Assembly (NCBI GenBank): GCA_949282385.1
Contig: CASDOP010000001.1
Coordinates: forward strand, 248,001 to 312,000
Source of the DNA: an uncultured Clostridia bacterium
GTDB taxonomy: Bacteria; Bacillota; Clostridia; Christensenellales; Borkfalkiaceae
Length of the DNA: 64,000 bases
Reading direction: 5' to 3'
The notes under the pieces were generated by a model. The model searched no databases and was not told the DNA's origin. It worked only from the letters and a program-made list of their open reading frames with translations. The position numbers and the translations under genes were made by a program. Shown piece by piece: positions 1-64,000 of the stretch; position 1 is the stretch's first letter; every line of letters starts with the position of its first letter.

Positions 1-91
1 ACGGTTCGCCCCATTTTGTTCCGAGTTGCCACGTCCCAAGACCTATTTCGCTTACCATTCTGCCTGTCTTGCCAAATTTTCTCAAATTCAT
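1..91 (-). CDS. Aldo/keto reductase, N-terminal fragment cut by the window edge
   Basis: Only the first 30 codons are inside the window. They read MNLRKFGKTGRMVSEIGLGT, followed by WQLGTKWGEP. This is the typical opening of NADPH-dependent aldo/keto reductases: the first strand, then GKTG.xVSxIGLGTW. The ATG at 91 is preceded by an AAAAGGAG Shine-Dalgarno 8 bases upstream and by a good promoter at 147-174, so the start is well supported. The rest of the gene, including the catalytic tetrad, lies to the left of the window, so the substrate cannot be judged. Confidence 0.8.
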   Translation of the reverse strand, partial: MNLRKFGKTGRMVSEIGLGTWQLGTKWGEP

Positions 92-146
92 ACGATTCAC
101 TCCTTTTAACGATTAAACACATTTGATTAGGATAATCTTTTACTTA

Positions 147-174
147 ATTATAATAAACTCTGCATTTTTGTCAA
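147..174 (-). promoter_or_regulatory. Promoter of the aldo/keto reductase gene
   Basis: On the minus strand there is TTGACA at 174-169 and TATAAT at 152-147, separated by 16 bases. It lies about 55 bases upstream of the start codon at 91. Both hexamers match the housekeeping sigma consensus exactly. Confidence 0.75.
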
Positions 175-543
175 GATGAAGTCAATGCGCCGATATCATG
201 ACGAACACACGCTGACATATAGCAGATTTGTTTAACAATACTTTGCACATTATCTGCGAAAGCAAAACATCAGAAGCCCCGTTTCATGTGAAAGATTTAA
301 CCGACTTTGCCGCACACGCAAAAATTTTTACATATAAAAACATGACACAAACAAAAGTCTTTGCCATATTTTTGGTGCGGATAACAGGAGTTGCGCCTTT
401 GACGGCGCGCCCCGGTGAACAGCGGGTTTCCGCTGTTCAGTTTGCTCGACTAATTTTCTGTTGTTTTACATCCGCATGCAAACCGCTCGCTCCCGCTCGC
501 GCCTCCACCCTCAACTCCTGTTATAATCTAATTACTTCATAAC
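175..543. other. Gene-free stretch with a tRNA-derived repeat and a hairpin
   Basis: No convincing coding region is seen here: the longest open frame (228-542, plus) has no ribosome binding site and no recognisable product. The stretch contains a 20-bp copy of the tRNA-Leu 3' end (374-393), an inverted 13-bp copy of part of it (513-525), and between them a 9-bp hairpin with a 4-base loop (417-425 with 430-438). The DNA between the two copies is more G+C-rich than the flanks. It may be the remnant of an insertion beside the tRNA gene. Confidence 0.5.
374..393 (-). repeat. Direct repeat of the tRNA-Leu 3' end (attachment-site-like)
   Basis: Positions 374-393 are identical to 579-598, which is the 3' end of tRNA-Leu from the T-loop to the CCA tail. 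A third, inverted copy of 13 bases lies at 513-525. Duplications of a tRNA 3' end are the usual scar of tyrosine-recombinase integration, but no integrase gene is near, so this could also be a degraded second tRNA or a small non-autonomous element. Confidence 0.55.
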
Positions 544-576
544 AAAAATAGGACAGTAAAAACTGTCCTATTTTTG
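544..576. terminator. Terminator of tRNA-Leu, possibly bidirectional
   Basis: There is a 13-base inverted repeat (AAAAATAGGACAG with its complement) around a short A-rich loop. The stem ends in A and T runs, so it can give a U-tract on either strand. It starts directly after the CCA end of the tRNA. Confidence 0.75.
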
Positions 577-577
577 T

Positions 578-660
578 TGGTGCGGATAACAGGAGTTGAA
601 CCTGCACGGTCGCCCACAGGAACCTGAAACCTGCGCGTCTGCCAATTCCGCCATATCCGC
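578..660 (-). tRNA. tRNA-Leu (anticodon CAG), CCA encoded
   Basis: The minus strand gives acceptor stem GCGGATA paired with TATCCGC, the leucine D-arm sequence GGCGGAATTGGCAGACGCGC, anticodon loop TTCAGGT with anticodon CAG, a short variable arm as in class II tRNAs, and a T-arm with TTCAACT. The 3' CCA is encoded at 578-580. The gene has its own promoter (673-701) and terminator (544-576). One anticodon-stem pair next to the loop looks like a T-T mismatch. Confidence 0.92.
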
Positions 661-672
661 ATAACGAAAGAA

Positions 673-701
673 ATTATAATTTAATTTATATTCAAAGTCA
701 A
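673..701 (-). promoter_or_regulatory. Promoter of tRNA-Leu
   Basis: TTGACT at 701-696 and TATAAT at 678-673 on the minus strand, with a 17-base spacer. It lies 13 bases upstream of the mature tRNA 5' end. Confidence 0.75.
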
Positions 702-711
702 GTGAATTTGC

Positions 712-741
712 GTCGGCGGCACTAAATTTTGTGCCGCCGAC
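712..741 (-). terminator. Likely terminator of the histidine operon
   Basis: A perfect 11-bp G+C-rich inverted repeat (712-722 with 731-741) around an 8-base loop follows the hisIE stop codon at once. There is no clean U-tract, because the downstream DNA is already the tRNA-Leu promoter, so termination may be partial. Confidence 0.6.
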
Positions 742-749
742 AAATTTAT

Positions 750-1397
750 TTATTTCATCTTCTGCTGCTTGACTTTATGGTCGATAATGTGCCGCTTTGC
801 AAGCTCGTCCATCACGTCGGAAGGTTTAATGCCCATCTGCACCATGAGAACAAGTACGTGATAACAAAGGTCGGAAATTTCAAACACCGTTTCAGCCTTA
901 TCTCCGCCCTTGCCAGCAACGATTACTTCGGTGCATTCTTCGCCAACTTTTTTAAGAATTTTATCTATGCCCTGCTCAAAAAGGTATGTTGTGTAGGAAT
1001 TCTGCGGTTTATCGCGCATTCTTCCTTCAAGAAGTTCATAAAGTCCGTCAACAGAAAACTGCGGAACGCTGTCGTTCGCATAAACAAATTCATTGAAACA
1101 GCTGTCCGTGCCGAGATGACATGCAGGTCCGTCCTTGATAACCTCTATAGTAAGCGCATCCTTGTCGCAATCGCATTTAATCGATACGATGTGCTGAAAA
1201 TTACCGCTCGTTTCACCCTTGCGCCAAAGTTTTTGGCGGCTTCGCGAAAAGAAGCAGGTCTTACCCTCTTTAATGCTTATCTCAAGACTTTCGCGGTTCA
1301 TATAAGCGACGGTAAGCACTTTTTTTGTATAATAATCGGTAACAACAGCGGGAATAAGCCCGTTTGCATCAAATTTAAGTTCGTCTGCATTAATCAT
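750..1397 (-). CDS. hisIE: Bifunctional phosphoribosyl-AMP cyclohydrolase / phosphoribosyl-ATP pyrophosphatase
   Basis: This enzyme carries out steps 2 and 3 of histidine synthesis: PR-ATP to PR-AMP, then ring opening to ProFAR. The N-terminal HisI domain (about residues 1-110) shows the metal-binding KCDCDKDAL segment. The C-terminal HisE domain (about 115-215) shows the MazG-like helices with GEECTEV. At 215 residues it has the normal length of the fusion. It is the last gene of the operon, and its ATG overlaps the hisF stop. Confidence 0.95.
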   Translation of the reverse strand: MINADELKFDANGLIPAVVTDYYTKKVLTVAYMNRESLEISIKEGKTCFFSRSRQKLWRKGETSGNFQHIVSIKCDCDKDALTIEVIKDGPACHLGTDSCFNEFVYANDSVPQFSVDGLYELLEGRMRDKPQNSYTTYLFEQGIDKILKKVGEECTEVIVAGKGGDKAETVFEISDLCYHVLVLMVQMGIKPSDVMDELAKRHIIDHKVKQQKMK

Positions 1398-2149
1398 AAT
1401 CTGACCTCAATATCGTTTTGCTTCAAATATTTTTTAAGATGTTTTATATCTAATTCGCCGAAATGGAAAACGGAAGCGCCAAGCCCCGCGTCGACGTTTA
1501 CGCTTTTGAAAAGCTCCAGAAAATGTTGCTCGCTGCCCGCTCCGCCGCTGGCAATAACGGGTATTGTTACGGCACTGCATATAGCGTCGAGCATTTCCAG
1601 ATCGAAACCACACTTGACGCCGTCGGTATCTATACTGTTGAGAACAATCTCTCCCGCTCCGTGTTTTTGACCGAATTTTGCCCAGGAAACAGCTTCTATG
1701 TCTGTCTGAATTCTTCCACCGTGGCTGAACACAACAAATTTTCCGTCTACCCTTTTAACATCCATGGAAAGGACGACGCACTGGTCGCCATACTTTTCCG
1801 CAGCAGAATAAATCAAATCGGGATTTTTAATCGCGCCGCTGTTGACGCTTACCTTATCTGCTCCGCTTTTTAATACGCGGTCGAAATCATCCAAAGTGTT
1901 TATGCCTCCGCCGACGGTAAGGGGAATAAAAACGTTTTCGGCAACTTTTTTTAAAACATCGGAAAAAAGTTTTCGCCCTTCGGCGCTTGCGGTTATATCG
2001 TAAAATACGAGTTCGTCCGCTCCGCTGTCCGAATAAAACGCCGCAAGTTTTACGGGGTCATCAACATCTTTAAGCCCTGAAAAATTTGTGCCTTTTACAA
2101 CTCTGCCGTCTCTTACGTCAAGACAGGGAATAATTCTCTTTGCAAGCAT
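1394..2149 (-). CDS. hisF: Imidazole glycerol phosphate synthase, cyclase subunit
   Basis: HisF is the (beta/alpha)8 barrel that joins PRFAR with ammonia from HisH to give imidazole-glycerol phosphate and AICAR. The sequence opens MLAKRIIPCLDVRDGRVVKG with catalytic Asp11, and the second catalytic residue is Asp130 in VLSMD. It has 251 residues, the normal size. The frame can be opened two codons earlier at a TTG, but the ATG at 2149 sits 8 bases after GGGGAG and matches the family start. It follows hisA by 2 bases. Confidence 0.95.
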   Translation of the reverse strand: MLAKRIIPCLDVRDGRVVKGTNFSGLKDVDDPVKLAAFYSDSGADELVFYDITASAEGRKLFSDVLKKVAENVFIPLTVGGGINTLDDFDRVLKSGADKVSVNSGAIKNPDLIYSAAEKYGDQCVVLSMDVKRVDGKFVVFSHGGRIQTDIEAVSWAKFGQKHGAGEIVLNSIDTDGVKCGFDLEMLDAICSAVTIPVIASGGAGSEQHFLELFKSVNVDAGLGASVFHFGELDIKHLKKYLKQNDIEVRL

Positions 2150-2151
2150 AA

Positions 2152-2868
2152 TCAACTCTCCCCGACGGCAACAGCTTCGCGAAGGTCAATTTTTCCTTCG
2201 TAAAGCGCCTTTCCTAAAATTGCCCCGTATGCGCCTATTTCTTTAAGTTTTTGTATTTCGTTTATGTAAGTTATGCCGCCAGATGCAGTTATTTTTAACG
2301 ATAATGTCTGACATAGTACTTTATAAATATCTAAATTTGTGCCTTTCAGCCCACCATCTCGGCTAATATCTGTATAAATTATATGGTTTACGCCTAAATC
2401 CTGCATTTTTTTGCAGAAGTCAATAGAATTAATATCAGTCGTATCAATCCAACCGTTAACGGCGACTTTGCCGTCCTTTGCGTCCACTCCCACCGATATT
2501 ATATCGCCGTATTTTGCTACCATTTCACCGACGAAGTCGGGGTTCTCCGTTGCAACCGTCCCTAAAATGACCCGCTTAACTCCGCTGTCTGTATAGCGCC
2601 TTATTCCGTCTTCCGAGCGTATTCCGCCGCCCACCTCGACAAACATATCGAGATTTTTTACAATCTTTTCTATCGTGGCTGCATTGTCCGCATTTCCGCT
2701 CTTTGCGCCGTCGAGGTCGACGACGTGCATACAGCTTGCCCCGCACTCTTTAAAACTTAAAGCTACGTCCAACGGCGATGATGAATATTTTTTGACTTTA
2801 TCGTATTCCCCGCGGGTCAGCCTTACGACCTCTCCTCCAATTATATCTATGGCTGGATAAATTAACAT
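2152..2868 (-). CDS. hisA: ProFAR isomerase (HisA)
   Basis: HisA converts ProFAR to PRFAR. The protein opens MLIYPAIDIIGGEVVRL with catalytic Asp8, and the second Asp is Asp129 in SVGVDAKDG. It has 238 residues, as expected for this barrel. The frame extends to a TTG at 2889 inside hisH, but the ATG at 2868 lies 6 bases after GGAG and matches family starts, so it was chosen. It sits between hisH and hisF. Confidence 0.94.
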   Translation of the reverse strand: MLIYPAIDIIGGEVVRLTRGEYDKVKKYSSSPLDVALSFKECGASCMHVVDLDGAKSGNADNAATIEKIVKNLDMFVEVGGGIRSEDGIRRYTDSGVKRVILGTVATENPDFVGEMVAKYGDIISVGVDAKDGKVAVNGWIDTTDINSIDFCKKMQDLGVNHIIYTDISRDGGLKGTNLDIYKVLCQTLSLKITASGGITYINEIQKLKEIGAYGAILGKALYEGKIDLREAVAVGES

Positions 2869-2869
2869 T

Positions 2870-3487
2870 TTATTCTCCGATTTCAGCAAATGCTTTTAAA
2901 ATTTCAAGTCCCGTCTGCCCGCTCTTTTCGGGGTGAAACTGTGTTCCGTAAACGTTTCCGCGCGAAACGATTGCCGTTACGTCTGTTGAATAGTTAGCCG
3001 TAGCAACAAGCTCGTCGGGTTTGCTGCATACCCCGCAATACGAATGAACGAAATATACATAATCGCCGTCCGAAATATATTTTAAAAGGGCGTTATCTTT
3101 AATTTTTATATCGAGCGAATTCCAACCCATGTGCGGAATTTTTACGCCTCTGACAAACTGCGAAAGCGGTCTGACCTCTCCGCCTATAAGACCAAGACCG
3201 TCATGTTCGCCGTATTCGAACGATTTATCGAATAAAAGCTGCATGCCGAGGCATATTCCCAAAAGCGGTTTTCCGTTGTCTGCTTCAGTTTTTACGAGTT
3301 TATCAAGCCCAGATGAGCGCAGCTTTTCCGCAGCATCGCCAAATGCGCCTACACCCGGAAGAATGAGCTTGTCCGCGCTTCGAATGACCTGTTCATCTCC
3401 CGTTACGACGCTTTCGACGCCGATTTTTCTGAGCGAACAACTCAATGAAAAAAGATTTCCCACTCCGTAATCTATTATCGCAATCAT
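2870..3487 (-). CDS. hisH: Imidazole glycerol phosphate synthase, glutaminase subunit
   Basis: HisH is the class I glutamine amidotransferase that feeds ammonia to HisF. The catalytic Cys is in LLGICLGMQLL and the His/Glu pair is in GTQFHPEKS. It has 205 residues. The start MIAIIDYGVGNL is typical, and its ATG overlaps the hisB stop by one base. Confidence 0.95.
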   Translation of the reverse strand: MIAIIDYGVGNLFSLSCSLRKIGVESVVTGDEQVIRSADKLILPGVGAFGDAAEKLRSSGLDKLVKTEADNGKPLLGICLGMQLLFDKSFEYGEHDGLGLIGGEVRPLSQFVRGVKIPHMGWNSLDIKIKDNALLKYISDGDYVYFVHSYCGVCSKPDELVATANYSTDVTAIVSRGNVYGTQFHPEKSGQTGLEILKAFAEIGE

Positions 3488-4098
3488 TAAAGCACACCTT
3501 TGCTCGACGGAATTTTATCGCCTTCTACCTTTACGGCAGCTTTCAATGCCCTTGCACATGCCTTAAAAACACACTCTATTATGTGGTGAGTATTTTTGCC
3601 GTAAAGTTTGGCGATATGCAAAGTAATTCTCGCCTCGCGAACGAACGCAAGAAAGAACTCTTCCACAAGTTCAGTATCGAAAAGTCCTACCGCCCTGCTT
3701 CTTACCTCATCGCTTTCGTCTGTAACCTTTGCGCTGGGCAATTCGACGTCGAAATTAAGGGTAGCCCTTCCGCTTATATCTACCGCACAGAGCACCAAAG
3801 CTTCATCCATAGGGATTGTTACGTCCGCATAGCGCGCAATGCCTCTCTTGTCTCCCAGAGCCTGAAAAAAAGCCTGACCGAGGGCAATGCCTACGTCTTC
3901 CACCGTGTGGTGAAAATCAACCTGATAATCGCCCTTGCAATTGACTTTAAGTCCGAACCCGCTGTGAACGGCAAAAAGTTCAAGCATATGATTAAAAAAT
4001 CCGCAGTCCGTCTTAATGTCGTACTCTCCACCGTCGAGGTCAAGACTAAGTTTAATATCCGTCTCGCGCGTTTTTCTTATTATTTCTGCCGTTCTCAT
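3487..4098 (-). CDS. hisB: Imidazoleglycerol-phosphate dehydratase
   Basis: This is the dehydratase-only form of HisB (203 residues), with the Mn-binding segments FNHMLELFAVHSGF and DFHHTVEDVGIALGQA. There is no fused histidinol-phosphatase domain, so a separate phosphatase is required; the PHP protein at 8533-9315 is the obvious candidate. It overlaps hisC in an ATGA arrangement. Confidence 0.95.
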   Translation of the reverse strand: MRTAEIIRKTRETDIKLSLDLDGGEYDIKTDCGFFNHMLELFAVHSGFGLKVNCKGDYQVDFHHTVEDVGIALGQAFFQALGDKRGIARYADVTIPMDEALVLCAVDISGRATLNFDVELPSAKVTDESDEVRSRAVGLFDTELVEEFFLAFVREARITLHIAKLYGKNTHHIIECVFKACARALKAAVKVEGDKIPSSKGVL

Positions 4099-5159
4099 TG
4101 ATATTCCTCCATAATTTCAACGAGTGCGTCGATCAACGCCTTCATTTCCCCGTCCGTACCTATGGTTATTCTTATGTAGTCTTTAATTCGCTCGTCGGAA
4201 AAATGCCTGACGAGTACACCTTTCTCCTTGAGAAGCTCATAAAGTTTGCCGCCGTCGACTTTATCCGTCTTGGCAAGCACAAAATTTGCTGAGGACGGAA
4301 CAACTTCAAAATTCATATCCTTGAGCCCACGACAGAGTTCCTCGCGAGTTTTTTTGATTTTGCTTACCGTCAGTAAAAAATATTCGTCGTCTTTGATGGC
4401 GTTCTTTGCAAGAAGCATCGAAAGCGTGTTGACATTATAGGGATGGAAGGAATATTTGACTTTATTCAGGTCGCAAATAAGCTCTTTATCCGCAACGATA
4501 AACCCTATTCTTCCGCCCGCGAGCGAACGCGATTTTGAAAATGTGTTAACCGCCACAATATTTTTATATCTTTTAATTAAAGGAATGACGTTGCAGTTTT
4601 CACCGAAATCGACATAAGCCTGATCGATAATGACGATATTTTCGCGGTTGTTTATAAGAATTTGTTCTATCTGACTTAAAGAAAGCGCTTTACCCGTCTG
4701 TGCATTGGGGTTTGCGAGAACGACCGTCTTTTTCGCGGCGAAATATTTTGTCTCGTCGACCGAAAAATCTTCATTAAGCGCGATATGCTCTGCGGGGCAA
4801 TCATACATATTAGCAAAGACGTCGTAAAAGCCGTAAGTTACGTCGGGGTAACATACTCCGCATGAACCGTATGCCTGAAAACAGAACGCGAGCGCCTCGT
4901 CCGAACCGTTGGTTATCAGCACGTTCTCTTCGCCAACGCCGTAGTAATCCGCAACAACCTTAACGAGCGGTTTGCACTCGGGGTCGGAATAACGGTTAAG
5001 CGATTTTACGACGCTTTCGGATATGGCATTGACTGCCTTTTGCGCAGTATAATAGGGATTTTCGTTTGTATTGAGTTTCACATACCTTTTGTCCCTCGGC
5101 TGTTCGCCCGGAACATAGGGCGCTATGGCATTGATTTTTGCCGTTGCAAATTTACTCAT
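4095..5159 (-). CDS. hisC: Histidinol-phosphate aminotransferase
   Basis: A fold type I PLP enzyme of 354 residues. The N-terminal VKLNTNENPYY binds substrate phosphate. The PLP lysine is in NTFSKSRSLAGGRIGF, with the Asp in IIDQAYVDF and the Asn in LANPNAQTG. It converts imidazole-acetol phosphate to histidinol phosphate. It overlaps hisD by four bases. Confidence 0.94.
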   Translation of the reverse strand: MSKFATAKINAIAPYVPGEQPRDKRYVKLNTNENPYYTAQKAVNAISESVVKSLNRYSDPECKPLVKVVADYYGVGEENVLITNGSDEALAFCFQAYGSCGVCYPDVTYGFYDVFANMYDCPAEHIALNEDFSVDETKYFAAKKTVVLANPNAQTGKALSLSQIEQILINNRENIVIIDQAYVDFGENCNVIPLIKRYKNIVAVNTFSKSRSLAGGRIGFIVADKELICDLNKVKYSFHPYNVNTLSMLLAKNAIKDDEYFLLTVSKIKKTREELCRGLKDMNFEVVPSSANFVLAKTDKVDGGKLYELLKEKGVLVRHFSDERIKDYIRITIGTDGEMKALIDALVEIMEEYQ

Positions 5160-6430
5160 TTTTCAGTCCTTACAGCAACGCTTTCCGCATGAGCCGTCAA
5201 CCCTTCGGACATGGCGAATTCAATTATATCTTTGCTGCTCTTTTCAAGTTTTTCGCGGGTATAATATACATACTGCGTACTCTTGACAAAATCGTTCACG
5301 CCGAGCGCAGAGGCAAATTTAGCTGTACCGCTGGTAGGCAGAGTGTGATTTGTTCCCGCATAGTAATCGCCTACAGGTTCAGGAGTATTATTTCCGAGGA
5401 AAACCGATCCTGCGTTGCGTATTATTTTTAAAAGTTTAAAAGGCTCTTTGACGGCAAGTTCGAGATGTTCGGGAGCAAGCTCGTCCGAAAGCTCAGCTGC
5501 TTCATTTATGTTGTCGGTAACGATAATTTTGCAGTTATTATCTATTGAAACTCTCGCAATATCGCGCCTTGCAAGTTTTTCAAGCCTTTTTTCAAGCACA
5601 ACGCTCACTTCTTCGGCAAGCTTTGCGCAATCGGTTATGAGTACCGCAGTTGCGAGCTGGTCATGCTCTGCCTGTGAAAGCAGGTCAGCCGCGACATATT
5701 CGGGGACAGCGCTTTCGTCGGCTATAATGAGTATTTCGGAAGGTCCTGCAATCATCTCTATTCCGCACACGCCGAACACGAGTTTCTTTGCCGTCTGAAC
5801 GTAAATGTTGCCCGGACCTGTAATTTTGTTGACTTTTTCTATAGTCTGAGTGCCGTACGCCAACGCAGCAACCGACTGCGCGCCGCCCACTTTATATACT
5901 TCTGTAATGCCCGCAATTTTCGCCGCAACGAGTACTTCGGGTTTGATTTTGCCGTCCTTTAAAGGCGGCGTTACCATTACTATTCTTTTAACGCCAGCGA
6001 TTTTTGCGGGAATAGCATTCATAAGCACCGTTGAGGGGTATGCAGCTTTACCGCCGGGCACATAAAGTCCGGCACTCTCGAGAGGCGTTACCTTCTGCCC
6101 GAGAACGCAACCGTCCTTTTTAATTTCAAAACCGTCCTTAAGCTGCGCTTTGTGAAATTCTTCTATGTTAGCCGCGGAACGGCGCAGAATATCCTTATAA
6201 TCTTCGCTCACCGCCCTTTCTGCTTCCTCGAACTCATCTTTTGTAACCGCAAGACATTCCACCTTTGCACCGTCAAATTTAATGGTATATTCCTTGAGCG
6301 CTTCATCGCCGCGCTCCCTGACTTCTCTTATAATATCGTTTACGGCGGCTTCGACGGCAGTTGTATCGAGAATTGAACGGTTGAGTATTTCAGCCTTCTT
6401 TGATTTATCGTATTTTATAGGTTTAACCAT
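5156..6430 (-). CDS. hisD: Histidinol dehydrogenase
   Basis: This zinc enzyme oxidises histidinol to histidine in two NAD-dependent steps. Visible signatures are GPGNIYVQTAKKLV (nucleotide region), GPSEILIIAD, SQAEHDQLATA with zinc-binding Gln and His, and ELAPEHLEL. Its length of 424 residues is normal. It is translationally coupled to hisG upstream, overlapping by 8 bases. Confidence 0.95.
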   Translation of the reverse strand: MVKPIKYDKSKKAEILNRSILDTTAVEAAVNDIIREVRERGDEALKEYTIKFDGAKVECLAVTKDEFEEAERAVSEDYKDILRRSAANIEEFHKAQLKDGFEIKKDGCVLGQKVTPLESAGLYVPGGKAAYPSTVLMNAIPAKIAGVKRIVMVTPPLKDGKIKPEVLVAAKIAGITEVYKVGGAQSVAALAYGTQTIEKVNKITGPGNIYVQTAKKLVFGVCGIEMIAGPSEILIIADESAVPEYVAADLLSQAEHDQLATAVLITDCAKLAEEVSVVLEKRLEKLARRDIARVSIDNNCKIIVTDNINEAAELSDELAPEHLELAVKEPFKLLKIIRNAGSVFLGNNTPEPVGDYYAGTNHTLPTSGTAKFASALGVNDFVKSTQYVYYTREKLEKSSKDIIEFAMSEGLTAHAESVAVRTEK

Positions 6431-7049
6431 TTTTCACCTCGTCAGCTATCTTGCCAGAAAGAGCAAGAATTTCTTCGTTTTTGAATTTGTAAGAAACTTT
6501 ATTTGCCACCAGCCTCGCGCTTATGGGAAAAATTTCTTCAAAAACTTTTAAATTGTTTTCCTTGAGAGTTGTTCCCGTCTCTACTATGTCGACGATAACA
6601 TCCGACATGCCGAGTATTGGCGCAAGCTCTATAGAACCGTTAAGTTTTATAATCTCTATATCTCTGCCAAGTTCGGAATAGTATTTTTTTGCTACGTTAA
6701 CAAATTTTGTAGCTACCCTTAATGGTCTTGACGTGTCGTCGTACCAATCTGTTTTTGCCGCAACGCACATTCTGCATTTACCCATATTGAGGTTTAAAAG
6801 CTCATATACGTTGGGATGTGCTTCCTCTAAAATGTCCTTCCCGACAACGCCTATATCGGCTGCGCCGAGTTCAACGTATACTGAAACGTCAGAAGGCTTG
6901 ACCCAGAAATAACTTACTCCGCCCTTTTCGTCGCGGAAAATGAGTTTTCGGCTGTTTTCGTCGTATTCCGAACATTCATATCCGACTTTTTTGAGGAGAG
7001 AGTAAACTTTTTCGCCCAATCTGCCTTTAGGCAGAGCTATATTCAGCAT
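6423..7049 (-). CDS. hisG: ATP phosphoribosyltransferase, short form
   Basis: This is the committed step of histidine synthesis: ATP plus PRPP gives PR-ATP. At 208 residues it is the short form, which lacks the C-terminal ACT-like regulatory domain and therefore needs HisZ, encoded directly upstream. Recognisable segments are MLNIALPKGRLGEKVYSLL, DIGVVGKDIL and the PRPP-binding IVDIVETGTTLKENN. The ATG lies inside the end of hisZ. Confidence 0.95.
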   Translation of the reverse strand: MLNIALPKGRLGEKVYSLLKKVGYECSEYDENSRKLIFRDEKGGVSYFWVKPSDVSVYVELGAADIGVVGKDILEEAHPNVYELLNLNMGKCRMCVAAKTDWYDDTSRPLRVATKFVNVAKKYYSELGRDIEIIKLNGSIELAPILGMSDVIVDIVETGTTLKENNLKVFEEIFPISARLVANKVSYKFKNEEILALSGKIADEVKNG

Positions 7050-8131
7050 TTCGCAACCCCCCTCATATCAATTACTTCGCCATAACGGGTACCGCCTTCG
7101 CTTTTCGAAAGTTTAATTGTCTTACCCGCTGAGGTCAATTCCTCAGCAGTTTTCAAAGCCTCGAGAACACATTTATCGTCGTAAATTATCAGTTTATCTA
7201 CAAACGCGGCATCGGGTTTGAAATACCTTTCCAGCTCGCCGAGATAGAGCGCAAAACCTATTGCTCCGCCACTCTTTTTAAGTCTTTTCAGAAGCTTGTC
7301 GTATCTTCCGCCAGAAAGAACCATTTTAGGCACTCCGCCCACGTATCCGTTAAAAATTATGCCGTTGTAATAATCGGTGTTGTTGGCGATTGAAAAATTA
7401 ATATTTATTCTTTCGCCGTAACCGAGCTGTTGTAAAAGCCCGACGAGCTCTTTCATTTTGACAGCCGCGCTACGCATCTGGTCGTTGAGTGCGTTTTTAT
7501 AAGCCGCCTCAACCGCTACGGCAGCGTTTCCGCCAATCGTTGACATTGCTTTAAAAGCAGTTATGTATTTTTTTTCTGCGCCTATCTCTTCAGCAAAAAT
7601 TTCAAAGTCGTGCAGGTTCTTGCTCTTCAAATAAGTGTATGCGCGCTGTTTCTGCTCGTCGTCGCTGCAAAACGAGGAAATAAGTCCCTCTGTATAACCC
7701 ATATGAGATAAATCAAGCACAAAGTCGTCGCTGATTGTCTGCAGAGTTTTTAAGGACATAACAATTATTTCGGCTTCGCTCGCACTGTCGACGTCGCCAT
7801 AGACCTCCGCGCCCATCTGGCTGACTTCCCTGAACTCGCTTTTGTCGTCCGTCCTTCTGTAAACTTTTTCGTTGTAAAAAAGTTTATTAATTCCGCTTTC
7901 GTCGCGCGCATGACTAATAACCGAAAGCGTTACGTCGGGGCGTAATGCGAGCAATCTTCCGCCCGCTCCGCTGAACGTTATTACGTTTTTGCTTATTAAA
8001 AAGTCAATATTGCTCAGATACAGCGAATAATCTTCAAAGCAGGCAGGTTTAAATCTTTTAAAACCTCTTCCCTGATAAAGAGTGGTAAGTTCCGAAACTA
8101 TTTTATCTTCCTGGCTGATAATAAGGCTCAT
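7043..8131 (-). CDS. hisZ: ATP phosphoribosyltransferase regulatory subunit
   Basis: A HisRS-like paralogue of 362 residues that forms the allosteric hetero-octamer with short HisG. The class II synthetase core is visible: ALRPDVTLSVISHAR (motif-2 region), YNEKVYRRTDDKSEFREVSQMGAE, and GGRYDKLLKRLKKSGGAIGFAL (motif-3 region). It lacks the tRNA-binding C-terminal domain. Its position between the regulator and hisG fits. Confidence 0.93.
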   Translation of the reverse strand: MSLIISQEDKIVSELTTLYQGRGFKRFKPACFEDYSLYLSNIDFLISKNVITFSGAGGRLLALRPDVTLSVISHARDESGINKLFYNEKVYRRTDDKSEFREVSQMGAEVYGDVDSASEAEIIVMSLKTLQTISDDFVLDLSHMGYTEGLISSFCSDDEQKQRAYTYLKSKNLHDFEIFAEEIGAEKKYITAFKAMSTIGGNAAVAVEAAYKNALNDQMRSAAVKMKELVGLLQQLGYGERININFSIANNTDYYNGIIFNGYVGGVPKMVLSGGRYDKLLKRLKKSGGAIGFALYLGELERYFKPDAAFVDKLIIYDDKCVLEALKTAEELTSAGKTIKLSKSEGGTRYGEVIDMRGVAKC

Positions 8132-8403
8132 TTATCTTCACCGCCGATAAATTTTTTGTATGCGCCTGAACCATGCGTTATAGCGCGGGAAATGCGTGAA
8201 AGCGTCGTAGAGGAAATTTCCGTTTCGGCAATAATTTCGCTGTACGTTTTTCCCTCTAAAAACAGTTTCGCGGCGTACGCACGCTGCGCCATCTGTTCAA
8301 CTTCCTTGTAGGTGCAAAGATCGTCAAGGAGAGCCTTGCAGTCCTCCTCGCTTTCAAGTTTTAAAAACAGACTGTATAAAAGTTTAAGGTTATTCTCTTT
8401 CAT
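8128..8403 (-). CDS. TrpR/YerC-family repressor, probable histidine regulator HisR
   Basis: A 91-residue all-helical protein of the TrpR superfamily (YerC/YecD type). The HTH is in the C-terminal half (about 50-75: EGKTYSEIIAETEISSTTLSRISRA). TrpR-family regulators of his genes (HisR) have been described for Gram-positive bacteria. Its place as first gene of the his operon and the palindrome over the operon promoter suggest autoregulation, probably in response to histidine. The SD is AAAAGGTGG, 6 bases before the ATG. Confidence 0.85.
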   Translation of the reverse strand: MKENNLKLLYSLFLKLESEEDCKALLDDLCTYKEVEQMAQRAYAAKLFLEGKTYSEIIAETEISSTTLSRISRAITHGSGAYKKFIGGEDK

Positions 8404-8432
8404 ATAACCACCTTTTGGCTTATCGTAAATTT

Positions 8433-8461
8433 ATTATACTTTATTACACTAAAGAAGTAAA
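8433..8461 (-). promoter_or_regulatory. Histidine operon promoter with overlapping palindrome (candidate HisR operator)
   Basis: On the minus strand there is TTTACT (8461-8456), a 17-base spacer, and TATAAT (8438-8433). The spacer holds CTTTAGTGTAATAAAG (8454-8439), with CTTTA/TAAAG half-sites around a 6-base centre. A repressor bound there would cover the -35/-10 region. The operator call is inference from its position next to the TrpR-family gene. Confidence 0.6.
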
Positions 8462-8470
8462 GCGTTTAGC

Positions 8471-8504
8471 GCAAAAAAATTGCGGAAAATATAATTTCCG
8501 CAAA
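8471..8504 (-). terminator. Terminator after the PHP histidinol-phosphatase gene
   Basis: TTGCGGAAA (8480-8488) pairs with TTTCCGCAA (8495-8503) around a 6-base loop and is followed on the minus strand by seven T's. It closes the gene run that starts near 18563 and separates it from the his promoter immediately to its left. Confidence 0.85.
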
Positions 8505-8532
8505 ATAAGCCATATCATAAAGCCGAAAACAA

Positions 8533-9315
8533 TTACAAATTGTAAAAGCAAAGTGCTTTTCGCTCAAAGTAACAGAGCTTTTTAAAGCCCGTTGCAAGGA
8601 GAAAATCCCTCGCTTTATCATAAGAACGAAGCAAATCTGTACAAACGTGCGCGTCGCTGCCGAAAGAAACAAGCCTTCCGCCAAGTTCAAAGTAGCGCTT
8701 AAAAACGTCTTTATCGGGCAAAAAATCTCCCTGCGTTCCGACAGACGACGTGTTTAGTTCCAGACACTTTTCCCTTTGGATAATTTCTTTAAGAATGATA
8801 TCGTAAATATCGGAAAAATCGCAATATTTCAGCTTTTTATTCGTCGCATTGACGTAGCGCGAGGCGTAGCCTATGTGTCCTACAATCTGATAATCAAAAT
8901 CTGCTTTAACGCTATTTAAGACATCTTCGAGATAGCGGCGATAAAAAACTTCAAGCCTTTTATCACCCGGAGTAAACGGGTTTGAGGCGCATGCGCCGTA
9001 AGGCAACATATGAACACTGTCAATGACATAATCGAAAGGGCGCGAAATGACGAAGTTTTTATAAAAGTCCTCCGCCTCGCACCTGAAACCCACTTCTATT
9101 CCGTGCAGAACCCTTATGTTTTCGTTGCCTTCGACCTTAAAATAACCGTCGAGGTCGGGAAGTCCGAGACATTGCCCCTCGAGCAGAAAATCATAATCGT
9201 AATGCTCGGAAAACCCTAATATTTCTGTGCCGCAACGACTTGCGCGTTCGATATATACCGAAGGCTTTTCAGCGCTGTCGTGCGAAAAACAGGTATGAAG
9301 ATGAAGGTCAATCAT
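8533..9315 (-). CDS. hisJ: Histidinol-phosphatase of the PHP family (HisJ/HisK type)
   Basis: A 260-residue PHP-domain metallophosphatase. It starts MIDLHLHTCFSHDSAEKP (HxH metal motif) and ends with VSFGSDAHVCTDL, the usual PHP metal ligands; a central GHIGYASRY is also present. Histidinol-phosphatases of this type dephosphorylate histidinol phosphate. This fills the only step missing from the adjacent his operon, where hisB is dehydratase only. It lies 6 bases after rpiB and is the last gene of its own operon. Another PHP substrate is possible but less likely. Confidence 0.8.
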   Translation of the reverse strand: MIDLHLHTCFSHDSAEKPSVYIERASRCGTEILGFSEHYDYDFLLEGQCLGLPDLDGYFKVEGNENIRVLHGIEVGFRCEAEDFYKNFVISRPFDYVIDSVHMLPYGACASNPFTPGDKRLEVFYRRYLEDVLNSVKADFDYQIVGHIGYASRYVNATNKKLKYCDFSDIYDIILKEIIQREKCLELNTSSVGTQGDFLPDKDVFKRYFELGGRLVSFGSDAHVCTDLLRSYDKARDFLLATGFKKLCYFERKALCFYNL

Positions 9316-9321
9316 CGCAAA

Positions 9322-9771
9322 TTACTTGCAGTATTTACGCTCAATAGCGGTAATTTTATCTACTCTGCGCTCGTGTCTGCCACCCTCAAACTCTGTTGTA
9401 AGGAATTTTTCAACTATTTTGAGAGCATATCCGACGCCTACAACTTTTTCGCCGAGTGCAAGCACGTTAGAGTTATTGTGCAATCGGGTAAATTCTGCGC
9501 AATACGTGTCGTGGCAATGAGCACAGCGCACGCCCGGAACTTTGTTGGCTACTATTGAAACGCCTATGCCAGTCGAGCAAACAACAATTCCGCGCTCGCA
9601 CTTTCCGCTCGCCACAGCTTCAGCCGCGGGCAGGGCATAATCGGGATAATCACAGCTGTCAAAGCTGTTTGTTCCGAAATCTTCGTATTCGTAACCGTTC
9701 TGTTCGAGATATTTTATTATTTCCCTTTTAAGATTAAGACCGCCGTGGTCGCAGGCGAGTGCAATTTTCAT
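9322..9771 (-). CDS. rpiB: Ribose-5-phosphate isomerase B
   Basis: RpiB/LacA-type isomerase (149 residues) interconverting ribose-5-P and ribulose-5-P. The start MKIALACDHGG is the family signature. The catalytic Cys is in VCSTGIGVSIVANKV, with HDTYCAEFTRLHN and NNSNVLALGEKV downstream. The frame opens 7 codons earlier, but the ATG at 9771 follows AAGGAG and matches family starts. In Bacillus subtilis the same order (ywlC, ywlE, ywlF) is found. Confidence 0.92.
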   Translation of the reverse strand: MKIALACDHGGLNLKREIIKYLEQNGYEYEDFGTNSFDSCDYPDYALPAAEAVASGKCERGIVVCSTGIGVSIVANKVPGVRCAHCHDTYCAEFTRLHNNSNVLALGEKVVGVGYALKIVEKFLTTEFEGGRHERRVDKITAIERKYCK

Positions 9772-9772
9772 A

Positions 9773-10225
9773 TCAGTTCTCCTTGTCCTCAAGTATGTAC
9801 TTTTTAATTATGACGTCGCAGGCGCATTCAATCGCCCTGCATGTGCGGATGTAGACATCCGTTCCGGCGCCGTACGGGTCGGGAATGTCGAAACCGCAAA
9901 GCTCTCTGACGCTGACGACGTTGCCGCAATCTTCGAGCATCTGTTTATGCGAGGTAGTCATGGTAACTACCACCTCGCTGCTTTCAATAAGTTTCTGGGT
10001 GAGCTGCCTCGGCGCAAAATTGCGCTTTACGGTATAACCGCACTCTTCAAGCGCCTTCAAGGCGTTTGGCGCGATCGTATCTTCAAGCTGTGCGTGTACG
10101 CCGCACGACAGCGCGTCCCACCACTTTATTTTATTTTGTTTTATTTTCGCGCGCAGTATCATTTCAGCCATGGGGCTGCGGCAGGTATTGCCTGTACACA
10201 CGAAAAGTATCTTTTTTCTTTTCAT
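9773..10225 (-). CDS. ywlE: Low-molecular-weight phosphatase, probable protein-arginine phosphatase (YwlE type)
   Basis: A 150-residue LMW-PTP fold protein with P-loop VCTGNTCRSPMAE (Cys, Arg) and general-acid Asp in DIPDPYGAG. In YwlE, the phosphoarginine phosphatase of B. subtilis, the P-loop is CTGNTCRS, and the Thr replaces the Ile of ordinary tyrosine phosphatases; the same Thr is present here. The position between Sua5 and RpiB matches ywlC-ywlE-ywlF. The frame allows a GTG at 10234; the ATG at 10225 was chosen. The partner kinase McsB is not in the window. Confidence 0.85.
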   Translation of the reverse strand: MKRKKILFVCTGNTCRSPMAEMILRAKIKQNKIKWWDALSCGVHAQLEDTIAPNALKALEECGYTVKRNFAPRQLTQKLIESSEVVVTMTTSHKQMLEDCGNVVSVRELCGFDIPDPYGAGTDVYIRTCRAIECACDVIIKKYILEDKEN

Positions 10226-10226
10226 T

Positions 10227-11216
10227 TCAGCCACACGCTTTGGAAAGCCTGTTCATTACGCCCACCATTACGCCGTCCTGCTTCAAAGGCGCTACGGCAA
10301 TTATTATTTCTGCCACCTGCTCGCCCTCGCGCAGTTTGTCGTACAGATTGCGCGCAATTTCGCTTTCGTCAGCGCCCAATTTAAGCACATCGTTAATTTT
10401 TAATTCTTCCGCCACGCCGTCATCGCACATTATGTAAGCTTTAAGACCGCGTTTTTTGCACTCTGTATATTCCCTGAGTGCCTCAAAGCGGTCGGAATAC
10501 GAATATAACCTCGTCATGCAGCGGGGAGAATAATGTTTGTATTTCATGCCCGGCGAGCGGACTTTTTCGCCCTCTACCATATGGTATTCGTCGCATTCTC
10601 CCGCCACCTGAGCTATCATGTCGCGCGTTACGAGACCGCTCCTTAATACGCAAGGCACGTCCCCCGTGCAATCGAGAACGGTACTCTCGATGCCGCCCGA
10701 ACATTTGCCGCCGTCGAGTATGCAGCTTATTCTGCCGTTGAGGTCGTCGAACACGTGCTGCGCCGTAACGGGACTTACGTGTTTGGAAATATTTGCGCTG
10801 GGCGCGGCGATTGGAAGGTCGACATACTTCAAAAATTCCTGTGCGCCCTCATGCGAAGGTATGCGCACCGCAAGAGTGTCCAGCCCGCACGATACGACGG
10901 GGCTTACCTTTTTACTGCTCCTGTAAACCATGGTAAGAGGTCCGGGCAGGAACGCTTTTGCAAGTTCTTTAGAATATTCGGGAATGAAATCTACGAGCGA
11001 GGAAAGATCGTAATCTTTATGTACATGTACAATCAGTGGGTTATCTGAAGGTCTGCCTTTGATGGCATAGATACCCCTTACCGCCTCGTCATTCAATGCG
11101 TTTGCGCCGAGGCCGTAAACCGTTTCAGTCGGAAACGCCACCGCACCGCCGCTTTCTATTATTTTTTTAGCCAGAGCGAGCGAATGCCCGTCAATGTTAT
11201 AAATACGAGTTTCCAT
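10227..11216 (-). CDS. ywlC: L-threonylcarbamoyladenylate synthase (Sua5/YwlC)
   Basis: Makes threonylcarbamoyl-AMP for the t6A modification of ANN-decoding tRNAs. The N-terminal YrdC domain (about 1-200) has VAFPTETVYGLGANA and KGRPSDNPLIVHV, and it is followed by a C-terminal Sua5 domain, giving 329 residues. Its stop overlaps the start of the phosphatase gene, and it begins 2 bases after dnaB ends. Confidence 0.93.
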   Translation of the reverse strand: METRIYNIDGHSLALAKKIIESGGAVAFPTETVYGLGANALNDEAVRGIYAIKGRPSDNPLIVHVHKDYDLSSLVDFIPEYSKELAKAFLPGPLTMVYRSSKKVSPVVSCGLDTLAVRIPSHEGAQEFLKYVDLPIAAPSANISKHVSPVTAQHVFDDLNGRISCILDGGKCSGGIESTVLDCTGDVPCVLRSGLVTRDMIAQVAGECDEYHMVEGEKVRSPGMKYKHYSPRCMTRLYSYSDRFEALREYTECKKRGLKAYIMCDDGVAEELKINDVLKLGADESEIARNLYDKLREGEQVAEIIIAVAPLKQDGVMVGVMNRLSKACG

Positions 11217-11218
11217 TA

Positions 11219-12658
11219 TCAGAAGGGCGCTTCCATATCGTCGGGTATGTAGTCGTCTGGCGCTCCGCCGCCCTGTTCTTGCTGATTGTCGTAGACAGGT
11301 TCGGCTATATCGTCGTCAGGTTCGGGATTGACAAACTTTGTAAGCTCGCCCTTGAAACGAAGTTTTATTCTGTCCAATCCGCCGTTTCTGTGCTTGGCGA
11401 TAATGAGATCCGCCATACCCTTAACGATGTTATTCTTTTTGATTTCTTCGTCCGTAGCAGTTACGTCGGGACGGTTGATGAACATTACAATATCGGCATC
11501 CTGCTCTATCGCGCCCGATTCGCGCAAGTCGGAAAGCTGAGGCTCCTTTGTCTGCATACGCCTGAGCTGAGAGAGCGCAATGACGGGAACGTTGAGTTCC
11601 TTTGCCATTATTTTGAGTTCGCGGGTGATTTCGGCAACTTCCTGAGTACGGTTTATGTCTGAATTTTTGCTACCGCTCGACATGAGCTGTATATAGTCTA
11701 TCATGACGAGGTCAAGCTGACCGTTGTTCCTTGCCTTTATCCTGCGGCACTTGGAAAGTATTTCGGCAGGCGTTACACGCGAGGAATCGTCGATGTTTAT
11801 CCTGCATTTACGCATTTTTTCGCTTGCCTTGGCAATTTTTTTCCAATCGTTAGGCGTAAGTTCGCCCGAAAGCGCAGCCGACATGGAAACTCCAGCATAA
11901 CTGCAGAGAAGTCTTTGAATTATCTGTATTTCGGGCATTTCGAGCGAGAAAACGGCGCAAACCTTGTCGTTGTTCAACGCCGCATTTTCGATAATGTTCA
12001 TCGCTATCGAAGTTTTACCCATACCGGGGCGGGCGGCAATGACGATAAGGTCAGTCTTCTGCAGACCGTTAGTCAGCTTGTCAAGGCGGGTAAAGCCCGT
12101 CATGACGCCGCGGAACGCATCTTTGTTGTCCGAGAGAAGCTGGAACTTATTTATTACCTGGTCAATACCGTCGCTTTCGCGTATATCTTTGACAGAAGAT
12201 GTATCGTTTACCTTAGAAATGGAATAAATTTGGCTTTCAGCAAACTGAACGCTCTTCAGGCTGTCGTCGCTCGTCTGCGCAAATTTTACTATTTCTTTGG
12301 CAGAACGTATCAATCTGCGGTTTACCGCGTCCCTGCGCACTATATCGAAATAATGTTCGTAATTAGCCGAAGAGGGCGTATTCTGCGTAAGTTCCGTGAG
12401 GTAAGCAACCCCTCCCGCTTTTTCGAGATTGCCCTCAGTTTCGAGCTTATCGATAAGCGTAACGAGGTCGACGGGGCGACGACTGTTATAATTCATCTTC
12501 ATCGCAGAAAGAATATACCTGTGAGATTCCTGATAAAAGTCGTCCTCCGTCAGTTTTTCGAGCACGTCGGGCAATATTTCGTTGTCGATGAGCATACAAC
12601 CGAGAAGCGCCTGCTCGGCGTCAAGGTTGTTGGGCATCACGTTGTTTTTATCTGCCAT
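11219..12658 (-). CDS. dnaB: Replicative DNA helicase
   Basis: A hexameric 5'-3' helicase of 479 residues. The N-terminal DnaB domain (about 8-110: LDAEQALLGCML) is followed by a linker and a RecA-like motor with Walker A ARPGMGKTSIAMN, Walker B LDLVMIDYIQLM, and SQLRR. The acidic Glu/Asp-rich C-terminus (PDDDIAEPVYD) is usual. It sits in a housekeeping operon between pepF and ywlC. Confidence 0.96.
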   Translation of the reverse strand: MADKNNVMPNNLDAEQALLGCMLIDNEILPDVLEKLTEDDFYQESHRYILSAMKMNYNSRRPVDLVTLIDKLETEGNLEKAGGVAYLTELTQNTPSSANYEHYFDIVRRDAVNRRLIRSAKEIVKFAQTSDDSLKSVQFAESQIYSISKVNDTSSVKDIRESDGIDQVINKFQLLSDNKDAFRGVMTGFTRLDKLTNGLQKTDLIVIAARPGMGKTSIAMNIIENAALNNDKVCAVFSLEMPEIQIIQRLLCSYAGVSMSAALSGELTPNDWKKIAKASEKMRKCRINIDDSSRVTPAEILSKCRRIKARNNGQLDLVMIDYIQLMSSGSKNSDINRTQEVAEITRELKIMAKELNVPVIALSQLRRMQTKEPQLSDLRESGAIEQDADIVMFINRPDVTATDEEIKKNNIVKGMADLIIAKHRNGGLDRIKLRFKGELTKFVNPEPDDDIAEPVYDNQQEQGGGAPDDYIPDDMEAPF

Positions 12659-12662
12659 AATT

Positions 12663-14438
12663 TTAGATTTTCATAAGTTTTTCAAACTCTTTGAGCGTAT
12701 TGTCGAACTCTTCCATAGCAAACTCGAAAGGCTGCTTTGTAGTGAGGTCTACGCCCGCAAGTTTAAGAAGCGATACCGGATCGGTAGACGAACCGCCTGA
12801 AAGGAATGAGAAATATGCCTTGACTGCGCTTTCGCCTTCGGTGAGTATCTTATGCGCGATATTCATTGCGGTAATTATACCCGTTGAATATTTATAAACA
12901 TAGAAAGCCGTGTAGAAATGGGGAATTCTGCACCATTCGCACGAGATGTTATAATCGTGTTCTATCGCATCGCCGTAATACCTCTTTCCGAGTTCGGCAT
13001 ATACGGCGCAAAGATTTTCTTTCGTGAGGGGCTCACCCTTTTCCGCCATGTCGTGAGCCTTGAATTCAAACTCTGCGAACATAGTCTGTCTGTGGAGGGT
13101 TGCCCTTATAGTGTCGAGATAGTAGTTGAGAAGATACTTTTTGAGATTTTCATCCTGCGCTTCCTTGAGCATGAACTTCAAAAGCAGCACTTCGTTGACG
13201 GTACTTGCAACTTCAGCAACGAAAATCCTGTAATCTGCTTTGGCATAAGGCTGGTTATGCGCGGAGAAATATGTGTGCAGCGAATGTCCCATTTCGTGAG
13301 CAACGGTGAAAATATCGCTTATGGTGGGCTGATAGTTCAAAAGCACGTAAGGATGAACGTCGTTTACTCCTGTGGAATACGCGCCGCTGCGCTTGCCTTC
13401 GGTTTCATCAACGTCGATCCAGCGCTCGTCGTAGCCCTTTTTAAGAAGCGCCTGATATTCTTTGCCGAGAGGCGCAAGTCCCTTTATGACGTAAGCATAA
13501 GCCTCATCGTAGTTCATTTTAACTTCAACATCCGCAACAAGGGGGGCATAGACGTCGTAGAAATACAGTTTGTCGTAACCGAGTATCTTTTTTCTGTCCG
13601 CCATGTAGCGGTGCATTGCGGGGAAGCTCTTTTCAACAGACGCAAGCAGGTTATCGTATACAGACCTGTCTACATCTTCGTTGAAGAGCGCTCTTTCGAG
13701 GCAGGAGTTGAATTTATAAGCCCTGCTGAGGAACACGTCTTTCTTGACGTTGCCGTAATAGGTCGACGTGATAGTATTTATGAGGCTCTCGTATGCGCCG
13801 TAATACTTTTCATATACTTCTTTCCTCTTCTCCCTGTCGGTCGAATGAAGAACAAGTCCGTAAAGTCCGTGCGAAAGTCTGACCTTTTTGCCGTCAAGTT
13901 TGATTTCGGGCAAGGGCAGGTCGGCATTGTCTATCATGCCGAAAGTTTCCTGGAAGGTAGAAAGCGTTTCTCCCGCGTAAGCCATAAGTTTTTCTTCCGC
14001 CTCGGAAAGAATGTGGGGCTTGCGCTTTATGAGGCACTTTATCTGATAATCGTAATCGGAAAACTTTTCGTCTGAAAGGAGCGATGTGAGATATTCTTCG
14101 CTCTGCTGCGCGAGTTCAGGTTCAACGTAAGCAATTTCACCGGAATATTTGCCGAAAAGCATCTGAATTTTGCCCGTATATGCGGTATATTTGGAAATTC
14201 TCGTGTCTTCGTCGTGCTTCATGTGAGCGTAAACTGCGAGACGCTCGCAGACTTTCATGTAATTGTCGTTTGCGCGCATGAACTCAAGAAGCTGCGCCTT
14301 ATCGCTAAGCTTACCTGCGTATTTCGCAAAATCCATGTGCGTCATCGCCCAGTCGTACTGCTTTTCCCACGCTTCGTCGTCGGGATAAATATCTTCAATG
14401 CGCCATTTGTTGCGCTCGGGTACTTCGTTTCTCTGCAT
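12663..14438 (-). CDS. pepF: Oligoendopeptidase F (M3 family)
   Basis: A cytoplasmic zinc peptidase of 591 residues that cleaves short peptides. The zinc motif HEMGH is in FTVAHEMGHSLHTYFS, with the downstream glutamate in VAEVASTVNEVLL. The N-terminal RWRIEDIYPDD-like opening (KWRIEDIYPDDEAW) is typical for PepF. It lies 14 bases after the UPF0210 gene and 4 bases before dnaB. Confidence 0.94.
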   Translation of the reverse strand: MQRNEVPERNKWRIEDIYPDDEAWEKQYDWAMTHMDFAKYAGKLSDKAQLLEFMRANDNYMKVCERLAVYAHMKHDEDTRISKYTAYTGKIQMLFGKYSGEIAYVEPELAQQSEEYLTSLLSDEKFSDYDYQIKCLIKRKPHILSEAEEKLMAYAGETLSTFQETFGMIDNADLPLPEIKLDGKKVRLSHGLYGLVLHSTDREKRKEVYEKYYGAYESLINTITSTYYGNVKKDVFLSRAYKFNSCLERALFNEDVDRSVYDNLLASVEKSFPAMHRYMADRKKILGYDKLYFYDVYAPLVADVEVKMNYDEAYAYVIKGLAPLGKEYQALLKKGYDERWIDVDETEGKRSGAYSTGVNDVHPYVLLNYQPTISDIFTVAHEMGHSLHTYFSAHNQPYAKADYRIFVAEVASTVNEVLLLKFMLKEAQDENLKKYLLNYYLDTIRATLHRQTMFAEFEFKAHDMAEKGEPLTKENLCAVYAELGKRYYGDAIEHDYNISCEWCRIPHFYTAFYVYKYSTGIITAMNIAHKILTEGESAVKAYFSFLSGGSSTDPVSLLKLAGVDLTTKQPFEFAMEEFDNTLKEFEKLMKI

Positions 14439-14452
14439 ATAATAAACTCCTG

Positions 14453-15808
14453 TCAGTTTTTATTTGAATGTATGGGTGCGGGAATTAAACCTCCCCTGCT
14501 GACGAATTTGCAAGCCGACTGATTGTGTACAGCCATTATGGGCGCTCTGCCGAGCAGTCCGCCGAAATTGACCTGATCGCCAACCTTTTTGCCGGGTGCG
14601 GGTATAATTCTGACTGCAGTCGTCTTGTTGTTTATCATGCCTATAGCAGCTTCGTCGGCTATTATAGCGCTAATCGTTTCAGCCGTGGTATCGCCGGGAA
14701 CAGCTATCATGTCGAGACCGACCGAGCAAACGGCAGTCATCGCCTCGAGTTTGTCCAGGCAAAGAACGCCCTTTTCGGCAGCTTCTATCATGCCTATATC
14801 TTCTGAAACGGGAATGAAAGCGCCTGAAAGTCCGCCGACGCGCGAGCTTGCCATTACGCCGCCCTTTTTAACTGCGTCATTGAGCATAGCAAGGCATGCA
14901 GTAGTTCCGTGAATTCCTACGCATTCCAAGCCCATTTCTTCAAGTATCTGCGCGACGGAATCGCCGCGTTCGGGCGTGGGCGCAAGGGACAGATCGACTA
15001 TGCCGAACTCTGCGCCGAGGCGCTTTGCCGCTTCGCGGGCAATAAGCTGACCTGCCCTTGTAATTTTAAACGCCGTGCGCTTGATAGTTTCGGCAAGTTC
15101 GGTTATATCTGCGTCGGGAACCGCTTCTATTGCGTGATGGACGACGCCCGGACCGGATACGCCGACGTTGATTACCGTTCCGCTTTCGCCTACACCGTGG
15201 AAAGCACCAGCCATAAAGGGGTTATCCTCCACCGCGTTGCAGAAAACGACGAGTTTTGCGCAACCGAAGCCGTCAACTTCTGCGGTTGCCGCAGCCGTCT
15301 GTTTGACTATCTGTCCCATCAGTTTTACGGCGTCCATGTTGATGCCAGATTTGGAAGAACCAACATTGACCGAAGAACAGAGCCTTTCGGTAGATGCAAG
15401 CACTTCGGGAATGCTCATTATGAATGTGCGTTCATAATCTGACATGCCCTTGTGAACGAGCGCGGAATATCCGCCCAAAAAGTCTATGCCCAGCGTTTTG
15501 GCAGCGTCGTCAAGCGCCTTGCCGATGAGAGCCGACTGCGAAGCGAAAGGCGCGCAGATGAGGCTGACGGGCGTAACCGATACGCGCTTGTTTACTATGG
15601 GAATGCCGTATTCGGCAGAAAGATCGCCCGTTACTTTTACTATATTTTCAGCTTTTTTGCAGACAGTGTCGTACACGCAGCGGGCAGTTTCCTTCGCAGT
15701 AGCCCTTATGCAGGGCAGGAGGGAAATACCCATTGTAACCGTGCGTATATCCAGATGTTCGCGTTCAACCATGTTTATGGTTTCTAAAATATCTGTAGAA
15801 TTAAACAT
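14453..15808 (-). CDS. UPF0210 / DUF711 protein (PFL family)
   Basis: A 451-residue cytoplasmic protein of the UPF0210 family, whose fold is related to glycyl-radical enzymes and whose function is not established. The opening [29 protein letters not shown] and the C-terminal glycine-rich [14 protein letters not shown] are typical. It follows the ACT-domain gene (UPF0237) by 11 bases; this pair is widely conserved, which suggests that the ACT protein senses a ligand for this protein. Confidence 0.9.
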
Positions 15809-15819
15809 TTGGCACCGCC

Positions 15820-16089
15820 TTAAACTCTGTGCATGGCATTGAAAATGTCTTCATGCTGAATGTGAATGGACATACCTATCTCTTTGCCGAGCTTTGCGCA
15901 ATCTTCGGAAAGCGCTGCAAGTTCGGTTGAAGAGTTTGTAAGATCGACCATCATTATCATCGTGAAATATTCATTCATTATCGTCTGGCTGATGTCGAGA
16001 ATATTCACATCCTTTTCGGCGAGAAGAGCCGATACCTTTGCTATAATTCCGGTTTTGTCTTTTCCTACTACGGTTACAACCGCGCGCAT
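15820..16089 (-). CDS. ACT-domain protein (UPF0237)
   Basis: An 89-residue single-ACT protein ([20 protein letters not shown]) that probably binds a small ligand such as an amino acid. The frame runs back to 16158, but the ATG at 16089 follows AGGAG by 8 bases and fits the family start. It is paired with the UPF0210 gene. Confidence 0.9.
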
Positions 16090-16129
16090 AGTTTTATCTC
16101 CTGAGTTTATTTTATTCGCGCCCGTCAAT

Positions 16130-16756
16130 TCAAAATATCGAAGGCACGGTATATTCAAAAAAAGTGTTCCAGCCCGTTATGAAACCTTTCATTGTCATCG
16201 ACCACTCGGTAACGACGCCGACAATGTTATCTTTATCTATCATTCCGTATTTCCCCCTGCTGTCCGAACTGACGTTTCTGTTATCGCCAAGGACGAACAC
16301 GCAACCTTCGGGAACGGTTACGGGGCCGTAATTATTTATAGGCAGGTCGGGAAAATTGTTCTGGGGAAGGACATAACTTTCCTCAACGTATTCTCCGTTA
16401 ACGTACAAAACGCCCTCTTTTAATTCGACGCTCTGCCCCTGTTCGGCTATAAGCCTCTTTATTATTGTGTGCCACTCTCCGCTGTCGTCCTGAGCGTTTA
16501 TGACAATGATGTCGCCTCTCTGCGGCGAAGCGAAAGTATCGGCATAGACATAATCGCCGCCCGCAACCTGCTTGCTTTCCGCGCCGCACAGCGTAGGCAG
16601 CATGGAATCGCCAACGACGTACACCTTTGAATAACGGGAAACGAACATGACGTAGAGCATTAAAAAAATTATGACGATTGCGAGTATAATATTTAATGCC
16701 ATAAAGCCGCGGGAAGGCTTGCTTCGTCCTGCAATGGATATGGGGAATTCATTCAT
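16130..16756 (-). CDS. lepB: Signal peptidase I
   Basis: A membrane-bound type I leader peptidase of 208 residues that removes Sec/Tat signal peptides. One N-terminal membrane segment lies at about residues 19-40. The catalytic Ser51 is in VVGDSMLPTL and Lys100 is in TIIKRLIAEQG. Box E is FVLGDNRNVSSDSR. The order with hydrolase and ACT genes is operon-like, with a 1-base gap to the upstream gene. Confidence 0.93.
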   Translation of the reverse strand: MNEFPISIAGRSKPSRGFMALNIILAIVIIFLMLYVMFVSRYSKVYVVGDSMLPTLCGAESKQVAGGDYVYADTFASPQRGDIIVINAQDDSGEWHTIIKRLIAEQGQSVELKEGVLYVNGEYVEESYVLPQNNFPDLPINNYGPVTVPEGCVFVLGDNRNVSSDSRGKYGMIDKDNIVGVVTEWSMTMKGFITGWNTFFEYTVPSIF

Positions 16757-16757
16757 A

Positions 16758-18563
16758 TCAAAGCCACATCACGTTGTTGAGCGCATAAGGTTCTTCGCAT
16801 TTGAGCGTAAACATAAGTCCCGAAGGCAGACAATAGTCGGAAAGTGGTTTTCCCGCCGCGCTCTTGAAAAGTTTGCTTTCGAGCACTTCGCTCTGCCACG
16901 TGCCGCCTATGAGCGGAATTCTGAGCGAGTAAACCGTGCCGTCCGACACAGATGTCATGCAAAGTTCCAGATTGCAGTCGTTTTCAGCATAAATGTCGAA
17001 TTTGAGCAAACTGCCCTCGGATGGTGAATATCTCGGACTGTTGAGGCGATAAGTCGAAAGTCCGCAAACGCAATAAATACCCTTAAGCTCGTTCTGCTTT
17101 ACAATTTTAGGAAAAACCTGCTCGTTTTCAAAAAACGTACCCGCAACGGCGTGCGAACCGTAATCTGCAAGCGAAAAACAGTCAATATCGTTTCTGCTCG
17201 AGTACATTACACGACACTTGCTCTGACTGTTGCGGAATGTGCCGCTTATCTTTTTTACTGTAATTTTAGACCAAACGGTGAACCCGTTTGTATACATGAC
17301 ATAGCAAAGAGCGAAAAGCACGCTCGTCTTATTATAGACGTCGAGGTAAAAATCGTGCTCGGTATCGCTCACTTTACCCTTATAGCGGGCGCGTATCCAG
17401 TCGCGCACGGTGGGGTTTTTGCAATCTTCGGCCATGTAAAGACCGAAACTTTCCACAACGCCCTCGTCGTCGAACGCCGCGCGGGCTATGAGGTTATCTT
17501 CCCCGTCCACAGTTACCGTAAGCTCCGCAGGCTTGGGTATGAATACCTGTCTGAGCTTAATGTGCCTGTCGAGGAACATGAACATGTCTTTTGTGCTCTT
17601 CTGCGCTATGCAGGCATTGCTCTTGACCGAATAAGCTATAACGCTCTGGTCGGCATACTGCGGATTGATGCGCGAGAATGTATCGTATGCTCTGTCATAA
17701 TCGAAGTCGGGGTCGTTGGTTGAGCAGAGCATGAGCACGGGACACTTTACGTAAGGCGCGTAAGCCTGCGAATCAATGGCGGCTATGAAGCGATGTCTTT
17801 CCTCGTCGAATGCGGGTTCAGCCGTACCGAATTTGGAATAACCTTTATACGCTCTCCAACCGACCGCACAGACGGGTACTGCGCATGAAAAATTGCCGGC
17901 ATAAGCAAGTTTCCAGGCAACTTCGCCGCCGTCGCGTATTCCGACTACGCCGATTTTATCGTTCTTAACCTTTGAAGCAAGAAATTTTCTCGCATAAAGA
18001 CCTATTGCCACCCACTCATACCAAGCGGTTTTGTCCGCGCCGTCGTCGGCATAATCTATATGCCTGCCCGCCAAAGCGTAGTTAGCATAAGATACCGATG
18101 CGGGATAAACCGTGTAAGTCACAAATTTAACAGCCGGGCTTTCGGCTGACTTGGCAAAATCTTCCGTCTTTTCGCTTTCTGCGGATTTTGTTGCAACTTC
18201 GGCTTCTTTTGCGCCCTTCGCGTTTAAAGGTTCGTCTTTTATATCGACTTTATCTTCCGCCCTTCCGCGAATATCCACCATAAGGGCGGAATAGCCGTTA
18301 TCCACGAACATTTTTAAAAGTCGTTCGTCAACGGTTTCGTTGCTGTCGGGAATGATAAGCACGCCGTCGGAAGAAGGAAGTTCCGCATTGCACGCAAAAA
18401 CGCCAAAGATGCGCACCCTGCCGTCTTCGGTCTTTCTTCCGGAAAAATTGACATACTCGTATTTAACCCCGTCAAGCGACTTTTCGCCGCCTGAAACAGC
18501 GTTTACAGGAAGACTGTCGTCGAAATCTTTCCACATGGATATTGGCGTCAGAATGGGTGTCAA
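16758..18563 (-). CDS. Alpha/beta-hydrolase-fold protein lacking the usual nucleophile
   Basis: A protein of 601 residues with the layout of an esterase/S15-like alpha/beta hydrolase (about 60-335) and a C-terminal beta-rich domain. The elbow that normally reads GxSxG reads GIRDG at 208-212, with Arg210 where Ser or Cys should be. An Asp-containing strand follows (LCSTNDPD, 280-286), but I see no clear catalytic His. A Lys/Glu/Ala-rich linker lies at about 102-146. No signal peptide is seen. The start is a TTG at 18563, 7 bases after AAGGAG; an ATG lies 9 codons later. It is first in the run leading to lepB. It may be non-catalytic; the function is unknown. Confidence 0.6.
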   Translation of the reverse strand: MTPILTPISMWKDFDDSLPVNAVSGGEKSLDGVKYEYVNFSGRKTEDGRVRIFGVFACNAELPSSDGVLIIPDSNETVDERLLKMFVDNGYSALMVDIRGRAEDKVDIKDEPLNAKGAKEAEVATKSAESEKTEDFAKSAESPAVKFVTYTVYPASVSYANYALAGRHIDYADDGADKTAWYEWVAIGLYARKFLASKVKNDKIGVVGIRDGGEVAWKLAYAGNFSCAVPVCAVGWRAYKGYSKFGTAEPAFDEERHRFIAAIDSQAYAPYVKCPVLMLCSTNDPDFDYDRAYDTFSRINPQYADQSVIAYSVKSNACIAQKSTKDMFMFLDRHIKLRQVFIPKPAELTVTVDGEDNLIARAAFDDEGVVESFGLYMAEDCKNPTVRDWIRARYKGKVSDTEHDFYLDVYNKTSVLFALCYVMYTNGFTVWSKITVKKISGTFRNSQSKCRVMYSSRNDIDCFSLADYGSHAVAGTFFENEQVFPKIVKQNELKGIYCVCGLSTYRLNSPRYSPSEGSLLKFDIYAENDCNLELCMTSVSDGTVYSLRIPLIGGTWQSEVLESKLFKSAAGKPLSDYCLPSGLMFTLKCEEPYALNNVMWL

Positions 18564-18581
18564 TATATAACTCCTTAAAGC

Positions 18582-18602
18582 GCGGCGGGCATAACCCGCC
18601 GC
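18582..18602 (-). other. G+C-rich hairpin in the leader of the hydrolase-like gene
   Basis: GCGGCGGG pairs with CCCGCCGC around a 5-base loop. It lies just upstream of the AAGGAG site of the gene starting at 18563. No U-tract follows, so it is more likely a leader structure than a terminator. I could not find a convincing promoter for this gene run. Confidence 0.45.
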
Positions 18603-18639
18603 AACCGATGTATTTTTGTCTGCAATTTAAAAAATATTA

Positions 18640-18668
18640 TTGCTTTTTTGCCCGCATAAAGTTATAAT
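18640..18668 (+). promoter_or_regulatory. Promoter of the DnaD-like gene
   Basis: TTGCTT (18640-18645) and TATAAT (18663-18668) with a 17-base spacer, about 90 bases upstream of the start codon. Confidence 0.65.
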
Positions 18669-18757
18669 AATGTTTACTCAACGCAAGGCGACAATATTCT
18701 TTTTATATTATAGCCCTTTTATCTCAATAAATCAAGCGTTGAGCGGGAGTTTTACCA

Positions 18758-20461
18758 ATGGCTTTTATTTCGGTTGCAGACGAACTTACCAAAAAAGGCT
18801 CGACCATAATCGAAAACAAATTCATAACGAAATACTTGCCCGTTTTAGAGTCTCGCGCGCTTAAAGTGTACCTTTTTGCGCTCTACGCATGCCAGAACGG
18901 GTTAAATTCCTACACTCCGCAGGACTTCGCGACTAAACTTGAAATGAGCGAAGACGACGTTTTAAGCTGTTTTGAATACCTTGAAGAACTTGAGCTTGCA
19001 AGCATAATTTCGCACAGCCCGCTCGAAGTTAAAATTTTAGATGCAGATAACGTTTACGGCACGCCCAAAAAGCTCAAACCCGAAAAATATTCGGCTTTCG
19101 CCTCCGCAGTTCAGTCTGTAATTACAGGCAGAATGATTTCCACTAACGAATTTATGGAATATTATTACCTGTTGGACGAATATTCTTTCGAGCAGAACGC
19201 CCTTTTGATGATAATAAGTTACTGCGTCAACCTCAAGGGCAACGACATACGCTATCAGTATATAAAAAAAGTTGCCAAAAGTTTTGCCGACGAGGGCATT
19301 ACAACGGCAAAAAAGGTTGAAGAAAAGCTTTCTTCCTACACTTCTTCCACGCCCGCGCTTTCAAAAATATTTGCGGCGATAGGCGTCGCGCGCAAGCCCG
19401 ACCCGGACGACAACGCGCTCTATGAAAAGTGGACGAACGAGCTCGGTTTTTCGGACGACGCAATTATATGCGCGGCAAAGCATTTTAAGGCAAAATCGGG
19501 CGAAAAAATAGACGAAGCGCTCAAAGAACTGTACAAAAACAGAAAGTTTGACGTAAAAGAAATTGAAGATTACAGCAAAGCGAAAACTTCGCTTTACGCC
19601 TGCGCTACGGAAATTGCAAAGTCGCTCGGAGTATATATGCAGAACGCCTCTCCCTACGTCGAAAATTATGTGTGCGTATGGCGCGACTACGGTTTTGAAG
19701 GCGACACGCTTAAAATCATTGCCGATTACTGCTTTATGCAGGGCAAAAACTCGTTCGAAGCAATGAACGACTTCGTCCTTTCCCTCTACGAAGAGGGAAT
19801 AATAACCGAAAAAGCGGTAAGCGAAAGACTGACTGCCATAGCCGCTGACGACAAGACGATAAAGAATATTTTAAAGACCTGCGGCATGACGAGAAAGATT
19901 ATCGACCCCGACAGGCAATATTTAAAGCGCTGGAAAAGCTGGGATTTTTCGGACGATATGCTTATTAAAGCGGCTGAAACCGCGCAAGGCAAAAGCAATC
20001 CCCTCGCCTACATGAACGCCGTGCTCTCATCTTGGAAAACGCAGGGCATAACCGCACCTGACGGCATAGCGCAATCGGGCGAAGCCTTCGGCGGCGAGAG
20101 CAAAAAAGCGATAATAGAGCGGCATTATTACGATTTGCGCGCGGAAGCGGCAAAAAGAGCCGAAAAAATGCAGGCTAAAGCTATGAAAGACGAGCAGTAC
20201 AGCCTTGCAAAGAAAAAGTTGAATACGCTGTCCATACAGCTGGCGTTTGCGGAAGTGAGCGACGAAGAGCTTGCAAAGAAAATTTCTGACGAAATTGCCG
20301 TGCTCGAAAAGCAGGCGGACGAAAGGCTGGTTGCTCTCGGCATTTCCAAAGCCGACCTCCTGCCCCGCTACAAGTGCGAAAAATGCAAGGACACCGGCTA
20401 CGACAGCCACGGCAAACAGTGCGAATGTCTGCAAAAATTCATAAGGATAAATAAATTGTAA
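18758..20461 (+). CDS. DnaD-domain replication protein with C-terminal Cys cluster
   Basis: A 567-residue protein. The N-terminal part (about 1-110) looks like the DnaD winged helix (LESRALKVYLFALYACQN). Several DDBH2-like helical units of the DnaD/DnaB type follow, with similar motifs at about 125-190, 215-270, 295-360 and 385-430. A basic coiled region comes next, then a four-Cys cluster, YKCEKCKDTGY with CECL (Cys540, 543, 555, 557), as often seen at the N-terminus of DnaC/DnaI-type helicase loaders. Proteins of this type help load the helicase at origins. It is monocistronic, with GGGAG 9 bases before the ATG. Confidence 0.75.
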   Translation: MAFISVADELTKKGSTIIENKFITKYLPVLESRALKVYLFALYACQNGLNSYTPQDFATKLEMSEDDVLSCFEYLEELELASIISHSPLEVKILDADNVYGTPKKLKPEKYSAFASAVQSVITGRMISTNEFMEYYYLLDEYSFEQNALLMIISYCVNLKGNDIRYQYIKKVAKSFADEGITTAKKVEEKLSSYTSSTPALSKIFAAIGVARKPDPDDNALYEKWTNELGFSDDAIICAAKHFKAKSGEKIDEALKELYKNRKFDVKEIEDYSKAKTSLYACATEIAKSLGVYMQNASPYVENYVCVWRDYGFEGDTLKIIADYCFMQGKNSFEAMNDFVLSLYEEGIITEKAVSERLTAIAADDKTIKNILKTCGMTRKIIDPDRQYLKRWKSWDFSDDMLIKAAETAQGKSNPLAYMNAVLSSWKTQGITAPDGIAQSGEAFGGESKKAIIERHYYDLRAEAAKRAEKMQAKAMKDEQYSLAKKKLNTLSIQLAFAEVSDEELAKKISDEIAVLEKQADERLVALGISKADLLPRYKCEKCKDTGYDSHGKQCECLQKFIRINKL

Positions 20462-20471
20462 TTGCATAATT

Positions 20472-20516
20472 AAACAGCCGCGCAGGGTGAAAAGCCCTGC
20501 GCGGCTGTTTTTATTT
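20472..20516. terminator. Strong terminator, probably bidirectional
   Basis: A 16-bp stem (20472-20487 with 20495-20510) and a 7-base loop, followed on the plus strand by TTTTTATTTTA. It ends the DnaD-like transcript and also lies at the end of the minus-strand reductase gene. Confidence 0.9.
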
Positions 20517-21163
20517 TACCATATGAACTGCGCCTTTGCGATTTCTCCGTTGTCGATTAAAATATCCTGCGCGGTCATGGACTTGTTTATAACCGTAACA
20601 AAATATATCCACTCGGCAATCTCTTCGACTTCCGCCCATTTGGGCAGAAGCGTGAGCGACATTATTTTGTCCCATTTCTCTTTGTCGTTTATAACGCGCG
20701 CGTTGAGTTCCGTCAACACTCCGCCGGGCGAAAGACTATTTGCCGTCGCACCGAATGCGGCAATTCTCAAAGCAACGTTCTTCATATAGGATATAACGCC
20801 GCCCTTGCTCGCCGCGTATTCGGGAAACTCGCTTCCGTTATGCGCGCTCGCCGAGGCGATGAATAAAACGCTCTTTATACCGTCGCAAAAAGCGTACTTT
20901 TCCGTTACTCTTATCGAACCTTTAAGATTAATATCTATATCTCTTCCCGTATCCTGCACGCCCGCATTATTTATAAGGATATTTACGCCGTCTATATCGG
21001 GCAACACTCCGCAGGATATATCTGTGATAAAATGAGAATATCTGTTGTTTTCAATCGTGCTTCCGAGCAAGTCAAGCCCGACGACCTCGTGTCCCGCGGA
21101 CAAAAATTTTAACGCCGCCGCTCTGCCTATTCCGCTGCTCGTTCCGCTGATTAAAACCTTCAT
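20516..21163 (-). CDS. Short-chain dehydrogenase/reductase
   Basis: A 215-residue classical SDR: NAD(P)-binding TSSGIGRAA (about 8-16), NNAG motif in ILINNAGVQDT, catalytic Ser in ASASAHNG, and YxxxK in YAASKGG. The substrate is unknown. The ATG at 21163 follows AAGGAG by 8 bases and overlaps the stop of the YhhQ-family gene, so both share the riboswitch-bearing transcript. Confidence 0.88.
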   Translation of the reverse strand: MKVLISGTSSGIGRAAALKFLSAGHEVVGLDLLGSTIENNRYSHFITDISCGVLPDIDGVNILINNAGVQDTGRDIDINLKGSIRVTEKYAFCDGIKSVLFIASASAHNGSEFPEYAASKGGVISYMKNVALRIAAFGATANSLSPGGVLTELNARVINDKEKWDKIMSLTLLPKWAEVEEIAEWIYFVTVINKSMTAQDILIDNGEIAKAQFIW

Positions 21164-21915
21164 CAAACGCTCTCCTTGCAAAGTTTTAAATACTCAAAAT
21201 ATTCTTCGCCGACCTTATTCTTCTTCCATCTCGCGCAAGCAGAATAACCGAAGTAGGAAAAAATCACTTCGCAGAGAAGCTCTGCAACCATGCCCGTGAG
21301 CGAACACATAACGCACTGCAGGAATGTCCAGCCGAAGAAAATATGGCTGACGATGAGCGCGAAAAGAAGATTATCGACAAACTGTCCCACCGCTGTGGAT
21401 ACATATGACCTTAAAAAATATGCCACTCTGCCGTCGGGGTTCTTTCTGAAAGCTCTGCCTATTCCCCAGTTGGAAAAGTTGTTTACTACCGAAGAAACTA
21501 TAAATGCCGTGGTGCTTCCCAAAACGACATACCATGTGCCGCCGAAAGTATTATCTAGAGCGACATTTATCGCATCGCCGTTTTCAACGAAAGATTCGCC
21601 CCACATTCCGGGGATTATGCTGCCTATAAACAGAAGCAGACAAAACAACAGATTGATTATAATTGCAAATATAGAAAGCTCGGTCGCCGCTTTCGGACCG
21701 AAATGCTTTGTTACCATATCCATTGTCAAAAAGGCAAACCACGAAACGATAATGCCGCAGTCGAGCGCAAGCCAATCGACGGGCAAGGATATGCTCTTGT
21801 TTGCGAGCAGGTTCATTTCAAAAACAGACATTACGAATATTACCGTAACGAGCGCAGGTACGCTTTTAAGCAACAATACGAACTGATGAAATTCACTTTT
21901 GATTTTCTGACCCAT
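21163..21915 (-). CDS. YhhQ/VUT-family queuosine-precursor transporter
   Basis: An integral membrane protein of 250 residues with about six hydrophobic segments, of the VUT/COG1738 (YhhQ) family. YhhQ of E. coli takes up preQ0/preQ1 for queuosine synthesis. Family-like segments are GPKAATELSIFAIIINL and RSYVSTAVGQFVDNLLFALI. The ATG at 21915 follows AAAAGGAG. A preQ1-like aptamer and terminator precede it, which supports a role in queuosine-precursor uptake. Confidence 0.85.
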   Translation of the reverse strand: MGQKIKSEFHQFVLLLKSVPALVTVIFVMSVFEMNLLANKSISLPVDWLALDCGIIVSWFAFLTMDMVTKHFGPKAATELSIFAIIINLLFCLLLFIGSIIPGMWGESFVENGDAINVALDNTFGGTWYVVLGSTTAFIVSSVVNNFSNWGIGRAFRKNPDGRVAYFLRSYVSTAVGQFVDNLLFALIVSHIFFGWTFLQCVMCSLTGMVAELLCEVIFSYFGYSACARWKKNKVGEEYFEYLKLCKESV

Positions 21916-21951
21916 AAAATCTCCTTTTAATGAGTCGCGCCACCGCCAAAC

Positions 21952-21981
21952 AAATAAAAAATGGCGCAATTATTGCGCCAT
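21952..21981 (-). terminator. Riboswitch terminator upstream of the transporter gene
   Basis: ATGGCGCAAT (21961-21970) faces ATTGCGCCAT (21972-21981), and the minus-strand RNA continues with six U's. It lies between the aptamer and the SD, about 40 bases before the ATG, so it can shut off the reading of both downstream genes. Confidence 0.8.
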
Positions 21982-21989
21982 CATTTTTT

Positions 21990-22029
21990 CCATAGTTTTG
22001 TTTACAGACAGGATGGTCACGAACTGTCT
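21990..22029 (-). promoter_or_regulatory. Candidate preQ1-I riboswitch aptamer
   Basis: The minus-strand RNA has a 6-bp P1 (AGACAG at 22029-22024 with CTGTCT at 22011-22006), a 12-base loop that starts UUC, and an A-rich tail ending CUAUGG. CCAU in the loop can pair with AUGG of the tail (21993-21990) to give the P2 pseudoknot. The stem, loop length and A-rich tail match preQ1 class I, but some conserved loop bases differ. The loop CCAUC could alternatively pair with GAUGG of the terminator stem. Confidence 0.6.
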
Positions 22030-22046
22030 TTGATTAAGTTATTGCA

Positions 22047-22076
22047 ATTCTAACACCGAAAATAAGATGTTGTCAA
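22047..22076 (-). promoter_or_regulatory. Promoter of the riboswitch / YhhQ-family operon
   Basis: TTGACA (22076-22071), an 18-base spacer, and TAGAAT (22052-22047) with an extended TGT just upstream of the -10. The start of transcription would fall about 10 bases before the aptamer. Confidence 0.75.
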
Positions 22077-22099
22077 GCAAAGACATAAACAAATTCAAC

Positions 22100-23425
22100 T
22101 CAATAACCATATTTTTTTCTTTTTAAAACAAGCATAAATACAGTAACCGCGACAGCCATAAATTCAGCCGCAACAATCGAAAGCCATATTCCGTCTATGC
22201 CGAGCAAAAGAGGGAACGAAAGGACCGCGACAACCTGAAATACAGCCGTTCTCATAAATGAAATGAGCGCGGAAACAAGCCCGTCGTTGAGCGCAGTAAA
22301 AAATGACGAGCCGTAGATAGCAAATCCCGAAAACAAAAACGAAAAAGAATATATGAAGAATGCTCTGCAAGTCATGTCGTACAGTTCTTTGTCGTAACCC
22401 ACAAAAATATTTGACAAAGTTCCCGAAAGCAATTCGGACAGTGCAAACATAAACACTGCAAGCACGCTTATTACAATGAGAGCGCGTTTTAAAATTCCCT
22501 TAAGTTCCGACCTGTTTCCCGCTCCGTAATGATAACTTATTATGGGCGCGCCGCCCACGGAAAAGCCTATAAAAAGTGCCTGGAACACTAAATTTACATA
22601 CATAAGAACGCCATATGCAGCAACTCCGTTTTCACCAGCATAGTTTAGGAGCTGAAAATTATACAGCATTCCGACAAGCGACATGGAAATATTGGACATT
22701 AGTTCGGAAGAACCGTTTACGCAGGTTTTCGCAAGCGATTTGCCGTCGAAAGAAAAACGGGTAAAGCGCAAAAGACTGGAATTCGGGCATGCAAAATAAA
22801 TCAAAGGTATAACGCCGCCCACAAGCTGACTTAAAGCCGTTGCAATCGCCGCACCCACAAGCCCGTAATGAAATACCGCAACGAACAGGGCATCTAAAAT
22901 TATATTCGTAAGTCCCGCCGCCACAGTAACATATAAACCTAACCGGGGTTTTTCCGCAGTTGCGCACAAGCATTGAAATTCATACTGAAGAATAAATGCG
23001 GGCATCGTGCAAAGTATTATTTTTGCATAAAGGACGCTGTTTTCAAGCATCTCTCCCCTCGCACCGAGCAAATATGCAATGCTCCTCACAGAGAAAAATC
23101 CCGCAACGGTAAGCACCGCTCCGCAAACGATAGACACGGCAACTACCATGGTAAATACTTTGTTTCCCTCCTCGCGTTTGCCTTCGCCTATCATTTTAGC
23201 GATAAGAGCGCCCCCGCCCGTGCCGAACATGAACCCTACGCTGCCGAGTATCATTAAAAACGGCATTATAAAATTTACAGCCGTAAACGAGGTTTTGCCT
23301 ACATAATTTGAAACAAAAAAACCGTCCACCACGCCGTAAATCGAAGTAAATACCAGCATCGTCATCGACGGAAAAGTGTATTGCAATAATTTTTTAATCG
23401 TGAAATGCTCTGAAATTTGTATCAT
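22100..23425 (-). CDS. MATE-family efflux transporter
   Basis: A 441-residue membrane protein with about 12 hydrophobic segments in two homologous halves, typical of MATE (NorM/DinF-like) exporters that pump cationic drugs or metabolites using Na+ or H+. Family-like segments include IYGVVDGFFVSNYVG and FGTGGGALIAKMIGEG. It lies 36 bases downstream of a MarR gene and is probably controlled by it. Confidence 0.9.
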   Translation of the reverse strand: MIQISEHFTIKKLLQYTFPSMTMLVFTSIYGVVDGFFVSNYVGKTSFTAVNFIMPFLMILGSVGFMFGTGGGALIAKMIGEGKREEGNKVFTMVVAVSIVCGAVLTVAGFFSVRSIAYLLGARGEMLENSVLYAKIILCTMPAFILQYEFQCLCATAEKPRLGLYVTVAAGLTNIILDALFVAVFHYGLVGAAIATALSQLVGGVIPLIYFACPNSSLLRFTRFSFDGKSLAKTCVNGSSELMSNISMSLVGMLYNFQLLNYAGENGVAAYGVLMYVNLVFQALFIGFSVGGAPIISYHYGAGNRSELKGILKRALIVISVLAVFMFALSELLSGTLSNIFVGYDKELYDMTCRAFFIYSFSFLFSGFAIYGSSFFTALNDGLVSALISFMRTAVFQVVAVLSFPLLLGIDGIWLSIVAAEFMAVAVTVFMLVLKRKKYGY

Positions 23426-23461
23426 AATAATTTAAATCATTTTAATTTTATTTAAAATCAA

Positions 23462-23884
23462 TTAAAAATCCGACATGCGCTCCTTGAGCTGAGCTATGAA
23501 TTTTTCTGTGAGCGAAAGATATATGTTTACCTCTTCCTTTGTCCATCCGTTCAACACGCTGTTTTCCGCATCAATGATTTTGCACGCCGTTTTAAGAGAA
23601 TAATCTGTTCCCTTATCCGTGAGAACTACCATTTTAGACTTCCCGTCAACTGCAACAAGCCGGGTTAAACCTTCTTTTTCGAGTGAGCGCAGAGCAGAGT
23701 TAACCGTCTGTTTGTTTAGACAAGTATTTCTGCACAAGGCGGTAATAGAACAGCTTCCGCCTTCAAAACAGACGGCATAAAGTATTTTTGAAACGCTGTC
23801 AGACATTCCCAGCTTGCGCGAAGCCTCATGATAAACAGAATTTAATTCGCCCAGCAAAAAATTGTATCTTTTTAAATTATCCAT
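23462..23884 (-). CDS. MarR-family transcriptional regulator (MATE operon)
   Basis: A 140-residue winged-helix protein: recognition region CLNKQTVNSALRSLEKEGLT (about 68-87), wing VDGKSKMVVLTDKG, and dimerisation helices at both ends. It is first gene of the operon with the MATE exporter. Palindromes over its promoter (23899-23926) suggest autoregulation, with release by a transported compound. Confidence 0.88.
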   Translation of the reverse strand: MDNLKRYNFLLGELNSVYHEASRKLGMSDSVSKILYAVCFEGGSCSITALCRNTCLNKQTVNSALRSLEKEGLTRLVAVDGKSKMVVLTDKGTDYSLKTACKIIDAENSVLNGWTKEEVNIYLSLTEKFIAQLKERMSDF

Positions 23885-23898
23885 ATATTATTAAATTA

Positions 23899-23949
23899 AG
23901 TATGATTTCGTACTATTTATATAGTAAAACTAATGTGCGACAAAGTCAA
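23899..23949 (-). promoter_or_regulatory. MarR/MATE promoter with palindromic operator candidates
   Basis: TTGACT (23949-23944), a 17-base spacer, and TACTAT (23926-23921). The -10 lies in the perfect palindrome TACTAT-TTAT-ATAGTA (23911-23926). A second imperfect palindrome (23899-23914) overlaps it. These are the likely sites for the MarR protein encoded just downstream. Confidence 0.6.
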
Positions 23950-23983
23950 GCATAATCAAAAAACATTTAATTTGCGCAACACA

Positions 23984-24019
23984 AAAGCCGACATTTTCAA
24001 AAGGAAAATGTCGGCTTTG
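23984..24019 (-). terminator. Terminator of tRNA-Thr
   Basis: A 15-bp stem (23984-23998 with 24004-24018) with a 5-base loop, immediately after the tRNA CCA end. The U-run is short (TTTTG). Confidence 0.75.
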
Positions 24020-24021
24020 TA

Positions 24022-24097
<76 letters not shown>

Positions 24098-24123
24098 AAG
24101 CTCTTCAAATCAATTACTCGATT

Positions 24124-24152
24124 ATTATATTTTAAATACACGGCATTGTCAA
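24124..24152 (-). promoter_or_regulatory. Promoter of tRNA-Thr
   Basis: Perfect TTGACA (24152-24147) and TATAAT (24129-24124) hexamers with a 17-base spacer, 27 bases before the tRNA. Confidence 0.85.
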
Positions 24153-24200
24153 ATCATTTTGACGGGAAATGTAAAAAAAATAAAGGATAAATACTTAAAT

Positions 24201-24248
24201 AAAAAAAGCCGCCCGCAATGCGTATAAAATCGCTTACGGGCGAAAAAA
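24201..24248 (-). terminator. Terminator of the small Cys-rich protein gene
   Basis: CGCCCG (24210-24215) pairs with CGGGCG (24237-24242), and GCG with CGC inside. It is followed on the minus strand by GCTTTTTTT. Confidence 0.7.
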
Positions 24249-24258
24249 TTATGTAATT

Positions 24259-24606
24259 TTACTGTTTTTTGCGCTTTGCAACGGCAATTCTGACGCCTTT
24301 GCCCGTTTTTGACGAACGGGGCTTTGCATTAGCTTCGGAAAGTACTTCTTCAACCTCGCTTTTAATCTTTACGTCCATGCCTTCTGCCTGCTTCATCTTT
24401 ACATAAGCTACTGCGCAGGGGTGCTGAAGACTTTTATCGCAATTCGCGCAGAAAGGAGCATACTGTCCGCACAAATCGTAGCCGCGCTCTGCGCTGTTTA
24501 CGAATTTATCTATATCGATAACTTCCTGCAAACGCGCAAGATTGGCCTCGTTAAGAAGTGCGGGCAATTCTTTGAGCAATTCAAGGGGTGCATTTTCATT
24601 CCACAT
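24259..24606 (-). CDS. Small Cys-rich protein of unknown function
   Basis: A 115-residue protein that I do not recognise. The N-terminal part is helical and Leu-rich. Four cysteines (46, 53, 56, 64) form a C-x6-C-x2-C-x7-C pattern (LCGQYAPFCANCDKSLQHPC) that could bind zinc or an Fe-S cluster. The C-terminus is strongly basic (GKGVRIAVAKRKKQ). No signal peptide or membrane segment is seen. It has its own near-consensus promoter, a GGAGG-type SD and a terminator, so it is a monocistronic expressed gene. The basic tail suggests nucleic-acid contact, which is only inference. Confidence 0.7.
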   Translation of the reverse strand: MWNENAPLELLKELPALLNEANLARLQEVIDIDKFVNSAERGYDLCGQYAPFCANCDKSLQHPCAVAYVKMKQAEGMDVKIKSEVEEVLSEANAKPRSSKTGKGVRIAVAKRKKQ

Positions 24607-24647
24607 AGTCTGTTGCCTCCATCGGTATATCTGTGTTTGTGTTATTT

Positions 24648-24676
24648 ATTATAACAAAAACAGAAGGAAAAATCAA
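24648..24676 (-). promoter_or_regulatory. Promoter of the small Cys-rich protein gene
   Basis: TTGATT (24676-24671), a 17-base spacer, and TATAAT (24653-24648), about 40 bases before the start codon. Confidence 0.7.
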
Positions 24677-24684
24677 TAGTAAAA

Positions 24685-25608
24685 TTAAATTTCTTTTACT
24701 ATAAGACCCGCAAGGATTTCCTGGTACTTTTCTTTTGTGAAAGATATGCTGTCGGGCAGAGTTACCGCGGCAGTTCCAGCGGCAACGCCGCAACAGAGCA
24801 CCTCGTCGAGGTCGCGCCTTTCAACCAGAGCTTTTGTCGCCGCAGCAACCATTGCGTCGCCTGCGCCTATCGTCGAGTTCATCGCCACGTTGTTGGACTT
24901 GCAATAATAGCTCTTTTTGCCGTCGGTGATTATCGCGCCGTGCTTTCCGAGCGACAAAAGAACAATTTTAGCGCCCATTTTAACAAGTTTTTTAGCGCCG
25001 TCGAGCGCGCTAAATCTGTTTTTTACATGAACGCCCAGCGTGCGCTGCAACTCTTCGACATTTGGTTTAACGAGGTCTACGCCGCACTTCAGCGCCTCAA
25101 GAAGCCTTTCCCCCTCGCTGTCGACGACCTTTACGACATTTTCGGGAATTACGGAAAGAATACGAGCATAGTAATCTGCCGTCATGCCCTTAGTTAGCCC
25201 GCCCGCAACCACTACAGCTTCGCAGTGGGGAGCTATTTCGGCAATAAGTCTGATAAGGTCGTCCTGCTTTTCAGCCGTTACCTCGCCCGATACGTCGTCA
25301 ATTTCAGTGAGCATGGATTTTTCGTCGATAAATTTGTAATTTTCGCGCACTCTGCCGCTGTTCCACACAAATTTATAAGCTATTCCCTCGCGGTGAAGCT
25401 CATGCTCGAAAAGTCTGCCGTTATCTTCGTACATAAAGCCTGTAAGAAAGGTCTGCACGCCCAGACGGGCAAGTCCTACGGCAACGTTTATGCTTTTGCC
25501 CGTAAAAAATGTGTTTTTATTTATTATTTTGTGCGTCATTCCCACGGTGAGGGAATCAACTTCTATATTTACGTCTATGCACGGACTGAGACATACAGTT
25601 AAAATCAT
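24685..25608 (-). CDS. 1-phosphofructokinase family sugar-phosphate kinase (PfkB/LacC fold)
   Basis: A 307-residue ribokinase-fold kinase: MILTVCLSPCIDV at the start, GKSINVAVGLARLG (substrate region), VKPNVEEL, and the C-terminal anion-hole motif STIGAGDAMVAA with catalytic Asp. Members phosphorylate fructose-1-P or tagatose-6-P. No fructose or galactitol PTS genes are near, so the substrate is open. It lies just downstream of pfkA, separated by a hairpin, so it may depend on read-through from pfkA. Confidence 0.82.
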   Translation of the reverse strand: MILTVCLSPCIDVNIEVDSLTVGMTHKIINKNTFFTGKSINVAVGLARLGVQTFLTGFMYEDNGRLFEHELHREGIAYKFVWNSGRVRENYKFIDEKSMLTEIDDVSGEVTAEKQDDLIRLIAEIAPHCEAVVVAGGLTKGMTADYYARILSVIPENVVKVVDSEGERLLEALKCGVDLVKPNVEELQRTLGVHVKNRFSALDGAKKLVKMGAKIVLLSLGKHGAIITDGKKSYYCKSNNVAMNSTIGAGDAMVAAATKALVERRDLDEVLCCGVAAGTAAVTLPDSISFTKEKYQEILAGLIVKEI

Positions 25609-25635
25609 TTAATACCCCTTATTTTTAATATAAAT

Positions 25636-25664
25636 AAAGCCGCTTTTTGTTAAAAAGCGGCTTT
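25636..25664 (-). terminator. Hairpin between pfkA and the 1-phosphofructokinase gene
   Basis: A 13-bp stem (25636-25648 with 25652-25664) directly after pfkA. Only ATTTATATT follows on the minus strand rather than a clean U-run. No promoter for the next gene is visible, so this may be a leaky terminator that tunes the ratio of the two kinases. Confidence 0.65.
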
Positions 25665-25669
25665 GAAAA

Positions 25670-26632
25670 TCACATCGAAATCATCTGAAGCGTTTCGTAC
25701 AATTCATAGTTGAATTTCTTTTTCATGCTAACCGCTTCTATAATATCCATATCTATTATTTCATTTTTATGGATTCCGACTACCCTGTTGCCCACGCCTT
25801 CGTTGAGAAGCCTTACGGCTTTGTTGCCGAACTGGGCAGCGAGCATTCTGTCCGCCATGGAAGGCGAACCGCCGCGCTGGATATGACCTATCGTTGTGGG
25901 ACGAACGGAATAAGTCGTAACCGACTGAAGTTGCTTTGCAAATTCTTCCGCAGTGCATACGCCTTCGGCAACTACAACAATGTTGGAATGTTTGCCGTTA
26001 GCGCGAGAGCGGTTTATGCGCATAACTATATCGTCGAGGTCGAAAACAACTTCGGGAACGACAATGATTTCCGCTCCCGACGCTATGCCTGCGTACAGCG
26101 CTATATCGCCGCAACGCCTGCCCATAACTTCGACGACGGAAATACGTTCGTGGGACGTCATGGTATCGCGCAATTTATTTATGACGTCGATACAGGTGTT
26201 TACAGCTGTATCGAAGCCGAGAGTGTAATCGGTATATTCGAGGTCGTTGTCTATTGTGCCTGGTATACCTATAGTGGGAATGCCGTATTCTTCGGAAAGA
26301 CATTTTGCGCCCCTGAACGAGCCGTCTCCGCCTATAACTACAAGCCCTTCGATCCCGCGCGCTTCAAGCGTCTTTACAGCCTTTTTCTGTCCCTCTTTGG
26401 TGAGCATTTCGAGACAGCGCGCAGTGCGGAGTTTCGTGCCGCCCCTCTGAACTATGTCGGACACAGAACGCATTTCCATGGGTATCATTTCGTCGTCGAT
26501 TAGTCCCTGATAGCCTCTTTCAACGCCGTAAACTTCCATGCCGTAGTAGAGCGCCGTGCGCACTACCGATCTTATGCAGGCATTCATTCCGGGAGCATCG
26601 CCGCCGCTCGTAAGCAAGCCTATTCTCTTCAT
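25670..26632 (-). CDS. pfkA: ATP-dependent 6-phosphofructokinase
   Basis: A key glycolytic enzyme converting fructose-6-P to fructose-1,6-bisP. At 320 residues it has the standard bacterial length. It shows MKRIGLLTSGGDAPGMN, VIGGDGSFRGA (GGDGS, the ATP-using form, not GGDD) and PGTIDNDLEYTD with the catalytic Asp. The frame opens 25 codons earlier in the leader, but the ATG at 26632 gives the family start; GGAGG lies 12 bases before it, a rather long spacing. Confidence 0.95.
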   Translation of the reverse strand: MKRIGLLTSGGDAPGMNACIRSVVRTALYYGMEVYGVERGYQGLIDDEMIPMEMRSVSDIVQRGGTKLRTARCLEMLTKEGQKKAVKTLEARGIEGLVVIGGDGSFRGAKCLSEEYGIPTIGIPGTIDNDLEYTDYTLGFDTAVNTCIDVINKLRDTMTSHERISVVEVMGRRCGDIALYAGIASGAEIIVVPEVVFDLDDIVMRINRSRANGKHSNIVVVAEGVCTAEEFAKQLQSVTTYSVRPTTIGHIQRGGSPSMADRMLAAQFGNKAVRLLNEGVGNRVVGIHKNEIIDMDIIEAVSMKKKFNYELYETLQMISM

Positions 26633-26728
26633 AACAGAAAAAAACCTCCGTAATTTTGCCGCCGCGCGCGGCTTTACACCGCTTGCCCCCTTACAACGCA
26701 ACGACACCTTCCATCATTTCCATTTTAT

Positions 26729-26757
26729 ATTATAGCAGACTAAATTTATATTTACAA
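26729..26757 (-). promoter_or_regulatory. Promoter of pfkA
   Basis: TTGTAA (26757-26752), a 17-base spacer, and TATAAT (26734-26729). The leader of about 90 bases contains the self-complementary GCCGCGCGCGGC near 26660-26672. Confidence 0.65.
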
Positions 26758-26777
26758 CAATTTTTAGCTATAATTTT

Positions 26778-29700
26778 TTATTCGACGAACTTGATGTCCT
26801 TTTCAAAAATGAATGAAGACAGCTCGGCGAGCAAGCCCCTGCAATAATTAACTCCGGTAGGAAGTTTATATTTTTTCGCTCCCCTTACTATGGCGCAAAC
26901 AGTGTTTCCTTCATAGTTGGAAAGCATGGAGACCATATCGTCGAAGTCCGCGTCCGAAAGCGCCGTGGCATTGAGCCAGAGTATTGGCTGCTTTTTCTTT
27001 TCCGCAGGTTTTGCGGCAGGTTTTCCACTCAGAGACTGCGTGTCGAATTCCTTCATGTCGTCGATTATAACCGAAGGCTCTTTGCCGCCCGTAAGGTCGA
27101 GTTTGCCTTTAAGCGTAACTATTTTGTCGTTGGCAACCGCCGCCTTTACTCTTTCATAAATGGCGGGGAAAGCCACGCACTCCACTGAACCGTAAACGTC
27201 TTCAACGGTAATAAAAGCCATGAACGCGCCCGTGCGCTTGGTTGTCGTGCGCCTGTATGCGGAGATTATTCCGCCCATTTCCACCGTCATGCCGTCCTGA
27301 ACGGCATTATACGTTCTGTTTCCGTCCTCGTCTTCGACAAAGTCGTCGAGCATGGAACAGTTAAAGGGCATGTCCTTGAAGGCGGACATATATTTTTCAA
27401 ATGGATGTCCGCTGACGTAAACGCCGAGCACCTGTTTTTCCTTTGAAAGTTTGTCCATTACTTCGTATTCGGGAATATCGGGATAATCCGCCTGTAGCTT
27501 CTCCTCCTCGATAAATTCGCCGAAAAGCGACATCTGCGCGCTGTTTTTCTGCTTGTTTATGCCTGTGGCACGCGAGTAAAGCTCGTCGTAGACGGCAAAA
27601 AGCCTCGAACGCGCAACGCCCATCGCATCGAAAGCTCCCGCAAGGATAAGTCCCTCTATAATGCGCTTGTTGACAAACGGGGCGCACCTTAAAACGAAGT
27701 CGGGAAAATCTTTGAATTCTCCGTTCTTAGTCCTCTCGGCTATAACGTCGTCTATTGCGCTCTGACCCGTACCCTTAAGCGCGGAAAGTCCGAACCTGAC
27801 GCCGTCGTTTTCAACCGAGAACACCGTCCTCGACCTGTTTATGTCGGGAGGAAGCACCTTCATGCCCTTATCCTTGAGATAAAGGACGTATTTGGTTATT
27901 TCGTCGATTTTGTTTAGGCGGTTATTCAGAAGAGCGCAAATAAATTCTTTGCAGTAGTATTTTTTAAGCCATGCCGTCTGGTATGCCAGCGTTGCGTATG
28001 CCGCCGCGTGCGATTTATTGAACGCATAGGAAGCAAAGCCTTCCATGTCGGCAAAAATCTTAGCCGCAGTTTCGGCAGAAATGCCGTTCTTGACGCAGCC
28101 GACTATGGTCGAACCGTTGGTATCGCTTATGCCGCCGTTAATAAATTTATCTTTCTGCGCCATAAGCGTTTTTTTATCTTTTTTGCCCATCGCACGGCGG
28201 ACGAGGTCGGCTTCGCCGAGCGAGAAACCTGCAAGGTACTGGAAAATCTGCATGACCTGTTCCTGATAGACGGGTATGCCGTAAGTAACCTTAAGTATCT
28301 TTTCCTCTTCGGGCGTATCGTAAGTTATGGGCGCGAGACCATGCTTTCTGTTGCAGAAATCGTCTATGAACCTCATGGGTCCGGGGCGATAGAGCGAAAC
28401 GCCAGCTATTAGATCTTCAAGGCAGTCGGGCTTGAGCTGGCGCATGAATTTTTTCATGCCTCCCGCTTCGAGCTGGAACACGCCGTCGGTATCCCCTTCG
28501 GAAATGAGCGAATAAGCTCCCGCGTCGGTATAGCCTATTTTAGTGAAATCAACTTCGACGCCGTGATTTTCCTTGATATAATCGACGCATTTTTTTATAT
28601 CGGTAAGAGTAACGAGCGCGAGGAAGTCCATTTTGAGCATTCCGAGAGCCTCTATCTCTTTGGCGACAAACTGCGTTGTTATATCTTCGCCGTTCCTCGA
28701 AAGCGGAACATTATCGGCAATCTTTTTGCGGCAGATAACGACGCCGGCTGCGTGCATGCCCGTCTGGCGCGGCATGCCTTCTATCTGCATAGCCATATCA
28801 ATGACTTTGCGCAACGTCACATCTGTTTCGTAAATTTCGCAGAATTCGGAATTTCTTGCAGCCTTAAGGTCGTTAAGTTTACTTTCCGCCTCGGCTCGCT
28901 TATCGGGGTCGGCTTCCGCCTCCATTTTTGCCTGCGCGCTCTCTATCCTTTTGCCGAGCAGGTCGCCTATGGAAGTTTTGCCGTCCATTATTTTTGTCAG
29001 CCTGTCCGTTTCTGAATAAGGCACGCGCATAACGCGCCCGACGTCCTTTATCGAGTTTTTCGCCGCCATCGTGCCGAAAGTTACTATCTGGCAGACGTTT
29101 TCAGGATGATATTTCTGTCTGACGTACTCGATGGTTTCGCACCTTCTGTCCGTACAAAAGTCAATATCGAAGTCTGGCATGGACACGCGGTCGGGGTTTA
29201 AAAAACGTTCGAAAAGCAAATCGTACTGTAAAGGCTCGACATCTGTTATGCCTATGGCATAAGCTACTATAGAACTTACGCCCGAACCTCTGCCCGGTCC
29301 TACGGGTATGCCGTTGGCTTTTGACCAGTTGATGAAGTCCCAGACTATGAGGTAATATTCGGCGTAACCCATGCTGATGATGACGTTAAGTTCGTAATCA
29401 GCGCGTTCTCGCTCTCTTTTCGTGACCGTGCCGTATCTCTTTACAAGTCCTTCGTCGGTAAGTTTGCGCAGGTAATCGGGCGGAGTAGAGCCGTCGGGCG
29501 GAGTATAACCCGGAATGAGAGTATTGTCTCTTATAGGGTATCCCTTTTTATCGAGATTAAATGCGGGTTCGGTAACTTTATCCGCAATAACCCTGGTGTT
29601 CGATATTGCCTGCGGATATGCCGAAAAAAGCTTTGCCATCTCGTCGCCCGACTTGAAATAAAATTCGTTCGTATCGAATTTCATTCGCTTGGGGTCGTCG

Positions 29701-30374
29701 AGAGTTTTTTTCATCTGAATACACATGAGAACGTCCTGCATTTCAGATGCCTCTTTGGTGATGTAATGCACGTCGTTGGTTGCAACGATTTCTACGCCTA
29801 TTTTCTGCGCAAGCGCAATCAGAAGGGGCAGAACACGCTTTTCTTCGGGAATGCCGTGGTCCTGAATTTCAATATAAAAATCTTCGCCGAACACATCTTT
29901 GAGGTAGAGAGCAAGCTCCTCTGCTCCCTGCTCGTCGCCTGCGAGCAATTTTTTGGGAATGCCGCCCGCAAGGCAGGAGGAAAGACAGATTACACCCTCG
30001 CTGTGTTCCTTTAAAACTTTGTAATCTATCTTGGGTTTATAGTAAAAGCCGTCTACAAACGCCATAGAATCGAGCTGGACGAGATTTTTGTATCCCGCTT
30101 TGTTTTTAGCAAGCAAAATGAGATGGTCGGATACGTTGGACGACTTATCGTTCATGTCGCGCGTAACGTAAAATTCGCAACCAATTATGTATTTTATGCC
30201 CGCAATCGCCGCTTTTTCGGCAAAATGAAGAGTACCGTACATGTTACCGTGGTCGGTAATGCAAACGGTATCCACTCCGTTTTTCTTGCAGTAATCTATA
30301 AGATTGTCAATTTTGCACGCACCGTCGAGAAGAGAATACTCTGTATGCACGTGCAAATGTACGAAATCTGTCAT
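26778..30374 (-). CDS. dnaE: DNA polymerase III alpha subunit (DnaE)
   Basis: A C-family polymerase of 1198 residues. The N-terminal PHP domain (FVHLHVHTEYSLLDGACKI), the catalytic aspartates in SMPDFDIDFCTDRR (about 400), the HhH region, and a C-terminal OB-fold (VEMGGIISAYRRTT) are in the usual order. The domain order is that of DnaE, not of the exonuclease-containing PolC. It is followed by pfkA, as in many clostridia. Confidence 0.95.
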   Translation of the reverse strand: MTDFVHLHVHTEYSLLDGACKIDNLIDYCKKNGVDTVCITDHGNMYGTLHFAEKAAIAGIKYIIGCEFYVTRDMNDKSSNVSDHLILLAKNKAGYKNLVQLDSMAFVDGFYYKPKIDYKVLKEHSEGVICLSSCLAGGIPKKLLAGDEQGAEELALYLKDVFGEDFYIEIQDHGIPEEKRVLPLLIALAQKIGVEIVATNDVHYITKEASEMQDVLMCIQMKKTLDDPKRMKFDTNEFYFKSGDEMAKLFSAYPQAISNTRVIADKVTEPAFNLDKKGYPIRDNTLIPGYTPPDGSTPPDYLRKLTDEGLVKRYGTVTKRERERADYELNVIISMGYAEYYLIVWDFINWSKANGIPVGPGRGSGVSSIVAYAIGITDVEPLQYDLLFERFLNPDRVSMPDFDIDFCTDRRCETIEYVRQKYHPENVCQIVTFGTMAAKNSIKDVGRVMRVPYSETDRLTKIMDGKTSIGDLLGKRIESAQAKMEAEADPDKRAEAESKLNDLKAARNSEFCEIYETDVTLRKVIDMAMQIEGMPRQTGMHAAGVVICRKKIADNVPLSRNGEDITTQFVAKEIEALGMLKMDFLALVTLTDIKKCVDYIKENHGVEVDFTKIGYTDAGAYSLISEGDTDGVFQLEAGGMKKFMRQLKPDCLEDLIAGVSLYRPGPMRFIDDFCNRKHGLAPITYDTPEEEKILKVTYGIPVYQEQVMQIFQYLAGFSLGEADLVRRAMGKKDKKTLMAQKDKFINGGISDTNGSTIVGCVKNGISAETAAKIFADMEGFASYAFNKSHAAAYATLAYQTAWLKKYYCKEFICALLNNRLNKIDEITKYVLYLKDKGMKVLPPDINRSRTVFSVENDGVRFGLSALKGTGQSAIDDVIAERTKNGEFKDFPDFVLRCAPFVNKRIIEGLILAGAFDAMGVARSRLFAVYDELYSRATGINKQKNSAQMSLFGEFIEEEKLQADYPDIPEYEVMDKLSKEKQVLGVYVSGHPFEKYMSAFKDMPFNCSMLDDFVEDEDGNRTYNAVQDGMTVEMGGIISAYRRTTTKRTGAFMAFITVEDVYGSVECVAFPAIYERVKAAVANDKIVTLKGKLDLTGGKEPSVIIDDMKEFDTQSLSGKPAAKPAEKKKQPILWLNATALSDADFDDMVSMLSNYEGNTVCAIVRGAKKYKLPTGVNYCRGLLAELSSFIFEKDIKFVE

Positions 30375-30458
30375 CTGTAATCCTCAGTTAAATAAAATCG
30401 GCTCGAAATATATTGTTTATAATTTTGAAACTCGGTTCTGAATAACCGACCGCAACGT

Positions 30459-31415
30459 TCAGTCCTGACTGAGCGTACCCGCAATATCGGCAATCTTTCT
30501 CATGCGGTGATTTAGGCAACTTTTGGTTACGTTGAGCCTGTCCGCAAGCTCCTGCATGGAAGCATTGGGGTCTGCAAGGCGCGCCTCCGCCGCCTCAAAG
30601 AGCTTTTCATTGAGCTTTTTAAGCCCTATTGTCTGTCTGATTGTTTCAATCGCCCTTATCTGTGCGACGGAAGCGCGGACGGCTTTATCGATATTGGAAA
30701 CCGAACAGTTGCTCACCCTGTTGTCGTTGTTGGTCTTATCCTTGAGTTCAACAATTTTATTGAGCTTTTCAAGGCAATCGGCTACCGACATTTCGTTAAG
30801 GATGTCCGAGATGACCTCCTTGCTCTTGACGTAAACCACAGCGCTGTCCTTGCGCGCAACGAGTTTCGCGAGTATGTCAAGAGAGCATAGAATGTCGCAG
30901 AAATCGCCTGCCGTGTTTCGGTTGGAAAACACGACTTCAAAATGATAACCCGTTCGGCTGTAGCTGCCCTCGTCGGGAATTGTGCAGCTTCCGCCGCCGA
31001 GGAACGCGCCTTTAAGATAAGCGGACATGCAGCAATCGGAAGCAACAAGGTCGTCATCAATGCCGAAAACGAGAGAAACGCCGCCTGCACTCTTTTTTAT
31101 GATTTTAAGTTCGCACAAAAGCTTTTCCGTATTTTCCCCGAAGCAGGAAAAAGTAAGCTTGTCCCTGCCCGAAAACCTGTCGTATTCCACGCCGACACGG
31201 GCGGGCGTAACATCGAAATGCTTTTCTAGCATATCACAAAGAAATTCCGCCGTGCGTTCGTTTTCAGTAACTATTTCAAAACCGAACTGTCCTCCGCGCG
31301 AAATTATGCTGCCGCTCGTGCGTACAAACGCCGAAAGGAATGCTTTTTTACAACAATCGCTCTCAATGCCGTTTTCTATTATTTCGTTTTTTATTTCCTC
31401 TGTAAAGTTGGACAT
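30459..31415 (-). CDS. whiA: WhiA, cell division / sporulation regulator
   Basis: A 318-residue protein with two degenerate LAGLIDADG homing-endonuclease-like repeats (LSAFVRTSGSII, YLKGAFLGGGSC) and a C-terminal WhiA HTH (ASMQELADRLNVTKSCLNHRMRKI). WhiA affects division and chromosome segregation in Firmicutes. The frame opens 43 codons earlier, but MSNFTEEIKNEI at 31415 is the family start; no strong SD precedes it. Its usual partners rapZ and yvcK are absent here. Confidence 0.92.
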   Translation of the reverse strand: MSNFTEEIKNEIIENGIESDCCKKAFLSAFVRTSGSIISRGGQFGFEIVTENERTAEFLCDMLEKHFDVTPARVGVEYDRFSGRDKLTFSCFGENTEKLLCELKIIKKSAGGVSLVFGIDDDLVASDCCMSAYLKGAFLGGGSCTIPDEGSYSRTGYHFEVVFSNRNTAGDFCDILCSLDILAKLVARKDSAVVYVKSKEVISDILNEMSVADCLEKLNKIVELKDKTNNDNRVSNCSVSNIDKAVRASVAQIRAIETIRQTIGLKKLNEKLFEAAEARLADPNASMQELADRLNVTKSCLNHRMRKIADIAGTLSQD

Positions 31416-31419
31416 TTTT

Positions 31420-32196
31420 TCACAAATTTCTGATTTTATACCGCGCGAAGCGGAAATCAGGCAACCTTCCGTCAATATTATCAATCTGTTCCAAAGGAAC
31501 GCTCGCCTCGGACAAAAGCTGTTCGGCAATCTTTGTATCACCAACCCTGTCCGCCGAATGTGCGTCGGAATCTATTACGAACCTGACGCCCGTAGAAGCA
31601 ATCAGATTAAGTTCTTCGGGCGAAACATGCCTCTTTTTTGTATTGATTTCGATATAAGTACCGTAATCGGCACAAACTTTCGCAACCTCTTTTAGGTCGC
31701 AGAAACACTTGTAATTGATATGCGTAAGAATATCAATAGGGTTGTTTTTTACCGCCTCGACATATGCTCTCGTTGTGTTTTCGATAACCTTTTTTGAAGG
31801 TTTTTTGCCCGCTTTGTAAGCAAGATAATTTTTGAGCATAATATTGTATGCGTCGGAAAAAGACGCGTACCTTAAAACTTCGTGTATTCCGCAAAGATAA
31901 ATATCGAAAAATTCAAGGTCGCTTGCCTTCATGTCCGTGCGCCCGTCGAGCGATATTAAATTGCTCTCCATACCCATGTAAATTTTAATGCCGCAAGCCT
32001 TTTGCGCATTTTCGATTTCATCGCGCAGGCATGTCAATTTTTTTCGCTTGAGCCCGAACAGGAGATGGTTAAAACCATGGTCGGTAATAGCCAGCTCTTC
32101 AAGCCCTTTGCTCTTTGCCGCAGCCGCATTTTCAAGCACAGTATTTTTGCCGTGAGAATACGGCGTATGAGTATGATAATCAGCCGTCAGTTTCAT
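31420..32196 (-). CDS. PHP-domain metallohydrolase (YcdX-like)
   Basis: A 258-residue PHP protein with metal motifs ADYHTHTPYSHGKNT, ITDHG, LTHINY and VIDSDAHSADRVG. It differs from the HisJ-type protein at 8533-9315 and is closer to YcdX-like phosphatases. The same position between murB and whiA is common in clostridia; the substrate is unknown. AGGAG is 6 bases before the ATG, inside the end of murB, with a 17-base overlap. Confidence 0.85.
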   Translation of the reverse strand: MKLTADYHTHTPYSHGKNTVLENAAAAKSKGLEELAITDHGFNHLLFGLKRKKLTCLRDEIENAQKACGIKIYMGMESNLISLDGRTDMKASDLEFFDIYLCGIHEVLRYASFSDAYNIMLKNYLAYKAGKKPSKKVIENTTRAYVEAVKNNPIDILTHINYKCFCDLKEVAKVCADYGTYIEINTKKRHVSPEELNLIASTGVRFVIDSDAHSADRVGDTKIAEQLLSEASVPLEQIDNIDGRLPDFRFARYKIRNL

Positions 32197-33145
32197 TGAA
32201 TTCTCCTATGTAAACGACCTCTTCCTGAAGTTTTATTCCCGTATTTTTATAAACAGTCGAGGCGGCGAGCGAAATAAGTTTTTTAACGTCTTCAGCGCGC
32301 GCGCCATCGTTGATTATAAAATTGCAATGCTCGCGCGAAACGTAAGCTCCGCCTATTTTTAACCCTGCAAGGTTACAATCCTGAATGAGCTTACCCGCAG
32401 ACACACCAGAAGGATTTTTGAATACGCAACCGCAACTTCTGCCCTTTGGCAGAGCGCGCCGACGTTCGGCATAACATTTTATGCGCGAAGCCACTTCATC
32501 GGGCAAACTTGTCGAAACAGACAATTTTACACCTAAAATAAGGGCATTTATATCACGCATAGTACTATACTTATAGTCAAATTTACAATTTTCGTTACTT
32601 AAATTGTATTTTTTACCATTATACAGACTGACAGATATGACATTTGAATTAATGTAAATTCCTCCCGCTCCGCCATTCATGTAAGCAATTCCGCCTATAG
32701 TTGCAGGTATGCCGCAAAGGTATTCAAGACCGCCCAAACCATGCTTGAGACAGTAAGAGAGTATCTTTGAAACGGGCGTTCCCGCCGCGCAGAAAATTTC
32801 ATTTTCGCCTGTTCGCACTATGCCGCAAAGTCTTTTTGTACATATCACGCTTCCGTCGTAAAAACGGTCCGAGGCGAGCACGTTTGAGCCGTTTGCAAGA
32901 ATAAAAAATTTATTTTTTTCTGCTCCGCCGCTCTGTATATTGCAATAATTTTTTGCGGGGTTGAGATAGTCCCATACAGCCCTCGCTTCAACGAAATTTC
33001 TCGGAAAAAATACTTCCCTCGCCCCTCCGCCGAGACCGTATGTAGTGTATTTAGAAAACAAAAAATCATCTGCTCTGCAGGCAGATAAGTCCAAGCCCTC
33101 AAAACATTTTTTTGCGTAAATTATTCCACTTTTATATGATAACAT
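32180..33145 (-). CDS. murB: UDP-N-acetylenolpyruvoylglucosamine reductase
   Basis: A flavoenzyme of peptidoglycan precursor synthesis, 321 residues. The FAD domain shows FILANGSNVLASD and the GLGGLEYLCGIPATIGGIAYMNGGA segment. The C-terminal domain has RRRALPKGRSCGCVFKNPSG. At the position of the usual proton-donor Ser of GSxFKNP there is Cys (GCVFKNP); Cys can partly replace Ser in this role. It is followed by the PHP gene and whiA. Confidence 0.93.
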   Translation of the reverse strand: MLSYKSGIIYAKKCFEGLDLSACRADDFLFSKYTTYGLGGGAREVFFPRNFVEARAVWDYLNPAKNYCNIQSGGAEKNKFFILANGSNVLASDRFYDGSVICTKRLCGIVRTGENEIFCAAGTPVSKILSYCLKHGLGGLEYLCGIPATIGGIAYMNGGAGGIYINSNVISVSLYNGKKYNLSNENCKFDYKYSTMRDINALILGVKLSVSTSLPDEVASRIKCYAERRRALPKGRSCGCVFKNPSGVSAGKLIQDCNLAGLKIGGAYVSREHCNFIINDGARAEDVKKLISLAASTVYKNTGIKLQEEVVYIGEFNETDG

Positions 33146-33164
33146 TTTTGCGCCTTTTTTTCAA

Positions 33165-34064
33165 TCACTTTATAAGACTTTTCACTAAATTTATATCCCC
33201 GCCCGACGCGGCGTTTTTAAGCTTTACAATATAATTTTCGCTTGCCAAGGTTGTAAGTTTATATTCGGCGTCCGTATCGGCAAGCAATTTCATTGCACCG
33301 CCATAATTTGCTTTGGGCGTAATCATGCCCAATTTATCCGCATCGTCCTGATCCAACAAAAATTCAATGAATTGCCGGGCATACTTTTCGTCTTCGCCTC
33401 CGCATAATGCGCATATGTTCTGATAGAGGTCATTGAAACTGCTTAAGGCTTTGACGCTGAAAACTTCGCCGCGCGTCGTCAGTCTGTAAATATCTCTCTG
33501 TGTACCCAAAAGATACTTGTATTTGCCGTTTATCAGCTTCAGATAAGCCGATGTCGGGCTTTCCGCGTCAGCGCCGTATAAACCTTCAAGCAACGCAGCG
33601 ACAGCTACAAGATTGTCTTTCCCGCAATTTATAACAGTATTTTTCTCATCTGCGTCGGAAAATTGTGCATTTTCGCCGAGTGCAATGAGACAATAGCCTC
33701 CCCTGCACCATGTATATTCATGATAATTTTCAGGAATACAGCTTTCCAAGCCGTAAAAACCTGCGGGATACGAGATAATATCCGGCTTTACGCCCTCTTT
33801 GATGTTTTTTCGGGCAGCGTCCGCCGATACAGATACAACTCTAAAATAAATCGGTAAGCCGTCAAAGCACTGCTCCGCCTTGTCCTGAAGATATTGAGCG
33901 CGCGAACCCTTTCCGCCCTCGAAGCCATCTATCTGCCACAGTGTCAGCACCCGCATTTTTTCTTCACGCACTACATTTTCTGTCGAACACACGCTAAGAA
34001 CTATAGCAATGACGATAACCGCAGACATCAAAACATATAAAACGATGCGCTTTTTGGATAACAT
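33165..34064 (-). CDS. Membrane-anchored solute-binding-like protein, orphan
   Basis: A 299-residue protein. It has an N-terminal hydrophobic segment (residues 7-25) ending LSVC, a weak lipobox because -1 is Val. The rest resembles a type 1 extracellular solute-binding protein: an initial strand MRVLTLWQIDGFEGGKGSRAQYL, a middle region, and a late segment ARQFIEFLLDQDDADKLGMI as in binding proteins. No permease or ATPase is next to it. The ATG at 34064 has no clear SD. It precedes murB by 19 bases. The ligand is unknown. Confidence 0.6.
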   Translation of the reverse strand: MLSKKRIVLYVLMSAVIVIAIVLSVCSTENVVREEKMRVLTLWQIDGFEGGKGSRAQYLQDKAEQCFDGLPIYFRVVSVSADAARKNIKEGVKPDIISYPAGFYGLESCIPENYHEYTWCRGGYCLIALGENAQFSDADEKNTVINCGKDNLVAVAALLEGLYGADAESPTSAYLKLINGKYKYLLGTQRDIYRLTTRGEVFSVKALSSFNDLYQNICALCGGEDEKYARQFIEFLLDQDDADKLGMITPKANYGGAMKLLADTDAEYKLTTLASENYIVKLKNAASGGDINLVKSLIK

Positions 34065-34311
34065 ATTTTATATTATTAAAACTATGCCGTAAAAATACAT
34101 AAGGGATTATCCTCAAACGGATAATCCCCTCTGTTTACCCGTCTGAAACGCAATCTCAGAGAGGTAAACTATATTCAAAGCGCATGCGCTTGTAATCATA
34201 TTTTGAGCGGCATTGAGCCTTTTATACACTATCGCCGCATTTTGGTATTAAATTTTTGCAGTAATATATGCGTTTTCATTGCCGTATTGTAAACGCTTAT
34301 ATTTTTTGCGC
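34065..34311 (-). other. Structured untranslated stretch upstream of the solute-binding-like gene
   Basis: No coding frame is convincing here. On the minus strand the RNA can form a 7-bp outer stem GTTTACC/GGTAAAC (about 34132-34169) enclosing TCTGA/TCAGA, then a 10-bp hairpin (34103-34112 with 34119-34128). A perfect 14-base palindrome, AAGCGCATGCGCTT, lies near 34179-34192. The second hairpin has only a weak U-run. This may be a leader or attenuator of the gene at 34064, or a small RNA. I do not match it to a known family. Confidence 0.45.
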
Positions 34312-34345
34312 AATAAAAAAGCCGACAACCAAATTTGTCGGCTTT
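34312..34345 (-). terminator. Terminator of the infC-rpmI-rplT-yebC run
   Basis: An 11-bp stem (about 34318-34328 with 34335-34345) with a 6-base loop, followed on the minus strand by TTTTTTATTG, just after the yebC stop. Confidence 0.85.
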
Positions 34346-34361
34346 AAAATTTTTATAAAAT

Positions 34362-35102
34362 TCAGTCTTCTTCCTCTTCCTCGGGAAGTTCGACGTTGTG
34401 ATAAACGTTCTGAACGTCGTCGAGTTCTTCAAGCTTGTCGATCATTTTGATGAACGTCGCGAGCTTATCTTCGGGAAGCGTTATCGTGTTCTGGGGAACC
34501 ATCTTTATTTCCGCCTCGAGGAAGGTTACGCCCTTATCCTCGAAATATTTGCGCACCGAAGAGAATGTTTCGGGCGTTGTGTAGACTTCGTAAACATCGT
34601 CCTGAACAACGTAGTCTTCGGCTTCTGCTTCGAGGCAATACTCCATCATAGTGTCCTCGTCGAGCGCAACAGTTCTTTCTATGATTATTACGCCCTTGTT
34701 ATCGAACTGATAACCTACGCAGCCCGGCTTGCCCATCTGACCGCCGCATCTCGACATTGTAGACGAGATGTCGCCCGAAGTACGGTTTACGTTATCGGTA
34801 AGCGTCTTGATAATTACCGCAGAACCAGCAACGCCGTATCCTTCGTAGGTGAGTTCCTTGTAATCTTTGCCCGAAAGTTCGCCCGCAGCTTTTGCTATAG
34901 AACGCTTGATGTTGTCGTTGGGCATGTTTGCAGCTTTAGCCTTTGCTATTACGTCCGCAAGTTTTGAGTTCGTATCGGGATTGGGGTTGCCCTTTGCGGC
35001 AACGGCGAGCTCTCTGCCTATTTTAGTGAAAATTGCACCGCGAGCAGCGTCTGTTTTGCTCTTTTTCGCGGCTATGTTGTGCCATTTGGAATGTCCTGAC
35101 AT
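34362..35102 (-). CDS. yebC: YebC/PmpR-family protein
   Basis: A 246-residue YebC-family protein, opening MSGHSKWHNIAAKKSKTDAARG and containing KAANMPNDNIKRSIAKAAGE and YEGYGVAGSAVIIKTLTDN. Members act as transcription regulators and/or help translation through difficult peptide stretches. The ATG at 35102 follows GAGGA. The C-terminus is acidic (LPEEEEED). It follows the rRNA methyltransferase gene by one base. Confidence 0.94.
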   Translation of the reverse strand: MSGHSKWHNIAAKKSKTDAARGAIFTKIGRELAVAAKGNPNPDTNSKLADVIAKAKAANMPNDNIKRSIAKAAGELSGKDYKELTYEGYGVAGSAVIIKTLTDNVNRTSGDISSTMSRCGGQMGKPGCVGYQFDNKGVIIIERTVALDEDTMMEYCLEAEAEDYVVQDDVYEVYTTPETFSSVRKYFEDKGVTFLEAEIKMVPQNTITLPEDKLATFIKMIDKLEELDDVQNVYHNVELPEEEEED

Positions 35103-35103
35103 A

Positions 35104-35844
35104 TTAATCCTCTTTAACGTTATTTTTAAGCGCGTACATCGCGATAGCCGCGGAAATAGCGGCATTTAAACTTTCGCAACTCGAGCGCATCGGTATGCTT
35201 ACGGTATGACTGCCAGCCGAAATAATTTCATCGGAAAGTCCTTTACCTTCATTGCCTATGCACAGACAGAATTTCTTGGGCGGGACAAAGGAAAAAATGT
35301 TCTCGCCCTGCATATCCGCAGAAATAAGCGGAACGCCTGACAGCGCGTCAAGAACCTCTTTAGCCGAGCCTTCGTGAATTCTCACGAAGAAAATACCGCT
35401 CATGCTCGCCCTTACGACTTTTGGCGAAAAAGGGTCGGCGCAGTTGATTAGATATATATCTTCATATCCCGCCGCATTGGCTGTGCGGATAATCGTGCCG
35501 ACATTGCCCGGGTCCTGAAGTCTGTCTAAAAGTATGCACCTGCCTTTTGGCGGCGCAACCTGCGTGCCGGGTATTTTTACGGTCGCTATGACGCCCTGAG
35601 GCGTCTTTTCCGAAGAAATATAGGAAAACACCTCGCGCGACACCACAACGGCGTCAGCAAAGCTGCCTGCATTTTCTTCCGTGCATATAACGGAAGTTAC
35701 CTCCCCGCCCGAAGATATGCACTCGCGCACAGGTTTAAGCCCTTCGACGAGGTATTCGCCGCAGAGCTTTCTGTACTTCTTTTCAGACAGCGATGCTATT
35801 TTTTTGATGAGCGGATTGCTTTTAGAGGTAATTACCATAAACAT
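35104..35844 (-). CDS. TrmH/SpoU-family RNA 2'-O-methyltransferase
   Basis: A 246-residue SPOUT enzyme: N-terminal RNA-binding ITSKSNPLIKKIASLSEKKYRK...YLVEGLK, and a C-terminal knotted domain with LDRLQDPGNVGTIIRTANAAG, CIGNEGKGLS and the final MRSSCESLNAAISAAIAMY. It is probably an rRNA methyltransferase. A location after rplT is common. The start is ATG at 35844 or the second ATG at 35838; neither has a clear SD. Confidence 0.9.
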   Translation of the reverse strand: MFMVITSKSNPLIKKIASLSEKKYRKLCGEYLVEGLKPVRECISSGGEVTSVICTEENAGSFADAVVVSREVFSYISSEKTPQGVIATVKIPGTQVAPPKGRCILLDRLQDPGNVGTIIRTANAAGYEDIYLINCADPFSPKVVRASMSGIFFVRIHEGSAKEVLDALSGVPLISADMQGENIFSFVPPKKFCLCIGNEGKGLSDEIISAGSHTVSIPMRSSCESLNAAISAAIAMYALKNNVKED

Positions 35845-35850
35845 TAAACA

Positions 35851-35878
35851 GGGTAGCTGCCAAAAAAGTCAACTACCC
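35851..35878 (-). other. Hairpin between rplT and the methyltransferase gene
   Basis: GGGTAGCTG pairs with CAACTACCC (9 bp, one G-T) around a 10-base loop, without a U-run. It may be an mRNA processing or partial-termination site between ribosomal protein genes and the downstream genes. Confidence 0.4.
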
Positions 35879-35892
35879 CGAATAAAACAAGA

Positions 35893-36243
35893 TTAAACAG
35901 CTGCCTTTGCTTTTTCTGCAAGAGCTGCGAATGCTGCGGCGTCGTTGACTGCGATGTCAGCCAGAACCTTGCGGTTGAGGTTGATGCCGGCAACTTTAAG
36001 ACCGTGCATGAATTTAGAATATGAAAGTCCGTTAATTCTTGCTGCTGCGTTGATACGAGCAATCCAGAGCGAACGCATGTCGCGCTTACGAAGTTTTCTT
36101 CCTGCATAAGCATAGTTGAGGGACTTCATTACGGCTTCCCTGGCTATTCTGTAAGACTTGGACTTGCTTCCGAAATATCCCTTGGAAAGGCGCAATATCT
36201 TTCTGCGCTTCTTTAAAGCGTTTACTGTTCTCTTAATACGCAT
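35893..36243 (-). CDS. rplT: 50S ribosomal protein L20
   Basis: A 116-residue L20 ([44 protein letters not shown]). It binds 23S rRNA and, in Bacillus, represses its own operon by binding the infC leader. It is third in the infC-rpmI-rplT operon. Confidence 0.97.
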
Positions 36244-36258
36244 ATACCTTGTCCTCCT

Positions 36259-36459
36259 TTATGCCTTGTAAGGAATCATGTTCTTTACGGTTGATTCCTG
36301 CGTGGTCGAAACGAGCGTATTCTGGCGCAGGTTTCTCTTTCTCTTTCTGTTCTTAGTTTCCGCTTTATGGTTCTTGCCGCCGTGAGGTCTCTTCACCTTG
36401 CCGGTGGAAGTGAGCCAGAAGCGCTTTTTGGAACCGCTGTGCGATTTCTGCTTGGGCAT
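36259..36459 (-). CDS. rpmI: 50S ribosomal protein L35
   Basis: A 66-residue basic L35 (MPKQKSHSGSKKRFWLTSTGKVKRP). It lies between infC and rplT in the usual order, with AGGAGG ahead of the ATG. Confidence 0.97.
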   Translation of the reverse strand: MPKQKSHSGSKKRFWLTSTGKVKRPHGGKNHKAETKNRKRKRNLRQNTLVSTTQESTVKNMIPYKA

Positions 36460-36510
36460 ATATTTATTCCTCCTGAAAATTTTACAGATTAAAAAATATT
36501 TTCCGCTTGC

Positions 36511-37029
36511 TTATGCTTTTGCGGGCGAAAGCATCATAGTGATGTTCCTGCCCTCGGCAAGAGGTTTTTTGTCCTGAACGGCTTTGCCGTCAAGCCCTGC
36601 AAAAAAGTCTTCCATGACTTTAATGCCCTGATAGGAACGCGAATTTTCGCGACCTTTCATGCGGATGGACACTTTGACCTTGTTGCCCTGCTCCAAAAAC
36701 TTTAAGCACTGCTTGGTCTTTACCGCAATATCGCCTACGTCGATGGTCATGGAAAGCCTAATTTCCTTTATTTCCACAACCGTCTGGTTCTTTCGGCTTT
36801 CCTTATCCTTCTTTGCCTGTTCGTACTTGAATTTGGAATAATCCATAATTTTACATACGGGAGGCACTGCGTTGGGCGATATTTTTACGAGGTCGAGGTC
36901 GGCGTCTTCCGCCATGCGAAGAGCCTGGATGGCGCTCATTACGCCAACCATTGCGCCGTCAGCGCCGATAACTCTGACTTCTTTATCCCTGATTGCCTGA
37001 TTAACTTGATAAAAATCCTTTTTTTCCAT
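36511..37029 (-). CDS. infC: Translation initiation factor IF-3
   Basis: A 172-residue IF-3: N-domain QVNQAIRDKEVRVIGADG, the linker DYSKFKYEQAKKDKESRKNQ, and the C-domain VEIKEIRLSMTIDVGDIAVKTKQ. It binds the 30S subunit and proofreads initiation. Here it begins at a normal ATG. It is the first gene of the operon behind an attenuator. Confidence 0.96.
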   Translation of the reverse strand: MEKKDFYQVNQAIRDKEVRVIGADGAMVGVMSAIQALRMAEDADLDLVKISPNAVPPVCKIMDYSKFKYEQAKKDKESRKNQTVVEIKEIRLSMTIDVGDIAVKTKQCLKFLEQGNKVKVSIRMKGRENSRSYQGIKVMEDFFAGLDGKAVQDKKPLAEGRNITMMLSPAKA

Positions 37030-37047
37030 TGTCCCTCAATATCAGAT

Positions 37048-37083
37048 TAAAAAATAATCGGGATAAGCAAAAACTTATCCCGA
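37048..37083 (-). terminator. Attenuator terminator in the infC leader
   Basis: TCGGGATAAG (37058-37067) pairs with CTTATCCCGA (37074-37083), followed on the minus strand by TTATTTTTTAA. It lies about 20 bases before the infC ATG, so it controls read-through into the whole operon. Confidence 0.85.
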
Positions 37084-37170
37084 CACAATGCAAAACGCAC
37101 AATAAACGTTCAAACATTATTTGCCTGTACCGCTACGCGTACGGCGAAAGGGAATAACCTTTGCTTACCC
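37058..37170 (-). promoter_or_regulatory. infC operon leader, candidate L20-dependent attenuator
   Basis: A leader of about 120 bases between the promoter and infC ends in a strong terminator. It contains internal pairing segments (CCGTACGCGTAGCGGTAC and others). In B. subtilis the infC-rpmI-rplT leader is turned off by L20 through early termination. The gene order, leader length and terminator fit that model; exact L20 contacts cannot be confirmed by eye. Confidence 0.6.
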
Positions 37171-37174
37171 GTAT

Positions 37175-37203
37175 ATAATACAGTATTTTTCAATCATTGT
37201 CAA
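37175..37203 (-). promoter_or_regulatory. Promoter of the infC operon
   Basis: TTGACA (37203-37198), a 17-base spacer, and TATTAT (37180-37175), just before the leader. Confidence 0.8.
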
Positions 37204-37213
37204 ATATTTTTTA

Positions 37214-39121
37214 TCAGAAAATAACTTTTTCTTTATCTTCCTTAAGAACGGTTGCGATAAATTCGTCCTTAGACACGGTGTACTTTTCTTCAACGCCGCG
37301 CTTGTTGACGTTTACGCTGCCTTCTTCGGCTTCCTTGTCGCCGACGACGATGACGTAAGGCACTTTTTCCATCTTGGCTTCACGGATTTTATAACCGATT
37401 TTTTCGTTGCGCATGTCGCACTCGGCACGAAGCCCCGCAGCCTTGAGTTCTTCGCAAATGCTCTTTGCATAGTCAGCCGTTCTGTCGGTGATGGGAAGCA
37501 CTTTGACCTGAACGGGCGCAAGCCATACGGGGAATTTGCCTGCAAAATGCTCGATAAGTATGCCGATAAACCTTTCGATTGAGCCGAAAATTGCGCGGTG
37601 TATCATTATGGGACGATGCTTCATGCCGTCCTCGCCGACATATTCGAGGTCGAAGCGCTGGGGCATCTGGAAGTCGAGCTGTATCGTGCCGCACTGCCAG
37701 GTTCTGCCTATGCTGTCCTGAAGGTGGAAGTCAATCTTGGGTCCGTAGAACGCGCCGTCGCCTTCGTTGATTTCATACTCAATTCCGAGTTCGTCCAGAG
37801 CCTTTCTCAAGGCGTCGGTTGCGAGGTTCCATTCCTCTTCAGTACCCATGCTGTCTTCGGGACGGGTGGAAAGTTCAACTTTATACTTGAAACCAAACTG
37901 CTTGTAGATTGTATCCGTAAGCCTTACAACGCCCTTTATTTCGTCCGTAATCTGCTCGGGAAGCATGAATATGTGGGCATCGTCCTGCGTAAAGCAGCGA
38001 ACGCGGAACAGACCGTGGAGCTGACCGCTCTTTTCATGGCGGTGAACAAGTCCCATTTCAGCCATTCTAAGGGGCAGATCTTTATAGCTGTGGGGCGTAA
38101 GCTTATACACGAGCATACCGCCGGGGCAGTTCATGGGTTTTACCGCACAATCTTCGCCGTCGATTTTGGTCGTGTACATGTTATCCTTGTAATGTTCCCA
38201 GTGTCCGGAATTTTCCCAAAGCGTTCTGGTAAGGATTATGGGCGTCTGAATTTCCACATAGCCTTCCTTGCGGTGAAGCTCGCGCCAGTAATCGACGAGA
38301 GTATTTTTGAGCACCATGCCGTTGGGCAGGAAGAAAGGAAAGCCCTTGCCTTCGTTGAGAAGAGCAAAGAGTTTGAGTTCCTTGCCAAGCTTGATGTGGT
38401 CGCGCTTTTTAGCTTCTTCGAGCATATCGAAATAAGCCTGCATTTCGTCCTTCTTGGCAAACGCAACGCCGTAAATGCGCGTGAGCATCTTGTTCTTTTC
38501 GTTGCCGCGCCAGTAAGCGCCAGCAATTGAAACGAGCTTGAACGCCTTGATTTTACCCGTCGAAGGCAGGTGAGGTCCGCGGCAAAGGTCGGTGAATGCA
38601 CCCTGCTTGTAGAAGGATATTACCGCGTCTTCGGGCAGGTCGTTTATGAGTTCAACCTTGTACTTTTCGTTGTACTTGGACATAAGTTCGATTGCTTCCG
38701 CTCTGGGAAGTTCAAACCTTGTTATGGGAGTGTTAGCCTTGATTATTTTTGCCATTTCCGCTTCGATTTTGACAAAATCTTCCTGCGTGATGGGCGTTTT
38801 GAAGTCAATATCATAATAGAAACCGTTTTCGATAACGGGACCGATTGCAAGGTTGCAGGTGGGAAAAATGTTTTTGACCGCCTGCGCGAGAACGTGCGCG
38901 CAGGTGTGGCGGTAAACTTCGAGTCCCTCCTTATCCTTGAGCGTTACTATTTCAACCTTGTCGCCCTCGGAAAGCTCCTTTGAAAGGTCGCAGAGTTCGC
39001 CGTTAACCTTTGCGGCAACGGCGCTGCGCGCAAGCCCTTCGGAAATCGCCGAAGCCGCATCCATGCAGGTTGCGTTGTCTGCGAGCGAGAGCTGATCGTT
39101 GTTTTTGAGCAATACTTTCAT
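37214..39121 (-). CDS. thrS: Threonine-tRNA ligase
   Basis: A class II synthetase of 635 residues: N-terminal TGS (about 1-60), editing domain with HTCAHVLAQAVKNIF, catalytic core with MNCPGGM and RMAEMGLVHRHEKSGQLHGLFRVR, and C-terminal anticodon-binding domain (PVWLAPVQVKVLPI). The ATG at 39121 follows GGAGG by 5 bases; the frame opens 11 codons earlier. A T-box precedes it. Confidence 0.96.
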   Translation of the reverse strand: MKVLLKNNDQLSLADNATCMDAASAISEGLARSAVAAKVNGELCDLSKELSEGDKVEIVTLKDKEGLEVYRHTCAHVLAQAVKNIFPTCNLAIGPVIENGFYYDIDFKTPITQEDFVKIEAEMAKIIKANTPITRFELPRAEAIELMSKYNEKYKVELINDLPEDAVISFYKQGAFTDLCRGPHLPSTGKIKAFKLVSIAGAYWRGNEKNKMLTRIYGVAFAKKDEMQAYFDMLEEAKKRDHIKLGKELKLFALLNEGKGFPFFLPNGMVLKNTLVDYWRELHRKEGYVEIQTPIILTRTLWENSGHWEHYKDNMYTTKIDGEDCAVKPMNCPGGMLVYKLTPHSYKDLPLRMAEMGLVHRHEKSGQLHGLFRVRCFTQDDAHIFMLPEQITDEIKGVVRLTDTIYKQFGFKYKVELSTRPEDSMGTEEEWNLATDALRKALDELGIEYEINEGDGAFYGPKIDFHLQDSIGRTWQCGTIQLDFQMPQRFDLEYVGEDGMKHRPIMIHRAIFGSIERFIGILIEHFAGKFPVWLAPVQVKVLPITDRTADYAKSICEELKAAGLRAECDMRNEKIGYKIREAKMEKVPYVIVVGDKEAEEGSVNVNKRGVEEKYTVSKDEFIATVLKEDKEKVIF

Positions 39122-39132
39122 AAATTCCTCCT

Positions 39133-39148
39133 CTGCGGTTTCCCGCAG
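39133..39148 (-). other. GAAA-loop hairpin next to the thrS ribosome binding site
   Basis: On the minus strand, CTGCGG and CCGCAG form a 6-bp stem with a GAAA loop that ends directly at the GGAGG of thrS. It is separate from the T-box terminator and may keep the SD region open or affect mRNA stability. Confidence 0.5.
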
Positions 39149-39166
39149 TTGCATATTTCAGATAAT

Positions 39167-39385
39167 AAAAAATCCTTAAACCGAATAAATCGGTTTAAGG
39201 ACGCAAAATTCTCTTTGCGCGGTTCCACCTTAATTGTCTAAAGACCGCTCGTTTATGCCTTGAAAAACGCAGGTGGTTTCCCTTTATCCCGGAATTTGCA
39301 CGCCTCGCAGCCGAAGGGCGCGCTCTCTGAATAATCCCGCGGAGGTACTTGTCCCGCAACAGGCTCATTTATTCAACTGACGATT
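39167..39385 (-). promoter_or_regulatory. T-box leader of thrS
   Basis: The minus-strand leader carries the T-box consensus AAGGTGGAACCGCGC (39231-39217), followed by a 12-bp terminator (39173-39184 with 39190-39201) and a U-run. The upstream half can form stem I. An ACC threonine triplet in GGGAAACCACC near the 3' side of stem I is the likely specifier, matching tRNA-Thr(GGT) at 24022. Uncharged tRNA-Thr would favour the antiterminator and switch thrS on. Confidence 0.88.
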
Positions 39386-39387
39386 AT

Positions 39388-39416
39388 ATCTTATATCCTT
39401 TCGCCCCTTTTGTCAA
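39388..39416 (-). promoter_or_regulatory. Promoter of thrS
   Basis: TTGACA (39416-39411), a 17-base spacer, and TAAGAT (39393-39388), just before the T-box leader. Confidence 0.7.
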
Positions 39417-39447
39417 CGATTTTGCGAGCTATTCGCTTTAAAAATAT

Positions 39448-39476
39448 TTGCCTTTCGCGCAACGAATATGTATAAT
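39448..39476 (+). promoter_or_regulatory. Promoter of leuS
   Basis: TTGCCT (39448-39453), a 17-base spacer, and TATAAT (39471-39476), about 30 bases before the leuS ATG. It is divergent from the thrS promoter, and there is no room for a T-box in front of leuS. Confidence 0.75.
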
Positions 39477-39506
39477 TATATGGAATATTTAACAAGGAAG
39501 AAAAAT

Positions 39507-41915
39507 ATGGCATACACCAACTTTAACGCAGTTGAAAAAAAATGGACGGAATACTGGGAAAAGAACGGAACTTTCCACACCGACCTTCACGACTTTTCCA
39601 AGCCCAAATATTACGTCCTCGATATGTTTCCATACCCCTCTGGAGCGGGACTGCACGTCGGTCATCCCGAAGGATATACGGCTACGGACATAATAGCCAG
39701 AATGAAGCGCATGCAGGGATATAACGTCCTTCACCCCATCGGATTTGACAGTTTCGGTCTGCCTGCAGAGCAGTTCGCCATTAAAACGGGACACCATCCC
39801 GGCGGTTTCACGCAGGAAAATATTGCAACTTTTACCTCCCAGCTCAAAATGCTCGGTCTTTCTTACGACTGGACGCAGACAGTTTCTACTTGCGACCCCT
39901 CCTACTACAAGTGGACGCAGTGGATTTTCAAACAGCTCTGCCTGGCAGGTCTTGCTCGATATGTAGAAACGCCCGTCAACTGGTGCGAAGAACTCGGCAC
40001 CGTTCTTGCCAACGACGAAATTATTGACGGCAAGAGCGAACGCGGCGGTTTCCCCGTCATTCGCAAGAACATGAAACAGTGGGTAATCGACATAAACAAG
40101 TATGCGGAACGCCTTCTTGAAGGTCTTGACGAACTTGACTGGCCCGAATCTTCCAAAATTGCCCAGCGCAACTGGATAGGCAAGTCCGTCGGTGCGGAAG
40201 TCATTTTCAAGGTTGACGGAACGGACGAACAGTTTACCGTCTTTACCACCCGTTGCGACACGCTCTTCGGCGCGACATACTGCGTGCTCGCACCCGAACA
40301 CAAACTCGTTGACAAGATTACAACTCCAGACAGAAAAGAAGAAGTTGAAAATTATAAAAAGATGTGCGCGAGCAAGTCCGAACTCGAGAGAACCGAGCTT
40401 AACAAGGACAAGACAGGCGCGTTTACGGGCGCTTATGCCGTTAACCCCGTCAACGGCAACAAAATTCCCGTTTGGATTTCCGACTACGTACTCACTTCCT
40501 ACGGCACGGGCGCGATAATGGCAGTTCCCGCACACGATACCCGCGACTATGAATTTGCAAAGAAATTTTCTTTGCCCATCATTCAGGTGCTCGAGGGAGG
40601 CGACATAGAGAAAGAAGCTTGGACGCAGGACGGCGTTCACATTAATTCGGGTTTCCTCGACGGACTGAACAAGCAGGACGCCATAGACAAAATGGCTGAC
40701 TGGCTGACGGAACACAATTGCGGCAAGAAAGCTATTACCTATAAACTTCGCGAATGGATATTTGCACGTCAGAGATACTGGGGCGAACCCCTCCCCGTCA
40801 TACACCTCGAAAACGGCGAAATCGCGCTGCTCGACGACAGCCAGCTTCCCCTTATCCTGCCAGAAATGGACGATTATAAGGCTCACGGCGGCAACGCACC
40901 CCTCGAAAACGCCAAAGAATGGGTCAACGTTACAGTAAACGGCGTTAAGGGCAAACGCGAAACAACCACAATGCCAGGCTCGGCAGGGTCGAGCTGGTAC
41001 TTCCTGCGTTACTGCGATCCCCACAACGACGAAAAATTTGCAGATTACGACCTTTTGAAACACTGGATGCCCGTAGACTTCTACTGCGGAGGTAAGGAAC
41101 ACCTTGTAGGACACCTGCTCTATTCGAGGTTCTGGAACAACTTCCTCTACGACAAAGGTTACGTTCCCTATAAAGAACCTTTCAAAAAGCTCTTCCATCA
41201 GGGAATGATACTGGGCGAGGACGGCGAAAAGATGTCCAAGTCCAAGGGCAACGTAATTAACCCCAACGACGTAGTGCGCGACTACGGCGCGGACGTTTTG
41301 AGAATGTACGAAATGTTCATGGGTCCCGTTGCCGACACGAAACCCTGGAACACCGCAAACATCGAAGGCGTAAAGAAATTCATTGACAGAATTCACAGGC
41401 TTTACTTCGAAAGCGGCGCGATAGCCGACAAACCCAATGCAAATCTGGAAAAGATTTACAACCAGACGATTAAGAAAGTTACCGAAGACTACGGCGCGCT
41501 CAAGGTAAACACCGCCATTTCGCAGATGATGATTTTCGTCAATGCCATTTACAAGGAAATAGCAGACGGAAACTCCTTCCCCCGTGAATACGCCGAAGGA
41601 CTTATAAAACTTTTAAATCCCCTTATTCCTTTCCTCACGGAAGAAATATGGAACGAAGTTTTGGGACACAGCGGCACCATGGCATACGCAAAGTGGCCAG
41701 AAGCCGACGAGAGCAAGTGCGGCGAAGAAACTTTTGAATACGCCGTACAGGTCAACAGCAGGATAAAGACAAAAATTTCCCTGCCTGCCGACCTCGCTCC
41801 CGCACAGATCGAAGAAAAAGTGAGAGCAGACAAAGAAATTATGGCTTTTACCGAGGGAAAACCCGTAAAGAAATTCATTGTCGTTCCCAAACGCCTCATC
41901 AATATTATTGTATAA
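39507..41915 (+). CDS. leuS: Leucine-tRNA ligase
   Basis: A class I synthetase of 802 residues. The HIGH motif appears as HVGHPEG in [17 protein letters not shown], with the CP1 editing domain ([39 protein letters not shown]) and KMSKS in [15 protein letters not shown]. The ATG at 39507 follows AAGGAAG and fits the family; an in-frame ATG upstream lies on the -10. The window's tRNA-Leu(CAG) is one substrate. Confidence 0.96.
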
Positions 41916-41934
41916 ATCAATCTGATTATATAAT

Positions 41935-41970
41935 ACAACGCGCCGCTGCAATGCAGCGGCGCGTTGTTTG
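41935..41970. terminator. Terminator between leuS and the LysR gene
   Basis: A 16-base G+C-rich inverted repeat (41935-41950 with 41952-41967) followed by TTGTTCTTT on the plus strand. The convergent lysR gene ends 50 bases further right, so it may stop both transcripts. Confidence 0.85.
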
Positions 41971-42016
41971 TTCTTTATTTGCGCACATTTATTTAAGTTG
42001 CTTTATGCACACGGCA

Positions 42017-42934
42017 TTATTTTTGCACAGCGTCGGATGCGGCATACTCTTTTAAAAGTTCTATGTATCTTTCCGCAAGAGAGGAAAGCACGGTATTGTT
42101 GCGCACTACATAGCCTATTTCCATGTAATCGTCCACGGCGAGCGGAATGGCGACTATATTATTCCAGTTGAGTTCGCCGTTAATAATGCCGCTCGAAAGA
42201 GTATAGCCGTTGAGACCGACAAGGCAATTAAAGAGCGTAGCCCTGTCCCTGACCCTGATATTTTTTGCGGCGTCGTGAAGGGAGAGAATTTCTTCCGAAA
42301 AATAGAAAGAATTGTGTTCGCCCTGCTCGAACGTCAGAAACGGATAGGGCGCAAGCTCTTCCAAAGACACACGCTTTTTATCTGCGAGCGGATGATTTTT
42401 TGCCACGAAAACGTGAGGCGCGGCAGTTATAATAGGGACGAATTTAAGGTCGTGTTCCTTTAAAACTTTTAATATTACGGCGCGGTTGAAATCGTTGAGA
42501 TAAAGCACGCCCGTCTCGCTGCGCATGGCGGCGACGTCTTCTATAATTTCGTACGTCTGGGTTTCGCGCATGCGGAAATCGTATTCCTCCGCGCCCACTT
42601 CCTTTATGAGATTTATGAACGCGTCTACGGCAAACGAATAGTGCTGGCTTGATATGCAGAAATCGCGCTTTCTCTTCTTTGCGCCTATATATTTTTCTTC
42701 CAGCAGGTTCATCTGGTCTGTAACCTGCCTGGCATACGACAAAAACTCCTCGCCCTCGGGAGTCAGTTCAACACCGCGGTTTGTTCTGTTGAAGATGGTT
42801 ATGTTCAGTTCGTCTTCCAACTCCCTGACCGCTTGCGTCAAACTCGGCTGCGATACGAAAAGTTTTTTTGCCGCAAGGCTTATTTTGCCCTCTTCGGCTA
42901 TACATATTGCGTATTTTAACTGCTGAAAAGTCAT
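42017..42934 (-). CDS. LysR-family transcriptional regulator
   Basis: A 305-residue LTTR: N-terminal HTH MTFQQLKYAICIAEEGKISLAAKKLFVSQPSL and a C-terminal type 2 periplasmic-binding-like effector domain. The target and ligand are unknown; it is convergent with leuS and downstream of the acyl carrier gene. An ATG 8 codons earlier (42958) lies inside the upstream terminator, so 42934 was chosen. It has no clear SD. Confidence 0.88.
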   Translation of the reverse strand: MTFQQLKYAICIAEEGKISLAAKKLFVSQPSLTQAVRELEDELNITIFNRTNRGVELTPEGEEFLSYARQVTDQMNLLEEKYIGAKKRKRDFCISSQHYSFAVDAFINLIKEVGAEEYDFRMRETQTYEIIEDVAAMRSETGVLYLNDFNRAVILKVLKEHDLKFVPIITAAPHVFVAKNHPLADKKRVSLEELAPYPFLTFEQGEHNSFYFSEEILSLHDAAKNIRVRDRATLFNCLVGLNGYTLSSGIINGELNWNNIVAIPLAVDDYMEIGYVVRNNTVLSSLAERYIELLKEYAASDAVQK

Positions 42935-42942
42935 ATAAATCG

Positions 42943-42972
42943 TAAAAACCCGCGGCATTGAATGCCGCGGGA
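42943..42972 (-). terminator. Terminator of the acyl carrier protein gene
   Basis: CCCGCGGCATT (42949-42959) faces AATGCCGCGGG (42961-42971), followed on the minus strand by TTTTTACG. It ends only 9 bases before the LysR start codon. Confidence 0.85.
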
Positions 42973-42981
42973 AAAATTTTA

Positions 42982-43203
42982 TTATAAAGTGCCGAGAACG
43001 TCTACAAGGTCGCCTACCGTGTGGATTTCGCTGACCTTGTCATCGGGAATGGTTTTGCCTGTTTCGTCTTCGAGCGTCATGAGCATTTCAACTATGTCGA
43101 GGCTGTCTGCGCCGAGGTCTTCGATTATATTGCTGTCAAGAGTGATTTTGGAAACGGGAATATCAAGCTGCTCGGAAAGCAGTTTTGCTATCTGTTCAAA
43201 CAT
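42982..43203 (-). CDS. acpP: Acyl carrier protein
   Basis: A 73-residue acidic four-helix protein with the phosphopantetheine Ser in LGADSLDIVEML. It carries acyl chains in fatty acid synthesis or a related pathway. It has its own promoter and terminator and is not in a fab operon here, so a dedicated non-fab role is possible. The SD is AAGGAG. Confidence 0.92.
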   Translation of the reverse strand: MFEQIAKLLSEQLDIPVSKITLDSNIIEDLGADSLDIVEMLMTLEDETGKTIPDDKVSEIHTVGDLVDVLGTL

Positions 43204-43232
43204 TTATTATTCTCCTTGAATTTTATACTAAA

Positions 43233-43261
43233 ATTTTACAATAAAGCGGGCTTACTGTCAA
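43233..43261 (-). promoter_or_regulatory. Promoter of the acyl carrier protein gene
   Basis: TTGACA (43261-43256), a 17-base spacer, and TAAAAT (43238-43233). It lies right after the end of tex. Confidence 0.75.
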
Positions 43262-43270
43262 GCACTTTAT

Positions 43271-45427
43271 TTAATTTGCCTGCTTTTTGACCTGTTTGAG
43301 CGAGAGACCTATGCGCTGTTTTTTGACGTCGAGAGTAATAATTACCGCCTTGACCCTCTGCCCTACCTTGAGAACGTCCGAGGGATGTTTAATATACCTG
43401 TCGCTTATTTCGGACACATGAACAAGTCCGTCCTGATGAACGCCTATATCTATGAATGCGCCGAAATCTATTACGTTGCGGACTGTTCCTTCGACTTCCA
43501 TGCCGACGGATAAATCCTCTATGCCCATAATATCTCGCCTTAACTTGGGCGCAGGCAGACTGTCGCGCACGTCCCTGCCGGGTTTGATGAGTTCCTGAAC
43601 TATATCGTTCATTGTAGCTTTATCAAGTCCGCAGTATGCGGCAGCTTTCTCCTCGCCAAAGGCTTTGACTTTTGCAGGAAGGTCGGAAAGTTTATTATTT
43701 TTGACGTCGTCGGTTGAATAGCCGAAGAGAGAAAGAAGTTTTTCCGCCTTATCGTAGCTTTCGGGATGGACTGCGGTATTATCGAAAATGTTCTTGCCGC
43801 CCGGCACTCTTAAAAAGCCAGCGCACTGTTCAAACGCCTTTGCGCCCAGCTTGGAAACTTTTAAAAGCTGCTTGCGCTCGGTGAACGCGCCGTTTTCTTC
43901 GCGATAAGCCACGATATTTTTGGCTATTCCCGAATTAAGTCCCGCAACATACTTCAGAAGGGACACGCTGGCAGTGTTTAAGTCTACGCCGACGGAGTTT
44001 ACGCAATCTTCGAGTACGCCGCCCAGAACGCTGTCAAGGCGCTTTTTGTCCATGTCGTGCTGATACTGTCCCACGCCTATCGACTTGGGGTCGATTTTTA
44101 TGAGTTCGGCAAGAGGGTCCTGCAATCTTCTGGCAATGGAAATTGCAGAACGGAGCGTTAAGTCGTAGTCGGGGAATTCTTCCACGGCGAGAGGACTTGC
44201 AGAATAAACACTGGCGCCCGCCTCGTTTACCACGGCATAACTTACGTCAGCAGTAAGTTCCTTTAAAAGTTCCGCGACAAAAATTTCGGTTTCCTTGCTT
44301 GCCGTGCCGTTGCCTATGGCAATGACGTTTACTCCGCACTTCAAAATGAGGTCTTTGACAATCTTTTTGCTTTCCTCGATTTTATTGTGGGGAGGTACGG
44401 GATAGATAACCGAAGTTGCCAGCACTTTGCCCGTTCCGTCCACAACGGCAACCTTGCAACCCGTGCGGTAGCCGGGGTCAAGCCCCATTGTAACCTTACC
44501 CTTTACGGGAGGCTGCAAAAGCAGGGGACGGAGGTTGACTTCAAACATCTTTATTGCCTGCTCTGACGCCCTGTCGGTTAAAATCGCGCGCACTTCGCGC
44601 TCTATCGAAGGTTCAATCAGCCTGTCGTAGCCGTCGTCGGCGGCTTCGGTTATTATCTTTGCGCAATCGCCGTCGGAATGAACGTATTTTGCGGCGCAAA
44701 CGCGCTTTGCAAGGTCGGGATTGAAATAGATTTTAACTTTGAGGCACCCTTCCTTTTCACCCCTGTTTATGGCGAGGACGCGGTGATTTTTGATTTCAGG
44801 CACGAGTTCGGAATAATCGGCATACATCGAATATGTACCCTTTTCGTCGTCTTCAACCATTTTTACCTGCACTTCGCCGTGATTTTCAAAGAGCGTGCGC
44901 AATTTTTTGCGAAGTTCGGCGTTATCCGAAATAATTTCCGCAATTATATCCCTTGCCCCGTTTATAGCGTCCGCAACGCTGTTTACGCCCTTTTCTTCGT
45001 CAATATATTTTTCGGCTTCGGCATAAGGGTTGCCCTCCTGCGCGAGAATAAATTCTGCAAGAGGTTTCAATCCCTTTTCTGTAGCAACCGAAGCCCTCGT
45101 CTTTTTCTTCTGCTTGTACGGGCGGTAGACGTCCTCAATTTCCGTGAGAGTTGCGCACGCGTCAATCGACGCGGCAATTTCTTCTGTCATTTTGCCCTGT
45201 TCTTCTATTGCCTTGGCAACCTCTTCCTTGCGCTTTTTAAGGTTGAGAAGATATTCGTACCTGTCGGCAAAATTGCGGAGAACCTGGTCGTCGATAGCGC
45301 CCGTCATTTCCTTGCGGTAACGGGCGATGAAAGGTATGGTATTGCCCTCATCCAAAAGTTCGACAACGTTTTTTGCGTGTTCGGGGCGAAGATTGAATTC
45401 GGTTGTGAGTTGCTGTAAAATTTCCAT
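43271..45427 (-). CDS. tex: Tex-family RNA-binding protein
   Basis: A 718-residue Tex protein: N-terminal helical region, YqgF-like domain (VTMGLDPGYRTGCKVAVVDGTGKV), HhH repeats (SVGVDLNTASVSLLKYVAGLN) and a C-terminal S1 domain (GMEVEGTVRNVIDFGAFIDIGVHQDGLVHVSE). Tex acts in transcription and RNA handling. It is the last gene of the long run that starts at uvrC. Confidence 0.95.
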   Translation of the reverse strand: MEILQQLTTEFNLRPEHAKNVVELLDEGNTIPFIARYRKEMTGAIDDQVLRNFADRYEYLLNLKKRKEEVAKAIEEQGKMTEEIAASIDACATLTEIEDVYRPYKQKKKTRASVATEKGLKPLAEFILAQEGNPYAEAEKYIDEEKGVNSVADAINGARDIIAEIISDNAELRKKLRTLFENHGEVQVKMVEDDEKGTYSMYADYSELVPEIKNHRVLAINRGEKEGCLKVKIYFNPDLAKRVCAAKYVHSDGDCAKIITEAADDGYDRLIEPSIEREVRAILTDRASEQAIKMFEVNLRPLLLQPPVKGKVTMGLDPGYRTGCKVAVVDGTGKVLATSVIYPVPPHNKIEESKKIVKDLILKCGVNVIAIGNGTASKETEIFVAELLKELTADVSYAVVNEAGASVYSASPLAVEEFPDYDLTLRSAISIARRLQDPLAELIKIDPKSIGVGQYQHDMDKKRLDSVLGGVLEDCVNSVGVDLNTASVSLLKYVAGLNSGIAKNIVAYREENGAFTERKQLLKVSKLGAKAFEQCAGFLRVPGGKNIFDNTAVHPESYDKAEKLLSLFGYSTDDVKNNKLSDLPAKVKAFGEEKAAAYCGLDKATMNDIVQELIKPGRDVRDSLPAPKLRRDIMGIEDLSVGMEVEGTVRNVIDFGAFIDIGVHQDGLVHVSEISDRYIKHPSDVLKVGQRVKAVIITLDVKKQRIGLSLKQVKKQAN

Positions 45428-45430
45428 ATC

Positions 45431-46099
45431 CTATCTCTTTAATTTTTTAAGATTATTTTTCTGCGCGTCCGAAAGACGGAAACTTTCGCACGCTTTTGAA
45501 ATCGATTTGTTGTGAGTGCGCCTGTCCAGCCTGCACTCTTTTAAATAATTAAGGGCTGTATCGTAAAACCTTACCGCCACTTCAGCCATGAGCCAGGCTG
45601 CCGCCATATGGACGTAATACTTTTTTGTATCCGCCCTTTCCAGGCAAGAAAATATTAAAGGAAGATATTCCTCGCTCATATAAAAATGGAGCAATGCGGT
45701 AAGCGCGTAACGCTGATAAAATTCTCTGCCGTCGGAAAGGTACTTTTGTATATATGTAAGGAATTCCTGTCTGTGTGAAGATATGCAATTTGCTTTAAAG
45801 CTGTCACACGTTGCCCAGTTATCTATGAGCGATACGCACTTATCCGCAAGCAAAACGAACGCGCCGTAATCTTTTTTCGAAGCGACGATAAGTTTTATAA
45901 AAGTTACTTCGTAATATTCGTCGGGAAAGGCGAATATGCCGTCGTCGCAGGCAAATTGACCTGAAAGTTTTCTCAGTTGAGGCACTCTCACGCCGATTAC
46001 GTTGATTGCGGGATTGTTAAGCAGCTTTTTATGAAAATCCCTGTAATTTTCGTCAGCAAGTTGATTGAGTTGAGCCAAAAGTTGCGGATAACTCGTCAT
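45431..46099 (-). CDS. AlkD-like DNA alkylation repair protein
   Basis: A 222-residue HEAT-like repeat protein of the AlkD family, which removes bulky or cationic alkylated bases. Family signs are VIGVRVPQLRKL, TFIKLIVASKKDY and LIDNWATCDSF. The ATG at 46099 follows AAGGAG by 4 bases although it lies 47 bases inside the upstream gene, an unusually long overlap. It sits beside the inosine/uracil glycosylase gene in a repair-rich run. Confidence 0.88.
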   Translation of the reverse strand: MTSYPQLLAQLNQLADENYRDFHKKLLNNPAINVIGVRVPQLRKLSGQFACDDGIFAFPDEYYEVTFIKLIVASKKDYGAFVLLADKCVSLIDNWATCDSFKANCISSHRQEFLTYIQKYLSDGREFYQRYALTALLHFYMSEEYLPLIFSCLERADTKKYYVHMAAAWLMAEVAVRFYDTALNYLKECRLDRRTHNKSISKACESFRLSDAQKNNLKKLKR

Positions 46100-46553
46100 G
46101 CCACTCCTTATAGTTAAATCGGGTATTTGCGGGGCTGGTAGAACACAGCTTTTTATAGGGTATGCCTATGTCTGAAAAGTTTTTTACAAAAATTTCATAG
46201 GCTTTGCCGCCGTTTAAAATTATTTTTTGTATTGGACAGACGGAGATAAGCCATTTAACGTCGGCAACGGTAAAATTCTTTATGCTGCTGTCGTCGCTCG
46301 CATGAATTTCGCACAGCGTTACCACGTCCCAGAGAGCTATTTTTCTTTTAGTAAGGAAATCCTGCTTTTCCTTTATTGTTGAGGGGATTTTATCGCCGAA
46401 ATAATTTGCAAGCGTTTTCCAGAACGCGTTTCTTGGATTTCCGTAATAAAATCCTGTATCGCGGCTTTTGACCGAGGGAAAACTGCCGAGAATTAAAAGT
46501 TTGCTGTCCGCGTTCATAAAGGGTGCAAAACCCGCTTTCATGTCCTCGCTCAC
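46053..46553 (-). CDS. DNA-deoxyinosine/uracil glycosylase (UDG superfamily, family 6 type)
   Basis: A 166-residue UDG-fold protein. The motif LLILGSFPSVKSRDTGFYYGNPRNAFWKTL fits the hypoxanthine-DNA glycosylase group, with the late STSPANTRFNY segment as the second motif. It removes deaminated bases. The start is a GTG overlapping the M16 stop (GTGA), with an ATG 4 codons later as alternative. Confidence 0.82.
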   Translation of the reverse strand: MSEDMKAGFAPFMNADSKLLILGSFPSVKSRDTGFYYGNPRNAFWKTLANYFGDKIPSTIKEKQDFLTKRKIALWDVVTLCEIHASDDSSIKNFTVADVKWLISVCPIQKIILNGGKAYEIFVKNFSDIGIPYKKLCSTSPANTRFNYKEWHDELSATFGSTQSTC

Positions 46554-47782
46554 AGGTGCTTGTCCGCCTTGCCGACAAGAGCTGTTGCCCTGTACTTGTC
46601 GTCGAAATTGTATTCGATAGCCTCAAAAACGTCTGAAAGAGTTACGTCGTTAATCTTTTTTACACGGTCTTCAAAGTTATAAATGTTTCCGCTGTAAATA
46701 AGCTCTTTACCGTAAAGAAGCATCTGCGAACTCGTGCTTTCCTGGGCAAAAATCTGCGAAGAAAGCATTTGTTCCTTGCCTCTTTTAAACTCGTCTTCCG
46801 TTATATCCTTTTGCTTGAGACGGGAAATACATTTATCTATAGCCTCGACGGACTGGAGGTAATTTTCGGCATTTACGCCTGCATAAATGACGAGAGAGCC
46901 TGTATCCTTATATGAAGTGAGGTATGAATAAACGGTGTATGCAAGCCCCAGCTTTTCCCTGACTTCCTGGAAAAGTCTTGAGGACATGCTTCCGCCCAAT
47001 ACGGAATTGACAATCATGGTTGCGTCTGCAAGGCGTTCATACCTCTTCATGGAAGGGTATGCAATGCCGATATGCACCTGCTCTATATCCTTTGTCTTCA
47101 ACAAAGATTTTGATTGCAGCCTTACGTCTACGCTACGCTGTTTTCCGCAGCCTTTGGGCATATCCGAAAAATATTTTTCGACCATTTCCTGCGCTTTGTC
47201 CGCGGTTATATTGCCTGCCATGGAAATTACGATATTATCGGGCGTGTATCTTTCGGACATATAAGAGAGAATGTCCGATTTTTTGAACGAGCGGACGTTC
47301 TTTTTAGGTCCTAAAATGTTTCTTCCATAGTTCGTTTCGCCGAAGAAGGCTTTGCCCAGAATATCGAGGCAAAGGTCGTCGGGCGTGTCTTCGTTCATGG
47401 AAATTTCCTCTAAAACGACGCCTTTTTCGCGCTTTATCTCCTCCGAGGGGAAGGTTGAATGGAGGAAAATATCCGAAAGGATTTCAAACGCTTCTTCCGC
47501 GTGGACGGATGTGGATTTTGCGTAATAGCAGGTCATATCCTTGCCCGTAAACGCGTTTACCTGCGCGCCGATAGCGTCCATTTCGTCGGAAATCTGAAAA
47601 GCAGAACGCTTTTCCGTTCCCTTGAACATCATGTGCTCTATGAAGTGCGAAATTCCGTCCTCTTCGTCGCTTTCGACGCATGCGCCCGTTCCGACGATTA
47701 TTCCCATTGAGACGGACATAAGTCCGCTCATGTGCTTGACTATCAGTCTTATTCCGTTGTCTAACTGTTTGTAATGTACCAT
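46550..47782 (-). CDS. M16-family zinc peptidase (YmxG/MlpA type)
   Basis: A 410-residue insulinase-fold protein with the inverted zinc motif HFIEH (His46, Glu49, His50) in DGISHFIEHMMFKGT, and a downstream Glu in KGVVLEEISMNEDT. In Bacillus the homologue lies next to ylxY, as here. It is probably cytoplasmic; the substrate is unknown. Confidence 0.9.
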   Translation of the reverse strand: MVHYKQLDNGIRLIVKHMSGLMSVSMGIIVGTGACVESDEEDGISHFIEHMMFKGTEKRSAFQISDEMDAIGAQVNAFTGKDMTCYYAKSTSVHAEEAFEILSDIFLHSTFPSEEIKREKGVVLEEISMNEDTPDDLCLDILGKAFFGETNYGRNILGPKKNVRSFKKSDILSYMSERYTPDNIVISMAGNITADKAQEMVEKYFSDMPKGCGKQRSVDVRLQSKSLLKTKDIEQVHIGIAYPSMKRYERLADATMIVNSVLGGSMSSRLFQEVREKLGLAYTVYSYLTSYKDTGSLVIYAGVNAENYLQSVEAIDKCISRLKQKDITEDEFKRGKEQMLSSQIFAQESTSSQMLLYGKELIYSGNIYNFEDRVKKINDVTLSDVFEAIEYNFDDKYRATALVGKADKHL

Positions 47783-48486
47783 TATTCTCCTAAGTTTTGC
47801 GGCACGGTTACGGCTTTAAGTCCGTTTGCCGTTATGTATCCGAGTATATCCGGAAGAGCGGAAACGCTCGCTTCCATGGGGTGCATAAGTATGAATTCGC
47901 CCGAAGAAAGCCCTTCCGTAGCCCTTTTATAAATTATTTGCGCGTCGTTGTCTCGCCAGTCTATAGTATCGCGCGACCACATTATGACTTTTAAGTTCAA
48001 CGCCGCGCAAACCGAAAGCGTGTTGTCGTTGAATGCGCCCGACGGCGGCGCGAACAACGTTATTTTATTGCCGAGAATAGCTTCGATAAGTTGTATGCTT
48101 GGCTTGATTTCGTCATAATTCTGACGATAATTCATAACCGAATGGTCTTTATGAAAGTATGCGTGCGAACCTATGGCATGCCCGCGGGCGTAAATATCCC
48201 TGACGCAGTCGACATTGTCGTCCGCCCAGCTTCCGCCGAGGAAAAAGGTGGCTTTAGCCTGATATTCGTCCAGAATGTCGAGTATTTTATACACTTGAGA
48301 CGTATTCTGATAGACGTTGAACATAAGCGAAACACCTTGAGGCTCGTCTTTCGCCCTGTAATATACGTTTGTGTTGTCGCCCGAAACTTCTACCGCGCCT
48401 CCGCCCGCAAAACCTACGATACAGGTTGCGGCGACTATCGCGCATAGACACACATTGACTATTATGGTTATTAATTTGCTTTTCAA
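47782..48486 (-). CDS. YlxY-like polysaccharide deacetylase-fold protein, divergent active site
   Basis: A 234-residue secreted or anchored protein with an N-terminal membrane segment (about 5-27) and a NodB fold. The first motif, normally TFDDG, is MFNVY (55-59), so the catalytic and one metal Asp are missing. The metal-binding His pair is kept (SHAYFH, His108 and His112), as are DTIDW and ILMHP; RPP is changed to APP. This looks like a conserved divergent YlxY branch. The start is a TTG at 48486 behind AAGGGG. It lies directly before the M16 gene, as in Bacillus. Confidence 0.82.
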   Translation of the reverse strand: MKSKLITIIVNVCLCAIVAATCIVGFAGGGAVEVSGDNTNVYYRAKDEPQGVSLMFNVYQNTSQVYKILDILDEYQAKATFFLGGSWADDNVDCVRDIYARGHAIGSHAYFHKDHSVMNYRQNYDEIKPSIQLIEAILGNKITLFAPPSGAFNDNTLSVCAALNLKVIMWSRDTIDWRDNDAQIIYKRATEGLSSGEFILMHPMEASVSALPDILGYITANGLKAVTVPQNLGE

Positions 48487-48553
48487 AATCAGTTTGCCCC
48501 TTAATAAGATATACTATTTATATTTTATTTAAGGAGCTGACGATTTTTGCTTA

Positions 48554-50923
48554 TTATTTTAAGGTAATTATGGTAACGCCCGTTTCACCCTCGCCATACT
48601 TGCCGAGGCGGAAACTTTTGACGTTTTTGTGCCTTTTGAGGTGCTGCGCTATTGCCGAACGGAGTTTGCCAGTACCCACGCCGTGAATTACCTTTATCTC
48701 TTCAAGGTTATCCATTACCGCCTTGTCTATAAAATTATCCACTTCGTAAAGCGCTTCCTCCACCGTCATTCCCAGCACGTTGATTTCGAGCAACGGCGAC
48801 GTCGGTGCGGCGGGCATGCTCTTTTTCACCCTGACTTCCGTATTCTTTTTTGCCGGCGAGGTGCGCACAACCTGCAAATCTTGAAATTTACATCTGAGTT
48901 TTATGCTGCCGCAGGCAACCTGCGCTTCATTCTTTTTTTCATTGACTGAAAGCACGACGCCCTGCGACTGCATGGTTTTAACAAAAACTTCCGAACCCTG
49001 TTTTATGTTTTCCGCTGTCGCCTGCTTGTAATCGGTTACGGCTTCAACGCTTTCTTCCTGACCGTAAGCGGCGTCTGATAGCCTGTTTTTAAGCGTGCGC
49101 GCTTTTATGAGGTCGCTCTGGCTGAGTTCCTCTTTTTGGAAGAGTTTTTCCATTTCCGAAAGCATTTCTTCGGCGCGCGCCGTGCGCTCATTTATAATTC
49201 TTCGGCTCTCGGCTCTCGCCGTGGCGTTCAGCTTTTCTCGCTGCTTATTCAGCGCGTCTATCTGTCTGTTGACTTCGGCAAGTTTTGACTTCCACTCGTC
49301 CGAAAGCGCCTCAGCTTCCGCCAGTTTTTTCTGCGCTTCCACGCGGCTTTCTTCGGCTTTTCTTACTATATTTTCAAAGGCTTTGCCGCCCTCAGAAAGG
49401 TAACCTACGGCTTTATCCAGTATACCGCCGTCAAGTCCGAGCCTTCGGCAGATGGCGAGCGCGTTGCTCGCGCCCGGAAGTCCTATTTTAATTGAATACA
49501 GCGGCTTTAAGGTGCTTGCGTCGAATTCCATTGAAGCATTTTCTATGCCGTCAACAGAATAAGCAAACTCTTTGAGCGGCGTAAAATGCGTCGTTATAAT
49601 TCCGCGGCAGCCGAGGTTCAAAAAATATTCGACTATTGCCTTTGCCAGCGCCTGACCTTCGTCGGGGTTTGTGCCGCCGCCCAGCTCGTCTATGAGAACG
49701 AGGCTGTTCTTATCCGCCTTTTTGCACATTTCTATTACGGTAGTTATGTGGCTGGAGAACGTGGAAAGGCTCTCTTCTATGCTCTGGCTGTCGCCGACAT
49801 CGCAGAAAATATCGTCAAACACGCACACCGAGCTGCCCTGTGCCGCAGGGATGAAAAGTCCGCACGCCGCCATAAGACAGAAAAGCCCGCACATCTTGAG
49901 CGTTACGGTTTTACCGCCCGTATTTGCACCGCTTATCAATAAAAAGTTGTAACTGCCGCCCAGTTCAAGCGATACAGGCACAACTTTATCCTTGTCGATT
50001 AAAGGATGTCTGCCTTTTATTATGTTGATGTAACCCCTGCCGTTGACTTCGGGGCAGGTGCATTTTTTATTATAGCAATATTCCGCGCGGGCGTAAAAAC
50101 TTTCGATTTCGGAAAGAATAGAAATATCGCATTCCAACTTTTCCGAAAGCATTCCCACTCTCGCCGAAAAGGTTTTTAAAATGCGCTCTATCTCTTCTCT
50201 TTCATCTATCTGGAGCGCAACGAGTTCGTTGTTGAGTTCAAGGACATATTCAGGCTCTATGAAGAAAGTTGCGCCCGACTGCGAGCGGTCGTGTACAAGT
50301 CCCTTGACATGAGATTTATGTTCCGCCTTTACGGGAATTACGTACCTGTCGCCCCTCATGGTAACTATGCCGTCCTGCAGGTACTGCGCATTTTTGCCCG
50401 AGACGTATTCGGAAAGCTTTGCCCTTATCTTTTCGTTGAGGCTTCTTATCCTCGAGCGGATGGAATAGAGCGCATCGCTGGCATAATCTGAAATTTCGTC
50501 GTCCGAAAGTATGGAAGACGTTATGTCGTCCTCGAGATTTTTATCGAAGTACAACTTTGACGCGTCGTACCTGATTTTTACGATTTCCACGTCCTCGACT
50601 GAGCTGATAGATGTATAAGCAATGCGCGCCGAACGAAGAAGGCAATTTACCTGCAAAAGTTCTCCGCAGGAAAGCGTAGATTTTTTTGAAGCTCTCTTAA
50701 GCAGATCCGTAACGTCGGGGAAGTATTCAATTTTGCCCAGCCCGTAACGATAAAGCAATTTGTCGCATTCCGCCGTGCGTGCGAGAAGATCCCTTACTTC
50801 GCCCACGTCGCACGAAGGTCTGAACGCCGAAAGCGCAGCCTTCGTTGCGTCGAGGCAGGCATATTCCGCGCATGCAGACAACACTTTATCAAGTTCGAGG
50901 CGTTTTAAACTTTTTTCGTCCAT
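48554..50923 (-). CDS. mutS2: MutS2 (MutSB) protein
   Basis: A 789-residue MutS2: N-terminal MutS core without the mismatch-recognition domain, Walker A ISGANTGGKTVTL, Walker B SLVLIDELGGGTNPDEG, a long coiled coil (about 520-640), and a C-terminal Smr domain (LEINVLGMTVEEALYEVDNFID, IHGVGTGKLRSAI). Known roles include suppressing recombination and rescuing collided ribosomes. The ATG at 50923 was chosen over a GTG at 50929 inside the U32 end. Confidence 0.95.
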   Translation of the reverse strand: MDEKSLKRLELDKVLSACAEYACLDATKAALSAFRPSCDVGEVRDLLARTAECDKLLYRYGLGKIEYFPDVTDLLKRASKKSTLSCGELLQVNCLLRSARIAYTSISSVEDVEIVKIRYDASKLYFDKNLEDDITSSILSDDEISDYASDALYSIRSRIRSLNEKIRAKLSEYVSGKNAQYLQDGIVTMRGDRYVIPVKAEHKSHVKGLVHDRSQSGATFFIEPEYVLELNNELVALQIDEREEIERILKTFSARVGMLSEKLECDISILSEIESFYARAEYCYNKKCTCPEVNGRGYINIIKGRHPLIDKDKVVPVSLELGGSYNFLLISGANTGGKTVTLKMCGLFCLMAACGLFIPAAQGSSVCVFDDIFCDVGDSQSIEESLSTFSSHITTVIEMCKKADKNSLVLIDELGGGTNPDEGQALAKAIVEYFLNLGCRGIITTHFTPLKEFAYSVDGIENASMEFDASTLKPLYSIKIGLPGASNALAICRRLGLDGGILDKAVGYLSEGGKAFENIVRKAEESRVEAQKKLAEAEALSDEWKSKLAEVNRQIDALNKQREKLNATARAESRRIINERTARAEEMLSEMEKLFQKEELSQSDLIKARTLKNRLSDAAYGQEESVEAVTDYKQATAENIKQGSEVFVKTMQSQGVVLSVNEKKNEAQVACGSIKLRCKFQDLQVVRTSPAKKNTEVRVKKSMPAAPTSPLLEINVLGMTVEEALYEVDNFIDKAVMDNLEEIKVIHGVGTGKLRSAIAQHLKRHKNVKSFRLGKYGEGETGVTIITLK

Positions 50924-50925
50924 AA

Positions 50926-53103
50926 TCACAAAACAGCGTTTTTACTGTGTCCGGAGGTGTAATTTTTAAAATATTCTTTCAATGCGCGCTCGTCGCTTAA
51001 AATTTGTGCAACTTCCGCGGCGTTTTCTATAGTTAAGTCTGCAAGAATGCCAGTAAATTTCTGCGGTGCGACAAGATTTGCGCAATTATACAATTCAAAC
51101 CTGCAATCGTCGGTGCGGTAGCGCCTTAAAGCAAACTGTCTGCCCGCTTCGTCCGTGAGGGTATATCTGCCCCTCTTATCGCACGACTTGCAAGTCTTGG
51201 AAAAGGGACAATAAATAATGTCCATGACCTTTATATTTCCTGCCGAAAGGCAGAAAGTGTTGCTGCGCGCAAGTTGGCGCGCTTCGGCATGAGTAAGTTC
51301 CTTTGAAAGAGCGATATAGTCGGCTTTGATATATGACAGCGAAAGCGCATTCCCCGCATTGAACCCGCTTCCCGCAAACAGCTTTAAACCGAGCTCGCGG
51401 GCGAGGGCGACAGAATAATATCCGTCGCAATATATGCCGTCGAATGCAGCTATTGTCGGCTTTAATTGCTCTATTGTCTGCGTGCTGAGATATGGAGGAA
51501 GATAAATAAACTTTTCGCCTGAAAAAGATGAATAAGCGTCTGGATTTATATGGAAATAATCGTCGGGATGAAGTATGCCTATATCCGCCATTACGTCCCT
51601 TAAATCGGAAGCAATTACAGCAACTTTGCGATTTACCGCATTATCCTTTTCGGGAACGAAAAGTTTTTCTTTTAATTCAATCTGCGGGCGGGCTGTCAGC
51701 TTTTCGTAATATCGGGCGTAAACTTCCCTTCTGAAAGAATTCAACGCCGAGGCAGGCACGAACGGATTGCCGATTATCTGTATGTCGCCGTATTCGACTG
51801 CGAAAGGATATGCGTCAACCTTGTCGAAACATCTTACAATATCTTCGGCGGTGGCGGCTCTGTTTACCGCTTCGCCGCAAATAAAATCGGATGTATATTC
51901 TTCGCCGTCTAACCATAAGACAATTTTCTGACCGCTGACAACGCTTGCTGACAGCGTAACAGCGCGCAGTTTTTTGCCCGACAAGAGCTGCTTATTAAGG
52001 CTGGCGTCGGTAGTTATGAAAACCTTGTCGCCGTTCATGAGACGGGTTGACGAGGAAAGCACAAAACCTCCCTTATACGCCCCGCCGAAACTCGCTCCGC
52101 CGACCTCTTTGCCCGAGCGGAGAATTTTGAAAGCGTCCCCCTCGGCGCAATCGCTGTTGCCGAGGCAGATAAATTTTCCGCCTATAACCTTCACAACTCC
52201 GCAGTATTCGCCTATGTGTCCCTGCACTGCCGAAGATATAAAAGTTTTATCCTGACCGAAAGCCAGACCTTTTGTGTAATTTCCGCGGTTATAAGTTCGC
52301 CTTAAGGCGGAAAGCTCGCCGCTTGCCTGACCGCCGCCGAGTAGCTTTTTATAGTATTTCACAGCCGCAGAAACATATTCGGGACGGCGCATTCTGCCTT
52401 CTATTTTAAAGGAAGCAACTCCCGCCTTTACAAGTTCATCAACGCTTTCGCCGACAGACAAGTCAGAAAGCGAAAGTCTGTAGGCAGGGTCGGAAAAACC
52501 ATCCCTGTCTATGCTGTATTTTTTGCGACATGGTTGCTTGCACCTACCGCGGTTACCGCTGTTTCCGCCCGCAAAGGACGACATATAGCATTGTCCCGAA
52601 AAACAAGTGCAGAGCGCGCCCTGTACGAAAACTTCGGTCTCTATAAAAGAAGCTATGCGCTTAATGTCGTCAAGAGGCGTTTCCCTTGAAAGAATTACGC
52701 GGCTGAAGCCGTACTCTGCGGCAAGTCGCGCGCCGTAAATATTGTTTACGCCCGACTGCGTCGAAAGATGCAGCGTTATCTGCGGACAACATTTCTTGAT
52801 ATATTTTCCGAGGAACATATCCTGAATAATCAGCGCGTCAGCGCCTGCGTTGTAAGCGGATACCGCGTCGCGCACGAACTGTTCCCTCTCGTCTTCCTTG
52901 ACGAGAGTGTTCATGGCTACATGCACTCTCACGCCGAGGGCATGCGCATAAGCCGCAAGTTTTTTCAAGGAAGCAAAGTCGAAGTTATCGGCAGATGCTC
53001 GTGCGGAAAAACTTGTAAGACCTAAATATATTGCGTTTGCGCCGCTGTTTATCGCGGCATAAGCGCAGTTTTCATTGCCCGCAGGGGCGAGAATTTCAAC
53101 CAT
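50926..53103 (-). CDS. U32-family peptidase-like protein (RlhA type, with DUF3656)
   Basis: A 725-residue U32 protein. The N-terminal barrel carries four conserved Cys (165, 172, 188, 192: CTCFSGQC and RCKQPC) that bind an Fe-S cluster in this family. A long C-terminal part fits DUF3656. The nearest known activity is RlhA, which hydroxylates a cytidine of 23S rRNA; older labels call it peptidase. It overlaps the HAD gene by 8 bases. Confidence 0.88.
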   Translation of the reverse strand: MVEILAPAGNENCAYAAINSGANAIYLGLTSFSARASADNFDFASLKKLAAYAHALGVRVHVAMNTLVKEDEREQFVRDAVSAYNAGADALIIQDMFLGKYIKKCCPQITLHLSTQSGVNNIYGARLAAEYGFSRVILSRETPLDDIKRIASFIETEVFVQGALCTCFSGQCYMSSFAGGNSGNRGRCKQPCRKKYSIDRDGFSDPAYRLSLSDLSVGESVDELVKAGVASFKIEGRMRRPEYVSAAVKYYKKLLGGGQASGELSALRRTYNRGNYTKGLAFGQDKTFISSAVQGHIGEYCGVVKVIGGKFICLGNSDCAEGDAFKILRSGKEVGGASFGGAYKGGFVLSSSTRLMNGDKVFITTDASLNKQLLSGKKLRAVTLSASVVSGQKIVLWLDGEEYTSDFICGEAVNRAATAEDIVRCFDKVDAYPFAVEYGDIQIIGNPFVPASALNSFRREVYARYYEKLTARPQIELKEKLFVPEKDNAVNRKVAVIASDLRDVMADIGILHPDDYFHINPDAYSSFSGEKFIYLPPYLSTQTIEQLKPTIAAFDGIYCDGYYSVALARELGLKLFAGSGFNAGNALSLSYIKADYIALSKELTHAEARQLARSNTFCLSAGNIKVMDIIYCPFSKTCKSCDKRGRYTLTDEAGRQFALRRYRTDDCRFELYNCANLVAPQKFTGILADLTIENAAEVAQILSDERALKEYFKNYTSGHSKNAVL

Positions 53104-53926
53104 TTATATAACCGAATTTTTTTATTACCTGCGCAATTGCGCCTTCATCGTTGGTGCATGAAATATAATCTGCGGCGTCTTTAAGCCCCTGCACGGCGTT
53201 ACCCACCGCCACTCCCGTTCCAGCCGCGACAACCATGGAAAGGTCGTTGAGGTTATCTCCTGCCGCAACGGTATCTTTTATATCTATTCCGTAATGATTT
53301 GCAAGAAATCTGAGAGCGCTGCCCTTGTCGTCGCCGAGAGGCGACACTTCCACAAGCACGTCCGCGCTGCAGGTTACATCATATCTGCCCGCAAACTTTT
53401 CCGAAAGATAATAAAGCAGTTTTTGTCTGTCTTCGGGGCGGCAGAGACTGGCGATTTTCTGCCATTTTTCATCGCTCGACGAAACATATTCGGAAAGCGG
53501 CGAAGAAACGTGCTTTGCCGTTATGCCCGTTATTTTTTCGTATAATTTAAGATATTTGTTGTCCTTGGGAATGTTTGAAAAGAGGTTATCTCCGCTGTAC
53601 GCGTTAATCGGCGCGCCAAGGTCTTCTAAAACCTTGCAAATTTCCGCAGCCTCAGAAGCGCTCAAACCGCCGTTGCGTATCAATTCGCCGCTCTTTATGT
53701 CGGCTATAACCGTACCCTGACAGGCAACTACGAGACCTTCAAGTCCCAAAGCGCGCACCTGAGGCAGAATTGACGCGAGCATTCTGCCCGTGCAGACGGC
53801 AAAAATACCGCCGTCCGAGATATATGAAGATATTGCGCTTTTTACCTCCGGCAACACGCGCTGGTCGGAAGTTATAAGCGTTCCGTCGAAATCGGAAACT
53901 ATGAGTTTTGCATTGAGTTGCGACAT
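53096..53926 (-). CDS. Cof-type HAD phosphatase
   Basis: A 276-residue HAD hydrolase with motif I IVSDFDGTLI, motif II AVCTGR, and motif IV VAAGDNLNDLSM, plus the Cof-type cap. It probably removes phosphate from a sugar or cofactor; the substrate is unknown. It lies between uvrC and the U32 gene with tiny gaps. Confidence 0.9.
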   Translation of the reverse strand: MSQLNAKLIVSDFDGTLITSDQRVLPEVKSAISSYISDGGIFAVCTGRMLASILPQVRALGLEGLVVACQGTVIADIKSGELIRNGGLSASEAAEICKVLEDLGAPINAYSGDNLFSNIPKDNKYLKLYEKITGITAKHVSSPLSEYVSSSDEKWQKIASLCRPEDRQKLLYYLSEKFAGRYDVTCSADVLVEVSPLGDDKGSALRFLANHYGIDIKDTVAAGDNLNDLSMVVAAGTGVAVGNAVQGLKDAADYISCTNDEGAIAQVIKKFGYING

Positions 53927-53927
53927 T

Positions 53928-55733
53928 TCAGTTTGAAAAATAATCCTTTATTTTACGCGCGAGCGCAAGGCTTATGCCGGGGGTTTTGGCAAGTTCTTCA
54001 ACCTCCGCGCTCATTATTTTGTCTATAGTCGAAAATTTATTCATAAGCGCAATTCTGCGCTGCTTACCAACGCCCTCTATCTTATCGAGTTCGCCGGAAA
54101 GTATATTCTTTGAATGAAGATTGCGGAAATAGGTTATGGCAAACCTGTGCGCTTCGTCCCTTATTCGCTGTATCATTCTCAGGGCATAGTCGCGGCGGGG
54201 AATTTTTATCGCATCGGCGCTGCCGCGGATAAAAATTTCTTCATCCTGCTTGGCAATAGAAATGAGGTCTATGTCGGTTACGCCCATTCTGTCGAAAATT
54301 TCCCCCACCGCAGTAAGTTGCCCCTTGCCGCCGTCGATGACGATGAGATCGGGTTTGGGAAATCTGTCTTCCTGGTCTGTGCCGAGTTTTTCCAGCCTTC
54401 TTAAAAGCACTTCCTGCAACGAAGCAAAGTCGTTCGCACCCTCGACCGTCTTTATTTTAAAGCGGCGATACTGCGATTTATCCGCTTCGCCGTCTGTAAA
54501 CACGACCATTGAACCGACTTTGTCCACGCCCGAAACATTGGAAATATCGTAGCACTCCATCCTTCTCGGATAGCGCGAAAGCGAAAGCATTTCCTGCAAT
54601 CTCGCGCAGGCGTTAGTCGTCATGTCGTCGCGGTGCTTAATTTTATCCACAGACTTTTCGAGGTAATCGTGCGCGTTGCGCTCAGCCATTTTTAAAAGCT
54701 GGGCTTTTACGCCCTGCTTTGCGGCGGTTATTTCGACTGTTTTGCCGAGCTTTTCCCTGAAAAATTTATCTATCAGACCGACTTCGCAATAGCCCTGCAC
54801 TATTATTTCGGCAGGGGGTTCGTGCGTGGTGTAATACTGCGTTATGAACGAAGTCAGCGCTTCGGCGTCGCTCATATGAGCTTCGTCGAGGGCGAAGGAA
54901 TTTCCGCCCTGCATTATGCCCTTTCTGGTAACGAGCACGCTTACCGCGGAATAGAGATTATTGGTTGCATATGCAATTATGTCTGCATCGATATATTTGT
55001 TTATCGAAGTAATTCTGCGCGCTTCGAGCTTGGAGAGCATGGCTATTTTATTTTTATAGTCCATAGCAAGCTCAAATGCTTCCGCCTCTGCCGCGGCATA
55101 CATTTTGTTTTCCAGAATGCTCTGCGCATTCTTATAATCGCCGTCGAGAAAGGCGAGTGCTTTGTTGACGCGTTCGGCATACTCTTCCCTTGTTATTTTA
55201 TGAGCGCAGGGCGCGGCGCACCTGCCAATATGATAATTGAGGCACTCGCGTTTGGGCTTTGAAGTAATCTGCGTTCTGCACAGCCTTATGCCGAACAGAA
55301 GCTGCGTTGCGTCGAGAATGTCTTTATAATTTATCCCGCCCATGAACGGTCCGAAATAGCGGCAACCGTCCTTTTTAATCTTTCTTGTAACGTAAAAAGA
55401 CGGAAAATCTTCACGCATATCGACTTTGATATAAGGATAGGTTTTATCGTCCTTTAAAAGTATGTTGTACTTTGGCTTATGCTTTTTTATAAGGTTGTTT
55501 TCGAGCGCGAGAGCGTCGATTTCGGATGTAGTTATAATATAGTTGAAGTCGGCGATGTTTGACACCATCTGCATGACTTTTTCGGGCTTTGGGGTATTGT
55601 GAAAATACTGTCTTACGCGGTTTTTCAGCACCTTTGCCTTGCCGACGTAAATTATGTTGCCGTACTTGTCGAGCATTATATAAACGCCCGAAGAATCGGG
55701 CAGGAGTTTTAATTTTTCGCTTATTACGTCCAT
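53928..55733 (-). CDS. uvrC: Excinuclease ABC subunit C
   Basis: A 601-residue UvrC: GIY-YIG nuclease (SGVYIMLDKYGNIIYVGKAKVLKNRV), Cys-rich HIGRCAAPC, UVR region, RNase-H-like C-nuclease (VIDGGKGQL) and C-terminal HhH (IEGVGKQRRIALMNKF). It makes the dual incisions of nucleotide excision repair. The ATG at 55733 gives the family start MDVISEKLKLLPDSSG, close to the predicted transcription start; the earlier in-frame start lies upstream of the -10. Confidence 0.95.
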   Translation of the reverse strand: MDVISEKLKLLPDSSGVYIMLDKYGNIIYVGKAKVLKNRVRQYFHNTPKPEKVMQMVSNIADFNYIITTSEIDALALENNLIKKHKPKYNILLKDDKTYPYIKVDMREDFPSFYVTRKIKKDGCRYFGPFMGGINYKDILDATQLLFGIRLCRTQITSKPKRECLNYHIGRCAAPCAHKITREEYAERVNKALAFLDGDYKNAQSILENKMYAAAEAEAFELAMDYKNKIAMLSKLEARRITSINKYIDADIIAYATNNLYSAVSVLVTRKGIMQGGNSFALDEAHMSDAEALTSFITQYYTTHEPPAEIIVQGYCEVGLIDKFFREKLGKTVEITAAKQGVKAQLLKMAERNAHDYLEKSVDKIKHRDDMTTNACARLQEMLSLSRYPRRMECYDISNVSGVDKVGSMVVFTDGEADKSQYRRFKIKTVEGANDFASLQEVLLRRLEKLGTDQEDRFPKPDLIVIDGGKGQLTAVGEIFDRMGVTDIDLISIAKQDEEIFIRGSADAIKIPRRDYALRMIQRIRDEAHRFAITYFRNLHSKNILSGELDKIEGVGKQRRIALMNKFSTIDKIMSAEVEELAKTPGISLALARKIKDYFSN

Positions 55734-55748
55734 ACTAAACCAAGTTAG

Positions 55749-55777
55749 ATTGTAACATATTGCTCGGATTTTTGCAA
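55749..55777 (-). promoter_or_regulatory. Promoter of the uvrC-to-tex gene run
   Basis: TTGCAA (55777-55772), a 17-base spacer, and TACAAT (55754-55749). The uvrC ATG is about 15 bases from the -10, so the 5' leader is short and lacks a strong SD. Confidence 0.7.
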
Positions 55778-55837
55778 TATTTAGCCGCAAGAATTTTTTG
55801 GCGTAAGTAGCTTAATGACACAGAAAAACAAAAGAAT

Positions 55838-55866
55838 TGCCCGCCCGACAAAATTGTCGGGCGGGC
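55838..55866. terminator. Terminator of the ABC exporter operon
   Basis: A 13-bp G+C-rich stem (55839-55851 with 55854-55866) ending in T-rich sequence on the plus side and a weaker T-run on the minus side. It follows the stop of the second ABC gene at 55882. Confidence 0.8.
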
Positions 55867-55881
55867 ATAAATTTTTTAAAA

Positions 55882-57801
55882 TTATTCGAGTTCAAAAGCG
55901 CCTGTGTAGAGCTGGTAATATTTACCTTTCTGCTCTATGAGCTGTTCATGGCTGCCGCGTTCTATGATTACGCCGTGATCAAGCACCATTATTGCGTGGC
56001 TGTTGCGGACGGTGGAAAGCCTGTGGGCGATTACGAATACCGTTCTGCCCTCCATAAGTTTATCCATGCCCTGCTCAATGAGCTTTTCTGTACGGGTATC
56101 GATGGACGAAGTTGCCTCGTCGAGAATGAGTACGGGACACTGCGAAACCATAGCTCTTGCAATAGCTAAAAGCTGCCTCTGACCCTGCGAAAGGTTAGCG
56201 CCGTCGCCCTTTATCATCGTATTGTAACCTTCGGGAAGGTGAACGATAAAGCTGTCTGCATTGGCAAGTTTAGCCGCTTTTATGCACTCTTCGTCGCTTG
56301 CGTTCAGTCTGCCGTAGCGGATATTATCCATAACCGTTCCGGTAAACAGGTGAGTATCCTGAAGAACTATGCCGAGCGAACGGCGAAGATCGGATTTTTT
56401 AATGTCCCTGATGTTTATGCCGTCGTAGGTAATCTGACCCGACTGAATATCGTAGAACCTGTTTATAAGGTTGGTTATTGTCGTCTTGCCAGCACCCGTC
56501 GAACCGACGAATGCAATTTTCTGACCGGGCTTCGCGTACAGATTTATGTTTTTAAGGATGACCTTTTCATGAGTATAGCCGAACACCACATCGTAGAAAC
56601 GTATATCGCCCTTGAGAGGAATGTACTCAGCACCGCCTTCGACAGGCTTTTTCCATGCCCATTTGCCCTCTTCCATCTCGCCGTAGGTGAGAGTGATGTC
56701 GCCGCCCTCGTCTTCGGGCTTTTCGTCGACCATTTCGAATATTCTTTCCGCACCGGCAAGTGCCATTACTATCGCGCTGAACTGCTGCGATACCTGCTGC
56801 ACGGGCATATTGAACTGCCTGGAATACATAAGGAAGGAAACGAGCATACCTGCCATAACGGCAACTCTGTTGGCGTTATCCGCTTCGAATACGCTGCAGA
56901 AAACAGAAAGCAGACCTGTTTCGCCGCCCAAAGCCATTATAAGCACGCCGACGAGCGCAACGAGCACGTACTGAAGATAACCGAGGTTGTTGTTTATAGG
57001 TCCCATAACAAAGGCATAAGCGTTAGCCTTGCTGCCCGCGTTGTTGAGTTCGTCGTTGAGAACTTTGAATTCCTCTCTCGCTTTCTGCTCGTGACAGAAT
57101 ACTTTGATGACTTTCTGACCTTCGGTCATTTCCTCGACGTAGCCGTTGAGCGCGCCGAGAGCTTTCTGGTTATTGAGGTAATATTTTGCAGATTTCCCAC
57201 CGATAAACTTGGTTACAAATACTATGCCGACAAGTATTACAAGGACGACAAACAGCAATGTTACGCTGTAAATTATCATGAATACAAGCACTGCTATGAG
57301 CGTGAGTACGGAAGATAAAATCTGGGGAATTGTCTGCGTGAGCAACTGACGCATGGTATCGACGTCGTTGGTATAAAGGCTCATCAGGTCGCCGTGCGTG
57401 TGAGTGTCGAAATACTTCAAAGGAAGCGTCTGCATTTTTGCAAACATGTCGTCGCGCATCTTTTTGAGCGTACCCTGCGCGATATACATCATTATGATGT
57501 TGTACAGGAAAGACGATACCGCACCGACAAAATAAATGCAACCCATAATCAGAACATTCTGATAAATAAGGTTCATATCGGCTAACTGCTGATGCGCCAT
57601 GAGTTCAGTTGTAATTATAGATACTCTCGATGCGGCTGTAACGTTTGCAACCGAGGAGAGAAGGACGAAGATTATGACGCACACCGTGGCAAATTTATTG
57701 CGCAGAAAGCTGTATTTAAGCAATCTGCCGAGCGTCTTCATGGGCGTTTTCGCCCTCTTGCCGCCATGCATTTTTCCGTGAGGTCCCGACATATTAGCCA
57801 T
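55882..57801 (-). CDS. ABC exporter half-transporter with intact ATPase site (heterodimer partner)
   Basis: A 639-residue fused membrane-ATPase subunit: N-terminal Gly/Lys/His-rich stretch, six membrane segments, then a nucleotide-binding domain with Walker A FVGSTGAGKTTITNL, signature LSQGQRQL and Walker B VLILDEATSSIDT with the catalytic Glu. It matches the active partner of BmrC/BmrD- or TM287/288-like exporters of drugs or lipids. The ATG at 57801 follows GGAGG. It overlaps its partner gene by 8 bases. Confidence 0.92.
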   Translation of the reverse strand: MANMSGPHGKMHGGKRAKTPMKTLGRLLKYSFLRNKFATVCVIIFVLLSSVANVTAASRVSIITTELMAHQQLADMNLIYQNVLIMGCIYFVGAVSSFLYNIIMMYIAQGTLKKMRDDMFAKMQTLPLKYFDTHTHGDLMSLYTNDVDTMRQLLTQTIPQILSSVLTLIAVLVFMIIYSVTLLFVVLVILVGIVFVTKFIGGKSAKYYLNNQKALGALNGYVEEMTEGQKVIKVFCHEQKAREEFKVLNDELNNAGSKANAYAFVMGPINNNLGYLQYVLVALVGVLIMALGGETGLLSVFCSVFEADNANRVAVMAGMLVSFLMYSRQFNMPVQQVSQQFSAIVMALAGAERIFEMVDEKPEDEGGDITLTYGEMEEGKWAWKKPVEGGAEYIPLKGDIRFYDVVFGYTHEKVILKNINLYAKPGQKIAFVGSTGAGKTTITNLINRFYDIQSGQITYDGINIRDIKKSDLRRSLGIVLQDTHLFTGTVMDNIRYGRLNASDEECIKAAKLANADSFIVHLPEGYNTMIKGDGANLSQGQRQLLAIARAMVSQCPVLILDEATSSIDTRTEKLIEQGMDKLMEGRTVFVIAHRLSTVRNSHAIMVLDHGVIIERGSHEQLIEQKGKYYQLYTGAFELE

Positions 57802-59557
57802 TATCTTCACCTCCCTGAACCTGAGATTCGTAAACTTCCTTATAAATTTCGTTGGTAGCAAGCAAATCTTCGTGCTTGCCCATGCCGTCTATCCGGCCTT
57901 CATCGAGCACAATTATAAGGTCTGCGTCCTGAACGGAGGCTATACGCTGGGCGATTATTATCTTTGTCGTTTCGGGCGCGTACTTTCTGAGGTTTTCCCT
58001 TATGGTTGCGTCCGTCTTGGTATCGACAGCCGAAGTTGAGTCGTCGAAGATTATTATCTTGGGGTGCTTTAAAAGAGCGCGGGCAATGCACAGTCTCTGC
58101 TTCTGTCCGCCGGAAACGTTTACGCCGCCCTGACCGAGGTCGTATTCGTACTTGTCGGGCAAATTCTGTATAAATTCGTCCGCGCAAGCCTGCTCTGCCG
58201 CTTCGCGTATCTGCTCGTCGGTTGCCGTTTCGTCGCCCCAACGCAAGTTTTCTGCTATCGTACCTGAAAACAGCACGTTTTTCTGCAAAACCATAGCGAC
58301 TTTGCTTCTCAGAGTGTCAAGATTGTAGCGCCTTACGTCCACGCCGCCGACCTTTACGCTGCCCGAGGCAACGTCGTAAAGCCTGGGAATGAGCGATACA
58401 AGCGATGTTTTGCCCGAACCCGTAGCGCCTATAATTCCCACTGTCTGTCCCGCTTTTATGTGCAGGTTGATATTTTCGAGAACGGTTACGTCCTTCTTCT
58501 GCGAGTAGCAGAAAGATACATTGTCAAAATCGATGTCGCCGTTCCTGACTTCAAAAACGGGATCTTCCGCCTTGGGAAGGGTTGTGCGTTCCTTCAAGAC
58601 TTCGGTTATACGGTCTGCAGAGCCCTTGGAAAGGGAAATGAAGTTGAGGCACATCGCAACCATCATGACGCCCGTAAGTATCTGTGCGGAATACTGGATG
58701 AGCGTCTGTATCTGGCTGGGGCTGATTCTGCCCGAGATGTTGCCGACGTACATATTGGAGCCGACTGTAAGAATTATAATGTTAACTATGAACATTACGA
58801 GCATGACGCTGGGCATCATTATGGTAAGTATTCTTTCAGCTTTTACGGAATACTTGTAAACTTCGCCGCTGGCATTCTTCATTTTGGAAATTTCTCTGTC
58901 TTCCCTTACATACGACTTGACAACCCTTATAGCCGTCAGGTCTTCCTGAACGACGGAGTTGAGAAGGTCGTATTTTTTGAACATCGTTCTGAAATAGGGA
59001 ACAACTTTGAACATGCAAATGGAAACAACTACGCCGAGAACCAACGCCGCGCATGCAAATATGAGCGCCATCATAGGTTCGATTATTACCGTCATTATAA
59101 TCGACGAAATAAACAATATGGGCGCGCGGACAAGCATACGAATGCTCATCTGATACGCGTTCTGCACGTTGGTTACGTCCGTCGTTATACGCGTAATGAG
59201 GCTGGATGTCGAATAGTTGTCAATATTTGCAAACGAGAAGGTCTGCAGATTATTGTACATGTCTTCCCTGAGGTTATGAGCGAGACCGCAGCTTGCCACG
59301 GCAGCCAATTTACCGCCGAGCGTGCCGAAGAACAGCGCCAGCAGCGCGCAGATGATCATGAGCGAAGCACATATAATAATCGTGCTTATATTAACTTGCT
59401 CTTTGGTTCCGTCTGCAACATACTGCAACTCACCCACAATGAAAGTCATAAGAAAGGGAATTACAATTTCCATGATCGCTTCGCCCGCCATTAAAACGGG
59501 GACGATGATCGAGGGCTTTTTGTACTCCCTTACGCTTTTCATTAAGTCTTTGATCAT
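57794..59557 (-). CDS. ABC exporter half-transporter with degenerate ATPase site
   Basis: A 587-residue partner: six membrane segments and a nucleotide-binding domain with Walker A IIGATGSGKTSLV, signature VSGGQKQRL, and Walker B KIIIFDDSTSAVDT in which the catalytic Glu is replaced by Asp. This split of one active and one degenerate site is typical of heterodimeric exporters. The ATG at 59557 follows GGAG by 6 bases. It is in one operon with a MarR gene upstream. Confidence 0.92.
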   Translation of the reverse strand: MIKDLMKSVREYKKPSIIVPVLMAGEAIMEIVIPFLMTFIVGELQYVADGTKEQVNISTIIICASLMIICALLALFFGTLGGKLAAVASCGLAHNLREDMYNNLQTFSFANIDNYSTSSLITRITTDVTNVQNAYQMSIRMLVRAPILFISSIIMTVIIEPMMALIFACAALVLGVVVSICMFKVVPYFRTMFKKYDLLNSVVQEDLTAIRVVKSYVREDREISKMKNASGEVYKYSVKAERILTIMMPSVMLVMFIVNIIILTVGSNMYVGNISGRISPSQIQTLIQYSAQILTGVMMVAMCLNFISLSKGSADRITEVLKERTTLPKAEDPVFEVRNGDIDFDNVSFCYSQKKDVTVLENINLHIKAGQTVGIIGATGSGKTSLVSLIPRLYDVASGSVKVGGVDVRRYNLDTLRSKVAMVLQKNVLFSGTIAENLRWGDETATDEQIREAAEQACADEFIQNLPDKYEYDLGQGGVNVSGGQKQRLCIARALLKHPKIIIFDDSTSAVDTKTDATIRENLRKYAPETTKIIIAQRIASVQDADLIIVLDEGRIDGMGKHEDLLATNEIYKEVYESQVQGGEDNG

Positions 59558-59573
59558 ATATATCTCCAAAAAT

Positions 59574-60008
59574 TTATTGCTTTTTTATATGCGCTATAAT
59601 CTTAAAGAGCAGCTCGCTCAGATTTGCGCGTTCTTCTTCCGTCAAAGCGTCTTCAATGATGAGGTCGGCGTTATTCATAAGTTCTTTATTCTTTTCGCAC
59701 AATTCGTCGCCTTCGGGCGTAAGCGTTATGTATTTTGTTCTCGCATCCTCTTCGGACGGAGTTCTGACGATGAACGAAGAACGCTCGAGATTAGAAAGCA
59801 TGGAAGAAACAGAAGAAGGACGCAAACCCGTTTCCCTTTCAACGTCGCGCTGGCAGACTTTTTCGCCGCGCATGTTTTTAATCTTCACGAATATCATTGT
59901 ATGCATCTGCATTCCGTTAAGTCCGTATTCGGACAACAGCGAATCAATTTTCCTTACGAGCAATGCATGCAGGCAACACATTCTGCCGAACAAACGCTTT
60001 TTTTCCAA
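59574..60008 (-). CDS. MarR-family regulator of the ABC exporter
   Basis: A 144-residue winged-helix regulator: VCQRDVERETGLRPSSVSSMLSNLERSSFI (HTH) and EEDARTKYITLTPEGD (wing). It heads the operon with the heterodimeric exporter. The start is TTG at 60008, with GAGG 10 bases upstream; an ATG follows 9 codons later. Repeats around the promoter may be its sites. Confidence 0.88.
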   Translation of the reverse strand: MEKKRLFGRMCCLHALLVRKIDSLLSEYGLNGMQMHTMIFVKIKNMRGEKVCQRDVERETGLRPSSVSSMLSNLERSSFIVRTPSEEDARTKYITLTPEGDELCEKNKELMNNADLIIEDALTEEERANLSELLFKIIAHIKKQ

Positions 60009-60055
60009 ATCCTTTAAGCCTCTATGACAAAATAAATTAGTTTGAAATCGAAATA

Positions 60056-60084
60056 ATTATAGTAACATAAAATTTTTTTGTCAA
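60056..60084 (-). promoter_or_regulatory. Promoter of the MarR / ABC exporter operon
   Basis: Perfect TTGACA (60084-60079) and TATAAT (60061-60056) hexamers with 17-base spacing. Two copies of TGAAATCGA (60043-60051 and 60106-60114) flank it and may be regulator sites. Confidence 0.8.
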
Positions 60085-60163
60085 ATGAATAGCTCAACTA
60101 AAATATGAAATCGAGGTGAAATTTTTATAATTTTACCGCCTTTTTACAATGCAACTAAAAACA

Positions 60164-60190
60164 GAACACACCTTTATAAAAGGTGTGTTC
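60164..60190 (-). terminator. Terminator of the oligopeptide ABC cluster
   Basis: A 12-bp stem (60164-60175 with 60179-60190) and 3-base loop, then TGTTTTTAG on the minus strand. It follows the DUF3899 gene. Confidence 0.85.
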
Positions 60191-60209
60191 GGATGATGTT
60201 AAATTTTAA

Positions 60210-60605
60210 TCATAAAGACATATATATGAAAAAAAATACAATGCCTGCGAGCAAAAACGCGCCACCGCAGATAAGCATGTAAGAATAATCGCGGCGCTTT
60301 CCGCTCTTCATTTCGCGATATTCGTAATAGGTCATTTTATCCTCTTCGCTTCGGACTTTTTTAAAAAGACTTATAAACTTTTTACCTGCAAACGAGAACA
60401 TATAAAACGCTCCGTGATTTGAACAGGCAACGAGCAGTCCCGAAAATAAAACGAGCAATCCCGGTATGGAAAAGGTGTCCGCAAGCGCCATCATGACGGA
60501 CTTTGCGTCAGTCTGCCAGTACAGCGAACGAAGAAATGATACTCCGACAGCGATAAGCAGACATACTGAAACTGTAACCGTATATTTTATGACAGTACTT
60601 TTCAT
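60210..60605 (-). CDS. DUF3899-like small membrane protein
   Basis: A 131-residue membrane protein with about three hydrophobic segments (about 8-26, 45-62 and 108-128) and a basic middle part with YYEYREMKSGKRRDY. It resembles DUF3899 proteins, which often accompany oligopeptide transporters in Firmicutes. It lies 5 bases after oppF; its role is unknown. Confidence 0.6.
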   Translation of the reverse strand: MKSTVIKYTVTVSVCLLIAVGVSFLRSLYWQTDAKSVMMALADTFSIPGLLVLFSGLLVACSNHGAFYMFSFAGKKFISLFKKVRSEEDKMTYYEYREMKSGKRRDYSYMLICGGAFLLAGIVFFFIYMSL

Positions 60606-60610
60606 TTAAT

Positions 60611-62131
60611 TCAGTCTTCTGCACCCTTATTTTCCTTAGCGGAGGCAGTAGTCTTTTTTGCGGGAGCGCGGCGCGCAGTCTTCTTTTCACCTTCGGCAGG
60701 AGCTTTTTTAGCCGTACGACTTGCGCCTGTCTTGCTGCCCGAAGTCGTCTTTTTGGCGGAGGAAGAACGAGAAGATTCCGACTTTGCCGAAGTCTTTTTG
60801 GTTTCGGCGTCTGCAGACTTTGTATTCTCTGCGGCTTTTTCTTCGGATTTAGCGTACTCCTCTTTATACTTTTCGAATTCCGCGTTATTGCAGTAAACGA
60901 AATGTCCGGGAACTATTTCGCGCATGACGGGTTTGTCTACCGAATAATCATGCTCGGCAAGCGGATTATATGTGCTTCTCCTGCGTTCCTTTTCATATTT
61001 GGGATCGGGCAGGGGTATCGCCGAAAGCAAGGACTTTGTATATGGATGCAGAGGGTGAGCAAACAACTCGTCCGAAGTTGCAAGTTCAACCATTTTACCG
61101 AAATACATGACGCCTATTCTGTCCGAGAAATATTTGACGACGGAAAGATCGTGCGCAATGAAAAGCACGGTTATGCCGAATTCCGACCTTAGCTCGTTGA
61201 GAAGGTTGATTACCTGCGCCTGAATGGAAACGTCGAGCGCGGATACAGGTTCGTCGGCAATTATAAGCTCGGGACGCATGATTACAGAACGCGCTATGCC
61301 TATACGCTGGCGCTGTCCGCCCGAGAATTCGTGGGGGTATCTTCCCGCATGCTCTCTTACAAGACCGACTTTTTCAAGCACTTCATACACCTTTTCGTCG
61401 ATGTATTTTTTGTCCTTGATGCCCTTGATAACCAGACCTTCGGCTATTATATCCCTTACCGTCATTCTGGGGTCGAGCGAAGCTATGGGGTCCTGGAAAA
61501 TCATCTGGATTTCGTTTACCAGCCTTTCCCTGGAAGCCAGGCGCAACAAAGGTTTATATTTTTTCTCGCATGCAGCCCTTTCCTCTTCCGTCACGCACGC
61601 CGCAAGAGCCGCCTCTTTTTCGGCAGTAATTTTTGCGACCTCTCGCTTTGCGTGGTCTTTATCGCAATACTTCTGGTCGTGATTTGCCGAAGAGATAAGT
61701 TTTTTGTTCTCCTCCACGACAGCGGCGCACTTTTCGTGAGCCTGCGCCTTCAGGGTTGCATATTTTTCGTTGACGGCAGCTTCGTCCGCGCCTGCAGCAA
61801 TCTCTTCTTCGCTCTGCTTTTTATATTCTTCGCAGACTTTGCGGCATTCCTCCCTCGCCTGCCTGATGGCGTTTTTGTACGAGCGGGTGCCTGCACAGAT
61901 GCGCTGGTCTTTGAAATAGACGTTGCCCGACGTAATGTCGTAAAGTTTTATTATAGAGCGTCCGGTTGTCGTTTTTCCGCAACCGCTCTCACCGACCAGA
62001 CCGAAAACTTCGCCCTTTTTGATTTCAAAGTTTACGTCGTCTACGGCTTTAAGCTCGCGACCGGGTCCCATCTTGAAATACTGGCAAAGGTGCTCTACTC
62101 TAAGCAGAACTTCGTTATTGTTTTCCTGCAT
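60611..62131 (-). CDS. oppF: Oligopeptide ABC transporter ATPase OppF with helical insertion and basic tail
   Basis: A 506-residue ATPase. Walker A GESGCGKTT is at 47-55, Gln-loop MIFQDP at about 210-215, signature FSGGQ at 269-273, Walker B LIIADEP at 289-295, and switch His327. Between residue about 82 and 200, where OppF normally has a few residues before the Q-loop, there is a long charged helical insertion with six Cys (96, 100, 135, 156, 179, 188). Residues about 425-506 are a Lys/Ala/Ser/Thr-rich tail like histone H1. It energises peptide uptake together with OppD. Confidence 0.88.
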   Translation of the reverse strand: MQENNNEVLLRVEHLCQYFKMGPGRELKAVDDVNFEIKKGEVFGLVGESGCGKTTTGRSIIKLYDITSGNVYFKDQRICAGTRSYKNAIRQAREECRKVCEEYKKQSEEEIAAGADEAAVNEKYATLKAQAHEKCAAVVEENKKLISSANHDQKYCDKDHAKREVAKITAEKEAALAACVTEEERAACEKKYKPLLRLASRERLVNEIQMIFQDPIASLDPRMTVRDIIAEGLVIKGIKDKKYIDEKVYEVLEKVGLVREHAGRYPHEFSGGQRQRIGIARSVIMRPELIIADEPVSALDVSIQAQVINLLNELRSEFGITVLFIAHDLSVVKYFSDRIGVMYFGKMVELATSDELFAHPLHPYTKSLLSAIPLPDPKYEKERRRSTYNPLAEHDYSVDKPVMREIVPGHFVYCNNAEFEKYKEEYAKSEEKAAENTKSADAETKKTSAKSESSRSSSAKKTTSGSKTGASRTAKKAPAEGEKKTARRAPAKKTTASAKENKGAED

Positions 62132-62134
62132 AAA

Positions 62135-64000
62135 TTAAACACCTCCCATCTTATTCTTCATTCTTTCAATTCTGTCGGTAATAATCTTGGGAATTTCAAT
62201 CTTGGGAGCGTCCGGATGCAACAACCAGGTAGCCGCGTAATGCGTATCGGAAATTTTAAACATGGGAGGTTGCTCCTCAAAGTCGATTTCCATAGCATAT
62301 TTGTTGCGCTCTGCAAACGCGTCTCCCTTGGGCGGATATATCATGTTGGGCGGAGTGCCGGGAATTGCTTCGAGCTTTTCCTTGGTATCGAGGTCGGGCA
62401 TAGACGAAAGCAACGCCCATGTATAGGGATGAGCGGGCGTGTAGAATACGTCTTCCGCCGTTCCTATCTCGACAATTTTGCCCGCATACATAACGGCAAC
62501 CCTGTCCGCCATGTTTGCAACGACGCCGAGGTCGTGTGTTATGAATATTACCGAAAGCTGTCTTTCTTTTTTTACTTTGTTTATGAGTTCGAGTATCTGA
62601 GACTGAATTGTAACGTCGAGCGCGGTAGTCGGTTCGTCGCAGATAAGTATATCGGGATTTGCCGAGAGAGCAATGGCTATGACTATTCTCTGTCTCATGC
62701 CGCCCGAAAATTCAAAAGGATACTGCTTGTATCTTCTCTTGGGTTCGGGAATGCCGACTTCTTCCATGAGCTTAAGCGCGCGAGCTTTAGCCATGCGCCT
62801 CGTAACCTTGTATGCTACGTCGCTCGCCTTGGCTTTGAGGTAATCAATCATCTCTACTGCCTTTGCGTCAAAGTCATGCGCGTCGCCTTTGGCAATTTCG
62901 TTGACAAAATTTTCCTTAACCTTGCTAATTATGGCACATATATCGGCTTTTGCATTATCAAGATCTACAAGGTTTTTGCCTGCGACTTTCCAGTCGGGAG
63001 TTTTTCCCTTTGCCACTTTTCTTTCGTATGCGGCTGTCTGTTTAGCAAAGCGCTTTTCTTCTATGCGGTTGCGCCTAATTCCGTTATAATAGAGCGAAAT
63101 TGCAGCCTTAATGCTCGAAGCGAAGGTATATGCATAGTTATCCTTATGAATTTCAAGCCTGTCGATAGCTTTGGTTATAAGCTGAATGAGTTTTCTGGAA
63201 GTTTTGTAAACTTCGCTCCTCTTGAGCATATCGCCTTCGAAGATATGCATGACTTCATTGATATAATCTACGGCTGTCTGCTTGTTTGCTAGTCCTTCTT
63301 CATGCGATTTTATCAGCGCACTCTTCGTGCTCGCGATGAAATCGAGCATAAAGTTGTCGTCAAGATATTTTCTGAGGAAAACGTTAAGCTCTTCAACGCT
63401 CAAATCGGGCAGAGGCTCCTCAGAGAAAGTCAGATAATAACCCATTGCAAAGAAATTGGGCATGGGATATTCCAGAGCTTCGGCTATTATTTCGCGTATT
63501 GCAGTGAGCTGATCGCGAATGTCGGAGCCTTTCATCTCCATAACTTTGCGGCTCTTTTTTCCGACGATGCGGCAAGCGAAATCAAGCGCAGCTTCGGGCA
63601 GGGAAAGTTTTACGTACTGCTTTATTTTTTCTATTGCAGCCATAAGTTCGCCTGCGCGCGAATTAATAACATATTTGTGAACGCTTCCTTCGGCAAGTTT
63701 TAAAATTTCCTTGACCTCCGAAGGCAAATCCGTAACCGCATTCTTTTCTATCTCGAAAAGCAGGTTATCTGTTTCGTAGAGGCATTCGGAAGCGTTATTT
63801 TTTGCTCTGTCGTAAGCTCCCTCGAGTTCGAGATGTTTATATTCAAACTTATCGAAATCGCGGCATTTTCTGGCATTCTGCTCTGCAATCTGCTTGTCTC
63901 CGCCGGCAATGGCGGCATCCATATTGACATTGAGCAGCTTAAGCGTGCTGTTGAAATCTTTTCTCGCTTCTTTCTGACTGAGTTTGCCGTTTATAAGCAT
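62135..64000 (-). CDS. oppD: Oligopeptide ABC transporter ATPase OppD with giant insertion, N-terminus outside window
   Basis: The visible 621 residues lack Walker A, so the gene continues past 64000 and the ATG there is internal. Residues about 1-20 (LSQKEARKDF) match the helical subdomain of OppD. Residues about 404-430 continue it (RALKLMEEVGIPEPKRRYKQ), then come FSGGM (431-435), Walker B ILICDEP (451-457), switch His489 and the C-terminal OppD part (HPYTWALLSSMPD). Between them lies an insertion of about 380 mostly helical, charged residues not seen in ordinary OppD. The gene is followed by oppF after 3 bases. Confidence 0.87.
   Translation of the reverse strand: MLINGKLSQKEARKDFNSTLKLLNVNMDAAIAGGDKQIAEQNARKCRDFDKFEYKHLELEGAYDRAKNNASECLYETDNLLFEIEKNAVTDLPSEVKEILKLAEGSVHKYVINSRAGELMAAIEKIKQYVKLSLPEAALDFACRIVGKKSRKVMEMKGSDIRDQLTAIREIIAEALEYPMPNFFAMGYYLTFSEEPLPDLSVEELNVFLRKYLDDNFMLDFIASTKSALIKSHEEGLANKQTAVDYINEVMHIFEGDMLKRSEVYKTSRKLIQLITKAIDRLEIHKDNYAYTFASSIKAAISLYYNGIRRNRIEEKRFAKQTAAYERKVAKGKTPDWKVAGKNLVDLDNAKADICAIISKVKENFVNEIAKGDAHDFDAKAVEMIDYLKAKASDVAYKVTRRMAKARALKLMEEVGIPEPKRRYKQYPFEFSGGMRQRIVIAIALSANPDILICDEPTTALDVTIQSQILELINKVKKERQLSVIFITHDLGVVANMADRVAVMYAGKIVEIGTAEDVFYTPAHPYTWALLSSMPDLDTKEKLEAIPGTPPNMIYPPKGDAFAERNKYAMEIDFEEQPPMFKISDTHYAATWLLHPDAPKIEIPKIITDRIERMKNKMGGV

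Follow-up and report, generated by a model that had tools for sequence, protein, structure and literature searches.

A preQ1-I type I riboswitch below the Rfam threshold very probably precedes a yhhQ-dehydrogenase operon in uncultured Clostridia

Type I riboswitches of preQ1 class I are defined by a UU atop the 5' strand of P1, a UC before its 3' strand and a conserved C in the tail (PMC11625349, PMC8752633). In the type I structure from Carnobacterium, C8, A12 and U32 form a ceiling and G9 meets A33, while a first preQ1 is contacted by G5, U6, C17 and A30 and a second one by U7, C31 and U16 (PMC8752633). The type I examples named in a recent review regulate translation, transcription termination being documented there for type II (PMC11625349). 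The element described here was located by sequence inspection on the minus strand, at 22029-21956 of the window (the whole stretch of 64,000 nucleotides that was analysed). It resembles the Carnobacterium antarcticus type I RNA (RF00522; PMC8752633, PMC11625349) in its 12-base loop starting with UUC, in the UU atop the 5' strand of P1, the UC before the 3' strand and the CUA of the tail, and in keeping the contact bases of both ligand sites. Unlike that RNA, it scores 27.5 bits (E 8.6e-4; permissive scan of a 301-base stretch) against the RF00522 (PreQ1) model, whose gathering threshold is 39, it has an invariant CC(A) before the UC of the loop, and it is followed by a terminator and not by a masked ribosome site. 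With the queC riboswitch of Bacillus subtilis, of type II, it would share transcription termination as output and a pseudoknot that opposes an antiterminator (PMC11625349), but type II RNAs bind one ligand and carry AC in place of UC ahead of the 3' strand of P1. We consider it highly likely that an operon of yhhQ and a short-chain dehydrogenase (SDR) gene, for the salvage of queuosine precursors, is controlled at this locus by a preQ1 class I riboswitch of type I that acts by terminating transcription.

The features of the locus are collected in Table 1. Inspection of the minus strand bore out the TTGACA promoter, the 6-bp P1, the 12-base loop and the A-rich tail given in an initial annotation of this DNA, as well as its strong terminator and the YhhQ-family gene downstream. 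Pairs of TTGACA-like and TATAAT-like boxes are found at the same position upstream of the element in the loci fetched from relatives.

Table 1. Features of the yhhQ leader and operon in window coordinates.
Feature	Position	Strand	Basis or remark
Sigma-70-type promoter	22047..22076	-	TTGACA 22076-22071, TAGAAT 22052-22047, spacer of 18 bases; from sequence
PreQ1-I type I aptamer (very probable)	21990..22029	-	RF00522 27.5 bits; 61 distinct elements, P1 covariation
P1, 6 bp, AGACAG/CUGUCU	22029-22024 / 22011-22006	-	Sequence
Aptamer loop, 12 bases, UUCGUGACCAUC	22023-22012	-	Sequence
CCAUC in loop, putative antiterminator strand	22012..22016	-	Nascent-length folding; base mapping on PMC8752633
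A-rich tail, AAAACUAUGGAAAA		-	
Aptamer tail CUA + UGG (CUAUGG)	21995-21993 + 21992-21990	-	Sequence
GAUGG, at the foot of the terminator 5' arm; putative pairing with CCAUC as antiterminator	21978..21982	-	39/47 leaders
Segment GAUGGCGCAA-UAA-UUGCGCCAU, with six U	21982-21956	-	
Intrinsic terminator	21956..21981	-	9-bp stem 21981-21973/21969-21961; -13.0 kcal/mol
Six U of the terminator	21961-21956	-	
Ribosome site AGGAG	21925-21921	-	Upstream of yhhQ ATG 21915
YhhQ/QPTR (PF02592, COG1738-type) transporter gene, 250 aa	21163..21915	-	Pfam Vut_1, E 1.7e-22
SDR gene	20516..21163	-	PF00106, E 3.5e-17; ATG 21163

RF00522 was the top match of all Rfam models on both strands of the 301-base stretch under permissive settings. 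At the gathering threshold the element is unreported in the whole window, where only two tRNA genes (24025-24097 and 581-660, minus strand) pass, and by Rfam's own rule a score below gathering is no member call. Scans of L002-L030 gave 24-29 bits against RF00522 before several yhhQ genes without ever reaching 39, and leaders of queT scored 24-27 bits; none of the scanned relatives, queT leaders included, reached the gathering threshold, the best of all scoring 28.7. Because the relatives score alike, the low score is, judged from these sequences, a property of the clade and not decay in one genome. All scanned leaders of the clade escape the Rfam cut-off, and the extent of preQ1 regulation in gut Clostridia is therefore probably underestimated. 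The element is very probably a preQ1-I riboswitch of a previously known kind that lies below the Rfam threshold.

Close homologues of yhhQ were present in 31 of the 150 genomes searched, and the element precedes yhhQ in 14 of 30 fetched loci (L001-L003, L005-L013, L016, L017), many of the remaining ones having a different preQ1-like leader. A search of genome contigs with a profile built from the SDR alignment was also carried out, and its best 80 loci (most of their titles name uncultured Clostridia, a few name something else) include 74 in which a yhhQ homologue adjoins the SDR gene, upstream of it in all but L104. Within the stretch searched, the element was found in 40 of these 74 loci, and L063 has it elsewhere in the locus; by eye, on the printed leaders, the second leader type was assigned to 29 and neither type was seen in four.

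A covariance model, R1, was trained on 14 yhhQ leaders (the window element and 13 relatives) with P1 as its sole helix. In 150 related genomes it rendered 35 matches at E<=1e-4, and all 35 lie before queuosine genes: 16 before yhhQ-SDR, 11 before queT, three before a QueL homologue and five before queD-queE. Strong scores for the 14 training leaders follow from the way the model was built, whereas leaders of queT, queL and queD lay outside the training set; most relatives are near kin, so that the counts are not independent. The yhhQ-SDR and queT sets were assigned by comparing coordinates with protein matches, and for the queT set and the other eight the loci themselves were retrieved and inspected as well; the frame downstream was seen in every one except L134, placed by coordinates, and L128, whose contig ends just inside queD. 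In one of the 16 yhhQ-SDR cases (G018) the match is on a separate contig, and the contig of the gene itself begins just upstream of the gene. A twelfth queT leader, at E 0.0024, was fetched with the eleven. In the three QueL cases (L122-L124) the element precedes a radical-SAM gene behind which a QPTR transporter is encoded; the product of the radical-SAM gene matches PDB 6p78 (Queuine lyase) at E 2e-55. That a model trained on yhhQ leaders alone also finds queT, the queuine-lyase homologue and queD-queE supports the identity as a preQ1-type sensor that had been proposed, and a single RNA element before four queuosine gene sets provides a useful guide to queuosine-linked genes. In the elements before queD-queE-folE (L125:2423-2475 and L126:1059-1111, minus strand; L127:1300-1352, L128:995-1047 and L129:853-905, plus strand) the loop has 15 bases (UUCGUUUGCGCCAUC) and the tail reads CCA, not CUA.

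Covariation was analysed in 61 distinct elements, gathered with a search pattern in which bases 6-9, 12, 16, 17, 31 and 33 were fixed and most of P1 had to be present; invariance at the fixed bases is thus partly by construction, and pairing in P1, though not the type of its pairs, was favoured. Exchanges on both sides were observed at four of the six P1 pairs, each above all 2000 shuffles. The 4-bp pseudoknot that the initial annotation had drawn between CCAU of the loop and AUGG of the tail fared differently: the two strands are complementary at this locus, but while A occupies base 15 in 60 of the 61 elements, base 34 is divided among U (30), C (16), G (12) and A (three), the A-U pair 15-34 forming in 30 of 61 against a shuffled expectation of 29.8, and C13-G36 and C14-G35 are nearly invariant and hence uninformative on this pairing either way. 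CCAU/AUGG was therefore rejected as a functional P2, and the invariant bases appear to fit instead the published type I pseudoknot, with its C8-A12-U32 ceiling and G9-A33 contact; the main set has A-U at pair 12-32, partly by construction. The reading of the initial annotation stands as to the element: a covariance-model match exists, although below threshold, and relatives strongly conserve the element before yhhQ, but the pseudoknot pairing as drawn is not what they conserve. In the queD-queE elements of L125-L129 pair 12-32 reads G-C if the longer loop is aligned from its 3' end, an alignment choice of ours, and an additional hairpin-like insert is seen in the A-rich aptamer loop L3 in L011, L046, L122, L123, L124, L134 and L135.

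The loop being of equal length, its bases map one-to-one onto the type I structure, and the contact and pocket bases G5, U6, U7, C8, G9, A12, U16, C17, C18, A28-A30, C31, U32 and A33 are all present. On this mapping the aptamer is read as belonging to the two-ligand type I subgroup of preQ1 class I, and binding of two ligands would be expected by analogy with the published type I cases. The initial annotation had also suggested a variant with altered ligand choice. Since all seven bases reported to contact preQ1 (G5, U6, U7, U16, C17, A30 and C31; PMC8752633) are unchanged at equal loop length, the type I reading gives no cause for such a change, and altered specificity was discarded. That an RNA with this fold would respond here to preQ0, queuine or a guanine-like base, and not to preQ1, seems to us unlikely. 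The transporter family has been reported to import preQ0 and, in some bacteria, queuine (PMC5372724, PMC11570991), and loop bases 10, 11 and 13-15 differ from the RF00522 consensus or vary against it, but these positions are not among the named contacts. Moreover, the element of this clade also precedes queD-queE and queT, the latter described as a preQ1 transporter (PMC11625349), and, with no queF detected, preQ0 would be useless to this genome unless another enzyme reduces it.

GAUGG follows the tail in 39 of 47 leaders, where dinucleotide shuffles would predict 1.5; among the eight that lack it, L008 and L044 carry the wobble form GGGUGG, and the rest (e.g. L011, L063 and L101) are partly or wholly unexplained. 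When the RNA of the window was folded at growing nascent lengths, P1 was the predicted fold at 30-51 nt. At 54-66 nt it gave way to an antiterminator in which GUG-A-CCAUC pairs with GAUGGCGC, with -11.7 kcal/mol at 57-60 nt, and from 69 nt on P1 was predicted together with the terminator (-18.1 kcal/mol). Pairing of the loop with downstream sequence at some nascent length was found in 45 of 47 leaders, a count that is only moderately informative, as it is 26 with shuffled arms. The CCAUC-GAUGG antiterminator, which had been put forward as a ready switch, is thus supported by the leader sequences and their predicted folds, and the loop CCAUC ends in C17, which is predicted to read the ligand. 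Since the antiterminator is less stable at equilibrium than P1 plus terminator, the choice would have to be kinetic, during transcription. When preQ1 is scarce, (GUG)ACCAUC of the loop would pair with the emerging GAUGG(CGC) and hold the 5' arm of the terminator, so that the polymerase would read on and the importer would be made. When it is plentiful, one or two preQ1 molecules (two in the characterised type I RNAs) would lock P1 and the pseudoknot, CCAUC would be unavailable, the terminator would fold and the operon would be off. The identity of preQ1 as the ligand, the direction of regulation (bound is off) and the substrate of the transporter are what we infer from these data.

It might also be the case that control is translational, the pseudoknot hiding the ribosome site and the terminator-like hairpin being incidental, as translation is what type I riboswitches control in the characterised cases (PMC11625349) and several queT relatives (L130, L138) fuse the GG of the tail to the ribosome site without a terminator. 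This is very unlikely for yhhQ, whose AGGAG lies 65 bases downstream of the aptamer tail, behind a 9-bp hairpin with six U, and a GC hairpin with a U run is kept at the same place in relatives. An ordinary attenuator or a chance hairpin that binds no ligand, to which the shortness of the element and its sub-threshold score could point, is hardly credible given that every strong R1 match precedes queuosine genes, of unrelated families, and that P1 covaries.

The second leader type occurs upstream of yhhQ in L014, L018-L023, L026, L027, L029 and many of L058-L110. Its loop is UUCCUUGCCUAAC, its CCUUG faces CAAGG of the ribosome site and it is without a terminator; from its sequence it seems to switch the translation of this same gene pair. 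Both the AC motif and the longer loop favour type II. An assignment to type III, reported almost only from proteobacteria (PMC10622847), was withdrawn after comparison with the Escherichia coli yhhQ leader, whose loop (UUCCCUCAC) is shorter. In L104, tandem preQ1-like pseudoknot leaders (4650-4790; CUUUUUG/CAAAAAG and CUUUG/CAAAG) sit between the SDR gene and a yhhQ paralogue downstream.

The product of yhhQ matches PF02592 with 80.9 bits, above the cut-off of 27.2, and TIGR00697 with 37.4 bits, under the equivalog cut-off of 50.95, and therefore represents a divergent YhhQ/QPTR subgroup. The start codon of the SDR gene, conserved in relatives, touches the yhhQ stop, with an alternative TTG at 21181. 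SDR matches at E<=1e-20 were found in exactly the same 31 of 150 genomes as close yhhQ, side by side with it. QueT (ECF S component), which in other families of the order has the same upstream RNA element and the same role as a queuosine-precursor importer, belongs to an unrelated transporter family and is present in 95 of the 150 genomes but in only two of the 31 with yhhQ-SDR (Fisher p 1.3e-13), the other 29 being without it; within the genus, the figures are 0 of 20 yhhQ-SDR genomes versus 54 of 70 others (p 1.4e-10), p-values that ignore kinship and overstate the evidence. The exclusion pattern recurs across several families of the order. QueL was found in none of the 31 yhhQ-SDR genomes. 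Because the yhhQ-SDR pair almost never occurs with queT and never with queL, it looks, from this distribution, like a third module for the salvage of queuosine precursors beside QueT and QPTR-QueL. The last of these resembles it in placing a transporter and one enzyme under the same RNA element (L122-L124); in contrast, the enzyme there is a radical-SAM protein and here an SDR, and the QPTR subgroup differs (TIGR00697 167 bits there versus 37).

The initial annotation had proposed a check for que genes elsewhere in the genome, and tgt, queA and queH were found. Genes for queC, queT and queL above cut-off were not found in the assembly, which is about 96% complete, so that single absences are not proof. 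As for queF, the sole match of the QueF model reaches 36 bits against a cut-off of 86.9 and covers model positions 26-97 alone; we presume it to be a related T-fold protein such as FolE. In a published survey, tgt and queA with only queG or queH mark an auxotroph for queuine or preQ1 (PMC6593275). On its gene content the source genome looks like a preQ1 auxotroph, and an importer under preQ1 control suits the need of such an organism.

The SDR that accompanies the importer is a more interesting lead than the riboswitch itself: a family without an assigned role travels with a single subgroup of transporters and stands where queT is missing, which makes it a candidate queuosine-salvage enzyme. 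The glycine-rich nucleotide motif is retained, as are the S...YxxxK residues (alignment A2), and its structure is predicted with a mean pLDDT of 90; a structure search rendered generic classical SDRs alone, at 18-27% identity, and was uninformative on the substrate. Our search of the literature for a link between an SDR and queuosine found nothing relevant. Replacement of QueF by a thioimide route is disfavoured, as alignment A2 is without an invariant cysteine. The simplest guess, by analogy with QPTR-QueL, is that the SDR acts on what the transporter brings in; a role in a different step, or with a precursor not yet known, is equally conceivable. If a cyclopentene hydroxyl of queuine were oxidised, a beta-amino ketone able to lose preQ1 would be expected. 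It may be, though this is rather doubtful, that in this third module the transporter imports queuine, the SDR oxidises a hydroxyl of the cyclopentenediol and preQ1 is released by elimination and closes the riboswitch, the SDR being then a non-radical counterpart of QueL. In Evtepia gabavorous (L075) the SDR gene follows another transporter of the QPTR family (TIGR00697, 96 bits), and five other loci among the best 80 have the SDR gene without an adjoining transporter. In L103 (4016-5568) and L109 (4010-5562), an SDR gene of the same family without a transporter is followed by genes that resemble, by eye, those of ADP-ribosylglycohydrolases.
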